A stretch of DNA of 64,000 nt, taken from positions 3,720,001 to 3,784,000 of the forward strand of contig NZ_CP069159.1 of NCBI RefSeq assembly GCF_016811995.1, written 5' to 3'. Position 1 is the first letter of the stretch. The number at the start of each line of letters is the position of its first letter. This DNA is from Citrobacter sp. R56. Lineage in GTDB: Bacteria > Pseudomonadota > Gammaproteobacteria > Enterobacterales > Enterobacteriaceae. Both the position numbers and the translations under genes were made by a program. The notes under the pieces are model-generated. The model had not been told where the DNA came from. It searched no databases and saw only the letters and a list, made by a program, of their open reading frames with translations. Shown here piece after piece: positions 1 to 64,000 of this stretch.

Positions 1-1093
1 GGTTACGCCACGGGTTATAGATGGACGCCCCTTTCACCATCCCCACCAGCAAGGCCTGCTGATCAAGACTCAGTTCCTCAACCGGACGACCAAAATAGTA
101 CAAACTCGCCAGCGGGAAGCCGCGAATTTCATTGTCGCCGCTCTGACCGAGGTACACTTCGTTCATGTACAGTTCGAGAATGCGGTCCTTGCTGTAACGC
201 GCATCCATCAGCAGCGCCATGTAGGCTTCGTTGGCTTTACGCCAGTAGGAACGTTCGCTGGAGAGGAAGAGGTTTTTCACCAGCTGCTGAGTCAGCGTAC
301 TCGCCCCTTGCACCGTACGTCCGGCCGTCAGGTTCGCCAGCACCGCGCGCCCGATGGAGTACAGGCTGACCCCATCATGCTCATAGAAATGACGGTCTTC
401 GGTCGCTAACAGCGTATCCACCAGCAGATCCGGGAAGCCGTTGCGCGGTACAAACAGACGCTGTTCGCCGTTCGGTGAAGAGAGCATCGTGATCAGGCGA
501 GGATCGAGACGGAAGAAACCGAACTGGCGGTTGTTGTCCATGTTCTCGATAGTGTCGAGATGATCGCCATCAAACGTCAAACGTGCCCGTACCTGCCCTT
601 CTTTGCTATCCGGGAAGTCAAACGGACGACGAATCATCTCAATGCTGTTCGCCTGCACGGTGAACTCGCCAGGGCGCGTCATTTTCGACACCTGACGATA
701 CTGGGTCGCTTCCAGCAACTTCACCATTTCGTTTTTGCTGACTGGCATTTCTGGTTCAAGGTTTACCATGCGGCCATAGACTGCCGCGGGCAATTGCCAG
801 ACTTTGCCATCAATACGGCTACGGATTTTTTGATCCAGATAGACGCCGTAAATGGCAATCAGCACCACAAAAACAATCGACAGTTTTAGCAGCAGCCAGA
901 CCCAGCCGCGCTTACCACGAGGCTTACCGCCTTTGCCTTTACCCTTACGCGGCATCGGTTCTTCATCCTCATAGTCATCATCATAATCGTCGTCATACTC
1001 TTCATCTCTGAGTCGACGACGGCTCACCTTTTGTTTCACCGGACGCGTCGGTTTCCCTTTACGCCCGATTGGCTCGCGGTCATTCCCCGCCAT
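1..1093 (-). CDS. mrcB: Penicillin-binding protein 1B (partial, N-terminal part)
   Basis: Bifunctional class A penicillin-binding protein that polymerises lipid II and cross-links peptidoglycan at the inner membrane. Only about 364 codons lie in the window; the family is about 844 residues, so the rest of the glycosyltransferase and the whole transpeptidase domain lie beyond the left edge. Visible parts are a cytoplasmic tail with an acidic Asp/Glu run, a basic [13 protein letters not shown] stretch, one membrane segment near residues 65-87, the UB2H region, and the GT51 catalytic motif [10 protein letters not shown] with the glutamate near residue 233, followed by [12 protein letters not shown]. 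An internal Met at about residue 47 matches the start of the short isoform known in E. coli. The start was chosen at [10 protein letters not shown]. hrpB lies upstream on the same strand. Confidence 0.97.
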
Positions 1094-1189
1094 GCTTTTT
1101 CTCCGCTACGTTCAGGCGCAAAGGCCTGATTCTCTGTTCTTCCGCCAGAGGACAGAAGAAGAAATCTCTCAATTTTTGCTGCTCGTACG

Positions 1190-1204
1190 CCGGATGGCAT
1201 CCGG
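1190..1204. repeat. Short REP-like palindrome
   Basis: CCGGATGGCATCCGG is a perfect 15-base palindrome (7-base arms around a central G) in the short gap between hrpB and mrcB. It resembles the core of the REP elements elsewhere in the window, but it is too short to be called a full REP. Confidence 0.4.
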
Positions 1205-1214
1205 TCTACAAATA

Positions 1215-3644
1215 CTACGAATACTTTTTGGTGCGCCGCGTCGGCGCGGTATTCGCCGGATCGTCCGGCCACACATGTTTGGGATAGCGTCCTTTCATCT
1301 CCTTTTGCACCTCACGGTAGGCGCCCTGCCAGAACGCGCTTAAATCCCGCGTGATTTGCAGCGGTCGCTGCGCCGGTGATAATAACTCCAGCACCAGCGG
1401 AACGCGCCCCTGAGCAATAGTAGGTGTTTGCGCTTCCCCAAACATCTCCTGCATTCTGACGGCCAGCGCAGGCGGGTTATCGTCATGATAGCGAATGGCT
1501 ATCCGGCTTCCCGTCGGCACAGTGTAATGCGCAGGCAGTTCACTATCCAGACGTTGCAGCATAGACCAGTCCAGCAAACTGCGTAACGCCAGACCCACAT
1601 TCACGGCCTTCAGCCCACGCAGAGAGTGCACACCGGTCATCTGCGGCAGTAACCAGGATTCCAGGCTAGCCAGCAAAGAGGCCTCATCCACAGCAGGCCA
1701 CGCGTACTCCGGCAGCCATTTTGCCGCGCAGTGCAAACGCAGCCGTAGCTGCTCTGCTTCCGGCGTCCAGTTGAGCACACTTAAGCCTTTATCGCGAATG
1801 CCATTCAGCATCGCCTGATGCAGTTCGTCTTCAGAAGGTTTGGCAAGTGGCTGAACTTTTACCGTCAGTTGCCCGATACGCAACCGTCGTAGCGCTTTCA
1901 GCGTGCCTTGCGCGTCATCCCACTCAACCGTGTCGGATTGCTGCAAGAGTGCAGGACACGTCTGGATCAGCGCGTCGATCTCCAGCGGCAGCGCCAGCAA
2001 AATACGCGCATCCGGTGAGGCGCTCCCTTGTAACAGCAGCGGAGCAATCAGCCACTCATGGCGACCCAGCGCGTCATCGGCATCCAGTTTTGCCCCCATC
2101 CCGTTCGCCAGTTGGTAGCGTCCGTCCAGCCCGCGCCGACGCGCAATGCGATCGGCAAATGCGTGGGCAAGCAACGGGGCTATCAGACGGCTGTCTGGTT
2201 CCGAGGCGCGCACGTTGAGGCGTTTCAGAAGTTGCTGACTTCGCTGCTGCCAGCCAGGATGATGACGTGAAAACGCGACGCTTAAATCGCTGCTCCCTCC
2301 CCGCGGCGGTTCTTCAAGTATCGCCGCGAGCTTCGCCGCCGTTGCGGCTTCACTGCTGTTGCTGGCGCTCACCAGCATCGCCGCCAGTCGGGGATCGTTG
2401 CCGAGCGCCGCCATTTTTTGACCTGTTGCGCTCAGGCGATCGCCGTCCAGCGCGTTCAGCATCTGTAACAGCCGCTTAGCCGCCAGCAGATGGGTCGCGG
2501 GCGGAAGATCTAACCAGGTGAGCTGAGCGGGATCGTGACATCCCCATTGCAACAGCTCCATCAGCACGCCCGACAGATCGCTTTGCAAAATCTCCGGCTC
2601 GCTTTGCGCTGCAGCTCTCTCTGCCTGATCTTTAGGCAGAAGGTGAAGACAGATCCCCGGTTCCAGTCGCCCCGCACGTCCCGCGCGCTGCGTCATGGAG
2701 GCCTGGCTGACGCGCTGGGTTATCAGGCGCGTCAGCCCGGTTCGTGGATCAAAACGCGCCACGCGCTCCTGCGCACTGTCCACCACCAGGCGAATCCCTT
2801 CGATCGTTAAACTGGTTTCGGCAATATTGGTTGCCAGCACCACTTTGCGCATCCCGGCGGGCGCCGGCAAAATGGCTTTCCGCTGGTCATCCAACGACAA
2901 TGCTCCGTAGAGCGGGCACAGCAGAACATCGCTCCCCACGCGTGACGTCAGGTGTTCCTGTACGCGTTGGATCTCCCCTACGCCGGGTAAAAACAGCAGC
3001 AGCGATCCCGACTCGCTGCGCAGTAAATCCGCCGTGGCAATGGCCACAGCCTCATCAAAACGCAGTTGCGCCGCCAGTGGCTGGTATCGACGTTCGACAG
3101 GAAAGGTGCGCCCTTCGGAGACCACCACCGGCGCATCCGGCAGCAGCTGTTGTAAGCGGTCGTTATCCAGCGTCGCGGACATGATCAGCAGTTTTAAATC
3201 GTCGCGCAGCCCCTGCTGTACGTCCAACAGCAACGCCAGCGCCAGGTCAGCCTGTACACTGCGCTCGTGAAATTCATCGAGGATCACCATCCCGATGCCG
3301 TTAAGCTCCGGGTCGCGTTGGATCATTCGTGTCAACACGCCTTCGGTGACCACTTCAAGCCGCGTCTGTGGCCCCACGCAGCTTTGTGCCCGCATCCGGT
3401 AGCCTACCGTTTCACCGGTTTTTTCGTTCAGGAGTTCCGCCAGTCGCTGCGCCACATTGCGCGCTGCCAGACGGCGTGGTTCCAGCAGGATAATCCGCCC
3501 CTGGATGCCTTTATGCGTCAGGAACTGCAGCGGCAGCCAGGTTGATTTCCCGGCGCCAGTCGGCGCGCTCAGTAAGACCTGGGGGGCGCTATCAAGGGCG
3601 GTGAGCAGTTCAGGCAGTACGGCGGCTACAGGCAACGACGTCAC
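1215..3644 (-). CDS. hrpB: DEAH-box ATP-dependent helicase HrpB
   Basis: Putative RNA helicase of the DEAH/RHA group. Motifs in order are Walker A APTGAGKST, LEPRRLAARNVA, DEFHER (the DEAH variant typical of HrpB), SATLDN, ATNIAETSLTI and QRAGRAGR, followed by the HrpB-specific C-terminal domain ending in TAPTRRTKKYS. I chose the GTG at 3644, which gives 809 residues like E. coli HrpB and has a GGAG ribosome site 6 bases upstream. An upstream in-frame start at 3689 would add 15 residues (824) but has no good ribosome site. The gene is divergent from thpR, with only about 70 bases between the starts, so the two promoters must overlap. The cellular role of the family is poorly defined. Confidence 0.95.
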   Translation of the reverse strand: MTSLPVAAVLPELLTALDSAPQVLLSAPTGAGKSTWLPLQFLTHKGIQGRIILLEPRRLAARNVAQRLAELLNEKTGETVGYRMRAQSCVGPQTRLEVVTEGVLTRMIQRDPELNGIGMVILDEFHERSVQADLALALLLDVQQGLRDDLKLLIMSATLDNDRLQQLLPDAPVVVSEGRTFPVERRYQPLAAQLRFDEAVAIATADLLRSESGSLLLFLPGVGEIQRVQEHLTSRVGSDVLLCPLYGALSLDDQRKAILPAPAGMRKVVLATNIAETSLTIEGIRLVVDSAQERVARFDPRTGLTRLITQRVSQASMTQRAGRAGRLEPGICLHLLPKDQAERAAAQSEPEILQSDLSGVLMELLQWGCHDPAQLTWLDLPPATHLLAAKRLLQMLNALDGDRLSATGQKMAALGNDPRLAAMLVSASNSSEAATAAKLAAILEEPPRGGSSDLSVAFSRHHPGWQQRSQQLLKRLNVRASEPDSRLIAPLLAHAFADRIARRRGLDGRYQLANGMGAKLDADDALGRHEWLIAPLLLQGSASPDARILLALPLEIDALIQTCPALLQQSDTVEWDDAQGTLKALRRLRIGQLTVKVQPLAKPSEDELHQAMLNGIRDKGLSVLNWTPEAEQLRLRLHCAAKWLPEYAWPAVDEASLLASLESWLLPQMTGVHSLRGLKAVNVGLALRSLLDWSMLQRLDSELPAHYTVPTGSRIAIRYHDDNPPALAVRMQEMFGEAQTPTIAQGRVPLVLELLSPAQRPLQITRDLSAFWQGAYREVQKEMKGRYPKHVWPDDPANTAPTRRTKKYS

Positions 3645-3717
3645 AAATGACTCCAGAGGGTTAACTTTCTTCGCGCTGCATTGTAGCATCGCGTTAATTC
3701 ATAACCGAGTACCCATC

Positions 3718-4248
3718 ATGACTGAGCCAAAACGGCTGTTCTTTGCGATTGAATTGCCCGGCCCTGTTCGTGAGCAAATTATCACCTGGCGCGCCGCCCA
3801 TTTTGCCCCTGAGGATGGTCGTCCGGTGGCCAGCGCAAATCTGCATCTGACGCTGGCCTTCCTGGGCGACGTCAGCCCGGAAAAACAACAGGCGCTGTCA
3901 CAACTTGCAGGACGCATTCGTCAACCGGGGTTTACGCTCAAACTGGATGACGCGGGCCAGTGGCTACGTTCGCGCGTCGTCTGGCTGGGGATGCGCCAGC
4001 CGCCGCGGGGACTTCTGCAACTGGCTAACATGCTGCGGGCGCAGGCTGCGCGTAGCGGCTGTTATCAGAGTCCTCAACCTTTTCATCCGCATATCACCCT
4101 GCTGCGCGACGCCAGCCATGCCGTAGCGATTCCACCGCCAGGTTTCTGCTGGTCGTTTCCGGTGACAGAATTTTCCCTTTATGCCTCTTCATTCGAGCGG
4201 GGACGTACGCGATACACCGCTCTGCAACGCTGGACGCTTGCCGAATAA
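3718..4248 (+). CDS. thpR: RNA 2',3'-cyclic phosphodiesterase (2H phosphoesterase)
   Basis: Member of the LigT/ThpR branch of the 2H phosphoesterase superfamily, which hydrolyses RNA 2',3'-cyclic phosphate ends to 2'-phosphomonoesters and can join tRNA halves with a 2'-5' bond in vitro. The 176 residues match the usual family length. The two catalytic HxTx motifs are visible: HLTL starting at H43 and HITL near residue 127. A longer in-frame reading exists upstream, but it runs into the 5' part of divergent hrpB, and MTEPKRLFF aligns with the family start. sfsA begins 13 bases after the stop, so the two are probably co-transcribed. Confidence 0.95.
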
Positions 4249-4261
4249 CCAAGGAACTCAG

Positions 4262-4966
4262 ATGAAATTCTCTCCCCCTTTACAGCGCGCGACGCTGATT
4301 CAGCGCTATAAGCGTTTTTTAGCCGATGTGATCACGCCAGACGGCACCGAATTAACGCTGCATTGCCCTAATACAGGGGCAATGACCGGCTGTGCGACAG
4401 CAGGCGATACCGTTTGGTATTCGGCGTCAGAAAATACGAAACGAAAATATCCTCATACCTGGGAATTAACTGAAACTCAGTCCGGGGCATTCATTTGCGT
4501 TAATACACTGTGGGCAAACAGATTAACGAAAGAGGCAATAGAAAATAACCACCTGCCGGAATTGTCAGGCTACAGTGTCTTGAAAAGCGAAGTAAAATAC
4601 GGCGTCGAACGTAGCCGTATTGATTTTATGTTACAGGCAGATTCCCGACCCGACTGCTATATTGAAGTAAAATCGGTTACGTTGGCGGAAGAAGAGTATG
4701 GTTATTTTCCCGATGCCGTTACTGAACGCGGTCAGAAACATCTTCGGGAACTGATGAGCGTAGCGGCTGCTGGCCATCGCGCGGTGGTGTTATTTGCGGT
4801 GCTGCACACAGCCATTACACGGTTTTCACCCGCGCGGCATATCGATGCAAAATATGCGCGACTCCTGATTGAAGCACAACAAAAGGGGGTAGAAATTCTG
4901 GTTTATAAAGCGGAACTTTCTGCCGAAGGCATGACTCTTAATGAACCGTTGCCCATTACATTGTAG
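4262..4966 (+). CDS. sfsA: Sugar fermentation stimulation protein SfsA
   Basis: SfsA family, 234 residues, the same length as the E. coli protein. It was named for stimulating maltose metabolism when overproduced; it carries an OB-fold N-terminal part and a nuclease-like (PD-(D/E)XK-type) C-terminal part. Visible conserved stretches are HCPNTGAM near residue 35, [12 protein letters not shown] and YIEVKSVTL, the latter resembling a nuclease ExK site. The start at 4262 has an AAGGA ribosome site. Codon use is more AT-rich than in the flanking genes. It lies directly after thpR and before dksA. Confidence 0.93.
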
Positions 4967-5143
4967 TGGTAAAAACAACTGGTTAATTAGTATTCTGGCC
5001 GCGTGCGCAAATACGCTTTTCCTCACAGGGTTGTCAAGTGTTAGGTATAGATAATTGCTATCCGGAAAAGCATCTGCTATTTATAGCGACCTGATTTTTC
5101 CCCCGAACATGGGGATCGATAGTGCGTGTTAAGGAGAAGCAAC

Positions 5144-5599
5144 ATGCAAGAAGGGCAAAACCGTAAAACATCGTCCCTGAGTATTCTCGCCATCGCTGGG
5201 GTGGAGCCGTACCAGGAGAAGCCGGGCGAAGAGTATATGAACGAAGCCCAGCTGTCGCACTTCAGACGTATTCTGGAAGCATGGCGTAATCAACTTAGGG
5301 ATGAAGTCGATCGCACTGTAACTCATATGCAGGACGAAGCAGCGAACTTCCCTGATCCGGTGGACCGTGCCGCACAGGAAGAAGAGTTCAGTCTTGAACT
5401 GCGTAACCGCGATCGTGAACGCAAATTGATCAAAAAGATCGAGAAAACGCTGAAGAAAGTAGAAGACGAAGATTTCGGCTACTGCGAATCCTGCGGTGTA
5501 GAAATTGGTATTCGTCGTCTGGAAGCGCGTCCGACAGCCGATCTGTGCATCGACTGCAAAACGCTGGCTGAGATTCGCGAAAAACAAATGGCGGGTTAA
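5144..5599 (+). CDS. dksA: RNA polymerase-binding transcription factor DksA
   Basis: DksA binds the secondary channel of RNA polymerase and, with ppGpp, represses rRNA promoters and activates amino-acid operons. The 151 residues equal the E. coli length. A long coiled coil carries the [11 protein letters not shown] tip with the key aspartates, followed by a four-cysteine zinc site (YCESCG near residue 114 and CIDC near 135). The ATG at 5144 follows AAGGAGAAGCAAC, a strong ribosome site; an in-frame start 18 bases upstream is unsupported. A rho-independent terminator follows, after which gluQ begins. Confidence 0.98.
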
Positions 5600-5627
5600 T
5601 CCCGGCCATTTTTACCACCTTCAATCC

Positions 5628-5658
5628 AGGCGGGAGTCACTCCCGCCTTATTTTTTTA
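5628..5658 (+). terminator. Terminator of dksA
   Basis: Stem AGGCGGGA / TCCCGCCT with loop GTCAC, followed by a run of seven T from 5651. It lies between the dksA stop and the gluQ start, and the gluQ ATG is only about 14 bases beyond the T run, so gluQ translation depends on readthrough or on a promoter overlapping this site. Confidence 0.85.
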
Positions 5659-5671
5659 TGTTTCTTAATTC

Positions 5672-6568
5672 ATGACAGAGTCACACTATATTGGCCGCTT
5701 CGCCCCTTCCCCTTCCGGCGAGCTACACTTTGGTTCGTTGATCGCGGCGTTGGGCAGCTACCTGCGGGCGCGCTCGCAAGACGGCATCTGGCGAGTGCGT
5801 ATTGAGGACATTGACCCTCCTCGTGAAGTTCCCGGTGCCGCAGACACTATCCTGCGTCAGCTGGAACATTACGGTCTGCACTGGGACGGCGACATACTAT
5901 GGCAATCTCAGCGCCACGATGCTTACCGGGAAGCGCTGGCCTGGCTCTTTGAACAAGGTCTTAGCTACAACTGCACCTGCTCGCGCGCCAGAATCCAAAG
6001 CCTTGGGGGGATTTACGACGGCCATTGCCGCACCCTTGCCCATGGACCAGAACATGCTGCCGTGCGTATTAAACAGCAGCATCCCGTCACCCAGTTTTAT
6101 GATGTGCTGCGCGGGGATATCCAGGCGGACCGTCATCTGGCGCAAGAAGATTTTATTATTCATCGCCGCGACGGCCTGTTTGCCTATAACCTCGCGGTGG
6201 TGGTGGACGATCATTTTCAGGGCATCACTGAAATCGTGCGCGGCGCGGACTTAATCGAACCCACCGTTCGACAAATTTCGTTGTACCAACAATTCGGCTG
6301 GCAAGCGCCTGACTATATTCATCTTCCGCTGGCGCTCAACGAACAAGGCGCTAAACTCTCCAAGCAGAATCATGCACCTGCGCTGCCGCAAGGCGATCCG
6401 CGCCCGGTACTCATTGATGCGTTACGCTTCCTGGGTCAGAACGTCGCGTTAGAATGGCAGGAGATGAAAGTGGAAGAATTGCTGCAAAATGCGGTGAAGA
6501 ACTGGACGCTTGCGACAGTGCCTGCATCGTCTATTGTAAATTCAGCGTTCTCAAACGCGTCATGCTGA
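5672..6568 (+). CDS. gluQ: Glutamyl-Q tRNA(Asp) synthetase
   Basis: Shortened glutamyl-tRNA synthetase paralogue that attaches glutamate to the queuosine base of tRNA(Asp) rather than charging an acceptor stem. The 298 residues contain a HIGH-type motif ([13 protein letters not shown], residues 8-20), a zinc-binding segment CTCSRA...YDGHC around residues 100-118, and the KLSKQ signature near residue 236. The C-terminal anticodon-binding domain of true GluRS is absent, as expected for the family. It sits between dksA and pcnB as in E. coli. Confidence 0.96.
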
Positions 6569-6617
6569 GCTATGATTAGCCGCTATTTTTTTGTCCTGAT
6601 TGAAGTTTGACACTACC

Positions 6618-6630
6618 GAGGTGCACTATT
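6618..6630 (+). promoter_or_regulatory. Ribosome site and AUU start of pcnB
   Basis: GAGGTG (6618-6623) stands just upstream of an ATT codon at 6628-6630 that opens the frame F-T-R-V-A-N-F. In E. coli, pcnB is known to start at AUU, the second chromosomal AUU start after infC. The identical arrangement here gives exactly 465 residues. No ATG lies in frame until the codon for residue 29, inside conserved sequence. Confidence 0.85.
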
Positions 6631-8025
6631 TTTACCCGAGTCGCTAATTTTTGCCGCAAAGTGCTAAGTCGCGAAGAGAGCGAGGCTGAACAGGTCGTCG
6701 CCCGTCCACATATGACGGTAATCCCGCGTGAACAGCACGGAATTTCCCGCAAAGATATCAGTGAAAATGCCCTGAAGGTAATGTACAGGCTCAATAAGGC
6801 GGGTTACGAAGCCTGGCTGGTCGGCGGCGGTGTGCGCGATCTTCTGCTCGGCAAAAAGCCGAAAGATTTCGACGTTACGACCAACGCCACACCTGATCAG
6901 GTACGTAAACTGTTTCGCAACTGTCGTCTGGTTGGTCGCCGATTCCGTCTGGCCCACGTCATGTTTGGTCCGGAAATCATCGAAGTCGCCACCTTCCGTG
7001 GTCATCATGAAAGCGGCGACACTGACCGCACCACGTCTCAGCGCGGACAAAACGGCATGCTGCTGCGTGACAACATCTTCGGCTCGATTGAAGAAGATGC
7101 ACAACGTCGCGATTTTACGATCAACAGCCTCTATTACAGCGTGGCTGATTTTACCGTGCGTGATTATGTCGGCGGCATGAAGGATCTGGAAGACGGCGTG
7201 ATCCGTCTGATCGGTAATCCGGAAACGCGTTACCGCGAAGATCCCGTACGTATGTTACGTGCTGTCCGTTTTGCGGCAAAACTCGACATGCGCATCAGTC
7301 CGGAAACCGCAGAGCCTATTCCACGCCTGGCAACACTGCTCAACGATATTCCTCCTGCACGTCTGTTTGAAGAATCGCTGAAACTTCTGCAGGCAGGCTA
7401 TGGTTTTGAAACCTATAAAAAACTGTGCGAGTACAGCCTGTTCCAGCCGCTGTTCCCGACCATTACGCGCTATTTCACCGAAAACGGTGATAGCCCAATG
7501 GAACGCATCATCGCGCAGGTACTGAAGAACACCGACACTCGTATCCACAATGATATGCGCGTCAACCCGGCATTCCTGTTCGCCGCCATGTTCTGGTATC
7601 CGTTACTCGAGATGGCGCAGAAAATTGCGCAGGAGAGCGGTCTGGCTTATTACGACGCGTTTGCGCTGGCCATGAATGATGTGCTGGACGAAGCGTGCCG
7701 CTCGCTGGCGATCCCCAAACGCCTGACATCCCTCACGCGTGATATCTGGCAACTCCAGTTGCGTATGTCGCGTCGTCAGGGTAAACGTGCCTGGAAGCTG
7801 ATGGAACATCCTAAGTTCCGTGCGGCTTACGATTTGCTGGCTTTGCGCGCAGAAGTGGAAAACAACACGGAACTGCAACGTCTGGTGCAGTGGTGGGGTG
7901 AGTTCCAGGTCTCTGCGCCGCCTGAGCAAAAAGGCATGTTGAACGAGCTGGATGAAGAGCCGGCCGCCCGTCGACGTCATCGTCGACCACGCAAACGCGC
8001 TCCGCGTCGTGAGGGCAGTGCATGA
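6628..8025 (+). CDS. pcnB: Poly(A) polymerase I
   Basis: Adds poly(A) tails to RNA 3' ends and so marks RNAs, including ColE1-type RNA I, for decay; membrane-associated. Nucleotidyltransferase core: LVGGGVRD (residues 64-71), catalytic aspartates D80 and D82 in KDFDVTTN, then the RNA-binding region and a basic C-terminal tail ([15 protein letters not shown]). The start is an unusual AUU (see the separate site entry); a TTG at 6607 is also in frame but has no ribosome site. The stop overlaps the folK start by 4 bases (ATGA), so the pair is translationally coupled. Confidence 0.96.
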
Positions 8026-8501
8026 CCCTTGCGTATATCGCAATTGGCAGTAATCTGGCCTCTCCGCTGGAGCAGGTCAATGCGGCAATTCAGGCGCTGG
8101 GAGAGATCCCGGAAAGCCGGATTGTCGCACTCTCCTCGTTTTACCGCACCCCGCCGCTGGGACCGCAGGATCAGCCCGACTATCTGAATGCCGCCGTGGC
8201 GCTGGAAACGACGCTGCTGCCGGAAGCGCTGCTGGACCATACCCAACGTATTGAGTTACAGCAGGGACGTGTCCGTAAAGCGGAGCGCTGGGGACCGCGT
8301 ACGCTGGACCTCGATATCATGCTGTTTGGCGATCAAGTGATTAACACTGAACGTCTGACCATTCCCCACTATGACATGAAAAACCGCGGCTTTATGCTGT
8401 GGCCACTGTTTGAAATCGCGCCTGAGTTGGTATTTCCAGATAGCATCACATTGCGCCAACAACTCACCCTTCTTGCAGCAGAAAAACCTGCTTACTGGTA
8501 A
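8022..8501 (+). CDS. folK: 6-hydroxymethyl-7,8-dihydropterin pyrophosphokinase
   Basis: HPPK transfers pyrophosphate from ATP to 6-hydroxymethyl-7,8-dihydropterin in folate synthesis (cytoplasm). It has 159 residues, the E. coli length. The signature [15 protein letters not shown] near residues 88-102 carries the two metal-binding aspartates, and IAIGSN opens the fold. It overlaps the end of pcnB by four bases. In E. coli a fimbrial operon (yadN to yadC) follows; here panB comes next after 119 bases. Confidence 0.97.
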
Positions 8502-8620
8502 TTTTGGCTTTCCGCTTAACATGTTCTGCGGACGCGTTAATCATTTCCTTAAAATAATTGCCCCCCTGACTGCGACTGTTAGAATGCCGGATAATGATAC
8601 TTTTATGATCCGGAAATGTT

Positions 8621-9412
8621 ATGAAACCGACCACCATCTCGTTGCTGCAGAAACACAAACAAGACAAAAAACGCTTCGCCACCATTACTGCTTACGACTA
8701 CAGCTTCGCCAAACTGTTTGCCGATGAAGGGCTGAACGTGATGCTGGTGGGCGACTCGCTTGGCATGACGGTACAAGGTCACGACTCCACCCTGCCGGTG
8801 ACCGTCGAGGACATTGCCTATCACACCCGCGCCGTACGTCGCGGCGCGCCAAACAGCCTGCTGCTGGCTGACCTGCCATTTATGGCTTACGCCACGCCAG
8901 AACAGGCGTTTGAGAATGCGGCGGTGGTCATGCGCGCGGGCGCGAACATGGTCAAAATCGAGGGCGGTGCGTGGCTGGTGGATACCGTAAAAATGCTGAC
9001 AGAACGCGCGGTGCCGGTTTGCGGACATCTGGGTTTAACGCCACAATCAGTCAATATCTTCGGTGGTTATAAAATTCAGGGGCGCGGCGATGCCGGTCAG
9101 GTGCTGTTCGATGACGCGCTGGCACTGGAAGCGGCAGGCGCACAGTTACTGGTGCTGGAGTGCGTTCCGGTTGAGCTGGCGAAGCGGGTAACGGAAGCGC
9201 TCTCCATTCCGGTGATCGGCATTGGCGCGGGCAATGTCACCGACGGGCAGATCCTCGTGATGCATGACGCGTTTGGTATCACCGGCGGGCATATTCCAAA
9301 ATTTGCTAAAAATTTCCTGGCAGAAGCGGGCGACATCCGCGCCGCCGTGCGGCAGTATATTGCCGAAGTGGAGTCCGGTGTCTATCCGGGCGAAGAACAC
9401 AGTTTCCATTAA
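8621..9412 (+). CDS. panB: Ketopantoate hydroxymethyltransferase
   Basis: First committed step of pantothenate synthesis: transfers a hydroxymethyl group from 5,10-methylene-THF to alpha-ketoisovalerate. TIM-barrel protein of 263 residues (264 in E. coli). Motifs include [15 protein letters not shown], the metal-site region MLVGDSLGM (residues 40-48) and GHLGLTPQS. The ATG has no strong purine-rich ribosome site (CGGAAATGTT). It is separated from panC by a BIME rather than by coding sequence. Confidence 0.97.
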
Positions 9413-9428
9413 GCTACGTTTGGATCGT

Positions 9429-9510
9429 GTAGGCCAGATAAGACGCGTGGCGTCACCATCCGGCATTTGTGCAGAGATGCCTGATGGCGCTGCGCTTATC
9501 AGGCCTACGG
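9429..9510. repeat. BIME: two facing REP elements
   Basis: A REP copy (GTAGGCCAGATAAGACGCG... ending CCATCCGGCAT at 9466) is followed by a second copy in the opposite orientation (9477-9510, ATGCCTGATGGCGCTGCGCT... ending CAGGCCTAC). Together they form the classic inverted REP pair, lying between panB and panC, where it may stabilise the upstream mRNA or limit transcription. Confidence 0.85.
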
Positions 9511-9538
9511 ATAATCAGGCCACTAAAGGAGTCCTGTT

Positions 9539-10393
9539 GTGTTAATTATTGAAACCCTGCCGCTGCTACGCCAGCATATCCGTCGTCTGCGTCAGGAAGG
9601 AAAACGTGTTGCACTGGTGCCGACCATGGGCAACCTGCATGATGGCCATATGAAGCTGGTTGATGAAGCCAAAACGCACGCCGACGTCGTGGTGGTCAGT
9701 ATTTTCGTTAACCCGATGCAGTTTGACCGTCCGGACGACCTGGTGCGTTATCCCCGTACGCTGCAGGAAGACTGCGAAAAGCTGAACAAGCGCAAAGTCG
9801 ATCTGGTATTTGCTCCAGCGCCTGACCAAATTTACCCGCACGGCACTGAAGGCCAGACCTTCGTTGACGTACCGGGTCTCTCCACCATGCTGGAAGGTGC
9901 CAGTCGCCCTGGCCATTTCCGCGGCGTTTCCACTATCGTCAGCAAGCTGTTCAACCTGGTGCAGCCAGACGTTGCCTGCTTTGGCGAGAAAGATTTTCAG
10001 CAACTGGCGCTGATCCGCAAAATGGTTGCCGATATGGGCTACGACATTGAAATCGTGGGCGTTCCCATCATCCGCGCCAAAGACGGTCTGGCCCTGAGCT
10101 CCCGTAACGGTTATCTGACGGCTGAACAACGTAAAATTGCGCCGGGCTTACACAAAGTCATGAATGGCATTGCCGGGAAATTACTGGCCGGAGATCGGGA
10201 TTGTGAAGAAATGATCGCCATTGCCGAGCAAGAGTTGAACGAAAAAGGCTTCCGCGCTGATGATATTCAGATCCGTGATGCCGACACCCTGCTGGAACTC
10301 ACAGATACCAGCAAACGTGCGGTCATCCTCGTTGCTGCATGGTTAGGTCAGGCGCGTCTGATCGACAATCAGAGCGTTGCATTAACCCAGTAG
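9539..10393 (+). CDS. panC: Pantothenate synthetase
   Basis: Condenses pantoate with beta-alanine, using ATP, to form pantothenate. The 284 residues carry the HxGH nucleotide-binding motif (H34-D-G-H37 in [11 protein letters not shown]), GRPGHFRGV-type binding loop ([11 protein letters not shown]), FGEKDFQQL, and the KMSKS-like ALSSRN. The start is GTG, with AAAGGAG 6 bases upstream, as in E. coli. panD follows after 93 bases without the extra gene (yadD/rpnC) that E. coli K-12 has there. Confidence 0.97.
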
Positions 10394-10486
10394 ACAGGGG
10401 TTAAAAATCGGGCAATACTGCCTGGAATTTCCTGAAGCTGTTAGAAATATCAGCTTTGTTATCGTTATGGTAGAAAGGTAGAAGTT

Positions 10487-10867
10487 ATGATTCGCACTAT
10501 GTTGCAGGGCAAACTCCATCGCGTGAAAGTGACTCAGGCGGACCTGCATTACGAAGGCTCTTGCGCTATTGACCAGGATTTTCTCGACGCGGCGGGCATT
10601 CTTGAGAACGAAGCCATTGATATCTGGAACGTCACCAACGGCAAGCGTTTCTCAACCTATGCCATTGCGGCTGAACGCGGCTCTAAAATTATCTCTGTAA
10701 ACGGTGCGGCGGCACACTGCGCCAGCGTGGGCGATATTGTGATTATCGCCAGTTTCGTGAGCATGTCCGACGAAGAAGCGCGTCGCTGGCAGCCAAAAGT
10801 GGCCTACTTTGAGGGCGACAACGAAATGAAACGCACGGCGAAGGCGATCCCGGTACAAGTTGCCTGA
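10487..10867 (+). CDS. panD: Aspartate 1-decarboxylase proenzyme
   Basis: Makes beta-alanine from aspartate for pantothenate synthesis. The proenzyme (126 residues) cleaves itself between G24 and S25 (YEGSC) to create the pyruvoyl cofactor; both residues are present, as are K9 and the later NGAAAH stretch. In enterics maturation needs PanZ, which is not in this window. It converges with yadE, whose stop lies 6 bases away on the other strand. Confidence 0.98.
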
Positions 10868-10873
10868 GCAGAG

Positions 10874-12103
10874 TTACCCCTGCGGCTGATTGCTGATCAG
10901 CCGTGACATGGTTTCCAGCGAATCCGTTCTTAAGATATACAGGCGTTTCAGTAAGAACGGATTATCCCCCGGCTTTACCTTCCCTTTCACTGTCGTGACC
11001 GCCATATGGAATCCCGCATCATTAGCCGCTTTTACCGCCGTGGCGTTATAGCCGCCGAACGGATAAGAGAGATAAAGCACGTGCGGGTTAAACTGCGCCA
11101 GCGCGCGGCGTGAACGTGAAAAATCCATAAAAATGTTGTGATAGCTGCGGCTGAGCAGGATCGGCCGACGATTACCGTCTACCCGATGCAAAAAGTGCGT
11201 ATGCGACTGGAAATCAAAGGTATCCCTGATCTCCTGCAGTTCAGAAATACTCATAAATTGCAGCGATTTGGGATCCCATTTCTGTGGATGTCCCTTAATG
11301 CGGGATGAAATGATAAAGGCTATCGCCTTAAAGCCATACTGCTTCAATACCGGATACGCATAGCGACTGACCGATTTCAGCCCATCATCAAAGGTAATGA
11401 CCACCGCGCGCGCCGGCAGATTCATCCTATTGCGCACATACCCTTCCAGTTGGTACATCGTCAGCGTGGTATATCCCATGTCCCGCAGCCAGGTCATCTG
11501 GTTACTAAAAGCACGCACGGATGTCGTCGTCGAGGTATGGCGAAAACGGGTGTTCTCTTCATCGCGTAAAATATGGTGGTAGGTGAGCACGGGGATACCG
11601 TGATCTTCCTGCGCGTCCAGCGCGCTGACATAGGCAAGCCGGTTACCTACCCGTACCTGGTACCAGGTTTGGTTGAGTCGACCTTTTAACTTACTGATAA
11701 TGGGATAACGTAGATTTTCTGCGAGTATGCCGAAAGGCGCGCTTCCCGCATCCGGCGCATTATAAACGGGCGTATCTTTCCAGGTGACCAGGTTCTGGTT
11801 GCTGAGGGGTTTATTAAGATCGCCCAGACCATCTTCCACTTTCTGATGACCCTGCACCGGCTCCAGGTGGCCTTTATCGATAAACCCGGTGCCGAAACCA
11901 AATTTGAATTCGTAATAATCTGCTGCAATGGGGTCAACAGAGATTATCTGCCCGGCACGAAGCGTTCCCACGTTCTTCATGCTGTTGCCAACTTGCGCCC
12001 AGATGGCGGCATCTTCCGTTGTCTGCATATAACGCGCAGGCAACGCAGCGTCAGTCCCTACTGAAACCAGCAGCAACAGAAGAAAAAAACCGTGTTTGAT
12101 CAT
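10874..12103 (-). CDS. yadE: Predicted polysaccharide deacetylase YadE
   Basis: Secreted or periplasmic protein with a NodB-type polysaccharide deacetylase domain; substrate unknown. A hydrophobic signal peptide spans the first 19 or so residues. The C-terminal half carries [10 protein letters not shown] (metal-site aspartates), [10 protein letters not shown] (histidines) and LSYPFGGYN. The N-terminal half (about 40-150) looks like an SH3-type region. I chose the ATG at 12103 (409 residues, as in E. coli); an in-frame GTG 24 bases upstream would also be possible, and neither has a clear ribosome site. Confidence 0.9.
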
Positions 12104-12165
12104 GAGAAATAGCCGGGACGTGAACACCCTGCCTATTGTAACAAAACCCTTCTCAATACCAACGG

Positions 12166-12606
12166 CTAATGCTCATACAAATCATGCAGCAACACAAAAG
12201 GGGGATTTTTTTGCTGCTGATGCCAGAGACTCGTCACCTCTGACATGCCACGCGCGACGATGTGATTGCGAAACTCAACGCTGCTCATCCCCTCTCGCGA
12301 CGACAGCATTTTTTCCAGCAATGGCAGAGTGACGCCGGAAATCACCTCGCACTGAGAATGTTTATGGCTCAACAATGACGCAACGCGATAAGGCGCAGCG
12401 CCCGACACGTCGGTTAAAAAGATCACGCCTTCGCCGGAGTCCGTTTGATGCAACGCGTCACACAGCATGCGGCTCAACATATTTGCGCTTAATCCGCGCC
12501 AGAAATTCACCGCGCGGCATTGCGCCTGCGGGCCGTGTTTCTTTTCCAGACGATACAGCAGTTCCTCTGCACGATCGTCATGACAGGTAATGACCCAACC
12601 TAACAT
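12166..12606 (-). CDS. yadI: PTS EIIA component-like protein YadI
   Basis: Mannose-family (ManX/AgaF type) EIIA domain of 146 residues. The phosphorylatable His is H9 in VITCHDD, and [14 protein letters not shown] is the second conserved loop. It stands alone, with no EIIB, EIIC or EIID gene nearby, so its phosphoryl acceptor is unknown; a regulatory role is as likely as transport. The ATG is preceded by TAAGGAGGTAGGCA, a strong ribosome site. Confidence 0.9.
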
Positions 12607-12676
12607 TGCCTACCTCCTTAGCAAGCAACTAGTTTATCAGGGGAATCAATAGGTAATGGTGACAACCGTCAAAGGA

Positions 12677-12701
12677 TTCCCCTCCCAAAACGGGAGAGGA
12701 A
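12677..12701 (-). terminator. Hairpin after yadH
   Basis: TTCC-CTCCC / GGGAG-GGAA stem with an AAAAC-type loop lies just past the yadH stop on the minus strand. The T-rich stretch after it is weak, so termination here may be incomplete. Confidence 0.4.
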
Positions 12702-12708
12702 TGTGAAA

Positions 12709-13479
12709 TCAGCTACGTAGCCCGCGTCCACGCTGGATCAAATACCAGCACAGCATGTAGAAAGCGACGGTGAAAATCACCAGTACACCAAACGTAGTGA
12801 TTAACGGAACATCATGAATACCGAGGAAACCATAACGGAAACCACTGATCATGTAGACGATCGGATTCAGATGCGACAGCCCCTGCCAGAACGGCGGCAG
12901 CAGCGTCAACGAGTAAAATACCCCGCCGAGATAGGTCAGCGGCGTCAGCACAAACGTGGGGATCAGGCTGATATCATCAAAGGTTTTTGCGAACACGGCA
13001 TTCAACAATCCGGCCAGCGAAAACAGCACCGACGTCAATGCCAGCGTTAACGCGACAAACAGCCACGAATGAACCTGAAACGGCACAAAGAACAGCGAAA
13101 TTGCCGTCACCAGCACACCGACGCACAGCCCGCGCGCCACACCGCCGCCGACAAATCCGGCAATGATGACATGTGTTGGTACCGGGGCAACCAACAACTC
13201 TTCAATGTTGCGCTGAAATTTGGCGCTAAAAAACGACGACGCCACGTTGGCGTAAGAGTTGGTAATCACCGCCATCATGATAAGACCCGGCACGATAAAC
13301 TGCATGTAGCTAAAACCATGCATTTCACCTATCCGCGAACCGATCAAGTTGCCAAAAATAATGAAGTAGAGCGTCATGGTGATGACGGGCGGAACCAGCG
13401 TTTGTACCCAGATGCGCATAAAGCGATGGATCTCTTTGGCCCAGATGCTTTTCAGCGCGACCCAGTAAAGCTGCATCAT
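12709..13479 (-). CDS. yadH: ABC-2 type transporter permease YadH
   Basis: Inner-membrane permease of the ABC-2 family, 256 residues with six predicted hydrophobic segments (for example near 23-43, 60-80, 105-135, 140-165, 172-192 and 228-248) and the family stretch LIPTFVLTPLTYLGGVFYSL. It is encoded after yadG, overlapping it by 4 bases (ATGA), so the two form one ABC exporter. Substrate is unknown. Confidence 0.92.
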   Translation of the reverse strand: MMQLYWVALKSIWAKEIHRFMRIWVQTLVPPVITMTLYFIIFGNLIGSRIGEMHGFSYMQFIVPGLIMMAVITNSYANVASSFFSAKFQRNIEELLVAPVPTHVIIAGFVGGGVARGLCVGVLVTAISLFFVPFQVHSWLFVALTLALTSVLFSLAGLLNAVFAKTFDDISLIPTFVLTPLTYLGGVFYSLTLLPPFWQGLSHLNPIVYMISGFRYGFLGIHDVPLITTFGVLVIFTVAFYMLCWYLIQRGRGLRS

Positions 13480-14402
13480 GCGCGATCTCCTTGTTTTTCA
13501 TGAACCAGTGACACAAACAGCTCTTCCAGACGGTTCGCCTTATTGCGCATACTCAACACCTGAACCCCCTGCTCGCTGAGCTGGCTGAATACGCTGTTGA
13601 TCCCCTGCTCGCGCAGCACTTCTACTTCCAGCGTGGCGGTATCCACCAGGCGATACTGATAGCCTTCGAGCTTCGGTAGCGGGCTTTTTGCCGCCAGATC
13701 GAGAATGAACGTTTCTGATTTCAGCTTCGAGAGCAGGTTTTTCATTGAGGTGTTTTCCACCAGCTCTCCGTGCTGAATAATCCCGATGTTGCGGCACAGC
13801 ATTTCTGCTTCTTCCAGATAGTGGGTCGTCAGAATGATCGTGGTGCCTTTGTCGTTTAAATCCTTCAAAAAACCCCACATTGAGCGGCGAAGTTCGATAT
13901 CGACGCCCGCTGTCGGTTCATCAAGGATTAACAGTTTCGGTTCATGCATAAGCGCACGTGCGATCATCAGGCGCCGCTTCATCCCCCCCGACAACATGCG
14001 CGCGCGTTCGTTACGTTTTTCCCACAAATCGAGCTGCTTTAGGTACTTTTCGCTGCGTATGATGGCTTCATTTCGTTCGACGCCATAGTAACCCGCCTGA
14101 TTCACCACGATCTGCTGGACGGTTTCAAACGGGTTGAAGTTAAATTCCTGCGGCACTAAACCCAGCTGGCGTTTGGCATTGACCACATCTTTCGCCAGAT
14201 CGTAGCCGAAGACGCTGACGCGGCCAGACGTTTTATTTACCAGCGAGCTGATAATGCCGATCGTGGTGGATTTTCCTGCCCCATTCGGCCCCAGAAGCGC
14301 ATAAAAATCACCCGCTTCGACTTGTAAATCTATCCCACGCAACGCCTGAACGCCGCCAGGGTAGGTTTTTTTAAGTTGTTGAAGTTCCAGTGCAATGGTC
14401 AT
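13476..14402 (-). CDS. yadG: ABC transporter ATP-binding protein YadG
   Basis: ATPase partner of YadH, 308 residues. Walker A GPNGAGKST (residues 38-46), Q-loop LVPQEFNF, ABC signature LSGGMKRR, Walker B LLILDEPTAGVD and the H-loop LTTHYLEEAE are all intact. The layout resembles NodI/CcmA-type exporter ATPases. It is transcribed away from can, with about 108 bases between the two starts. Confidence 0.93.
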   Translation of the reverse strand: MTIALELQQLKKTYPGGVQALRGIDLQVEAGDFYALLGPNGAGKSTTIGIISSLVNKTSGRVSVFGYDLAKDVVNAKRQLGLVPQEFNFNPFETVQQIVVNQAGYYGVERNEAIIRSEKYLKQLDLWEKRNERARMLSGGMKRRLMIARALMHEPKLLILDEPTAGVDIELRRSMWGFLKDLNDKGTTIILTTHYLEEAEMLCRNIGIIQHGELVENTSMKNLLSKLKSETFILDLAAKSPLPKLEGYQYRLVDTATLEVEVLREQGINSVFSQLSEQGVQVLSMRNKANRLEELFVSLVHEKQGDRA

Positions 14403-14510
14403 AAATTTTTACTTACCTTACGTTCCTACACTTTATATGTGGTTTAAATAATCCCGGAGTTGACCTATATTAGCCCAACGCGTTTATTTGGTTACAGGTC
14501 GTTAACCTCC

Positions 14511-15173
14511 ATGAAAGACATAGATACACTCATCAGTAACAATGCACTATGGTCAAAAATGCTGGTGGAAGAGGATTCCGGATTTTTTGAGAAACTGGCG
14601 CAAGCACAGAAGCCGCGCTTTCTATGGATTGGATGTTCCGACAGTCGCGTTCCCGCAGAACGTTTAACCGGGCTTGAACCGGGCGAATTATTTGTGCACC
14701 GTAATGTGGCCAACCTGGTCATCCACACCGACCTCAACTGCCTCTCTGTCGTTCAGTATGCCGTTGATGTGTTAGAAGTTGAACATATTATTATTTGTGG
14801 TCACTACGGTTGTGGTGGTGTTCAGGCCGCTGTTGAAAACCCGGAACTGGGGTTGATCGACAACTGGCTGCTACACATCCGTGATATTTGGTTTAAGCAT
14901 AGCTCCCTGCTGGGTGAAATGCCTCAGGAGCGTCGTATGGACACCCTGTGCGAGCTGAACGTCATGGAACAGATATATAACCTGGGTCACTCCACCATTA
15001 TGCAGTCCGCCTGGAAACGCGGTCAGAAAGTGACGATCCACGGTTGGGCGTATGGTATTCATGATGGCCTGCTGCGCGATCTCGACGTGACAGCCACCAG
15101 CCGCGAATCCCTTGAACAGCGTTACCGTCAGGGAATTTCCAATCTCAAACAGAAACACATCAACCACAAGTAA
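14511..15173 (+). CDS. can: Beta-class carbonic anhydrase
   Basis: Interconverts CO2 and bicarbonate; needed for growth in air. Zinc ligands C42, D44 (CSDSR, with R46), H98 and C101 (GHYGCGG) are present in the 220-residue protein, the same length as E. coli Can. The ATG at 14511 was preferred to an in-frame TTG 51 bases upstream, because [11 protein letters not shown] is the family start. It converges with hpt through a shared terminator. Confidence 0.97.
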
Positions 15174-15185
15174 GTTCACAATAAA

Positions 15186-15246
15186 ATGCCGGGCGGCGGT
15201 GTCGCCTTACCCGGCATCTGGGCCTGGCTTCGCGTAAGCCTGATAA
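15186..15246. repeat. REP element after can
   Basis: ATGCCGGG / CCCGGCAT arms (15186-15217) enclose an inner GGCG / CGCC stem, followed by a partial facing copy GCCTGGCTTCGCGTAAGCC up to 15246. It lies between can and the shared terminator. Confidence 0.7.
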
Positions 15247-15247
15247 G

Positions 15248-15274
15248 AGAAGCGCCTCAGGCGCTTCTTTTTTT
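15248..15274. terminator. Bidirectional terminator between can and hpt
   Basis: Perfect 9-base stem AGAAGCGCC / GGCGCTTCT with loop TCA. On the plus strand it is followed by a T run to 15274, suiting can. On the minus strand it sits 3 bases past the hpt stop but has only a short T tract, so termination of hpt is less certain. Confidence 0.75.
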
Positions 15275-15276
15275 GA

Positions 15277-15813
15277 TTACTCGTCCAGCAGTACCACTTT
15301 CCCAACATACGGCAGATGGCGATAACGCTGTGCGTAATCAATGCCATAACCCACCACAAATTCGTCCGGAATAGCAAAGCCCACGTATTCGACCGGTACG
15401 TCCACTTCACGACGAGTCGGTTTATCCAGGAGGGTACAAATCGCCAGTGATTTAGGCCCACGCAGGCTCAGGATTTCACGCACTTTTGACAATGTGTTAC
15501 CGGAGTCGATGATGTCTTCGACGATCAGCACGTCTTTGCCACGAATATCTTCATCCAGGTCTTTGAGGATTTTAACATCGCGGGTCGTGGACATGCCGCT
15601 ACCGTAGCTGGAGGCGGTCATAAAATCGACTTCATGAGATACCTGAACTTCACGGCACAGGTCCGCCATAAACATAAATGAACCGCGCAGCAGACCCACC
15701 AGCACCATATCACTGCCGCTGTCTTTATAACGCTCAGTAATCTGACGACCCAGTTCAGCAATACGTGCTTTGATCTCCGCTTCGGGGATCATGACTTCTA
15801 CAGTATGTTTCAT
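15277..15813 (-). CDS. hpt: Hypoxanthine phosphoribosyltransferase
   Basis: Purine salvage enzyme making IMP (and less GMP) from hypoxanthine/guanine and PRPP. The 178 residues carry the PRPP motif [14 protein letters not shown], the flexible-loop SSYGSGMST and the C-terminal [12 protein letters not shown] chose [11 protein letters not shown] at 15813; an alternative ATG four codons upstream (MVRD) is possible. Longer in-frame extension is non-conserved. Upstream, the divergent gcd of E. coli is missing and a GH28 gene on the same strand takes its place. Confidence 0.96.
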
Positions 15814-16055
15814 ATCTCTAACCATATGATTTAAAAACAAATCACTCAATGCCTTCTCGGAATTGCACAGCATCGAAGCGCAAGGCACGCAGTATACCAG
15901 CAAAAGTAATTGTTCGCGGCATCCGTTAATAAGTCTAATTTTACAATTAGGATCCCGCCTCTTAAATCCAAAAGCCAACTACCATAAAAATAAAAAAACG
16001 AGATAAGATATTGTTATAACGGAAAATAACGCACAATGGTCGCGGCTCGCCTGGC

Positions 16056-16084
16056 AAAAAAATAGGCGACTCATGGTCGCCTAT
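16056..16084 (-). terminator. Intrinsic terminator between GH28 gene and hpt
   Basis: On the minus strand a perfect 9-base stem ATAGGCGAC / GTCGCCTAT (loop CATGA) is followed directly by a run of T. This is a textbook rho-independent terminator that separates the sugar block from hpt. Confidence 0.85.
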
Positions 16085-16123
16085 GCACAGCCGGATGATG
16101 AAAAGTAGCTGCCTGTTTTTTAC

Positions 16124-16154
16124 AAAAGCAGCGTGGGGTCACCACGCTGCTTTT
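16124..16154 (-). terminator. Hairpin directly after the GH28 gene
   Basis: Perfect 13-base stem AAAAGCAGCGTGG / CCACGCTGCTTTT with a 5-base loop, starting 5 bases past the GH28 stop. It works with the second terminator at 16056-16084 as a tandem. Confidence 0.75.
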
Positions 16155-16159
16155 CTGTT

Positions 16160-17464
16160 TTAACGGTTATCAAACGTATCGTTGGAGCCGTCATTTTCTG
16201 CGGCAACAGACACAACAACGTCATCAAAGCGCAAATCATTCACCGCAACAATGCGTCCAAACTCCCTGGCTTCAATCCGACAGTTGCTAAAACTAATGTT
16301 CTCCATCGGTTTTTCTGGGAAGGCGACCAGATCGAACGCGCGTGCCGGTAAAGCATAGTCGGCATCCAGAGTGGCATTAACGTGACTAATGCGGATATTA
16401 CGCACTTTGGTCATCTGTAAATGCTCCGGGATCTGCCTTGCTACTGCCTGCCAGTCTTCTGGCAGTTCATCAATGTTGTCAAAGAGTTTGCGGTTGTAGG
16501 AATTGTGCCAATCCATAATCCAGGAAAATGGGAATTGCACATTGTGCATCTGCAAATTTTCCACAACCACATCTTCCATGAAACCGCCACGCTCTTTCGA
16601 CGACTTCATGCGCAACCCGCAATCAGAGTTCTCAAAGGTAATGTCATGCACATAGACATTCCGAATGCCGCCGCTGACTTCACTGCCCAGCGTCACGCCG
16701 TAGCCTGAGCGAATAAGACAGTTGTCGATTTCGATATGTTCCGCAATCTTACCGACCCGGTAACCATCGCCATCACGACCCGATTTGACGACAATACAGT
16801 CATCGCCGCACGACACATCACACCGGGTGACGCGTACATGGCTGGATGAATCAATGTCAATGCCGTCGGTGCTTGGCCCATGGTTATCACGGATGGTTAA
16901 ACCACTCACCAGAACCTGGTTCGCATAGGTTATCTGTAAATTCCAGAACCCGGCACGTTCAAAGGTCAGATCAGAGATCGTGACGTTTTCTGCCTTGTAA
17001 ATCAGGCAGGCGCGTGGGCGTTTAACGAGGTAGTCCGCAATCCAGCGCAGCCCTTTTTTGTCGTAATCGACGCGCAGTCCACTCTCTTTATCCGGACCAC
17101 AATAGAGATCCCACCAGTGCGTACCCTGACCGTCAATCTTGCCAGGACCTGAGATCTCAATGTTGTTAACCTCAATAGCATTGAGTACCGCAGCGGGCCA
17201 CATCATCTCAACGCCCGCGACCCGCGTTGGGATCTCCGGATAGTCAGAAAGATCGGTAGAACCCAGCAGGGTCGCGCCTTGCGCGAATTGCAATTTGCTC
17301 CCTTCTTTCAGAAAGAGCGAACCTACCAGGTAGTTCCCCGGTGAAATCACGACGGGAAGTCCCTGTTCAGCACCAGCATCAATAGCCCGTTGAATTGCCA
17401 AAGTGTCTTTCACAACACCGTCACCCATCGCACCAAAATCTTTCACTTCAATTTGTACAGGCAT
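16160..17464 (-). CDS. GH28 family glycosidase (polygalacturonase-like), cytoplasmic
   Basis: Right-handed beta-helix glycosidase of family GH28, the pectin-cutting family. Seen in the 434 residues: an N-terminal VKDFGAMGDG segment, STDGID with D200 (canonical NTDGxD), CGDDC with D221-D222, and RMK at 285-287 (canonical RIK). The usual GHG histidine motif reads SGYGVTLGSE, so that histidine is missing, which hints at a substrate other than plain homogalacturonan. There is no signal peptide, so it should act in the cytoplasm on imported oligosaccharides. I chose the ATG at 17464, with AAGGA upstream; an in-frame ATG at 17509 overlaps the transporter gene and lacks a ribosome site. It is co-transcribed with the upstream GPH symporter. 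The exact product released is unknown. Confidence 0.88.
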   Translation of the reverse strand: MPVQIEVKDFGAMGDGVVKDTLAIQRAIDAGAEQGLPVVISPGNYLVGSLFLKEGSKLQFAQGATLLGSTDLSDYPEIPTRVAGVEMMWPAAVLNAIEVNNIEISGPGKIDGQGTHWWDLYCGPDKESGLRVDYDKKGLRWIADYLVKRPRACLIYKAENVTISDLTFERAGFWNLQITYANQVLVSGLTIRDNHGPSTDGIDIDSSSHVRVTRCDVSCGDDCIVVKSGRDGDGYRVGKIAEHIEIDNCLIRSGYGVTLGSEVSGGIRNVYVHDITFENSDCGLRMKSSKERGGFMEDVVVENLQMHNVQFPFSWIMDWHNSYNRKLFDNIDELPEDWQAVARQIPEHLQMTKVRNIRISHVNATLDADYALPARAFDLVAFPEKPMENISFSNCRIEAREFGRIVAVNDLRFDDVVVSVAAENDGSNDTFDNR

Positions 17465-17492
17465 TAATTCAGTCCTTCTCTCATTCTCGGGG

Positions 17493-18920
17493 TTATTTGC
17501 TAATACCATTTAATTTATTCAGCGTTTTTTCCATTTCGAGCGTTTGTTTACGGTTCAATGGATAGAAATAAATCAGCGTTATCGCAGCCAAAAACAGGCA
17601 TAAAGCAGGTAAGAGGTTCGCCATCGCGTAAATATTTTCCTGCACGGCACTGCTCTGGACGATCCCCCCCTTTGAAGAGGATTGATAACCGATAATGGCC
17701 AGCATGAAGCCGCCAATTGCACCCGCACACGCCTGACCCACTTTGCGGGCAAAGAAGTTCACACCATAAACGGTGCCATCCTCGCGGTCGCCGGTGACAT
17801 ATTGGTGATAATCACAAACATCCGTCATGAATGCCCAAATCATCAGGTTGAAGAGTCCAGCCCCCAGGGTCGCAAGGAACAGGAAGACCAGATAGGTTTT
17901 CGCATCCGTGATATGGCAGAAGTACATAACCAGATACATAACCACCGAAAAGAGCAGTGCGCCTACGCTGGCCTCTTTTTTACCAAACCGCTTCGTGAGC
18001 CAGGACGCCGATGGCGCCAGCAGGACCAGAGAACCGAAGGTAAACAGTAAAGCGACAGACATCGCCTCTTTGTTGTGGAAGTAGTCATTAAACAGATAGG
18101 TCATGTTGGTACCAGAGAGTCCCTGGTTAATCACAATCAGCAGATCGACAACGACTAAAACGATCAGCGCTTTATTGCGTAACAATCCCTTCAGTAAAAC
18201 AGATACCGGCACGTTCTCTTTTGTCTCAACGCGCACACGTTCCGTCGTTAACTGGCACGTCAGTGTTAAGAAGATGAAAGCCAGCACTGAACATCCGATC
18301 GAAATCCAGAAGAAGCGCTCACCAGAAATAACCTGGCTACCGTCAACAAGGGTGGTATACATCAGGATAGGAATAAAGAAGCCGGTCGCCCCGCCACCGA
18401 TAGCGGAACCAATGCTGCGATACGTAGAGAGCGAAACACGGTCGTCCGGATTGGAGCTGATAGCCGCCGACATTGCGCCATAAGGAATGTTAACGGTCGA
18501 TAACAGCGCACCGTAGACAAAATAGGAGCCGCAGATGTAAATGATTTTCGCGGTATATGAAAATTCACTCACAAATGGCAGGAACAGCAATACCGCAACG
18601 GCGCAAAAAGGATACTTCATGCGACTAACCCAGGGGTTAAAACGCCCTTTGGCGGTTAGCTTAGAGGTATCGCATAAACGCCCCACGGCCACATCGACAA
18701 ACGCATCAAAGAGTTTTGTCACAAAATAGAGTGACCCGACGATAACGCCAGAAATACCCAGAACATTGGTGTAATAAATCATTAAAAAACTGTTCACTAA
18801 CCCAAGGATAAAACAGTTACCCAGGTCACCGCACATATAACCAAATTTATCTCTAAACCCGAAAGGCCTGATATTAATACTTTTATTACTTTCGATGATA
18901 TGTTCATCTCGAACCGTCAT
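17493..18920 (-). CDS. GPH-family sugar:cation symporter
   Basis: Inner-membrane transporter of the glycoside-pentoside-hexuronide (MelB-like) family, 475 residues with about 12 hydrophobic segments. The family region KLFDAFVDVAVGRLCD followed by GRFNPWV is the usual cation-site loop, and DDRVSLSTYRS and MIWAFMTDVCDY are also typical. The ATG follows GGAGTTGGT. The GH28 gene begins 28 bases after the stop on the same strand, so the symporter probably imports the GH28 substrate. It is divergent from the SemiSWEET gene. The substrate is inferred from context only. Confidence 0.88.
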   Translation of the reverse strand: MTVRDEHIIESNKSINIRPFGFRDKFGYMCGDLGNCFILGLVNSFLMIYYTNVLGISGVIVGSLYFVTKLFDAFVDVAVGRLCDTSKLTAKGRFNPWVSRMKYPFCAVAVLLFLPFVSEFSYTAKIIYICGSYFVYGALLSTVNIPYGAMSAAISSNPDDRVSLSTYRSIGSAIGGGATGFFIPILMYTTLVDGSQVISGERFFWISIGCSVLAFIFLTLTCQLTTERVRVETKENVPVSVLLKGLLRNKALIVLVVVDLLIVINQGLSGTNMTYLFNDYFHNKEAMSVALLFTFGSLVLLAPSASWLTKRFGKKEASVGALLFSVVMYLVMYFCHITDAKTYLVFLFLATLGAGLFNLMIWAFMTDVCDYHQYVTGDREDGTVYGVNFFARKVGQACAGAIGGFMLAIIGYQSSSKGGIVQSSAVQENIYAMANLLPALCLFLAAITLIYFYPLNRKQTLEMEKTLNKLNGISK

Positions 18921-19245
18921 ACCAACTCCTTACACGTATTATTCACAAAAATTATGTATACATTCTGATAGTCTGGGTAATAGAAAGATGTACTATCGCT
19001 AACCATTTTTGGTACGACACATTTTCGCTGTAAAGAATAATTGGTATGACATCAAGATGGAGTGCTGGAGATCACACAATCTCAACAGCCCCTTTAACGA
19101 CCGCACAAAAGGTATATATTTCAAATAAAATTGGTGTGATAACTATAATGCAGTAAAACCTGGCTACGCTTTGTAAAACTATACGTTTTACATATGAAAT
19201 GGTTTCAGGAAATTAACAACACATATACATTCGCGGAAGTTATAG
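18921..19245. promoter_or_regulatory. Divergent control region of the sugar block
   Basis: AT-rich gap between the GPH symporter and the SemiSWEET. It carries three direct copies of TTGGTRYGAYA (19009-19019, 19041-19051, 19131-19141). The third overlaps a candidate promoter: TTCAAA at 19120, then a perfect TATAAT at 19144-19149 with 18 bases between. A 21-base dyad with arms TGTAAAAC / GTTTTACA lies at 19172-19192, and TGAAATGGTTTCA at 19195-19207. A weak CRP-like site (GTG...TCACA) lies at 19061-19076. AATTGGTAT resembles half of the hexuronate repressor (ExuR/UxuR) operator, but full dyads are not present. Confidence 0.55.
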
Positions 19246-19518
19246 ATGGATTACATTAATATCATTGGTTTTATTGGCGGCGGTTGCACTACCATTTCTT
19301 TTATTCCGCAGGTTGTTTTAGTGCTAAAAACAAAGTCAACGAAAGATATCTCGTTGATGATGTACTCCATTTTTGTTTTCGGCATTTCTTTATGGCTGCT
19401 ATACGGAATTTTGTCGGGCGCACTCCCCGTCGTCATCCCCAATTTGATTACTTTCGTACTGGCAGGTTCAATTCTGTTTATGAAGGTAAAAAACGAAATT
19501 ATTCAAAAAAATCGATGA
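19246..19518 (+). CDS. SemiSWEET sugar transporter
   Basis: Small membrane protein of 90 residues with three predicted membrane helices, matching one three-helix repeat of SWEET/MtN3 transporters. The diagnostic SFIPQV (PQ-loop at P21-Q22) is followed by LKTKSTKDIS, SLWLLYGI and PNLITFVLAGSIL, with the conserved Asn in the third helix. Bacterial SemiSWEETs form homodimers that move sugars down their gradient. The ATG follows GCGGAAG. It is divergent from the GPH symporter and convergent with cueO. Which sugar it moves, and whether it imports or exports, cannot be told from sequence. Confidence 0.9.
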   Translation: MDYINIIGFIGGGCTTISFIPQVVLVLKTKSTKDISLMMYSIFVFGISLWLLYGILSGALPVVIPNLITFVLAGSILFMKVKNEIIQKNR

Positions 19519-19526
19519 TTGTAGCG

Positions 19527-19575
19527 CCAGGTAGTAAAGCGAGTATGGATAATGCCTGCTACTTTTACTACCTGG
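19527..19575. repeat. Long inverted repeat after the SemiSWEET gene
   Basis: Perfect 12-base arms CCAGGTAGTAAA (19527-19538) and TTTACTACCTGG (19564-19575) flank a 25-base loop, 8 bases past the stop. There is no T run, so it is not a classical terminator. It could protect the mRNA 3' end or be a trace of an insertion edge. Confidence 0.6.
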
Positions 19576-19656
19576 ATAATGACAGCCCAGACCTTCCCCC
19601 TGTACAGCGCCACAGAGATAAAATATCTCAGGCATCAGGTTGGGCCATTTTTGGAG

Positions 19657-19685
19657 TCGCGCCCGCCGGCAAGCCGCGGGCGCGA
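19657..19685 (-). terminator. Hairpin after cueO
   Basis: GC-rich 10-base stem TCGCGCCCGC / GCGGGCGCGA with a 9-base loop starts 4 bases past the cueO stop. The following T tract is poor, so it may act as a weak or partial terminator. Confidence 0.5.
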
Positions 19686-19689
19686 AGTA

Positions 19690-21273
19690 TTACGCAGTGG
19701 TAAATCCAAGCATCATTCCCGTGTCTTCATGCTCTAACAGATGACAGTGCGCCATATAGGCATGCTCTTTCGGGGCCTCATGATCAAACTTGACCAACAC
19801 CTCGCTGACGCCGCCTTCGACGCGTACCGTATCTTTCCAGCCCGTACGATGTGCTGCTGGCGTTTTGCCGTTTTCCGACAGAATACGGAACTGGGTACCG
19901 TGGATGTGGAATGGATGTAGCATCATGTCGCCCTCACCGGAGATGACCCAGCGCTCATACTGCCCTTTCGCCACCGCAAACATCGGCTTGTTCATATCGA
20001 ATGACTGACCATTGATCTTGTTGGCGTTATGGAAATCAAACTGCCCACCGTGATTCATATGCCCCATGCTGCCATGATTCATATTGCCGTGATTCATTTT
20101 TCCATTGCCCATATGTCCCATCATCTGCCCACTCTTCATCCCCGCCATCGCTTGATCGCCGTATTTTTGCATCAGCATTTGCATGCCCATCATGTCGAGC
20201 ATAGGGTCCATGGCGAGTTGCAGCTTGCGTACCGTCAGGCCATCAAGGGACGGTAATGTCGGCATGCGGGTTAACGTATCCGGCAACGTACCAGAAGCGG
20301 TCACCACCAGCGGCTGGATGTGCATGACCGGGTGCGGTTGATCAAAAGGCGCAATCGCCATTCCCATCTGGCTGACTGGCAGAGTCATCAAATCAAACGC
20401 TTTGCCATCGCTGATATCCACCAGCACTTCGAAGCGTTCCCCCATCAACATGGGCAGTTCATTCACTTTGACAGGCTCAGCCAGCAATCCACCGTCGCTG
20501 GCGATCACATACAGAGGGCGGCCATCGCTGGCGGCGATGTTGAGCGAACGGGCGTTACAGCCATTGAGCAAACGCAGTCGTAGCCAGCCTTTTGGCGCGG
20601 CGTGTTGAGGGTAAATCGCCCCGTTGGTCAGCAATGTGTCACCAAACCACCCTACTGCGGCGGTCATTACATCCAGTTGGTAATTAATCTGTCCGTCGGC
20701 GGAAAACTGTTTGTCCTGGATTATCACCGGTACATCGTCGATGCCCCACTGCGTAGGGAGCAGCAGCTTACGAATATCATCATCTTCAATAAGCACCAGT
20801 CCCGCCAGCCCCATCGCGACCTGACGCCCCGTTTTTCCATGCTGATGTGGATGGAACCAGCAGGTGGCGGCCCGCTGCTCAGGTGTGAACGTAACAGTGC
20901 GCGAACCACCGGCAGGAATAACGCCTTGCGGGCCTCCATCCACTTCACCAGGAATTTCCAGGCCATGCCAGTGTAATGTGGTCTCTTCAGCGAGCTGATT
21001 ATGAATGTCGACGGTGACGGCTTTCCCCCTGTGCAGTTTTAACGCCGGTCCCAGCAGATTACCGTTGTAACCCCATGTCGTGGCCGTCTTGCCCGCGAAT
21101 GCCGATTGCCCGGTTTTGACGATCAACTGTATTTTATTGCGTGCATCGGCGGTTAACAGATCGGGAATCGGTAACGCGGGGCGCGCGGCGGCAAAGACAC
21201 TCCGGCTCCACAGTGGCAATGCAGATGCGACCCCAAGTGCGACAGAATATTTTAAGAAATCACGACGTTGCAT
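19690..21273 (-). CDS. cueO: Multicopper oxidase CueO
   Basis: Periplasmic laccase-like enzyme that oxidises Cu(I) to Cu(II) and protects against copper. A twin-arginine signal ([10 protein letters not shown]) shows Tat export. Copper-binding motifs are [19 protein letters not shown] and [13 protein letters not shown] Met/His-rich insert around residues 355-410 ([14 protein letters not shown]... and repeated NHG/GHM units) covers the type 1 site; it makes the protein 527 residues versus 516 in E. coli. The ATG at 21273 follows AAGGAAG; an in-frame GTG two codons upstream is too close to that ribosome site. A CueR-type promoter lies upstream. Confidence 0.97.
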
Positions 21274-21318
21274 TTTCACTTCCTTATTCTCAGCAGGCGG
21301 GACACAGCCTAAAACTTG

Positions 21319-21349
21319 AGCATAGACCCTCCCCCTACAGGAAGGTCAA
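21319..21349 (-). promoter_or_regulatory. CueR-type promoter of cueO
   Basis: On the minus strand -35 TTGACC (21344-21349) and -10 TATGCT (21319-21324) are separated by 19 bases, the long spacer typical of MerR-family promoters. The spacer contains a dyad with outer arms GACC...GGTC (21325-21347) like the known E. coli cueO and copA operators. This predicts activation by CueR with Cu(I). Confidence 0.85.
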
Positions 21350-21439
21350 GTCAGGGACTGCATCGAATGTAATAATAAAAGTCGTCGCCTCGCTCGCAGT
21401 ATGCTAACGTTTAATTTCCGTGATGCAGTGGTAGAAGCA

Positions 21440-21787
21440 ATGAAGACGTTTTTCAGAACCGTGTTGTTCGGCAGCCTGATGGCCGTATGCGCAAACAGCT
21501 ATGCGCTCAGTGAGTCCGAAGCCGAAGATATGGCCGATTTAACGGCAGTTTTTGTGTTTCTGAAAAATGACTGCGGATACCAGAATTTACCCAATGGGCA
21601 GATTCGTCGCGCACTGGTCTTTTTTGCCCAGCAAAACCAGTGGGATCTCAGTAATTACGACACCTTCGACATGAAATCCCTCGGTGAAGACAGCTACCGG
21701 GATCTCAGCGGAATTGGTATCCCCGTCGCAAAAAAATGCAAAGCACTGGCACGAGATTCCCTCAGTCTGCTGGCCTACGTCAAATAA
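21440..21787 (+). CDS. yacC: Small secreted protein YacC (pilotin-like)
   Basis: 115-residue exported protein with a signal peptide (hydrophobic stretch to about residue 22, ending ANSYA). The mature part has two cysteines (NDCGYQ and AKKCKA) that could form a disulfide. The family is related to the AspS-type pilotins of type II secretion (T2SSS_2 family); YacC itself has no established role. The ATG at 21440 was chosen over an upstream in-frame extension lacking a signal peptide. It is divergent from cueO. Confidence 0.88.
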   Translation: MKTFFRTVLFGSLMAVCANSYALSESEAEDMADLTAVFVFLKNDCGYQNLPNGQIRRALVFFAQQNQWDLSNYDTFDMKSLGEDSYRDLSGIGIPVAKKCKALARDSLSLLAYVK

Positions 21788-21893
21788 ATTCCCCGATACC
21801 AGATTGCTGAAGTAATGACCGTGCAACACCGGTCATTGTTAGCTATGATGTTGCGCCCTTTTTCACGGGCGTCAACAATGGAGGTATCAACCA

Positions 21894-22754
21894 ATGGCCG
21901 AAAATACCCCGTGGCATGAAACGCTACACGACCAGTTTGGTCAGTACTTTGCCGTGGATAACGTGCTGTATCATGAGAAAACCGACCATCAGGATTTGAT
22001 CATTTTCGAGAACGCCGCGTTTGGTCGCGTAATGGCGCTGGACGGCGTGGTGCAAACCACCGAGCGCGATGAGTTTATCTATCACGAAATGATGACCCAC
22101 GTGCCGTTGCTCGCGCACGGTCACGCTAAACATGTGCTGATCATCGGCGGCGGCGACGGTGCTATGCTGCGCGAAGTCACGCGCCATAAAAACATCGAAA
22201 CCATTACGATGGTGGAGATCGATGCAGGTGTGGTCTCATTTTGCCGACAGTATTTGCCGAACCACAACGCAGGCAGCTACGACGATCCGCGGTTTAAACT
22301 GGTGATCGACGACGGCGTCAACTTCGTGAATCAGACCCGCCAGACTTTCGATGTGATCATTTCCGACTGCACCGATCCTATTGGTCCCGGCGAAAGCCTG
22401 TTCACCTCGGCATTCTATGAAGGCTGCAAACGCTGCCTGAACCCTGGCGGGATTTTTGTCGCCCAAAATGGCGTCTGCTTCCTGCAGCAAGATGAAGCCC
22501 TCGACAGCCATCGAAAACTCAGCCACTACTTTGATGACGTTGGTTTCTATCAGGCCGCCATTCCAACCTATTACGGCGGGATCATGACCTTTGCCTGGGC
22601 GACCGACAACGAAGCCCTGCGCCATCTTTCGACCGAGATTATTCAGGCCCGATTCCACACTTCCGGTCTGAAATGCCGTTACTACAATCCGGCAATTCAC
22701 ACGGCAGCCTTTGCCTTACCTCAATACTTGCAAGATGCACTGTCCGCGCAGTGA
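21894..22754 (+). CDS. speE: Spermidine synthase
   Basis: Transfers the aminopropyl group of decarboxylated S-adenosylmethionine to putrescine. The 286-residue protein has the nucleotide-binding loop [16 protein letters not shown] (about residues 81-96), the catalytic aspartate region [12 protein letters not shown] and [10 protein letters not shown]. The ATG follows GGAGGTATCAACC. speD begins about 20 bases after the stop, forming the speED operon that supplies its cosubstrate. Confidence 0.97.
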
Positions 22755-22774
22755 ATCTAAGGATGTGATAAAAA

Positions 22775-23569
22775 TTGAAAAAGCTGAAACTGCATGGCTT
22801 TAATAACCTGACCAAAAGCCTGAGTTTTTGTATTTATGATATCTGCTATGCCAAAACCGCCGAAGAGCGTGACGGCTACATCGCCTATATCGATGAACTC
22901 TACAACGCCAACCGTCTGACTGAGATTCTCTCGGAAACCTGTTCCATCATCGGCGCAAACATCCTGAATATTGCCCGTCAGGACTACGAACCGCAGGGCG
23001 CCAGCGTCACCATTCTGGTGAGCGAAGAGCCGATGGACCCCAAACTTATCGATAAAACCGAACATCCAGGCCCTTTGCCGGAAGCGGTCGTCGCGCACCT
23101 TGATAAGAGCCATATCTGCGTGCACACCTATCCGGAGAGTCACCCGGAGGGCGGGTTGTGTACCTTTCGCGCCGACATTGAAGTTTCCACCTGCGGCGTG
23201 ATTTCACCGCTGAATGCGCTGAATTACCTTATCCACCAGCTCGAGTCAGATATCGTGACGATTGATTATCGTGTACGGGGTTTTACTCGTGATATCAACG
23301 GCATGAAGCACTTTATCGATCATGAGATTAATTCAATCCAGAACTTTATGTCCGAGGATATGAAGTCGCTGTATGACATGGTGGATGTGAACGTCTATCA
23401 GGAAAATATCTTCCATACCAAAATGTTGCTTAAAGAGTTCGACCTTAAGCACTACATGTTCCACACCAAACCGGAAGACCTGACAGAAACCGAGCGCAAA
23501 GAGATTACCGCTGCGCTGTGGAAGGAAATGCGCGAGATTTACTACGGCCGTAATATTCCTACGCTGTAA
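22775..23569 (+). CDS. speD: S-adenosylmethionine decarboxylase proenzyme
   Basis: Makes the aminopropyl donor for SpeE. The 264-residue proenzyme cleaves itself before S112 ([13 protein letters not shown]) to form the pyruvoyl group; this serine and the nearby [10 protein letters not shown] stretch are intact. The start is TTG, preceded by AAGGATGTG, as in E. coli speD. It converges with yacL. Confidence 0.97.
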
Positions 23570-23577
23570 GCGTAATC

Positions 23578-23597
23578 GCGGAGCACGGAGGCTCCGC
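23578..23597. terminator. Hairpin between speD and yacL
   Basis: GCGGAGC / GCTCCGC stem with a 6-base loop, 8 bases after the speD stop. There is no strong T run on either strand, so its strength as a terminator is doubtful. Confidence 0.4.
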
Positions 23598-23616
23598 TGT
23601 GTAAAGTATCCCTGAA

Positions 23617-23979
23617 CTAGCGTTGTTGTGCGAATTCACGATATGCCGCAACCACCTGAAGAAAATCCTCCACGCCGCAGAGTGACAGGCTCTCTTCGTC
23701 GTAGTAGTTCATCCCTTCTTCCATTTCGTCGCCAGAAAACTCAAGCTGGTTGGCGCGAACCATCACCTCTTCGCCATCCATCCAGAGCGTGTATTCATGC
23801 CCTACCCGTTGCCAGGAACGTTCACTGCCTTTCACCGCCTGCGCCGCCTGTTCCACTTCATCAAGCAAGGCCAGGTTTTCTTTCACTTCTTCATTAAACC
23901 AGTGCCCCACCACTTCGTGGCCCATGGACATCCGCACCTTTACGACTCCGGTAATATCACGCAGAAATTCGTAATCCAT
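23617..23979 (-). CDS. yacL: UPF0231 family protein YacL
   Basis: Small acidic protein of 120 residues, the same length as E. coli YacL. Conserved text includes [15 protein letters not shown] and [18 protein letters not shown]. No signal peptide, membrane segment or catalytic motif is seen, and the function is unknown. The start was set at 23979; the in-frame upstream extension is non-conserved. It lies downstream of acnB behind a terminator. Confidence 0.9.
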
Positions 23980-24087
23980 AATGTGTTCCTCTGCTCCCGG
24001 CAATGCGTAATTCCCGCACTGCGCCATGCTGTAATTATCGCAGCCTGGTCGCAGAAAAAAAGCGCCACGAGTGGAAGGAATGAAAAT

Positions 24088-24119
24088 AAAAAACCCCGCT
24101 TCGAAGGAAGTGGGGTTTT
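24088..24119 (-). terminator. Terminator of acnB
   Basis: On the minus strand, stem AAAACCCC / GGGGTTTT with an inner CTTC / GAAG pairing is followed by more T. It is also nearly symmetrical, so it could act in both directions. Confidence 0.75.
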
Positions 24120-24123
24120 ATAG

Positions 24124-24186
24124 GCCGGTAAGCGGAGCGCTTCCAGCCATATTGCCGGGTGGTAACGAATTCACCCGGCCTTTAAC
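24124..24186. repeat. REP-like element after acnB
   Basis: GGCCGGTAAGCGGAGCGCTTCC followed by GCCGGGTGG...CACCCGGCC gives two adjacent dyads between acnB and its terminator. It is a degenerate REP-type palindrome. Confidence 0.55.
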
Positions 24187-24199
24187 AGCGTGTAACGCC

Positions 24200-26797
24200 T
24201 TATACCGCGGTCTGGAAAATCACGCCGTCCGCTTTCTCGGTGTACTGAGAGAGCTTATCGAAGTTCAGATAACGGTACGTGTCGACAGCGGTTTTATCTA
24301 CCTGCGCCACATAGGTCTGATACTCTTCCGGCGTCGGCAGTTTGCCAATCAGCGCCGCAACGGCAGCCAGCTCCGCAGAGGCCAGGAAGACGTTCGCGCC
24401 GGTACCCAGACGGTTCGGGAAGTTACGGGTGGAGGTAGAAACCACCGTCGCACCGTCCGCCACACGTGCCTGGTTACCCATGCACAGTGAACAGCCAGGG
24501 ATCTCGATGCGCGCACCGCTCTTACCGAAGACGCTGTAGTAGCCTTCTTCGGTCAGCTGCGCGGCGTCCATACGGGTTGGCGGAGCCACCCACAGGCGCG
24601 TCGGCAGTTGGCCTTTGTGCGCATCCAGCAGTTTACCTGCGGCACGGAAGTGACCAATGTTGGTCATGCAGGAGCCGATAAACACTTCATCGATCTTCTC
24701 GCCCTGTACGTCAGAGAGCAGACGCGCATCGTCCGGATCGTTCGGCGCGCACAGAATCGGCTCTTTGATATCAGCCAGATCGATGTCGATCACCGCTGCG
24801 TACTCTGCATCTGCGTCGCCTTCCAGCAGCTCAGGGTTCGCCAGCCATTTTTCCATGCCCTGAACGCGACGTTCCAGGGTGCGGCGATCGCCGTAACCTT
24901 CTGCGATCATCCACTTCAGCAGAACAATGTTAGAGCTGAGGTATTCAACGATCGGCTCTTTGTTCAGCTTGATGGTACAGCCCGCAGCGGAACGCTCAGC
25001 GGAGGCATCGGTCAGCTCAAACGCCTGCTCGACTTTCAGATCCGGCAGACCTTCAATTTCCAGGATACGACCAGAGAAGATGTTTTTCTTCCCTTTCTTC
25101 TCAACGGTCAGCAGACCCTGTTTGATGGCGTACAGCGGGATGGCGTGCACCAAATCGCGCAGGGTGATGCCCGGCTGCATTTTGCCTTTGAAGCGCACCA
25201 GCACGGATTCCGGCATATCCAGCGGCATCACGCCGGTCGCAGCAGCAAACGCCACCAGACCAGAGCCAGCCGGGAAGGAGATACCAATCGGGAAACGGGT
25301 ATGGGAGTCACCACCGGTACCGACGGTATCCGGCAGCAGCATACGGTTCAGCCAGGAGTGGATAACGCCGTCGCCCGGACGCAGGGAAACACCACCACGG
25401 TTCATAATGAAGTCTGGCAGCGTATGGTGCGTGGTGACGTCAACCGGCTTCGGATAGGCCGCAGTATGACAGAAGGACTGCATCACCAGGTCAGCAGAGA
25501 AGCCCAGGCATGCCAGGTCTTTCAGCTCATCACGGGTCATTGGGCCAGTGGTGTCCTGAGAACCCACAGACGTCATTTTCGGTTCGCAGTACGCACCCGG
25601 ACGAATGCCTTTCACGCCACAGGCGCGGCCAACCATTTTCTGCGCCAGCGAGAAGCCACGGTTGCTTTCCGCCACGTCTTTCGCCTGACGGAACACATCA
25701 CTGTGCGGCAGACCGAGAGACTCACGCGCTTTGGTAGTCAGGCCACGACCGATAATCAGCGGGATACGACCACCGGCACGCACTTCGTCAATCAGCACGT
25801 CGGTTTTCAGTTCAAAACTTGCCAGCAGCTCGCCGGTTTCGTGGTTACGCACTTCGCCTTTGAACGGGTAAACGTCAATCACGTCGCCCATATTCAGGTT
25901 GTTCACGTCCACTTCGATCGGCAGTGCGCCCGCATCTTCCATGGTGTTAAAGAAGATCGGTGCAATTTTGCCGCCGAGGCACAGACCGCCGCCGCGTTTG
26001 TTCGGCACATGGGGGATGTCATCGCCCATGAACCACAGTACGGAGTTGGTTGCGGATTTACGTGAAGAACCGGTCCCCACAACGTCGCCAACGTAGGCCA
26101 GCGGGAACCCTTTCTTGTTCAGTTCTTCGATCTGTTTGATCGGACCAACAACGCCCGGCTGATCCGGCTCGATCCCTTCACGGGCGTTTTTCAGCATCGC
26201 CAACGCGTGCAGCGGAATATCAGGACGCGACCACGCATCCGGTGCCGGGGAGAGATCATCTGTGTTGGTTTCACCGGTCACTTTGAAGACGGTAACGGTA
26301 ATTTTTTCGGCAAGCGCAGGACGGTTCAGGAACCACTCGGCATCGGCCCAGGACTGGATCACCTGCTTAGCAAAGGCGTTACCCGCTTTCGCTTTCTCTT
26401 CGACGTCGTAGAAGTTATCGAACATCAGCAGGGTGTGGGAGAGCGCTTTCGCGGCAATCGGCGCCAGTTTCGCATCGTCGAGCGCGTCGATCAGCGGATG
26501 AATGTTGTAACCACCCTGCATGGTGCCCAGCAGTTCAATGGCTTTTTCAGGGGTAACCAGCGGGGAAGTTGCTTCGCCTTTGGCGACAGCAGCAAGGAAT
26601 CCGGCTTTGACGTAAGCAGCTTCGTCAACGCCCGGCGGTACACGGTTAATTAACAGGTCTAACAGGAATTCTTCTTCGCCAGCAGGCGGGTTCTTCAGCA
26701 GCTCGACAAGCGCAGCCATTTGGGTAGCATCCAGGGGCTTGGGTACAATCCCCTCAGCGGCACGCTCAGCTACGTGCTTACGGTATTCTTCTAGCAC
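24200..26797 (-). CDS. acnB: Aconitate hydratase B
   Basis: Main TCA-cycle aconitase (citrate to isocitrate via a [4Fe-4S] cluster); also binds mRNA when the cluster is lost. The 865 residues begin with a HEAT-like domain ([16 protein letters not shown]) found only in the AcnB class. The cluster ligands are seen as GSCMTN near 710 and PGCSLCMGN near 769-772. The start is GTG at 26797, with GGAG 8 bases upstream, giving exactly the E. coli length; a longer in-frame reading is not conserved. It is divergent from yacH. Confidence 0.97.
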
Positions 26798-27197
26798 GAC
26801 GGTTCTCCTCGCTCTCATTGTCATAGTGCGGCGCTTTTGTATATGGGCGATTCTCTTCACGCTCCTGTGAGACAGCAGTTAGTAGGGTAAATGCCCGATA
26901 CCGCAATCGGCAGAATAGCAGGATTTTAGTGGGGTGTTAATGCGTTTACAAAAAAGCAACATAAAAAAGTGGCTGAATCGATACATATGGTCTAATGCCC
27001 TTCATCATGAGGACAAGAAATTATTTTCCCCCGTTACGTTTAGTCACATAATTTCGTCTGCTGATAGTCATCTTGCGGTATCGATCCCAAGATAAGTTAA
27101 AAATTAAACTATTGTCTCTCTATACTCATGCCACACCGCAACGTCATGCGGCAGGTATTATGACCCTGGCGATTCCGCAGGAATCGGGAGAGAGAAG
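26798..27197. other. Divergent promoter region of acnB and yacH
   Basis: 400 bases with no gene I can support. It must hold the acnB promoter (minus) and the yacH promoter (plus). A possible yacH promoter is TTAAAA near 27098 with TATACT near 27122. It is AT-rich in the middle. No clear regulator site was recognised. Confidence 0.45.
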
Positions 27198-28895
27198 ATG
27201 AAGTTGCCCTTTAAGCCCCATGTGATTGCTCTGGTGTGTTGCACTGGATTACTCGCCGCTTCGGGTGTTTTGTATGTCAAAAGCCGTAGCCCTGAAGCGC
27301 CCGTTCCAGCGCCTGTCCCGGTTCAGACCGCCCCAGCCCCTGTAGCGACGCCGCCTCAAGCCCCCACTGCCGCCGCCACGCCTGACGCAAAACCGACGTT
27401 CACCAATGCCCAAATTGATCAGTGGGTTGCCCCTATCGCGCTTTTCCCTGATCCATTGCTTTCTCAGGTACTGATGGCCTCTACCTACCCGGCGAACGTG
27501 GTTCAGGCTGTACAATGGTCGCGTGATAATCCGAATTTGCAGGGAGATGCCGCAATTCAGGCGGTAGCAGGTCAACCGTGGGATCCGAGCGTCAAATCTC
27601 TGGTCGCATTTCCACAGCTGATGGCGATGATGGGCGAGAATCCACCGTGGGTACAAAACCTGGGTGACGCCTTCCTGGGGCAGCCGCAGGATGTGATGGA
27701 TTCCGTTCAGCGACTGCGATTACTGGCGCAACAAACCGGTGCGCTGAAATCTTCACCGCAACAAACGGTGACCAGCGAACCGAAGAAAACGGTTGCCGCG
27801 ACACAGACCACCACAACAACAACCACCAACAACACCACAAATACGACGACACAAGCCCCGGCACCGACCGTCATCAAAATTGAGCCCACCGACCCGCAGG
27901 TCGTCTATGTCCCGAGCTATAACCCTTCAACGGTTTACGGCACCTGGCCAAATACGGCCTACCCGCCGGTATATATGCCACCGCCTCCGGGGCAACAGTT
28001 TGCCAGCAGTTTTGTTAACGGGTTTGGTTTTAGTCTGGGCGTTGCCACCACTTACGCTTTGTTTAGTGACATTGACTGGGATGATGACGACGACGATTAT
28101 CACCACGATCATGATGACTACAACGGTGGTGGCGGCCATTATGAACGTAACGGGGACAACAACATCAATATTGATGTGGAAAACCTCAACCGTATCTCCG
28201 GTCAAAATCTTAAAGACAGGAACATGAACTGGCAGCACAACCCTGCTTATCGCGGCGGCGTGCCTTATCAGAGCAACGCGGTCTCACAGCGTTTTAATCA
28301 GACCAATGCCAACGGTGGATTACGTACAACGCAGCAATCAGCTGCCACAACAGCATCCCGCGACAGCCAGCGCCAGGCGGCAATGACGCAGCTCCAGCAG
28401 CGTAACAACACGTCAACCAAAACGGCCCAGCAGTCGGTCTCTTCCCGCGATATGCAACGCAAAGCAGCTTCCCAACAACTGAATCAAGTTGCCCAGCGTA
28501 ACAACTATCGCGGTTACGATACCCCGCAAAACAGCACGCGTCGGGAAGCCGCACAAAAAACGCTACAAAAATCGACAACGCCAAAGCAACAGCAGAATCG
28601 CAATGAGCAGAGAGCGAAAGCCCAACAGCAGGTTTCTCAGCAGCAACGCGATAACGCTCGCCAGCGCGTAGAGTCATCCACAACGCAACGGCGAAGCACT
28701 GTCTCGTCAGATCAACGTCAGGCACGCGTACAGAGTAACCGTCCTAACGCATTCAGTGGGAACGACAGCCGTTCACCCTCCTGGCAATCTCAGCAATCGC
28801 GAGGTCAGGAAAGCCGCCGAGTGAGCCGTGCGAATACCCAACAGCGTGCCGAGGCGCGTGGAAATGTGTCTGAGCGTCACGAACGCCGTCGTTAA
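27198..28895 (+). CDS. yacH: DUF3300 family envelope protein YacH
   Basis: 565-residue exported or membrane-anchored protein (hydrophobic N-terminus, residues 8-26), followed by a Pro/Ala-rich linker. The DUF3300 core (about 60-165, WVAPIALFPDPLLSQVL) is followed by a Thr/Asn run, a PxxVVYVPSYNP segment and an Asp/His-rich stretch (DDDDDDYHHDHDDY, about 296-309). The last 200 residues are Gln/Asn/Arg/Ser-rich with repeated SRDxQRxAAxxQLxQ units. E. coli YacH is somewhat longer. Function is unknown; the Asp/His stretch could bind metal. A DUF2950 gene follows after 9 bases, suggesting a two-gene operon. Confidence 0.88.
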   Translation: MKLPFKPHVIALVCCTGLLAASGVLYVKSRSPEAPVPAPVPVQTAPAPVATPPQAPTAAATPDAKPTFTNAQIDQWVAPIALFPDPLLSQVLMASTYPANVVQAVQWSRDNPNLQGDAAIQAVAGQPWDPSVKSLVAFPQLMAMMGENPPWVQNLGDAFLGQPQDVMDSVQRLRLLAQQTGALKSSPQQTVTSEPKKTVAATQTTTTTTTNNTTNTTTQAPAPTVIKIEPTDPQVVYVPSYNPSTVYGTWPNTAYPPVYMPPPPGQQFASSFVNGFGFSLGVATTYALFSDIDWDDDDDDYHHDHDDYNGGGGHYERNGDNNINIDVENLNRISGQNLKDRNMNWQHNPAYRGGVPYQSNAVSQRFNQTNANGGLRTTQQSAATTASRDSQRQAAMTQLQQRNNTSTKTAQQSVSSRDMQRKAASQQLNQVAQRNNYRGYDTPQNSTRREAAQKTLQKSTTPKQQQNRNEQRAKAQQQVSQQQRDNARQRVESSTTQRRSTVSSDQRQARVQSNRPNAFSGNDSRSPSWQSQQSRGQESRRVSRANTQQRAEARGNVSERHERRR

Positions 28896-28907
28896 TCGGA
28901 GCAAATG

Positions 28908-29699
28908 ATGAAAAAAATCATGTTAAGTGCCCTGCTGCTGTCATTGCCTCTGATGAGCCACGCGCAGCAGTTGTTCTCTTCCCCCGAAGAGGCGGCAAAG
29001 GCCTTTGCTGATGCTGTTGCTCAGCAAAATGAAACGCACCTTAATGCCGTGTTAGGCGACAACTGGCAACAGTATCTCCCGCCGGAAGGGGCCGACCCGG
29101 AAGCGGTCGCTCGCTTTAACCGTGACTGGAAGGTTAGCCATCGCATTGTAAAACAAGAGAACATCGCGCATCTGAATGTCGGCCAGGAAGACTGGCAACT
29201 GCCCGTCCCTATCGTCAAAACCAGCAAAGGCTGGCATTTCGATATGGCTGCCGCAGAGGATGAGATCCTCACCCGCGCCATCGGTCGTAATGAACTGTCG
29301 GCTATACAAGCAATGCGCGCCTATGTTGACGCCCAGTACGACTACTGGCAGCGCAAACAGGTTTTCGCCACCAAATTGATCAGCAGTGAAGGCAAGCAGG
29401 ATGGCCTGTACTGGCCGATGAAACCCGGAGAAGACCCAAGCCCGTTGGGGCCGGCATTCAGCCCGGTTGTGCCAGGCACAGGTTATCATGGCTACCACTT
29501 CCGCATCGTCAAAAGCAATGATGAGAAAGGATTCGCGCTGCTGGCCTGGCCGGTCGAGTGGGGAGAAACGGGCGTGATGAGCTTTATTGTGAATCAGGAC
29601 GATCGGGTTTATCAGGCTGATTTAGGTGACGATACCGTAGAGAAAGTGACGGCTATCACCCAGTATACTCAGGATGCCCCCTGGACACCGGTAGAATAA
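28908..29699 (+). CDS. DUF2950 family periplasmic protein
   Basis: About 263 residues with a clear signal peptide (MKKIMLSALLLSLPLMSHA). Mature sequence has FSSPEEAAKAFADAV, a DUF2950 hallmark, plus YHFRIVKSNDEKGFALLAWP. DUF2950 genes are often found beside DUF3300 genes, as here with yacH, so the two probably act together in the envelope; no activity is known. Of two adjacent ATGs (28905, 28908) the second is better spaced from GGAG. E. coli K-12 lacks this gene at the yacH locus. Confidence 0.82.
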   Translation: MKKIMLSALLLSLPLMSHAQQLFSSPEEAAKAFADAVAQQNETHLNAVLGDNWQQYLPPEGADPEAVARFNRDWKVSHRIVKQENIAHLNVGQEDWQLPVPIVKTSKGWHFDMAAAEDEILTRAIGRNELSAIQAMRAYVDAQYDYWQRKQVFATKLISSEGKQDGLYWPMKPGEDPSPLGPAFSPVVPGTGYHGYHFRIVKSNDEKGFALLAWPVEWGETGVMSFIVNQDDRVYQADLGDDTVEKVTAITQYTQDAPWTPVE

Positions 29700-29706
29700 C
29701 CGACAT

Positions 29707-29728
29707 AAAAAAGCAGCGTATCGCTGCT
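29707..29728 (-). terminator. Terminator for the TraT-like gene
   Basis: On the minus strand AGCAGCG / CGCTGCT (3-base loop) is followed by a run of T (29707-29712). It lies in the convergent gap beyond the larger hairpin at 29741-29768. Confidence 0.7.
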
Positions 29729-29740
29729 GCTGACGACCCA

Positions 29741-29768
29741 TAATCCCCGTGTTTTTACACGGGGATTA
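29741..29768. terminator. Strong hairpin between converging genes
   Basis: Perfect 12-base stem TAATCCCCGTGT / ACACGGGGATTA with a 4-base T loop, lying between the DUF2950 gene and the TraT-like gene. There is no T run on either side. It may serve both transcripts as a 3' end block. Confidence 0.6.
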
Positions 29769-29828
29769 TTGTCTATAGCTCCCCAGTAGGGCTCAAGTGA
29801 TTCGCCTTTTTACGGGTGCAGCGTCAGA

Positions 29829-30560
29829 TTACAGAATGTTGGCAACGGATTTTGCCAGTTGCGCTTCCAGCACCGGTTTCGCCTCTTCAAACTTCAGGTT
29901 AACTTTGTTGGCGTTAGAGACGACGCGAGTCTGGTATTTCGCGCGATCGCCCTTCTCACTGCTGGTTTGCAGCTTGATGCCGGAGGTGCCCTGACGTAGT
30001 GCAGCAACATTATCCGTAGTGACTTTCGCTTTGCTACGCTCGGAAATTTGCAGGTCGGTTACCATGGTGTAGTTCACGTCTTCTACCATCGCATCAGCGG
30101 CCATCCCGATCAGACCTGCCGCCAGCCCCACACCCAGCGCAGCACCGGAGGAGTTGCTGTTATAGGCGGTGATACCCGCGCCCAGAGCCGCCCCCATCGC
30201 AGCGCCTTCATAACCGGTTTTCAGGAATCCCTGAGCCTCGCGCAGATCCATTTTGTCCGCTTTCAGCACATTGGCCTGTACCCAGTAGTACGCGCTGTCC
30301 GGTGAACTGGTCACTTTATAGCCCTTCGCTGACAGATCATTTGCCAGCATAGTTTGCAGGTTGCTCATGTCTTTATCAGAAGTGTTTTTTACCTGAATGT
30401 AGACGGTCTTCTCGCTGGAAGGCTCCAGCCAGATGGTTTCACTCATCTGCGTTTTCACTTCAAGGTTACGTTTTTTCACTGCGGTGGTCATTGCGCCGCA
30501 CCCGGTCAGCGTCATTGCCGCGACGACCATACCAACAACCGCGATTTTTTTTAAAGACAT
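29829..30560 (-). CDS. TraT-family outer membrane lipoprotein
   Basis: Lipoprotein of 243 residues with lipobox LTGC (Cys at 21). It is clearly of the TraT family: [79 protein letters not shown] and [13 protein letters not shown]. TraT is classically a plasmid-borne surface-exclusion and serum-resistance protein of F-like plasmids. Here it sits on the chromosome between lpd and a DUF2950 gene, with no transfer genes around it. The ATG at 30560 follows AGGA; a longer reading upstream has no signal peptide. It may protect against complement or block mating, which is inference from the family. Confidence 0.9.
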
Positions 30561-30710
30561 GTTTATTCCTTTCTTCGTGTAATGAGAGTCCAGATCCCAG
30601 TAAGCGCGCAGCCAGAAGCCACACAAAGGTGAAAGGGTTATCGGCAGAAGAGCGGTTTTTTTTAGGGAATAAATCAATACGATGACTACCAGAACAGGTA
30701 GCTTTCAGGC

Positions 30711-30737
30711 AAAAAAAAACGCCTCCGAAGAGGCGCT
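30711..30737 (-). terminator. Terminator of lpd
   Basis: On the minus strand AGCGCCTC / GAGGCGT around a UUCG-type tetraloop (TTCG) is followed by nine T. This is a very strong intrinsic terminator just past the lpd stop. Confidence 0.9.
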
Positions 30738-30755
30738 TTCACAAAAGTCAGAAGA

Positions 30756-32180
30756 TTACTTCTTCTTCGCTTTCGGGTTTGGCAGGTCGGTGATGCTACC
30801 TTCGAAGATTTCTGCGGCCAGGCCAACAGATTCGTGCAGCGTCGGGTGCGCATGGATGGTCAGCGCGATGTCTTCAGCGTCACAACCCATTTCGATTGCC
30901 AGACCGATTTCACCCAGCAGCTCGCCGCCGTTGGTGCCGACAATCGCACCACCGATCACACGGTGAGACTCTTTGTCGAAAATCAGCTTGGTCATACCGT
31001 CTGCGCAGTCGGAAGCGATAGCACGGCCAGAAGCAGCCCATGGGAAGGTGGCGGTTTCGTAGCTAATGCCTTTCTCTTTCGCTTCTTTCTCGGTCAGACC
31101 TACCCATGCAACTTCTGGTTCAGTGTATGCAATGGAAGGGATAACTTTCGGATCGAAGTAGTGTTTCTTACCGGCGATAACTTCAGCGGCAACGTGACCT
31201 TCGTGAACACCTTTATGCGCCAGCATCGGCTGACCGACGATATCGCCGATAGCAAAGATGTGCGGTACGTTAGTACGCAGCTGCTTGTCTACGCGGATGA
31301 AGCCACGGTCGTCCACTTCCACGCCCGCTTTGCCCGCGTCGAGGTTTTTACCGTTCGGTACACGACCGATAGCTACCAGTACAGCATCATAACGCTGTGC
31401 TTCAGCAGGCGCTTTTTTGCCTTCCATGGAAACGTAAATACCGTCTTCTTTCGCTTCAACGGCAGTCACTTTGGTTTCCAGCATCAGGTTGAATTTCTTG
31501 CTGATGCGCTTGGTGAAGACTTTCACGACATCTTTATCGGCAGCCGGGATAACCTGGTCGAACATTTCAACCACATCAATCTCTGAACCCAGCGCATGGT
31601 ACACCGTACCCATTTCCAGACCGATGATACCGCCGCCCATAACCAGCAGACGTTTCGGTACGGATTTCAGCTCCAGTGCGTCGGTGGAATCCCATACGCG
31701 CGGATCTTCGTGCGGAATAAATGGCAGTTCGATCGGACGGGAACCCGCCGCGATGATAGCGTTGTCGAAGTTGATAACGGTTTTGCCGTTCTCGCCTTCC
31801 ACTTCCAGGGTGTTCGCCCCGGTAAATTTACCCAGACCGTTGACCACTTTCACTTTACGGCCTTTCGCCATACCAGCCAGACCGCCAGTCAGCTGAGTGA
31901 TCACTTTCTCTTTCCAGGTACGAATCTTGTCGATATCGGTTTTCGGCTCGCCGAAGACGATACCGTGGTCAGCCAGCGCTTTGGCTTCTTCGATAACTTT
32001 TGCAACGTGCAGCAGCGCTTTAGAAGGGATACAGCCAACGTTCAGACAAACACCACCGAGGGTGCTGTAACGTTCTACGATTACGGTTTCCAGACCTAAA
32101 TCAGCGCAACGGAAGGCCGCAGAATAACCTGCCGGGCCTGCCCCAAGTACCACGACCTGAGTTTTGATTTCAGTACTCAT
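30756..32180 (-). CDS. lpd: Dihydrolipoamide dehydrogenase (E3)
   Basis: FAD enzyme that reoxidises dihydrolipoamide in the pyruvate and 2-oxoglutarate dehydrogenase complexes and the glycine cleavage system. The 474 residues include GAGPAG (residues 13-18), the redox pair C45 and C50 (GGVCLNVGC), NAD-binding GGGIIGLEMG and the catalytic HAHPTLHE. Of the two adjacent ATGs, the one at 32180 fits the AGAGG ribosome site better. It has its own promoter in the 199-base gap behind aceF, in which ATGTTAACAATTTT (near 32267) resembles an ArcA box. Confidence 0.97.
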   Translation of the reverse strand: MSTEIKTQVVVLGAGPAGYSAAFRCADLGLETVIVERYSTLGGVCLNVGCIPSKALLHVAKVIEEAKALADHGIVFGEPKTDIDKIRTWKEKVITQLTGGLAGMAKGRKVKVVNGLGKFTGANTLEVEGENGKTVINFDNAIIAAGSRPIELPFIPHEDPRVWDSTDALELKSVPKRLLVMGGGIIGLEMGTVYHALGSEIDVVEMFDQVIPAADKDVVKVFTKRISKKFNLMLETKVTAVEAKEDGIYVSMEGKKAPAEAQRYDAVLVAIGRVPNGKNLDAGKAGVEVDDRGFIRVDKQLRTNVPHIFAIGDIVGQPMLAHKGVHEGHVAAEVIAGKKHYFDPKVIPSIAYTEPEVAWVGLTEKEAKEKGISYETATFPWAASGRAIASDCADGMTKLIFDKESHRVIGGAIVGTNGGELLGEIGLAIEMGCDAEDIALTIHAHPTLHESVGLAAEIFEGSITDLPNPKAKKK

Positions 32181-32348
32181 CATGACCTCTTAATTTATTT
32201 CCGGCGATCCCTGGTCTTGTCGCCCATCATCCACCGGGTCGTTCTATCCGTCCGTAGTGTACAAAAATGTTAACAATTTTGAAACAACAAACGGCAAACG
32301 AATTGTCTTTGTCACCCAATAACCTCACAACATACATGAGATTACCAG

Positions 32349-32376
32349 AAAAAAGCCGGCCGTCAGGCCGGCTTTT
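32349..32376 (-). terminator. Terminator of aceF
   Basis: Perfect 11-base stem AAAAGCCGGCC / GGCCGGCTTTT with loop TGAC, followed by T on the minus strand. It lies just past the aceF stop and ends or attenuates transcription before lpd. Confidence 0.85.
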
Positions 32377-32379
32377 CGA

Positions 32380-34263
32380 TTACATCACCAGGCGGCGAAT
32401 ATCAGACAGCGTGTTGTTGATGATGGTGATAAAGCGCGCACCATCAGCACCGTCGATCACGCGGTGGTCGAAGGAGAGAGAAATTGGCATCATCAGACGC
32501 GGTACAAACTCTTTCCCGTTCCATACCGGCTCCATCGCCGATTTGGAAACACCGAGGATAGCCACTTCCGGCGCGTTCACAATCGGCGCGAAGTGGGTGG
32601 TACCCAGGCCGCCGATGCTGGAGATAGTGAAGCAACCGCCCTGCATTTCGCCAGCCGTCAGCTTACCATCACGCGCTTTTTTGGAGATGGTGGTCAGTTC
32701 GCGAGACAGCTCAGTAATGCTCTTCTTGTTCACGTCTTTGAAGACCGGAACAACCAGACCATTTGGCGTATCAACCGCAACACCGATGTTGATGTATTTC
32801 TTCAGCGTCAGACGCTGACCATCTTCGGACAGAGAGCTGTTGAAGCGAGGCATCTGCTCAAGCGCCGCCGCAACGGCTTTCATGATGAAGACAACCGGGG
32901 TGAATTTCACGTCCAGTTTGCGCTTCTCAGCTTCGGCGTTCTGCTGTTTACGGAACGCTTCCAGATCGGTGATATCGGTTTTGTCGAAGTGCGTAACGTG
33001 CGGGATCATCACCCAGTTACGGCTCAGGTTAGCACCAGAGATTTTCTGGATACGACCCAGTTCCACTTCTTCGATTTCGCCGAACTTGCTGAAGTCAACC
33101 TTCGGCCACGGCAGCATGCCCGGAATACCGCCACCCGCTGCGGCAGCCGGAGCCGCTTCAGCGCGCTTGATAGCGTCTTTCACGTAAGTCTGAACGTCTT
33201 CGCGCAGGATACGACCTTTACGGCCAGTGCCCTTCACTTTCGCCAGATTCACACCGAACTCGCGCGCCAGACGGCGAATCAGCGGGGTCGCATGAATGTA
33301 AGCGTCGTTCTCAGCAAACTCAGATTTGCCTTCGGCTTTCACGGCCGGTGCCGCTGCTTTTGCAGCAGGCGCAGGAGCGGCAGCAGCAGGTGCAGCAGCC
33401 GGAGCCGCAGCAGGCGCAGCGCCTTCCACTTCGAAGACCATAATCAGAGAACCAGTTTTCACTTTATCGCCGGTGCTGATTTTGATTTCTTTCACAGTGC
33501 CCGCGAACGGTGCCGGAACTTCCATAGAGGCTTTGTCACCTTCTACGGTGATCAGAGACTGCTCAGCGGCAATTTTGTCGCCTACTTTGACCATCACTTC
33601 GGTAACTTCAACTTCGTCACCGCCGATGTCAGGTACGTTCACTTCTTTAGAACCGGAAGCCGCAGGAGCCGCCGCTGCTGCTGGTGCAGCCGCCTGAGCC
33701 GGAGCAGCAGCGCCCGCAGCGCCAGCTACTTCGAAGACCATGATCAGGGAGCCGGTAGACACTTTGTCGCCGGTGTTGATTTTAATCTCTTTGACCACGC
33801 CCGCGAACGGAGCCGGGACTTCCATAGAGGCTTTGTCGCCTTCAACGGTGATCAGGGATTGTTCAGCAGCAACGGTGTCGCCCACTTTCACCATGATCTC
33901 AGTCACTTCAACTTCGTCACCGCCGATGTCCGGTACATGAACATCTTTCGCCGCCGCCGCAGCAGGTGCTGCTGCCGGAGCCGCTTCTTTTTTCGCTTCT
34001 GCCGGAGCAGGTGCAGCAGCAGCTGCACCGTCGGCGGAATCGAAAATCATGATCAGTTTGCCGGTCTCGGTTTTGTCGCCGACAGAGACTTTGATCTCTT
34101 TAACAACGCCAGCCTGCGGAGACGGAACTTCCATAGAGGCTTTGTCGCCTTCTACGGTGATCAGCGACTGTTCAGCTTCAACTTTGTCGCCCACTTTGAC
34201 CAGGATCTCGGTGATTTCAACTTCATCTGCGCCGATGTCCGGTACTTTGATTTCGATAGCCAT
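32380..34263 (-). CDS. aceF: Pyruvate dehydrogenase E2 (dihydrolipoyl acetyltransferase)
   Basis: Core of the pyruvate dehydrogenase complex, 627 residues. Three lipoyl domains each carry the [10 protein letters not shown] lipoylation motif (first lysine K41), separated by Ala/Pro-rich flexible linkers. Then come an E1/E3-binding domain ([22 protein letters not shown]) and the C-terminal acetyltransferase with [13 protein letters not shown]. The near-identical lipoyl repeats are long direct DNA repeats that could recombine. It starts 14 bases after aceE. Confidence 0.98.
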
Positions 34264-34277
34264 TCTTCTTTTACCTC

Positions 34278-36941
34278 TTACGCCAGACGCGGGTTAACTT
34301 TTTCTGCATCGATGTTGAATTTGGCGATTGCGTCCGCAACCACTTTCTTATCGATTTCGCCACGTTTAGCCAGTTCGCCCAGTGCCGCTACAACCACATA
34401 GGAAGCATCAACTTCGAAGTGGTGACGCAGGTTTTCACGGCTGTCAGAGCGACCGAAACCGTCGGTACCCAGTACGCGGTAATCATCAGCCGGTACATAA
34501 GTACGAACTTGTTCGGCAAACAGTTTCATATAGTCAGTAGATGCCACAGCCGGAGCGTCGTTCATCACCTGAGCGATGTACGGAACGCGCGGAGTTTCCA
34601 GCGGGTGCAGCATGTTCCAGCGCTCACAATCCTGGCCATCACGTGCCAGTTCAGTGAAGGAAGTGACGCTATACACGTCAGAACCTACGCCGTAGTCGTT
34701 CGCCAGGATCTGCGCTGCTTCACGGACGTGACGCAGGATAGAACCGGAGCCCAGCAGCTGAACTTTACCTTTGCTACCTTCGAGGGTTTCGAGTTTGTAG
34801 ATACCTTTACGGATACCTTCCTCGGCACCTGCTGGCATTGCCGGCATGTGGTAGTTTTCGTTCAGCGTGGTGATGTAGTAGTAAATGTTCTCTTGTTTCT
34901 CACCGTACATACGCTCCAGACCATCGTGCATGATGACCGCAACTTCGTACGCGTAAGACGGATCGTAAGAGATACAGTTCGGGATAGTCAGAGACTGAAT
35001 ATGGCTGTGGCCATCTTCGTGCTGCAGACCTTCGCCGTTCAGCGTCGTACGACCGGAAGTACCACCGATCAGGAAGCCGCGAGCCTGCTGGTCACCTGCT
35101 GCCCAGCACAGGTCGCCAATACGCTGGAACCCGAACATGGAGTAGTAGATGTAGAACGGGATCATCGGCAGATCGTTGGTGCTGTAAGAAGTTGCAGCAG
35201 CCAGCCAGGAAGAACCTGCGCCCAGCTCGTTGATACCTTCCTGCAGGATCTGACCTTTCTCGTCTTCTTTGTAGTAAGCAACCTGCTCACGGTCCTGCGG
35301 GGTGTACTGCTGGCCGTTCGGGCTGTAAATACCGATCTGACGGAACAGACCTTCCATACCGAAAGTACGCGCTTCGTCAGCGATGATCGGCACCAGACGA
35401 TCTTTGATCGACTTGTTCTTCAGCATCACGTTCAGGGCACGAACGAAAGCGATAGTGGTGGAGATCTCTTTGTTCTGCTCTTCCAGCAGCGCACCGAAGT
35501 CTTCCAGGGTCGGCAGTTCCAGCTTCTCAGTGAAGTTCGGCTGGCGGCTCGGCAGGTAGCCGTGCAGTTTCTGACGCTGAGCGTGCAGATAGGTGTGCTC
35601 TTCAGAACCTTCCGGGAAGGTAATGTAAGACAGTTTTTCAACCTGCTCGTCGGTGACTGGAACGTTGAAACGGTCGCGGATATGACGCACGCCGTCCATG
35701 TTCATTTTCTTCACCTGGTGCGCGATGTTTTTACCTTCGGCGGTGTCGCCCATGCCGTAACCTTTAATGGTATGGGCGAGGATGACAGTGGCTTTGCCTT
35801 TGGTGTCCTGCGCTTTTTTCAGTGCTGCGTAAACTTTCTTCGGATCGTGACCACCACGGTTCAGTGCCCAGATCTGCTCATCAGTCCAGTCAGCGACCAG
35901 CGCTGCGGTTTCCGGGTATTTACCGAAGAAGTGCTCGCGAACGTAGGCGCCATCTTTGGATTTGAAGGTCTGGTAATCACCGTCAAGGGTTTCGTTCATC
36001 AGTTGGATCAGTTTACCGCTGGTATCTTTACGCAGCAGCTCATCCCAACGACCGCCCCACATCACTTTAATCACGTTCCAGCCAGCACCCGCGAAGATGC
36101 CTTCCAGTTCGTTGACAATCTTGCCGTTACCGGTGACCGGGCCGTCAAGACGCTGCAGGTTACAGTTGATAACAAAGACCAGGTTGTCCAGTTTTTCACG
36201 GGTAGCGATGGTGATCGCACCTTTAGATTCCGGCTCATCCATCTCGCCGTCACCCAGGAAGGCGTAAACGGTTTGTTTAGAGGTATCTTTCAGGCCACGG
36301 TGTTCCAGATATTTCAGGAATTTAGCCTGGTAGATCGCACCGATTGGGCCCAGACCCATAGAGACGGTCGGGAACTGCCAGAATTCCGGCATCAGTTTCG
36401 GGTGCGGGTAGGAAGACAGGCCTTTGCCATTCACTTCCTGACGGAAGTTGTCCATCTGCTCTTCAGTCAGACGGCCTTCGAGGAATGCACGTGCGTAGAC
36501 GCCCGGGGAGATGTGACCCTGGAAGTACACCAGGTCGCCGCCATCCTGCTCGTTGCGCGCACGGAAGAAATGGTTGAAACACACATCATAAACGGTTGCG
36601 GAAGACTGGAAGGATGCCATGTGGCCACCCAGCTCAAGGTCTTTTTTAGATGCACGCAGCACCGTCATGATGGCGTTCCAGCGGATAGCAGAACGAATAC
36701 GACGTTCCAGCTCCAGATTGCCCGGGTATTCCGGCTCATCTTCAACGGCAATAGTGTTTACATAATTGCTGGCCCCTGCACCTGCCGCTACTTTCACGCC
36801 GCCTTTGCGGGCTTCAGAAAGAAGCTGGTCAATCAGATACTGAGCGCGCTCAACACCTTCTTCACGGATGACCGATTCGATCGCCTGTAGCCAGTCGCGA
36901 GTTTCGATCGGATCCACGTCATTTGGGAAACGTTCTGACAT
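34278..36941 (-). CDS. aceE: Pyruvate dehydrogenase E1
   Basis: Homodimeric, thiamine-diphosphate E1 that decarboxylates pyruvate and acetylates E2 lipoyl groups. The 887 residues equal the E. coli length. The ThDP motif [12 protein letters not shown]...NCNLQRLDG lies near residues 229-264, with the start [22 protein letters not shown] lies 9 bases upstream of the ATG. It is expressed in the pdhR-aceE-aceF-lpd operon; a large hairpin lies in the pdhR-aceE gap. Confidence 0.98.
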
Positions 36942-36980
36942 GGGGGTATTCCTTATCTATCTAATACGTTGAGTTATCTG

Positions 36981-37028
36981 GAACCTGTCCCATTGCATTT
37001 TCGCTGGAAAACGCAATAAGACAGGTTC
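36981..37028 (-). other. Large hairpin in the pdhR-aceE gap
   Basis: Outer arms GAACCTGTC / GACAGGTTC (36981-36989, 37020-37028) and inner arms ATTGC / GCAAT and TTTTC / GAAAA can fold into one 48-base hairpin in the operon RNA. No T run follows on the minus strand, so it does not look like a terminator. It may be an RNA-processing or stability element. Confidence 0.6.
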
Positions 37029-37102
37029 TGCGTTTAGTTGCCGCGCCTTAAATAGCGCTTGATTTACAACATCTTCTGGTTAACTTTCTACCAGAAAAAT
37101 CA

Positions 37103-37867
37103 CTAATTCTTTCGTTGCTCCAGGCGGCGTAAGGCGCGTTCACGACGGCTTTCCTCACGGCTTCGGTCCAGGAGAATCTCTTCAATAAACGCCAGGTGAC
37201 GGTGCGACGCTTCACGCGCCTCTTCCGGATTCCCGGCGATAATCGCTTCAAAAATACGGGTACGGTGACTGCTTACCAGCGGCAGCATCTCCCGACGCGC
37301 ATACAGCAATTCAAAGTTTTGACGAACGTTTTGCGCCAGCATCGGCTCCATGCATCTCAGTAAATGGAGCAACACCACATTGTGCGCTGCTTCAGTGACC
37401 GCAATTTGATACTGGAGAACGGCGTCGGACTCTGCGTCCAGGTCGCCTGACTGTTGCGCCAGTTCGATGGCATGGTGGAGTTCACGAATACGAGTCTTGT
37501 CTTCATCCGTGCTGCGCAGTGCCGCGTAGTATGCAGCAATGCCTTCCAGCGCATGGCGCGTCTCGAGCAGGTCAAACTGGGATTCAGGGTGATCGGAGAG
37601 CAGTTCTACCAGTGGGTCGCTAAAACTCTGCCACAGGCTGCTCTGAACAAAAGTCCCGCCGCCCTGGCGACGAAGCAGCAGACCCTTCGCTTCGAGACGT
37701 TGGATCGCCTCGCGCAAGGAGGGTCGGGAAACATCGAACTGTTTTGCCAGTTCGCGTTCCGGTGGGAGTTTTTCGCCGGGGCGCAAGGTCCCCTCAAGAA
37801 TTAAAAACTCCAGCTGCTGCTCAATCACATCGGATAATTTAGGTTGGCGAATTTTGCTGTAGGCCAT
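37103..37867 (-). CDS. pdhR: Pyruvate-sensing transcription repressor PdhR
   Basis: GntR family (FadR subfamily) repressor of 254 residues; pyruvate releases it from DNA. The winged helix-turn-helix lies in residues 8-75 ([32 protein letters not shown]), followed by an all-helical FCD ligand domain and a basic C-terminal tail. It controls its own operon with aceEF-lpd through the operator at 37900. The ATG is at 37867. Confidence 0.97.
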
Positions 37868-38460
37868 GATTCCCTGTCTTAAGCCATTTGCCCGGAGTCA
37901 ATTGGTCTTACCAATTTCACGTTCGTGACGCTAAAGTAACAAAGTATTCACCTTCTGTCCATACAGGTTTTGATTGAAATCAGTAAACCAAGCACATTTT
38001 AACAAGATTACAGAAATAACGTTTCAAACATGTAACCATGCACAAATGTTAAATTTACCCCCAGGCAAGCAGATTTAACGTAATTGAAACGAAAAAATAT
38101 CCCATCTGAACCGATTCACCTGCTTAATTATCGATTTTCACTACCTAATTATTGAATAAACATTCATATTGCAACCAGCGTTTCCGGTGAAATGGCATTT
38201 ACAAATGGTTTCTTTTTATTCAAGTCGTCACCCGCCCTTCACAAAGCAGGTGCATTCGCGACCGCATACCATTATTCTGAATAAGACAAAAGTCTTTGTG
38301 TAACATTTTAGAATTCATTGCCGTAAACAAATTAATACAACAAACGGAATTGCAAACTTACACACGCATCACTGCGTAGTTCAAAAATAATGACTCAAAA
38401 TAGTGCGGGCAGCGCCAAAGCCGCCTGGAATATGAAGAGTAAAACCACACACGAGGTTTC
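37868..38460. other. Intergenic region between pdhR and aroP
   Basis: About 590 bases of AT-rich DNA without a gene I can support. It holds the pdh operon promoter and PdhR operator at the left end and the aroP promoter at the right. E. coli aroP is under TyrR control, but I did not find TyrR boxes I would trust here. Confidence 0.5.
37900..37916. promoter_or_regulatory. PdhR operator
   Basis: AATTGGTCTTACCAATT is a 7-3-7 perfect dyad that matches the known PdhR box (ATTGGTnnnACCAAT). It lies 33 bases upstream of the pdhR start, where binding would block the pdh operon promoter. Confidence 0.92.
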
Positions 38461-39834
38461 ATGATGGATGGTCAACAGCATGGCGAGCAGCTAAAGCGCG
38501 GCCTTAAAAACCGCCATATCCAGCTCATCGCTTTGGGTGGCGCGATAGGCACCGGGCTGTTCCTGGGTAGCGCTTCCGTTATTCAGTCTGCAGGACCCGG
38601 CATTATTCTGGGTTATGCGATCGCCGGTTTTATCGCTTTTTTAATCATGCGTCAGTTAGGTGAAATGGTCGTTGAAGAGCCTGTTGCGGGCTCCTTCAGT
38701 CATTTCGCCTACAAATATTGGGGCGGATTCGCCGGTTTTGCCTCCGGATGGAACTACTGGGTGCTGTACGTTCTGGTTGCGATGGCGGAACTGACCGCCG
38801 TTGGCAAGTATGTCCAGTTCTGGTGGCCGGAAATCCCGACCTGGGTCTCAGCTGCCGTCTTCTTTGTTGCCATCAACGCCATTAACCTGACCAACGTAAA
38901 AGTGTTCGGTGAAATGGAATTTTGGTTCGCCATTATTAAGGTTATCGCTGTTGTGGCGATGATCCTGTTCGGCGGCTGGCTGCTGTTTAGCGGTAACGGT
39001 GGTCCGCAGGCCAGCGTCAGCAACTTGTGGGATCAAGGTGGCTTCCTGCCTCATGGCTTCACCGGTCTGGTCATGATGATGGCCATTATCATGTTCTCGT
39101 TTGGCGGCCTTGAATTAGTGGGGATCACCGCCGCAGAAGCGGATAACCCGGAGCAAAGCATCCCGAAAGCCACTAACCAGGTTATCTACCGTATCCTGAT
39201 TTTCTATGTGGGTTCGCTGGCCGTCCTGCTCTCTCTGATGCCATGGACGCGTGTTACCGCTGACGTCAGCCCGTTCGTCCTGATCTTCCACGAACTGGGC
39301 GATACCTTTGTAGCGAACGCGCTGAACGTTGTGGTACTGACCGCCGCTCTTTCTGTCTATAACAGCTGCGTGTACTGTAACAGCCGTATGCTGTTCGGTC
39401 TGGCCCAGCAGGGTAACGCACCGAAAGCATTGATGAGTGTCGATAAACGCGGCGTGCCGGTGAACACCATTCTGGTTTCTGCGCTGGTCACCGCCCTGTG
39501 CGTACTGATCAACTACCTGGCGCCAGAATCTGCGTTCGGTCTGCTGATGGCGCTGGTCGTTTCTGCGCTGGTCATCAACTGGGCCATGATAAGCCTCGCG
39601 CATATCAAGTTCCGTCGCGCTAAAGAGCAACAGGGTGCAACCACCCGCTTCCCGGCGCTGTTTTATCCGTTAGGTAACTGGATCTGCCTGATTTTCATGG
39701 CGGCAGTGCTGGTGATTATGCTGATGACACCGGGTATGGCGATCTCCGTGTGGCTGATCCCGGTCTGGCTTGTGATCCTTGGCGTCGGCTATCTGTGCAA
39801 ACAGAAAACCGCTAAAGCCGTAAAAGCGCATTAA
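38461..39834 (+). CDS. aroP: Aromatic amino acid permease AroP
   Basis: Inner-membrane proton symporter for Phe, Tyr and Trp, amino acid-polyamine-organocation superfamily, 457 residues with 12 predicted helices. Family hallmarks are NRHIQLIALGGAIGTGLFLGS at helix 1 and FGGLELVGITAAEADNP at helix 6. Two ATGs are adjacent (38461, 38464) with GAGG upstream. In E. coli ampE follows; here a sugar transporter-glycosidase pair stands between. Confidence 0.96.
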   Translation: MMDGQQHGEQLKRGLKNRHIQLIALGGAIGTGLFLGSASVIQSAGPGIILGYAIAGFIAFLIMRQLGEMVVEEPVAGSFSHFAYKYWGGFAGFASGWNYWVLYVLVAMAELTAVGKYVQFWWPEIPTWVSAAVFFVAINAINLTNVKVFGEMEFWFAIIKVIAVVAMILFGGWLLFSGNGGPQASVSNLWDQGGFLPHGFTGLVMMMAIIMFSFGGLELVGITAAEADNPEQSIPKATNQVIYRILIFYVGSLAVLLSLMPWTRVTADVSPFVLIFHELGDTFVANALNVVVLTAALSVYNSCVYCNSRMLFGLAQQGNAPKALMSVDKRGVPVNTILVSALVTALCVLINYLAPESAFGLLMALVVSALVINWAMISLAHIKFRRAKEQQGATTRFPALFYPLGNWICLIFMAAVLVIMLMTPGMAISVWLIPVWLVILGVGYLCKQKTAKAVKAH

Positions 39835-39842
39835 TCTTCTCC

Positions 39843-39866
39843 ACCCTCACCCACCCGGGTGAGGGT
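39843..39866 (+). terminator. Hairpin after aroP
   Basis: Perfect 10-base stem ACCCTCACCC / GGGTGAGGGT with loop ACCC, 8 bases past the aroP stop. Only a short T stretch follows, so it is a moderate terminator at best. Confidence 0.55.
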
Positions 39867-39989
39867 TGTTACCTGCCTCACACTTTCCCCCGCATAGCTA
39901 TTTTGTCCATATCCCTGACCTTTTACTGCAACGCAATTACCCATACCGGAGCGAATAATCCTCTTCACACCTGATGGGGAGAATTCTCA

Positions 39990-41396
39990 ATGGAAACGCG
40001 TAAGCTGTCTGTAAGAGAAAAGATCGGTTATGGCATGGGTGACGCCGGATGTAACATCATCTTTGGCGCTATTATGCTGTTTGTTAACTATTTTTATACG
40101 GATATTTTTGGTCTGGCTCCGGCACTGGTCGGCGTGTTGCTGCTTTCTGTGCGCGTCATTGACGCCGTCACTGACCCGATTATGGGGGCTCTGGCAGACC
40201 GCACGCGCAGCAAATACGGGCGTTTCCGCCCCTGGTTACTGTGGATTGCCTTCCCCTATGCTCTGTTCAGCGTACTGATGTTTACCACGCCTGAGTGGAG
40301 CTACAACAGCAAGGTTATCTATGCGTTTGTCACCTATTTCCTGTTATCCATCACTTACACGGCCATCAACATTCCTTATTGCTCGTTAGGCAGTGTCATC
40401 ACCAACGACCCGAAAGAGCGCGTCGCCTGTCAGTCTTATCGCTTTGTACTGGTGGGTATCGCCACCCTGCTGCTGTCGCTTACGCTCTTGCCAATGGCGG
40501 ACTGGTTCGGCGGCGAAAACAAAGCCAAAGGTTATCAGATGGCGATGACCGTACTGGCCTTTATCGGCATGTGCATGTTCTTGTTTTGCTTCGCCACTGT
40601 GCGCGAACGTATACGTCCGGCGGTCCCGACCAATGACGATTTAAAAGCCGACCTCAAAGACGTCTGGAAGAACGATCAGTGGGTTAAAATTCTGCTGTTA
40701 ACCCTGTGCAATGTATGCCCGGGGTTTATTCGCATGGCGGCAACCATGTATTACGTCACCTGGGTTATGCAACAGAGTACCCATTTCGCGACGCTGTTTA
40801 TCAGCCTGGGCGTGGTCGGAATGATGGGGGGCAGCATGCTGGCGAAAGTGCTGACGGACCGCTGGTGTAAACTGAAGGTGTTTTTCTGGACCAACATCGT
40901 ACTGGCGATTTTCTCCTGCGCCTTTTACTTCCTCGACCCGCATGCGACAACACTGATTGTCGTACTGTACGTACTGCTCAATATTCTCCATCAAATCCCT
41001 TCCCCGCTGCACTGGTCGCTAATGGCGGATGTGGATGACTACGGCGAATGGAAAACAGGTAAACGTATCACCGGGATCAGTTTTTCCGGCAACCTGTTCT
41101 TCCTGAAATTGGGTCTGGCGATTGCCGGGGCGATGGTGGGTTTTCTGCTCTCCTGGTACGGCTACGACGCCGGAGCGAAAGCGCAAAGTGAAAATGCCAT
41201 CAATGGCATTATGCTACTGTTCACCATCATTCCAGGCATTGGCTATCTGATCACTGCAGGTGTGGTTCGCCTGCTGAAAGTCGATCGCGAATTTATGCAG
41301 CAGATTCAGGCCGATCTGGAGAAACGCCGTATCAACTACCGCGAGCTCAACGAGTATCAGGACATTCACTCTGCAGAAACAGTAAGGAAAGCCTAA
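39990..41396 (+). CDS. GPH-family sugar:cation symporter (second copy)
   Basis: MelB-like transporter of 468 residues with about 12 hydrophobic segments. The cation-site loop reads DPIMGALADRTRSKYGRFRPW, and NIPYCSLGSVITNDPKERVACQSYR and LMADVDDYGEW are also family hallmarks. It differs from the symporter at 17493-18920, so the two are paralogues rather than a recent duplication. The ATG follows GGGGAG. The stop overlaps the GH43 start (TAATG), so the two proteins are made together; the pair is the likely importer and hydrolase of one arabino- or xylo-oligosaccharide. Confidence 0.9.
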   Translation: METRKLSVREKIGYGMGDAGCNIIFGAIMLFVNYFYTDIFGLAPALVGVLLLSVRVIDAVTDPIMGALADRTRSKYGRFRPWLLWIAFPYALFSVLMFTTPEWSYNSKVIYAFVTYFLLSITYTAINIPYCSLGSVITNDPKERVACQSYRFVLVGIATLLLSLTLLPMADWFGGENKAKGYQMAMTVLAFIGMCMFLFCFATVRERIRPAVPTNDDLKADLKDVWKNDQWVKILLLTLCNVCPGFIRMAATMYYVTWVMQQSTHFATLFISLGVVGMMGGSMLAKVLTDRWCKLKVFFWTNIVLAIFSCAFYFLDPHATTLIVVLYVLLNILHQIPSPLHWSLMADVDDYGEWKTGKRITGISFSGNLFFLKLGLAIAGAMVGFLLSWYGYDAGAKAQSENAINGIMLLFTIIPGIGYLITAGVVRLLKVDREFMQQIQADLEKRRINYRELNEYQDIHSAETVRKA

Positions 41397-42346
41397 TGCA
41401 CACCTGGCCAAATCCGTTTATTGAGCAACGCGCCGATCCGTTTATCCTGCAGGACGGCAGCCATTACTACTTCATTGCTTCCGTCCCGGAATACGATCGC
41501 CTGGAGATCCGTCGGGCTGATTCACTGGAAGGATTGCGCGATGCCACTTCCGTTGTGGTTTGGCGCAAGCCAGAAAGCGGCCCAATGAGCGAACTGATCT
41601 GGGCGCCAGAACTGCACCACATTGAAAATAAGTGGTACATCTATTTTGCCGCCGCGCACACCCAGGCGCTCGACAGTTTGGGCATGTTTCAGCACCGCAT
41701 GTTCGCCCTCGAGTGCACGAATGATGACCCACTCACTGGCGTTTGGGTTGAAAAAGGCCAGATAAAAACACCGTTCGACACCTTCGCGCTGGATGCCACC
41801 ACGTTTAGCCATCAGGGGAAACAGTGGTATCTGTGGGCGCAAAAATCGCCTGACATCGCCGGGAACTCGAACATCTATCTCGCTGAACTGTCCAATCCGT
41901 GGACGCTCAAAGGTGAGCCGGTCATGCTTAGCAAACCCGAGTATGACTGGGAATGTCGAGGCTTCCTGGTTAACGAAGGCCCCGCCGTTTTACGACTCGA
42001 CGATACGCTGTTTATCAGCTATTCGGCCAGCGCCACGGATGAAAACTACTGTATGGGGTTGCTGTGGATTGCGGCAGATGCCGATCCGCTGAACCCGGAT
42101 AACTGGCAAAAATCACCGCATCCGGTCTTTACCACCAGCAATGAAAACCGCCAGTACGGCCCTGGGCATAACAGTTTTACAAAAACGTCGGATGGAGAAG
42201 ATGTGCTGGTTTATCACGCACGTAACTACACCGAAATCGAAGGCGATCCGCTCTACGATCCTAATCGTCACACACGTCTGAAGTTAGTTCACTGGAAGGA
42301 AAACGGGATGCCTGATTTTGGCATCCCGCCTGTGGATACACCTTAA
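41396..42346 (+). CDS. GH43 family glycosidase, cytoplasmic
   Basis: Five-bladed beta-propeller glycosidase of family GH43, 316 residues. The catalytic triad is visible: base D14 in RADPFI, pKa-tuning D133 in ALDATTF, and acid E194 in VNEGPAV. QYGPGHNSF near residue 252 is also typical of the arabinofuranosidase/arabinanase branch. There is no signal peptide. It overlaps the GPH symporter gene by one base. An alpha-L-arabinofuranosidase or exo-arabinanase role is my best guess; beta-xylosidase cannot be excluded. A 9-base hairpin (42304-42328) lies in the last coding bases. Confidence 0.88.
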   Translation: MHTWPNPFIEQRADPFILQDGSHYYFIASVPEYDRLEIRRADSLEGLRDATSVVVWRKPESGPMSELIWAPELHHIENKWYIYFAAAHTQALDSLGMFQHRMFALECTNDDPLTGVWVEKGQIKTPFDTFALDATTFSHQGKQWYLWAQKSPDIAGNSNIYLAELSNPWTLKGEPVMLSKPEYDWECRGFLVNEGPAVLRLDDTLFISYSASATDENYCMGLLWIAADADPLNPDNWQKSPHPVFTTSNENRQYGPGHNSFTKTSDGEDVLVYHARNYTEIEGDPLYDPNRHTRLKLVHWKENGMPDFGIPPVDTP

Positions 42347-42348
42347 CT

Positions 42349-42418
42349 CATCGCCCGGTGGCGCTGCGCTTGCCAGACCTACTCTTCCGTAGGCCGGATA
42401 TGCGCAGCCTCATCCGGC
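42349..42418. repeat. REP pair between GH43 gene and ampE
   Basis: CGCCCGGTGGCGCTGCGCTT...CAGACCTAC (42349-42382) is followed by the facing copy GTAGGCCGGATATGCG...CATCCGGC (42389-42418), forming a BIME in the convergent gap. Confidence 0.8.
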
Positions 42419-42427
42419 GATACAACG

Positions 42428-43282
42428 TTAAATCAGCGTCCCATAAATCGTCAGCAGTGCTATCACTACCACCACCACAAATGACGCTTTCTTCGCCATC
42501 GAAACAGCGGCTTTTGGCGTTTCTACTTTGCCCGTATGTGACTCCCGCGCCAGTGAGAACTGCGCCAGACGCGTCAGCACCTGATACTGCGAGGTGCGCA
42601 GATCCGCCAGCGAAGCAAACCAGGCTGGCAACGCCTTCTCTCCATGTCCCAACAAAGCATAAACCACACCGGCAAGACGCACAGGGATCCAGTCCACCAC
42701 ATGCAAAATGGCATCAACCCCCGATTGCAGACGCTGATGCGGGTTTTGATAACGCGCCAGCCAGGATTGCCATGCGCGTAAAAAGGCGTAACCCATTAGC
42801 GTCACAGGCCCCCACGAACCACCGACAATAAACCAGAACAACGGCGCCAGATAGAAACGAAAGTTAATCCATAACAGCGCATTTTGCAGTTCACGCAGAA
42901 ACTCGCGCTCATTACACTCCGGCGGAACGCCATGGATCAGCGTCAACTCGTTGGCCATCGCCTCACGCGCATGCGCGTCATCGCGAGAAGCCGCATTCAG
43001 ATAGGCGTGATAATGCAGGCGAACTTTACCTGCGCCGACACAGAGCAGGCCGATCAAGATCCAGACCGCAAGCGTTGGGGCATTGAACAGTAAACCTTCC
43101 AGCGCGCGCAGCAGCAAAAAGGTGATGCCCATCGCAATCGCCGTCATTCCCAGCGTTCGCAGCATCGAAAAATGCTTAATGCGGCGGAAAAACGCCTCCA
43201 GCCGGTGATCGAGGTGCCAGTGTTCACCCAGCTTAAACAGGCGCTCAACGATCAGCACCAATAATGTTGTAAACAGCGTCAT
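42428..43282 (-). CDS. ampE: Inner membrane protein AmpE
   Basis: Membrane protein of 284 residues of the CobD/CbiB-like AmpE family, linked to beta-lactamase regulation through its operon with ampD. Hydrophobic segments lie near the N-terminus ([16 protein letters not shown]), at about 42-62, 68-85, 145-165 and at the extreme C-terminus ([17 protein letters not shown]). The start overlaps the ampD stop by four bases. A molecular function is not established. Confidence 0.94.
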
Positions 43283-43842
43283 GTCATCTCCTTGTGCGAC
43301 GAGGGGGTGACCAGAGCGCGAAACTTCGCCCAGTCAAACGACGGGCCAGGATCGGTTTTACGCTCAGGCGCGATATCGCAATGTCCGGTCATGTTGTTGG
43401 TTATTGCCGGGTAAAGCGCGATTAGCGTACGCGTCACTGCGGCCAGTTGCTGATACTGCTCATCGCTATAGGCCAACGTGTCTGTACCTTCCAGCTCAAT
43501 ACCGATGGAAAAATCATTACAGCGCTCACGCCCGTGATAGTTCGACACGCCTGCATGCCATGCTCGCTTATCGAAAGGAACATACTGGACGATTTCGCCA
43601 TCGCGGCGAATCAGACAATGGGCAGAAACACGCAGGTGCGCAATCCCGGCGAAAAATGGGTGGGCATCGGGATCCAGAGTTCCTGTGAATAATGCATCAA
43701 TCCAGGGGCCACCAAACTCACCGGGCGGTAAGCTGATATTGTGCACCACCAATAATGAAGGAATTTCGTCGTCCGGGCGGCAATCAAAATGCGGAGAGGG
43801 GACACGTCGCGCCTCTGCCAGCCATCCCTTGTCTAACAACAT
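43279..43842 (-). CDS. ampD: 1,6-anhydro-N-acetylmuramyl-L-alanine amidase
   Basis: Cytoplasmic zinc amidase that cleaves the peptide from 1,6-anhydroMurNAc in cell-wall recycling; its loss derepresses AmpC through AmpR. The 187 residues contain zinc ligands H34 (LLVVHNIS), H154 ([17 protein letters not shown]) and the Asp of that same stretch. It is slightly longer than E. coli AmpD (183) at the C-terminus. It forms an operon with ampE and is divergent from nadC. No ampC or ampR is in the window. Confidence 0.96.
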
Positions 43843-43904
43843 GCAAGCTCTCCTTAAATGTGGTGCTGATATCCGGTTCAGAGTAGCATGTTTCTACCTT
43901 ATGA

Positions 43905-44822
<918 letters not shown>

Positions 44823-44837
44823 TAGCGAATTGCATTG

Positions 44838-44920
44838 CTCGATGGCGCTTCGCTTATCGGGCCTGGTATTCTCGCTTCTTTTGTATGCCGGATAAGGCGC
44901 TTACGCCGCCATCCGGCATT
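44838..44920. repeat. BIME between nadC and ppdD
   Basis: A REP copy (CGATGGCGCTTCGCTTATCG..., 44838-44869) faces a second one (TGCCGGATAAGGCGCTTACG...CATCCGGCA, 44884-44920). It separates nadC from the pilus genes. Confidence 0.8.
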
Positions 44921-45066
44921 TTCTTCGAGCCTCTTCGCAAATACTCTGTCTGGCTTTGAAACCAACATAAATACGCCTGAACTCGCCTTCCCGTTTTGCT
45001 TTTTGCCTCTCGTATGCAGTGCCCTGTGTTTGCCACAGTAGCGCCAGCTAACTCAAGGAGCAGACA

Positions 45067-45504
45067 ATGGACAAGCAACGTGGCTTCACACTTATTGAAT
45101 TGATGGTCGTCATTGGCATCATCGCCATTTTAAGTGCTATTGGTATTCCGGCTTATCAGAACTACCTGCGTAAAGCGGCACTGACCGACATGCTGCAAAC
45201 CTTCGTCCCCTATCGCACCGCGGTGGAACTGTGCGCGCTGGACCATGGTGGGATGGATACGTGCAATGCCGGTACCAATGGTATTCCATCCCCCACGACC
45301 ACCCGCTATATCTCAGAAATGAGCGTAGTGAAAGGCGTCGTCATCCTTACAGGACAAGAAAGCCTCAATGGTCTGAGCGTCACCATGACGCCTGGCTGGG
45401 ATAACGCTAACGGTATTACTGGCTGGACACGCGTTTGCGCGATTCAGAATGACAGCGCATTGCAGCAAGCCTGCGAAGACGTTTTTCGCTTTGACGCCAA
45501 CTGA
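45067..45504 (+). CDS. ppdD: Type IV pilin-like major prepilin PpdD
   Basis: Type IVa prepilin of 145 residues. The leader MDKQRG is cut before F7 by a prepilin peptidase (not in this window), and FTLIELMVVIGIIAILSAIG is the conserved pilin helix with Glu5 of the mature chain. Four cysteines in the C-terminal part can form the two disulfides typical of PpdD. AAGGAG precedes the ATG. It is the first gene of ppdD-hofB-hofC. Confidence 0.96.
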   Translation: MDKQRGFTLIELMVVIGIIAILSAIGIPAYQNYLRKAALTDMLQTFVPYRTAVELCALDHGGMDTCNAGTNGIPSPTTTRYISEMSVVKGVVILTGQESLNGLSVTMTPGWDNANGITGWTRVCAIQNDSALQQACEDVFRFDAN

Positions 45505-45510
45505 GGTTAA

Positions 45511-46899
45511 ATGATGAAAGACGCACAACTCCAGGCCTTGTGCCAGCGCCATCAGGCTGTACTCATCAATGTGGATAGCGATACTGTCCATATCGCCGTG
45601 GTCGACTCGCCCTCTCAGGGATTGTTGGATGCGCTGCGGTTCGCGACGCAAAAACGGATCGATCTCGTGTGCTGGACCCTACAACAGATGGAAAGTCATC
45701 TGCACAAACCCCAACAAGCGCCGTCGACAGCTATCCCGGAAAACAGCCCCACTGCCGCTGGATTGCTGCATCAGACCTTACAGACGGCACTGGCAAAACG
45801 CGCCTCTGATATTCACATTGAACCGTCTGAAAACCATTACCGAATCAGACTGCGCGTGGACGGCGTGTTACACGCCTTGCCGAACATTTCGTCGGACACG
45901 GGCACCGCGCTGGCAGCAAGACTCAAAGTGCTGGGTCATCTGGACATCGCGGAACACCGTCTCCCACAGGACGGGCAGTTCACCATCGAATTAACCGGTA
46001 GCACAGTCTCATTTCGTATCGCCACGCTTCCCTGTCGGGGCGGAGAGAAAGTGGTGCTCCGCCTGCTACACCAGGTCAATCAGGCGTTGGACATAAAAAT
46101 GCTGGGGATGCAGGAATCCCAGTTAACCGAATTCATGCAAGCGCTACAGCAACCGCAGGGACTGGTGTTGGTCACAGGCCCGACAGGGAGCGGAAAAACC
46201 GTCACACTCTACAGCGCACTGCAAACACGCAACATGCCAGACCTTAACCTCTGCAGTGTGGAAGATCCGATCGAGATCCCCATTGAAGGTCTCAACCAGA
46301 CACAAATTCACCCTCGTGCGGGTCTCACCTTTCAGGGCGTATTACGTGCATTGCTGCGTCAGGACCCCGATATCATCATGGTTGGAGAAATCCGCGACGG
46401 AGAAACGGCGGAAATTGCCATTAAAGCGGCGCAAACCGGTCATTTGGTTCTCTCTACGCTACATACCAACTCAACCATTGAAACATTGGTCCGTTTGCAG
46501 CAAATGGGCGTGGCGCGTTGGATGCTTTCCTCAGCGTTGACGCTGGTGGTTGCACAACGGCTGGTGCGAAAACTGTGCCCGCACTGTCGGCATACCACCG
46601 GAGATTCCATAACTCTCCCGGCTGCACTATGGCCCACGTGGCTACCGCGCTGGCAGGCGCCCGGTTGCGAACATTGTCACCATGGGTTCTACGGGCGAAC
46701 GGCACTGTTCGAAGTCCTGCCCGTCACGCCAGCGCTCAGGCAACTCATCGCTAACGGAACTGACATTGAAACGCTTGAATCCCATGCCCAGCAGGCCGGT
46801 ATGCGTTCGCTTTTTGACAATGGCTGCCAGGCCGTTGAACAAGGATTAACGACATTTGAAGAGTTGATCCGTGTACTGGGTATGCCTCATGGCAGCTAA
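45511..46899 (+). CDS. hofB: Type IV pilus assembly ATPase HofB (PilB/GspE-like)
   Basis: Cytoplasmic hexameric ATPase that drives pilus extension, 462 residues. Walker A GPTGSGKT lies near residue 224, the Asp box with GEIRDGETAEIA and the His box LSTLHTNS follow, and a four-cysteine zinc site (CPHC...CEHC) is near the C-terminus. The N-terminal domain is shorter than in GspE. It starts 6 bases after ppdD and overlaps hofC. Confidence 0.95.
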   Translation: MMKDAQLQALCQRHQAVLINVDSDTVHIAVVDSPSQGLLDALRFATQKRIDLVCWTLQQMESHLHKPQQAPSTAIPENSPTAAGLLHQTLQTALAKRASDIHIEPSENHYRIRLRVDGVLHALPNISSDTGTALAARLKVLGHLDIAEHRLPQDGQFTIELTGSTVSFRIATLPCRGGEKVVLRLLHQVNQALDIKMLGMQESQLTEFMQALQQPQGLVLVTGPTGSGKTVTLYSALQTRNMPDLNLCSVEDPIEIPIEGLNQTQIHPRAGLTFQGVLRALLRQDPDIIMVGEIRDGETAEIAIKAAQTGHLVLSTLHTNSTIETLVRLQQMGVARWMLSSALTLVVAQRLVRKLCPHCRHTTGDSITLPAALWPTWLPRWQAPGCEHCHHGFYGRTALFEVLPVTPALRQLIANGTDIETLESHAQQAGMRSLFDNGCQAVEQGLTTFEELIRVLGMPHGS

Positions 46900-48088
46900 A
46901 CAACTTTGGCGTTGGCAGGGCCTTAACAACGAAGGCGTCTCTGCCGACGGCACGTTGTGGGCTGAGAACCGGGTATTGTTGCTTGTGGCTCTGACGCAAC
47001 AACGAATTACACCGCTTCGTGTCAGGCGCATAAGCGTGAAAACCGCCCAATGGCGTGCCGAAAAAACCGCAGAACTTATCTACCAACTGGCAACGCTCCT
47101 CAAAGCAGGATTGACACTTTCAGAAGGGCTGACGTTACTTGCAGGGCAGCATCCCAGTGGGCAATGGCGGGCATTACTACACGTTCTGGCGCACGACCTG
47201 GAACAGGGAATACCGTTTTCCAGCGCGCTGTCGCAATGGTCTAATGTCTTTCCCCCGCTCTATCAGGCGATGATTCGTACTGGGGAATTAACGGGTAAGC
47301 TTGATGAATGCTGTTTTGAGCTGGCCCGCCAGCAAAAGGCGCAGCAGCTACTTACGGAAAAAGTGAAAAAAGCGCTGCGCTATCCCATCATCATTTTAAC
47401 CATGGCGGTACTGGTGGTTATCGCTATGCTGCACTTTGTTCTACCGGAATTTGCGGCGATCTATAAAACGTTCAATACACCGCTGCCCGCCCTGACGCGA
47501 GGGGTGATGGCATTCGCTGATTTTATGGCGTCCTCGGGATGGCTACTGGCGCTGCTTTGCATCCTGTTAGCGGTAGCAAATACGCTGCTAAGGCGAAAGC
47601 CTTCCTGGCAGATCGTGTGCCAGCGTATTCTGCTGAGAACGCCGGTGATTGGTCGTCTGGCTCGGGGACAGAAGCTCACTCAAATATTTACCATCCTGGC
47701 GCTGACGCAAAGTGCGGGCATCACTTTTTTACACGGGCTGGAGAGCGTGAGAGAAACGATCGTTTGCCCCTGGTGGTCGCAACGACTGATGCAAATTCAG
47801 CACGACATTACCGCAGGGCACCCCATCTGGCTGGCGTTCAAAAATGCCGGAGAATTTAGTCCATTATGCCTGCAACTGGTGAGAACAGGAGAAGCCTCTG
47901 GCTCGCTGGATACGATGCTGCATAACCTTGCCCGACATCACAGTGAAAATACGCTCTCCCTGGCAGATAACCTGGCGGCACTGCTGGAACCCACGCTGTT
48001 GGTGATAACCGGGTTAATTATAGGAACGCTGGTGGTGGCAATGTATTTGCCCATTTTCCATCTCGGGGATGCAATGAGCGGAGGATAG
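46889..48088 (+). CDS. hofC: Type IV pilus inner membrane platform protein HofC (PilC/GspF-like)
   Basis: Platform protein of 399 residues with two GspF domains. Family features are LATLLKAGLTLSEGL, MIRTGELTGKLDECC, LRYPIIILTMAVLVVIAMLHFVLPEF (the first long helix region) and LVRTGEASGSLDTML. The start at MAAKQLWRW (46889) overlaps the hofB stop by 11 bases. A slightly longer in-frame start at 46871 lies deeper in hofB and is less likely. It converges with guaC. Confidence 0.93.
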   Translation: MAAKQLWRWQGLNNEGVSADGTLWAENRVLLLVALTQQRITPLRVRRISVKTAQWRAEKTAELIYQLATLLKAGLTLSEGLTLLAGQHPSGQWRALLHVLAHDLEQGIPFSSALSQWSNVFPPLYQAMIRTGELTGKLDECCFELARQQKAQQLLTEKVKKALRYPIIILTMAVLVVIAMLHFVLPEFAAIYKTFNTPLPALTRGVMAFADFMASSGWLLALLCILLAVANTLLRRKPSWQIVCQRILLRTPVIGRLARGQKLTQIFTILALTQSAGITFLHGLESVRETIVCPWWSQRLMQIQHDITAGHPIWLAFKNAGEFSPLCLQLVRTGEASGSLDTMLHNLARHHSENTLSLADNLAALLEPTLLVITGLIIGTLVVAMYLPIFHLGDAMSGG

Positions 48089-48094
48089 TGAGAG

Positions 48095-48118
48095 GCTGGC
48101 GCTGAATACAGCGCCAGC
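48095..48118. terminator. Hairpin between hofC and guaC
   Basis: Perfect 10-base stem GCTGGCGCTG / CAGCGCCAGC with loop AATA lies in the 38-base convergent gap, so it can serve both genes. T runs are weak on both strands. Confidence 0.6.
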
Positions 48119-48126
48119 ACAGGCGA

Positions 48127-49170
48127 TTACAGGCTATTGAAAACGCGGTTTTCTTGTTCCTGAACGCGAATAAAGGTGGTGCGCTTGGTCAGTTCTTTCA
48201 GACGAGATGCCCCAACATAAGTACAGGCAGAACGCAAACCGCCCAGGATATCACGCGCGGTGTTTTCAACCGGGCCACGCAGCGGCAGCTTAACGGTTTT
48301 ACCCTCTGCGGCACGGTATTGCGCAACGCCACCTACGTGGCGAGTCATTGCAGACTCTGAGCTCATACCGTAGAACAGCATGAACTTCTCGCCGTTCTCT
48401 TCAACAATTCTCCCGCCGCTTTCTTCATGACCCGCCAGCATTCCGCCCAGCATCACGAAGTCTGCGCCACCGCCAAAGGCTTTGGCAACATCGCCTGGCA
48501 TCGTACAACCGCCATCGCTGACAATCATGCCGCCCAGACCGTGTGCTGCATCAGCACATTCAATCACAGCAGAAAGCTGCGGATAGCCCACGCCGGTTTT
48601 CACTCGGGTTGTGCATACAGAACCAGGGCCAATCCCGACCTTCACGATATCCGCGCCGGAAAGAACCAGTTCTTCACACATTTCACCGGTGACCACATTA
48701 CCTGCACAGATGGTTTTTGTTGGCCATGCTTCCCGCGCTTTCGCCACGAACTGTACGAAATGTTCAGAGTAACCGTTTGCCACATCAATACAGATAAAGT
48801 TCAGTACCGGATTCAGCGCCAGAATCTGATTCGTTTTTTCAAAATCAGCATCAGAAGTCCCGGTAGAGACCATCACGTGCTTAATCACATCTGCAGATGC
48901 TTCACTGACAAACGCGCTCCAGTCTTCAACGGAGTAGTGCTTGTGAACGGCGGTCAGAATACCGAAAGAGGCCAAAGCGGCAGCCATCGAAAATGTGCCA
49001 ACGGTGTCCATATTCGCAGCAATAACCGGGACGCCAGACCAGGTCTGACCTGAGTGTTTAAAGGTAAATTCACGTTCCAGTTCAACATCGGAACGACTTT
49101 TGAGAGTAGAACGCTTAGGGCGGATAAGAACGTCTTTGAAACCTAACTTCAGATCTTCTTCGATACGCAT
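48127..49170 (-). CDS. guaC: GMP reductase
   Basis: NADPH-dependent reduction of GMP to IMP, linking guanine and adenine nucleotide pools. TIM-barrel protein of 347 residues, the E. coli length, with the IMPDH/GMPR signature [14 protein letters not shown] carrying the catalytic cysteine near residue 186, and the [10 protein letters not shown] and [16 protein letters not shown] stretches. It is divergent from coaE. Confidence 0.97.
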
Positions 49171-49396
49171 GTGCGGATTCCTGGGGTTAATGGCTATTAG
49201 AATGAGAGCACAACTCCAGTGACGCTATCATACGCACTAATCATGGCTGCGCAAGACTGCGAAATTCTCTTTTTTTACGCTACAATCCCATAAATTTACC
49301 TGGCGAACAGTGGGCAAACCCCACGACAGCCTCGCCTTCGCATGTTTAACTTTTAACCATTTGATTATCAAAATCAATTTCCCGGGATCAAATAAT

Positions 49397-50760
<1,364 letters not shown>

Positions 50761-50782
50761 GAAGTGAGTTTAAGGAGCGAAA

Positions 50783-50977
50783 ATGTCTGAACAAACCATC
50801 GTAAACTGCCCAACCTGCGGTAAAAATGTTGTCTGGGGCGAAATCAGTCCATTTCGTCCATTCTGTTCCAAACGCTGTCAGTTAATCGATTTAGGTGAAT
50901 GGGCTGCCGAAGAAAAACGCATTCCCAGTTCTGGCGATCTGTCAGAGAGTGATGACTGGAGCGAAGAACAGCAGTAG
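50783..50977 (+). CDS. yacG: DNA gyrase inhibitor YacG
   Basis: Small zinc protein of 64 residues that binds GyrB and inhibits gyrase in E. coli. Zinc cysteines C9, C12, C28 and C32 (NCPTC and FCSKRC) are intact, followed by an acidic tail. The ATG follows AAGGAG. It is the third gene of coaE-zapD-yacG. Confidence 0.94.
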
Positions 50978-51013
50978 ATCTGCTGCTCTGTCGGGCGGGC
51001 AACCGCCATTCTT

Positions 51014-51046
51014 TACCGGATGGCGGCAGCGCCGTATCCGGCCTAC
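51014..51046. repeat. REP element after yacG
   Basis: TACCGGATGGCGGCAGCGCC...CGGCCTAC forms a single REP palindrome in the convergent gap between yacG and mutT, and nearly touches the mutT stop. Confidence 0.75.
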
Positions 51047-51049
51047 TGT

Positions 51050-51442
51050 CTACCTATTTTGCTTTAACTTCGTAATAACGGGTTCATTTGCCGGAGGAAA
51101 ATCTTTTGCATCCAGCTCGCTCTGTGCAATCCACTGACCGGGTTGTCCTTCCCTTCCCCACGGCTCCCCTTCCCAGCTTTCGACCAGCCAGAACCAGAGG
51201 GTGATATGCCGATCCGGGAACTGATATTCCAGCGTATCAAATAACGTCGCACCTTGCGGTGTAATGCCTACCTCTTCCTGTAGCTCACGAATCAGCGCCT
51301 GTTCCGGCGTTTCGCCCAATTCAATTTTCCCACCAGGAAATTCCAGTTTATTCGCCATATGGGCATCAGCGGCGCGTTGAGTAATGAAGATCTCCCCCGC
51401 GTCGTTGCGAATAATGCCCACCGCGATTTGCAGTATTTTCAT
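51050..51442 (-). CDS. mutT: 8-oxo-dGTP diphosphatase
   Basis: Removes 8-oxo-dGTP and so prevents A:T to C:G mutations. Nudix hydrolase of 130 residues (129 in E. coli); the Nudix box runs from GGKIELGETPEQ to RELQEEVGI (about residues 37-59) with all metal glutamates. It lies downstream of secA behind a terminator. Confidence 0.97.
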   Translation of the reverse strand: MKILQIAVGIIRNDAGEIFITQRAADAHMANKLEFPGGKIELGETPEQALIRELQEEVGITPQGATLFDTLEYQFPDRHITLWFWLVESWEGEPWGREGQPGQWIAQSELDAKDFPPANEPVITKLKQNR

Positions 51443-51456
51443 ATTATCTCGTCCAT

Positions 51457-51483
51457 AAAAAAGGCGCAGATATCTGCGCCTTT
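51457..51483 (-). terminator. Terminator of secA
   Basis: A 24-base perfect palindrome with arms AAAGGCGCAGAT / ATCTGCGCCTTT is followed by T on the minus strand, between secA and mutT. Confidence 0.85.
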
Positions 51484-51501
51484 ATCGTTTTTATTCAGAC
51501 C

Positions 51502-54207
51502 TTAGCTCAGACGACCATGGCACTGTTTGTATTTTTTACCGGAACCGCAAGGGCATGGATCATTACGACCCACTTTGCGATCGCCCGTTTGCGCAGCCAG
51601 CTCTTCTGCCACAGCGGAATCATCACCTTTATGGCTCAGTTGTTGCATTTGCGCCAAACGTTCAGCTTCTTCACGACGCTGCTGTTCCATGGCTTCAACC
51701 TCTTCCGGCATGCGAACCTGAACTTTGCTCAGCGTACTGATCACTTCGTATTTCAGTGACTCCAGCATAGAGGCAAACATGGCGAAAGATTCACGTTTAT
51801 ATTCCTGCTTCGGATCTTTCTGCGCATAGCCACGCAGGTGGATACCCTGACGCAGGTAATCCATCGCCGCCAGGTGCTCTTTCCACAGCGAATCGAGTGT
51901 TTGCAGCATAACGCCCTTCTCGAAGTGGCGCATCATTTCTGCACCGACCACCTCTTCTTTGCGCTGATAAACATCGATAGCATGCGCCAGGATACGTTCA
52001 CGCAGCGTTTCTTCATGCAGTTCAGGCTCTTTATCCAGCCACTCTGAAATCGGCATCTCGAGATCAAAATCGTTTTTCAGGCGTTCCTGCAGCCCTGGAA
52101 CATCCCACATCTCTTCCAGCGACTGCGGCGGAATATAGGCATCGATGGTGACCTTGAACACATCTTCGCGGATGCTGTTGATGGTTTCGCTTACGTCACT
52201 CACATCCAGCAGTTCATTACGCTGGCTGTAGATAGCGCGACGCTGATCGTTCGCCACATCATCATATTCCAGCAACTGCTTACGAATATCGAAGTTACGG
52301 CTTTCCACTTTACGCTGTGCGTTGGCAATCGCTTTAGTTACCCACGGGTGCTCAATGGCTTCGCCTGGTTTCATGCCCAGTTTGCGCATCATGCCTGAAA
52401 CACGGTCAGAGGCGAAGATACGCATCAGCGCATCTTCCATCGACAGGTAGAAACGGGAAGAACCGGCGTCACCCTGACGACCAGAACGGCCACGAAGCTG
52501 GTTATCGATACGACGAGATTCGTGACGCTCGGTACCAATGATGTGCAAACCGCCCGATTCCAGCACAGCATCATGACGCACCTGCCAGTCTGCTTTGATC
52601 TGGGCAATCTGTTCCGGCGTCGGATTTTCAAGCTCGGCCACTTCCGCCTGCCAGCTACCACCCAGCACGATATCGGTACCACGACCCGCCATGTTAGTCG
52701 CGATGGTCACTGCAGCCGGGTAACCCGCCTGTGCAACGATCGCCGCTTCGTTGGCGTGGAATTTGGCGTTCAGAACGTTATGTTTGATACCAGCTTTCAC
52801 CAGCTCGTTAGAAACCACTTCGGATTTCTCGATGGAGATCGTACCGACCAGCACCGGCTGACCATTCGCAGTACGCTCTTTGATATCTTCAATAATCGCC
52901 TGAATTTTTTCCGCTTCCGTCATGTAGACCAGGTCCGGCATGTCTTTACGGATCATCGGACGGTTGGTCGGAACCACAACGGTATCCAGCTTGTAGATAG
53001 AGCTAAATTCAAATGCTTCGGTATCTGCAGTACCGGTCATACCGGCCAGTTTCTCGTACAGACGGAAGTAGTTCTGGAATGTAATGGAGGCCAGCGTCTG
53101 GTTTTCGTTCTGGATATCCACGCCTTCTTTCGCTTCAACGGCCTGGTGCAAACCATCAGACCAGCGACGCCCCTGCATGGTACGACCGGTGTGTTCGTCA
53201 ACGATGATAACTTCACCGTCTTTCACGATGTAGTCGACGTCGCGGGTGAACAGCACGTGCGCGCGCAGCGCAGCGGTGACGTGGTGCATCAGCATAATGT
53301 TGCCCGGAGAGTACAGCGACTCACCTTCGTCCATGATGCCTTCGTTCACCAGCAGTTCTTCAATCAGTACCAGACCACGTTCGGTCAGGTTCACCTGACG
53401 GGCTTTTTCATCAACGGAGAAATGGCCTTCACCCTGGAAGGTGTCGGAGTCTTCTTTCTCCTGGCGCACCAGGCGCGGGATAATTTTGTTCACTTTCTTA
53501 TACATTTCTGAGCTGTCTTCAGCCGGACCAGAAATGATAAGCGGCGTACGTGCTTCATCGATCAGGATGGAGTCCACCTCATCCACCAGCGCGTAGTGCA
53601 GCTTACGCTGAACGCGTTCTTCAGGGCTGAACGCCATGTTGTCGCGCAGGTAGTCAAAGCCGTATTCGTTGTTGGTGCCGTAAGTGATGTCCGCCGCGTA
53701 TGCTTCACGTTTTGCAGGCGCAGGCAGGCCAGACATGTTGATGCCGACGCTCATGCCGAGGAATTCAAACAGTGGGCGGTTATTTTCGGCGTCACGCTGT
53801 GCCAGGTAGTCGTTCACGGTCACCACATGCACACCTTTCCCGCTTAATGCGTTCAGGTACGCAGGCAGCGTTGCAGTCAGGGTTTTACCTTCACCGGTAC
53901 GCATTTCCGCGATGCAGCGATCGTTAAGGACCATACCGCCTAACAACTGAACGTCAAAGTGGCGCATCCCGAAGACACGTTTACTGGCTTCGCGGACAAC
54001 CGCAAAGGCTTCCGGAATCAGGCTTTCCAGGCTTTCACCTTTTTCCAGACGAGCACGGAACTCTGCAGTTTTCGCTTTCAGTTCGTCATCGGAGAGTTTT
54101 TCCATCTCCGGTTCCATGGCATTAATCACGCCGACCACTTTGCGCATGCGACGCAACGTACGATCGTTACGACTACCGAATACTTTCGTTAATAATTTGA
54201 TTAGCAT
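51502..54207 (-). CDS. secA: Preprotein translocase ATPase SecA
   Basis: Motor of the Sec pathway, which pushes unfolded proteins through SecYEG. The 901 residues equal the E. coli length. Walker A MRTGEGKT lies near residue 102, with [31 protein letters not shown] and GRSGRQGD further on, and the C-terminal SecB/zinc tail [14 protein letters not shown]. Its synthesis is set by SecM arrest: when SecM stalls, the ribosome exposes the secA ribosome site. It is encoded 65 bases after secM. Confidence 0.98.
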
Positions 54208-54272
54208 AATAATAAAATCTCAAACGCCCCGCGAAGCGAAGTCATAAAAATGAATTAAAGGTTTTTTTGTTG

Positions 54273-54779
54273 TTAGCTGAGGCGTTGAGGACCGGCACGT
54301 ATTCCCTGCGCCTGGCTAATCCAGACGGAAACGTTAAATACGGCCTGAGGTGTAAAATGGGCGTACGCCAGATGGCGCACGATCGCAGGCGGCTGGCCTT
54401 CCTGAGTCAGCATGGCGCTGAGCGTATTCAGTAAAGCAAGATGATGCGCCTGGAGCGGTAACGGTTCTTCAGCAACGGGCAGCGCTTGCGGCGCCATTGC
54501 GAAGGAAAGATGGCGAATAACCGTTCGAATTGCATGTTGGTGCCAGTAATCGACGGTAAAATTCGGACGACGGTTGGTGGCTTCCAGCAACGCAAGCTGG
54601 CTAAAGTTTACCTTAGCAGATTGGTCGTGGTTGCTGGCTGTCGCTTTTGCTGGCGTATTAGGCTCGGCAGCGTTACTGAGAGCGGGCAGACCAAAGCTCG
54701 CCGCGACCATCCCCAATAAGAGATGCGGCCAGAAGTACCGTCTGCCTAACTGTCGCCAGCGCGTCAGTATTCCACTCAC
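54273..54779 (-). CDS. secM: Secretion monitor SecM
   Basis: Short-lived exported sensor of 168 residues (170 in E. coli). A signal peptide ([21 protein letters not shown]) is followed by a mature part and the C-terminal arrest peptide [17 protein letters not shown], 4 residues before the end. F, W, I and GIRAGP, the residues known to be needed for stalling, are all kept, while the E. coli STP after the F reads NVS. The start is GTG. It stands directly upstream of secA. Confidence 0.94.
54288..54338 (-). promoter_or_regulatory. SecM translation-arrest sequence
   Basis: Codes for [17 protein letters not shown]. The nascent chain blocks the exit tunnel at the last proline, and SecA pulling on the signal sequence frees it. 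The spacer differs from E. coli only at three residues after the F, which are not among the strictly needed ones. Confidence 0.85.
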
Positions 54780-54983
54780 GTCATTGCCACCTTAAAAGCC
54801 CGAACGTCGGGTTTATGCTTTCTAAACGTTATTTTTGCGCACAAATCTTATCACTAATACCGCTGTACTACAGCAGGAATGACAAAAAGCTAAGGGTAAA
54901 AATGCTTAAGAAAGCAGCGAACGCGCTGCATTTCGATTCAGCAACACATAAAAATCGCTTCGGAAAAAATGACGGGCGCGCTA

Positions 54984-55036
54984 CAAAAAAAACGACTGGC
55001 TTACCTGGCCGGAGAGAGTGCCAGATTAACCAGTCG
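54984..55036 (-). terminator. Terminator of lpxC
   Basis: On the minus strand a long imperfect stem with outer arms CGACTGG / CCAGTCG and inner CTGGC / GCCAG is followed by eight T. It separates lpxC from secM. Confidence 0.85.
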
Positions 55037-55059
55037 AATTTATGCGACAGGGTGTGTCG

Positions 55060-55998
<939 letters not shown>

Positions 55999-56077
55999 CT
56001 ATCCAACCGAAGTGTACTATACATTCGGCGGGTCAGTTTAGCACAAAGAGCCACGATACCCAAATTCCAGCTAATTC

Positions 56078-57229
56078 TTAGTCAGCTTGCTTGCGCAGGA
56101 ACGCAGGGATATCGAGATAATCCGGCTCTTTAGTGGTTTGCGGCGTGTTGTCGTTAACCACTTTAGCAACTGGTTTTTGCTCTTGCGTCAACGGTGCCAT
56201 GCCGTGCTGCTGGTAGCGATCCATCACGGGCTGCTGCACCTGCTTATTGGTGACCAGGGTGATTTCCGGACGTTTGTCCATACCAATTCCAGTGGCAACA
56301 ACGGTAACGCGCAGTTCGTCATTCATATCCGGGTCAAGAGACGTACCGATAACCACGGTTGCATTATCCGAAGCAAATGCACGGATGGTGTTACCCACGG
56401 TTTCAAACTCATCCAGACGCAGATCGAAGCCCGCCGTAATGTTGACCAGTACGCCGCGAGCGCCAGACAGATCGATATCTTCCAGCAGCGGAGAAGAGAT
56501 AGCCATTTCAGCCGCTTCTTCCGCACGGTCTTCACCGCTCGCCACGCCGGAGCCCATCATCGCATAGCCCATTTCGGACATCACGGTGCGCACGTCTGCA
56601 AAGTCGACGTTCATCAGGCCAGGACGGGTGATCAGCTCAGCGATACCCTGTACCGCGCCTTTCAGCACGTCGTTTGCTGCGCCAAATGCGTCCAGCAGGG
56701 AGATACCGCGTCCCAACACTTTCAGCAGTTTGTCGTTCGGGATAGTGATCAGAGAGTCCACATGTTTGGACAGCTCGGTGATACCCTGCTCCGCGAATGC
56801 CATGCGCTTCTTGCCTTCAAAGTTGAAAGGCTTAGTCACGACAGCGACGGTCAGAATACCTAAATCTTTTGCGACTTCAGCAACAACTGGCGCAGCACCG
56901 GTACCGGTACCGCCACCCATGCCTGCTGCGATAAACACCATGTCTGCCCCGTCAAGCGCTGCACGCAGAGCTTCACGATCTTCGTCAGCCGCATTGCGAC
57001 CCACTTCCGGGTTTGCGCCCGCCCCCAGACCTTTGGTAATACCGCTACCGATCTGAATGGTCTGGCCAACAGCAGTTTTACGCAACGCCTGGGCGTCAGT
57101 ATTGACTGCAAAGAATTCAACACCTTCAATGCGCTCGCGCACCATGTGTTCAACGGCATTACCGCCGCCGCCACCGACGCCGATGACTTTAATCACCGCG
57201 TCGTTGGTCAGTTCCATAGGTTCAAACAT
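56078..57229 (-). CDS. ftsZ: Cell division GTPase FtsZ
   Basis: Tubulin-like GTPase that forms the Z ring, 383 residues as in E. coli. The tubulin signature GGGTGTGA lies near residues 104-111, with the T7-loop [11 protein letters not shown], and the C-terminal peptide [14 protein letters not shown] that binds FtsA, ZipA and ZapD. It follows ftsA after 61 bases. Confidence 0.98.
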
Positions 57230-57290
57230 AGTTTCTCTCCGTTTTGTGCCTGTCGCCTGAGACCGTTAATCTTCTCCGGTCTCATAAAAA

Positions 57291-58553
57291 TTAAAACTCT
57301 TTTCGCAGCCAGCTATTAAGTCGCTTGATCCACGAGCCAACTGAAGCCGTAACACGTTTTTCTACTTCTGCTTCACCACTCAAATGGGACTCTTTCCCGT
57401 AGTGAAGCAACCCCACCGCCGTTGAGTAATACGGCTCCTGAGCATAATCCGTCAGTCCGGTGATATTCAGTGGCGCACCAATACGCACCTGCGTATGGAA
57501 CACGCGCTGGGCGCAGGCTGCAAGGCCTTCAATTTGCGCCGCGCCACCGGTTAAAACAATCCCCGCCGCCAGATGATGTTTCACACCCTGCTGGCGAAGC
57601 TGTTCTTGTAATTGCAGTATCTCTTCGTTGACCAGATTGAGCAGTTCGGTATAACGCGGCTCAATGACCTCTGCGAGCGTCTGACGCTGCAGGCTGCGCG
57701 GCGGTCGCCCACCCACACTGGGCACTTCCACGCTCTCGTCTTTCCCAACGATGGAGCCTAACGCACACCCGTGGCGCACTTTAATGGCTTCGGCGTCGCT
57801 CGGCGGCGTACCAAAGGCATAGGCGATATCACTGGTCACTACGTTTCCTGCGTAAGGTATTACTTTGGTATGGCGCAACGCCCCGCCAGTATAAACGGCG
57901 ATATCCATTGTACCACCACCAATATCCACGACGCAGACGCCCAGTTCACGCTCATCTTCCGTCAACACGGAATAACTGGCCGCCAGTCCGGCAAATATCA
58001 ATTGGTCAACTTTCAGGCCACAACGTTCCACGGCTTTGACAATGTTTTTCGCCATATCGTTGTGGCACGTAATCAAATGCACTTTTGCCTGCATACGTAC
58101 GCCGGAAAGACCGACAGGATTTTTGATGCCTTCCTGGTAGTCAATCGCATACTCTTGCGGAATAACGTGCAGAACACGATGTTCATCACGAACACGGACC
58201 GACTTTGCGGTGTGCACCACGTTTTCCACATCTTCCTGCGTCACTTCCTCTTCGGAGATCGGCACCATGCCGATTTCATTCTGACAGCTAATATGCTTCC
58301 CAGAAAGCGCCAGATACACCGAGGAGATCTGGCAATCCGCCATCAGTTCAGCCTGGTCAATGGCGCGCTGTACGCACTTTACCACTGACTCAAGGTCGTT
58401 CACTCCGCCTTTATCCATACCGCGCGACGGGCAACTGCCCACCCCAATGATATTGACTATACCATCGGGCAGAACTTCCCCTACTAAAGCGGCAACCTTC
58501 GCGGTGCCAATCTCCAGTCCAACTACCAGTTTTCTGTCCGTCGCCTTGATCAT
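57291..58553 (-). CDS. ftsA: Cell division protein FtsA
   Basis: Actin-like membrane anchor of FtsZ, 420 residues. Nucleotide-binding stretches are [30 protein letters not shown] and [14 protein letters not shown], and the C-terminal amphipathic helix [15 protein letters not shown] attaches to the membrane. The start overlaps the ftsQ stop by four bases. Confidence 0.98.
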
Positions 58554-59380
58554 TGTTGTTCTGCCTGTGCCTGATTCTGTTGCTGATTAGATTCCTCAGG
58601 AGGTAAGGGAACCCACCCTACTGCCGCCCCCGAGTCATAACGCAAATCAACGTAGCTAATCCGTTTGCCATCGGTTTGCGCCTGCTGCTGTAAAACCGGA
58701 TAAAGTTCTACAAAGCGAGCCAAACGTTTCATGGTGTCGCCCCGCCCCAGATTGAGCTTAATATCGTTATTCAGCGTCAACTGCCAGGAACGACGAGCGG
58801 TCATTGCCGCTTCCTTCAGGGTGAATCTATCCTTAGCCAGCACCTGCCCCATTTCACGGTACCCTTGCAACACTTCACTCGCGCTGCCTTCCGGGCCGTA
58901 TAACATGGGTAAAACCTGTTTGCTGGTCCGATCGGTGGGTACACTGAAGGCATTACCTTCCGCATCCACCATATGCTGATCATTCCAACGCGCAATCGGC
59001 ACATATTCAACCAGATGAATCTTCAATTCATCAGGCCACTGTTTTCTGACACTCGCCTGTTTAATCCATGGCAAACGTTCAATCTGACTCTGAATGATGT
59101 TCACGTCCTGGGTCATAAAGGTTCCAGGCGCCCCGAGAGCCAGAATTGACTGCCGGATATCATCATTGCGCGTGTAATGCCGATCGCCGGTCAGCACCAG
59201 TTTCGACAAGGGTAAACGCTGAGCGTCTTCCATCCAGCCCAACACCACCCAGCCGCTGACAAACACGGTGCACAACACTGTCAGCAGGAAAAGGATTCCT
59301 GCAAGACGCGTTCCATTACTGCGGCGTGAAGATGAGAGTTCTTCTTCACTGTTTCGCGTGTTCAGCGCAGCCTGCGACAT
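58550..59380 (-). CDS. ftsQ: Cell division protein FtsQ
   Basis: Bitopic inner-membrane protein that links early and late divisome parts through FtsB and FtsL. The 276 residues have a cytoplasmic tail, one membrane helix at about 27-47, a POTRA domain ([20 protein letters not shown]) and the beta domain with the FtsB-binding stretch near FVELYPVLQ. It starts 1 base after ddlB and overlaps ftsA. Confidence 0.97.
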
Positions 59381-59381
59381 A

Positions 59382-61770
<2,389 letters not shown>

Positions 61771-61823
61771 TCTTTACGCCATTAACTTCAAAATTTCATG
61801 CGATGCAAAAGGCACCGCCACAA

Positions 61824-62891
61824 TTACACCCGGGCAGCCCGGCTCACTTCATTTGCGACTCGTTCTGTGGCATCAGGAATCGATGCCGCGCGAGCACGCT
61901 CTGCCATGGTGAGTAACGTTTCTCGCGACCACCCGGAAAGGGTGCTGGCGACGGCATCCACGGTAAACTGTGGCTGCTCGAGAATTTTGGCTGCGCCCGC
62001 TTTTTCCAGCGGCAGCGCATTCCAGTACTGCTGCCTGTCTTTATGCTGAAAGGGCACAAACAGCGCAGGTAACCCTGCGGCAGCAATCTCGCTCACGGTC
62101 AATGCACCCGAACGACAAACAACCACATCTGCCCACGCGTAAGCGCCTGCCATGTCGTCAATAAACTCCGTCACCTTATGCTGCGGTTGCCCCGCCTGTG
62201 CATAAGCGTCTTCAACCGTCTGCTGCGCGCCTTTACCGCTCTGATGCCAGATAGTGACCGCATCGCCAAGTTTTGCGGCAACCAGCGGTAGCGTCTGGTT
62301 CAGAACGCGAGCGCCCTGGGAACCGCCAACCACCAGCAGACGAACCGGGCCTTCACGCCCCGCCAGACGCTCCTGCGGCAGAGGCAGCGCCAGCACGTCC
62401 GTACGCACCGGATTCCCCACCACTTCCGCTTTCGGGAAGGCGCCAGGAAAAGCCTGCATAACCGTGGTTGCTATCTTCGCCAACCATTTATTGGTCAAAC
62501 CGGCAATACCGTTCTGCTCATGCAGCACCACCGGGATCCCTAAAGACCAGGCAGCAAGGCCGCCGGGACCGGAAACATAGCCCCCCATGCCCAGCACCAC
62601 GTCGGGTTTGAACTGTTGCATGATGGCGCGCGCCTGACGCCAGGCGTTAAAAATACGCAGCGGGGCGGCAAGCAATGCCTTGATCCCTTTGCCACGCAAA
62701 CCGGAGATACGAATGAAGTCAATCTCAATGCCGTGTTTTGGCACTAAATCCGCTTCCATACGATCGGCGGTGCCCAGCCAGCGAACCTGCCAGCCCTGGG
62801 CCATTAAATGGTGAGCAACGGCCAATCCTGGGAACACATGTCCGCCGGTACCGCCTGCCATCACCATTAACCGCTTCGGTTGACCACTCAT
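61824..62891 (-). CDS. murG: UDP-GlcNAc:lipid I transferase MurG
   Basis: Makes lipid II on the inner face of the membrane. GT-B fold, 355 residues, with the glycine loop [10 protein letters not shown] near residues 13-22, [11 protein letters not shown] and the UDP-GlcNAc site ([22 protein letters not shown]). The start overlaps the ftsW stop by four bases. Confidence 0.97.
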
Positions 62892-64000
62892 CGTGAACCT
62901 CGTGTAAACGCCTGCGCTTTTTCCAGACGCGTTTCATAATCAATACGTAACAAAAACATGATGGCTGTCGACATAATCAACAAACTCGAACCACCGTAGC
63001 TGATCAGCGGCAGCGTCAGACCTTTGGTCGGTAGCATACCGGCAGCTGCGCCAACGTTGACAAGTGCCTGGAAACTAAACCAGATACCGATCGAACAGGC
63101 GAGAAAACCGGAGAAACGGTGGTCAATTTCCAGCGCTTTACGCCCAATCGACATCGCGCGAAAAGCGACGAAGAATACCATTAAAAGTGCCAATACCACA
63201 CCGATATAACCCAGTTCTTCCCCAATAATGGCGAAGATAAAGTCGGTATGCGCCTCCGGCAGGTACTCCAGTTTTTGTACCGAATTCCCCAGTCCTTGCC
63301 CCCAGACTTCACCGCGACCAAATGCCATCAGCGATTGCGTTAACTGGTAACCGCTGCCAAACGGATCTTCCCAGGGGTTCCAGAAAGAGGTCACACGGCG
63401 AATACGATAAGGCTCGGCGAGGATCAGCAGAACAACCGCCGATATCCCCATCCCGATGATGGCGATGAACTGCCACAGTTTCGCCCCGGCAAGAAACAGC
63501 ATCGCCAGCGTGGTCACAAATAACACCACCACCGTACCGAGGTCAGGCTGCGCCAGCAAAAGCACTGCCAGCACCAGGATCACGCCCATCGGTTTTAAGA
63601 AGCCGCGCAGGTTATTACGCACCTCGTCGACCTTACGCACCAGGTAGTTCGCGAGGTAGCAGAACAGCGACAGCTTGGTGAATTCCGCAGGCTGAATACG
63701 CAGCGGCCCCAGTGCAATCCAACGCGATGCCCCGTTAACGGAACTCCCCACCACCAGTACGATCAACAGCATGATGATCGACGCAATCAGCATCGTGGTG
63801 CTGTACTTTTGCCAGAACTCCATCGGCAAACGCAGCGTGACCATCCCCAGGCAAAATGCCAGGAAAATATACAGCGCATCACGTTTGGCAAACAGGAACG
63901 GATCGTTCGCCAGTCTTTGCCCCACGGGCATCGACGCTGACGTCACCATCACGAAACCAATCGCCGCAAGTCCCAGGGTTAACCACAACAACATGCGGTC
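62888..64000 (-). CDS. ftsW: Lipid II polymerase FtsW (partial, 5' end outside window)
   Basis: SEDS-family glycosyltransferase of the divisome, with about ten membrane helices. About 371 codons are visible; the E. coli protein has 414 residues, so roughly 45 N-terminal residues lie beyond the right edge. An internal Met at 63994 is not the start: the frame continues to the edge (…D-R before M-L-L-W). SEDS features include [38 protein letters not shown] and [13 protein letters not shown]. Confidence 0.96.

Follow-up and report, generated by a model that had tools for sequence, protein, structure and literature searches.

A GH28-GPH-SemiSWEET cassette with ExuR-type operator-like sites at the lost gcd locus of Citrobacter sp. 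R56

The window analysed here, a 64-kb stretch of the Citrobacter sp. R56 chromosome, carries three sugar genes between hpt and cueO (16160-19518), where E. coli K-12 has gcd: they encode a GH28 protein, a GPH-family symporter and a divergently oriented SemiSWEET. With somewhat better than even confidence, we posit that these genes move together as one catabolic cassette for pectic oligosaccharides, which here lies at a lost gcd site under ExuR-type control, with the substrate, the cytoplasmic location, ExuR binding and the role of the SemiSWEET all being predicted.

The hpt-cueO gap and the loss of gcd

Both flanks are conserved minus-strand genes: hpt (15277-15978; PF00156), in synteny with E. 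coli K-12 and with the gcd-bearing relative L089, and cueO (19690-21279), recognised by its multicopper oxidase domains. ORFs were listed mechanically as the longest non-overlapping frames, except that the SemiSWEET frames of two comparison loci (L134, L135) were placed from the family survey; the real start of hpt probably lies further downstream than in the listed ORF. The gap between the flanks holds the GH28 gene (16160-17464, minus strand, 434 aa from its likely start), the symporter gene (17493-18920, minus strand, 475 aa) and the SemiSWEET gene (19246-19518, plus strand, 90 aa), whose G+C contents are 0.500, 0.469 and 0.374, respectively. A terminator-like hairpin with a 13-pair stem separates GH28 from hpt (16124-16154, plus strand), and a shorter minus-strand version of it is also listed at 16145-16128. 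Aligned with the gcd-bearing relative, window positions 16048-19699 take the place of ~2.46 kb, and similarity to L089 resumes at 19700. Repeats within 15900-19800 are short and chance-like only, with none bracketing the cassette.

The ORFs, the family matches and the K-12 comparison agree with a sequence-only reading of this DNA, which had found hpt and cueO in place and gcd replaced by three sugar genes; the profile matches of all three lie over their cut-offs. A whole-genome search bears out the absence of gcd, as its family (TIGR03074) gave no match at E ≤ 0.001, with the E. coli control above cut-off. The same reading had seen no trace of gcd. Nothing beyond 16047 is indeed detectable at the locus (best tblastn E 0.22, best blastn E 0.096); similarity to L089 does reach 16047, however, about 30 nt inside the L089 gcd frame, and these may survive as a scar. 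The candidate segment (16010-16047, no strand assigned) aligns weakly with the gcd promoter and 5' end, the start codon being altered and lost, and this ~35-bp leftover is at most a weak scar.

Absence of gcd is ordinary lineage loss and nothing special, because gcd-less relatives either have nothing in this gap or have different genes there. Among the six gcd-less genomes whose hpt region was inspected (G004, G012, G013, G015, G039 and G040), the gap of G040 is occupied by a 174-aa gene, and in G012 hpt directly adjoins cueO. Each family survey covered 149 genomes, including many very small ones from symbionts, and the gcd survey counted, without itemising them, 57 genomes with no match; the genus was represented by two species genomes in the comparison. 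The suggestion that pectin use was gained for gcd therefore survives in part: gcd is gone, a sugar cassette sits in its site, and the ExuR-type sites, together with the pectin genes neighbouring it in some relatives, support a link to pectin-type substrates (galacturonate), but a single functional trade is not what the other gcd-less gaps indicate.

The three proteins and their relatives

The GH28-GPH-SemiSWEET arrangement is a real unit, because two Buttiauxella genomes (sp. A111 and B. agrestis) carry all three genes, likewise ordered and oriented and 73-84% identical, at other chromosomal sites that lack hpt and cueO. In a congener (L021), none of the three frames is broken, and identity is 96-99%. 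The similarity search for relatives reaches close relatives only. Across the nine GH28 loci examined, a GPH homologue lies within the cluster at seven (with one gene between in L022) and was not found in the DNA examined at those of Pluralibacter and E. faecalis, the E. faecalis copy following a ula-type (ascorbate) PTS operon. SemiSWEET was not found at six of the nine loci in the DNA examined, which stops at contig ends for L016, L018 and L019. Clusters that pair GPH with GH28 in Enterococcus and Liquorilactobacillus (L016, L018, L017, L022; GH28 54-61% and GPH 51-68% identity) differ from the cassette: no SemiSWEET was found in them, and the three Enterococcus promoters scanned lack ExuR-type sites (best 9.1, 11.1 and 9.8 bits). 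In Enterococcus ZJ1622 (L016), a GH88/105 protein, a GH43 protein, a pectinesterase and a further GH28 are among the products of neighbouring genes; in Liquorilactobacillus, the neighbours include a GH88/105 protein and an IclR-type regulator. Plasmid-borne spread was considered and set aside, as tblastn against plasmids gave 347 records, all at <60% identity. Window positions 16100-19700 had no blastn match in 20,395 E. coli records.

The GH28 ORF (16160-17509, minus strand) matches PF00295 at 112 bits (cut-off 22.9). Its start is more likely at 17464, preceded by AAGGA, than at 17509, because both Buttiauxella orthologues begin there. No signal peptide was seen by eye, and the enzyme is probably cytoplasmic. 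GH28 enzymes are characterised by catalytic acids and an R-x-K motif; the cassette protein has the motifs STDGID, GDD, GYG (Tyr for His) and RMK, with D215, D236, D237, R300 and K302 invariant in all 11 aligned sequences. Canonical polygalacturonases have His in a GHG motif, at the same place in 1bhe, 2uve and 5olp and adjacent in 3jur, whereas the cassette enzyme has Tyr at this motif-III position (Tyr in 10 of the 11 aligned rows, Ser in a 40% relative). By fold, it comes closest to polygalacturonases and a galacturonidase (3jur, 5olp, 1bhe, 7b8b), with rhamnogalacturonase 1rmg lower. The Thermotoga exo-polygalacturonase 3jur and the galacturonidase 5olp match the cassette enzyme in fold (VIA-align Z 42.9 and 42.0) and in the Asp/Arg/Lys motifs, and differ from it in overall sequence (24-27% identity) and in the motif-III His, for which it has Tyr. 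None of the GH28 models reached its NCBIfam equivalog cut-off: the PglA polygalacturonase model scored 159.6 bits (cut-off 600), and the BT4153 rhamnogalacturonidase model came second among the NCBIfam matches at 155.7 bits (cut-off 650). A second GH28 in the genome (C1:1642052), adjoined by its own GPH gene, is best matched by PglB at 431 bits, below the cut-off of 600; it was rejected as the same type, being of another subfamily with a degenerate R-x-K, and its locus has no strong ExuR-type site (best 11.7 bits).

The symporter belongs to the GPH family (TIGR00792, 275.2 bits, cut-off 231.35). MelB is its closest solved relative by sequence, with the MelB equivalog model reaching 139.9 bits against a cut-off of 456; the best equivalog is the UidB glucuronide transporter model, at 212.6 bits and below its cut-off of 528. 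The SemiSWEET matches NF037968 (SemiSWEET_2) at 105.8 bits (cut-off 80) and has PDB matches including 9kax and 4x5m; P21, Q22, W50 and N66 are kept in all four aligned sequences. The G003 SemiSWEET match contains one TAA. In the family survey, SemiSWEET lay directly behind a MelB-like GPH symporter at 4 of 13 more distant loci.

Operator-like sites between the divergent genes

The cassette appears wired to the cell's resident uronic-acid regulator, judging by operator-like sites in the SemiSWEET-GPH gap. These were scored with a matrix derived solely from seven sites of K-12, chosen by motif and not from footprints. The best of all window positions is the plus-strand site AAATTGGTGTGATAACTAT (19128-19146, 17.0 bits). 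It shares 18 of 19 positions with the uxaC-exuT site of E. coli K-12, and likewise with that of the genome studied here, whose uxaC-exuT gap carries AAATTGGTGTGATAACTTT. Two further ExuR/UxuR-type sites lie on the same strand: TTTTTGGTACGACACATTT (19006-19024, 13.5 bits) and TAATTGGTATGACATCAAG (19038-19056), the latter tenth in the window at 11.1 bits, the level of unrelated places, with its TAATTGGTATGACAT identical upstream of both Buttiauxella symporters. In all, the gap holds 4 of the 10 best matrix matches in the window (two of them overlapping), and 4 of 2000 Markov-shuffled versions of it reached its best score. Scores rise to 19.7 and 19.1 bits in the two Buttiauxella gaps, each of which also has a perfect TGTGA-N6-TCACA pair. 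The site at 19128 falls within a promoter-like pair for the SemiSWEET (19120-19149), such matches being no commoner than in shuffles (4 found vs 6.6 expected).

Because the site at 19128 differs from the uxaC-exuT site at 1 of 19 positions, these operator-like sites suggest a regulatory link pointing to galacturonate as one product. The genome has a uxaA-uxaC-exuT-exuR stretch with 84% DNA identity to K-12; UxaC and ExuR score over their equivalog cut-offs, as do two tagaturonate-reductase-family proteins over theirs, and neither a regulator nor a uronate enzyme adjoins the cassette. ExuR binding is a prediction, and the identity of the regulator is not proven because FCD-GntR operators look alike: the matrix ranks second in the window a palindrome at 37899 (15.6 bits), which is probably a PdhR site. 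Genome-wide, the pattern AATTGGTATGACA with ≤1 mismatch gave 5 matches vs 7 for the reversed control, that is, no enrichment. Its only other exact occurrence precedes a fructuronate-reductase-family (ydfI) gene, in a cluster that also encodes glucuronate-isomerase and ManD-type proteins.

Two other regulators were considered. KdgR recognises TGAAA-N6-TTTCA, and the best match in the SemiSWEET-GPH gap, at 7/10, is not convincing. The RspR (YdfH) regulon was suggested by the extra operator match beside the rspR/ydfI cluster; the RspR box given in PMC8249747, ATACnnGTAT, differs and does not occur in exact form anywhere in the window, and it was the K-12 uxaC-exuT site that then matched. Both K-12 and this genome have the ATACnnGTAT box upstream of rspA; an operator sequence was not found in the passages of PMC7567609 consulted.

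A proposed route, its rivals and known systems

In the route that we favour, the GPH symporter would take up, together with a cation, a short saturated pectic di- or oligosaccharide that contains galacturonate, and the cytoplasmic GH28 enzyme would hydrolyse it. The D-galacturonate released would enter the resident ExuR-controlled UxaC-UxaB-UxaA route, with ExuR, perhaps together with UxuR, repressing the divergent promoters until hexuronate builds up. The SemiSWEET may be a passive uniporter, letting a product sugar leave the cell or equilibrate across the membrane. A more specific version, in which the SemiSWEET is an ExuR-controlled product valve working with the symporter and a GH28 of a new Tyr-containing specificity class, in a three-gene cassette spread among enterobacteria, we regard as rather doubtful.

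The substrate could instead be the RG-I repeat GalA-alpha-1,2-Rha or short oligomers of it, so that the GH28 would be a rhamnogalacturonan galacturonohydrolase, the galacturonate would be catabolised and the SemiSWEET would vent rhamnose. We consider this possible, if on the unlikely side. The rank of the BT4153 model, the Tyr in place of a His that solved polygalacturonases keep, and the GH88/105 neighbours in two Gram-positive relatives all fit it, as does the account in PMC8002723 of GH28 enzymes of the rhamnogalacturonidase kind that finish RG-I breakdown in Bacteroides. Against it, the PglA model scores slightly higher, the nearest folds are polygalacturonases and a galacturonidase, ahead of 1rmg, and no rhamnose gene was seen beside the cassette. 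An unlikely variant has the substrate as a non-pectic hexuronide (a glucuronate or galacturonate glycan from host, plant gum or bacteria), with the hexuronate-regulon link reflecting glucuronate; UidB as best equivalog of the symporter and the second exact AATTGGTATGACA before the ydfI cluster would suit it. To our knowledge, however, GH28 members act on alpha-galacturonosyl linkages, and pectin genes adjoin the clusters of some relatives.

That the SemiSWEET stands outside the pathway, as a neighbour merely sharing the promoter region, seems improbable to us: its low G+C and its absence from the DNA examined at six GH28 loci speak for this, but it keeps the same divergent position at different chromosomal sites in Buttiauxella, an ExuR-type site lies on its side of the gap, and distant SemiSWEETs also follow MelB-like symporters. 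Generic turnover, in which a tolerant hpt-cueO gap lost gcd by chance and took up a passenger without selected use, fits the gaps of G040 and G012, yet the near-identical intact frames of the congener and the retained operator-like sites make it very improbable.

GPH permeases that feed pectic oligomers to cytoplasmic enzymes, as predicted for the cassette, include TogT and RhiT of Dickeya, which take up oligogalacturonides or rhamnogalacturonides; there, lyases or unsaturated hydrolases (Ogl, RhiN) feed into a route under KdgR, whereas the cassette has a GH28 hydrolase and ExuR-type sites. The sequence-only reading had not recognised the gene combination as one already described, but its general form is in print: for Citrobacter freundii, PMC5972207 describes a SemiSWEET grouped with MelB and a gene annotated as alpha-glucosidase. 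In such melA-melB-SemiSWEET clusters (also L132-L135), a GPH-family symporter, a cytoplasmic glycosidase and a SemiSWEET are likewise grouped, but the enzyme is of the GH4 alpha-galactosidase type and the SemiSWEET is co-directional behind melB, as opposed to GH28 and divergent here; the cassette has neither an alpha-galactosidase nor a MelB equivalog. Symporter-glycosidase-SemiSWEET clustering is thus already known in melibiose-type form, and the GH28 version is new: neither a GH28-GPH-SemiSWEET cassette nor a paper joining SemiSWEET with polygalacturonase was found in the literature searched, most subscription journals and bioRxiv preprints lying outside its scope.

Taken together, this analysis points to a GH28 subfamily common to enterobacteria and lactic-acid bacteria, with an active site unlike that of polygalacturonases. 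The predicted inducer (galacturonate), the predicted regulator and a probably cytoplasmic enzyme make the cassette testable in E. coli, and the product-valve version, if true, would give a bacterial SemiSWEET a definable physiological job.

A three-gene sugar cassette and its GH28 enzyme

The three sugar genes that a sequence-only reading had placed between hpt and cueO are all present as ORFs, flanked by these two genes, and profile matches assign their products to GH28 (16160-17464, minus strand), the GPH symporter family (17493-18920, minus strand) and SemiSWEET (19246-19518, plus strand). The longest reading frames of GH28 and GPH, on the same strand, overlap by 17 bp; a GH28 start at 17464 appears likelier, because both Buttiauxella orthologues begin at the equivalent place. 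A 325-bp gap separates the divergent SemiSWEET gene from GPH.

We modelled the GH28 protein with AlphaFold (mean pLDDT 87.1, pTM 0.88), and Foldseek returned the GH28 enzymes 3jur, 5olp, 2uve/2uvf and 1bhe as closest. VIA-align superposed the model on 7b8b (Z 44.0, rmsd 2.5, 353 aligned), 1bhe (Z 43.0, rmsd 2.0, 343 aligned), 3jur (Z 42.9, rmsd 2.3, 381 aligned), 5olp (Z 42.0, rmsd 2.6, 387 aligned) and the rhamnogalacturonase 1rmg (Z 33.7, rmsd 2.7, 334 aligned). The catalytic acids and R-x-K are retained in the alignment, whilst motif III reads GYG rather than the GHG of 1bhe and 2uve. At this place the remaining GH28 proteins from the survey loci have mainly His, Arg or Ser/Cys, according to clade, which argues that the Tyr marks a GH28 subfamily rather than decay. 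Inspection by eye revealed no apparent signal peptide. The genome also encodes a second, PglB-like GH28 with a degenerate R-x-K, adjoining its own GPH symporter (L087:8053-11049; G000:C1:1642052-1645048).

Spread of the cassette and loss of gcd at hpt-cueO

Close relatives of the GH28 protein were found at nine loci of the genome collection. In a congener (L021) the cassette likewise lies between hpt and cueO, and two Buttiauxella genomes keep all three genes in order and orientation (identity 73/73% for SemiSWEET, 84/83% for GPH and 79/78% for GH28), with neither hpt nor cueO within the 21 kb around. GPH is beside GH28 in seven of the nine loci (with one intervening gene in L022, a Gram-positive locus) and SemiSWEET in three; the Enterococcus ZJ1622 cluster additionally holds a GH88/105 gene, a second GH28, a pectinesterase and a GH43. 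Two loci count against a fixed GH28 context. In E. faecalis 13-SD-W-01 (L019:1882-9121) an operon of the ula (ascorbate PTS) type precedes the orthologue, which may point to a different uptake route for its substrate, and in Pluralibacter the orthologue and a TsgA-family MFS gene are divergently arranged. In the GH28 tree, the proteins of the window, L021 and both Buttiauxella group as one clade (support 99/99), whilst the branching order of Pluralibacter and the Gram-positive rows is not resolved; transfer between phyla, in either direction, is likely. Across the 149 Enterobacteriaceae genomes surveyed, almost every one a separate genus, GH28 at 66% identity or more was found in only three, both Citrobacter-like genomes included, and SemiSWEET above 43% in only these two.

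In E. coli K-12, gcd sits between hpt and cueO. Here the gcd family model matched nothing in the whole genome; it also matched nothing in the congener (G001), and across the 149 genomes it gave some match in 72 and passed its cut-off in 62. Similarity to a gcd-bearing relative (L089) spans 14436-16047 and picks up again at 19700, 16048-19699 occupying the place of L089 6144-8600. The left edge lies ~30 nt inside the L089 gcd frame, with the start codon altered in the window; the claim that no trace of gcd persists thus stands beyond this edge, where nothing was detected, but the ~30 nt may be a weak scar.

We inspected hpt in six gcd-less genomes. G012 has hpt directly adjoining cueO, and G040 has a 174-aa gene between them (L125:1673-2197), whose product matched no NCBIfam model at E <= 1e-10. 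In G004, G013, G015 and G039, the remaining four, no cueO match was found, and the hpt-yacC interval holds other genes or no gene of at least 100 aa. These varied neighbourhoods argue that gcd loss is recurrent and, at this locus, ordinary, hpt-cueO being a tolerant site with the cassette as one of its occupants.

SemiSWEET neighbourhoods

Among the 13 more remote SemiSWEET loci that the family survey gave (39-41% identity), four carry it directly 3' of a MelB-like GPH symporter, itself downstream of a MelA-like gene. These melA-melB-SemiSWEET type clusters (L132-L135) come from four genomes of the family; in L132 both MelA and MelB passed NCBIfam cut-offs, in L135 MelA did, and the remainder were judged by looking at the sequence. 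A comparable cluster in C. freundii is already described in a published account (PMC5972207). The recurrence of symporter, glycosidase and SemiSWEET suggests a common job for the latter, which would be to vent one product of intracellular hydrolysis. By sequence look, SemiSWEET-like frames at four further loci (L107, L109, L110 and L111) adjoin mannitol/fructuronate dehydrogenase-like genes, resembling the D-arabinitol dehydrogenase neighbour that the same account describes in Lonsdalea (PMC5972207).

Galacturonate genes and a predicted ExuR link

The genome carries a uxaA-uxaC-exuT-exuR stretch with 84% DNA identity to K-12; UxaC and ExuR score above their equivalog cut-offs, as do two proteins against the tagaturonate-reductase model. 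Two GH88/105-family matches and one KduI-family match, with no genome match to the pectate lyase family PF00544, fit a pectic-oligomer scavenger.

The SemiSWEET-GPH gap contains TTGGTNNNAYA-type sites, whose core TAATTGGTATGACAT is unchanged upstream of both Buttiauxella symporters. RspR, suspected first as regulator, was set aside, its published box being a different sequence (PMC8249747). AATTGGTATGACA has one exact match elsewhere in the genome, upstream of a ydfI homologue; with one mismatch it gave five matches genome-wide versus seven for a reversed control, and the pattern alone is therefore not enriched. That ydfI lies in an rspR-ydfI region (L083:5404-12423; G000:C1:2391403-2398422) where a GPH symporter gene and a gene of the glucuronate-isomerase family separate ydfI from a ManD-type rspA. 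There, ydfI is preceded by an ExuR-type candidate site (17.4 bits) and rspA by an RspR box; in K-12, the Qin prophage parts the two ends of this region.

Bit scores come from a matrix of only seven K-12 sites from the exu/uxa and uxu/gntP regions, chosen by motif rather than from a footprint table. Over every window position on both strands, the top score (17.0 bits) fell on the gap site AAATTGGTGTGATAACTAT, to be compared with the K-12 uxaC-exuT site AAATTGGTGTGATAACTTT, which is kept unchanged in the uxaC-exuT gap of this genome, near exuR. Four of the ten best matches lie inside the SemiSWEET-GPH gap (19128, 19006, 18991 and 19038; two overlap), and when the gap was Markov-shuffled 2000 times, four shuffles reached its best score. 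The palindrome AAATTGGTAAGACCAATTG at 37899-37917, probably a PdhR operator, scores 15.6 bits, showing that other FCD-GntR operators also score well. Each Buttiauxella gap holds a perfect CRP-type half-site pair, against a best of 8/10 for the window. Taken on these site matches, the predicted link of the cassette to ExuR is new and testable.
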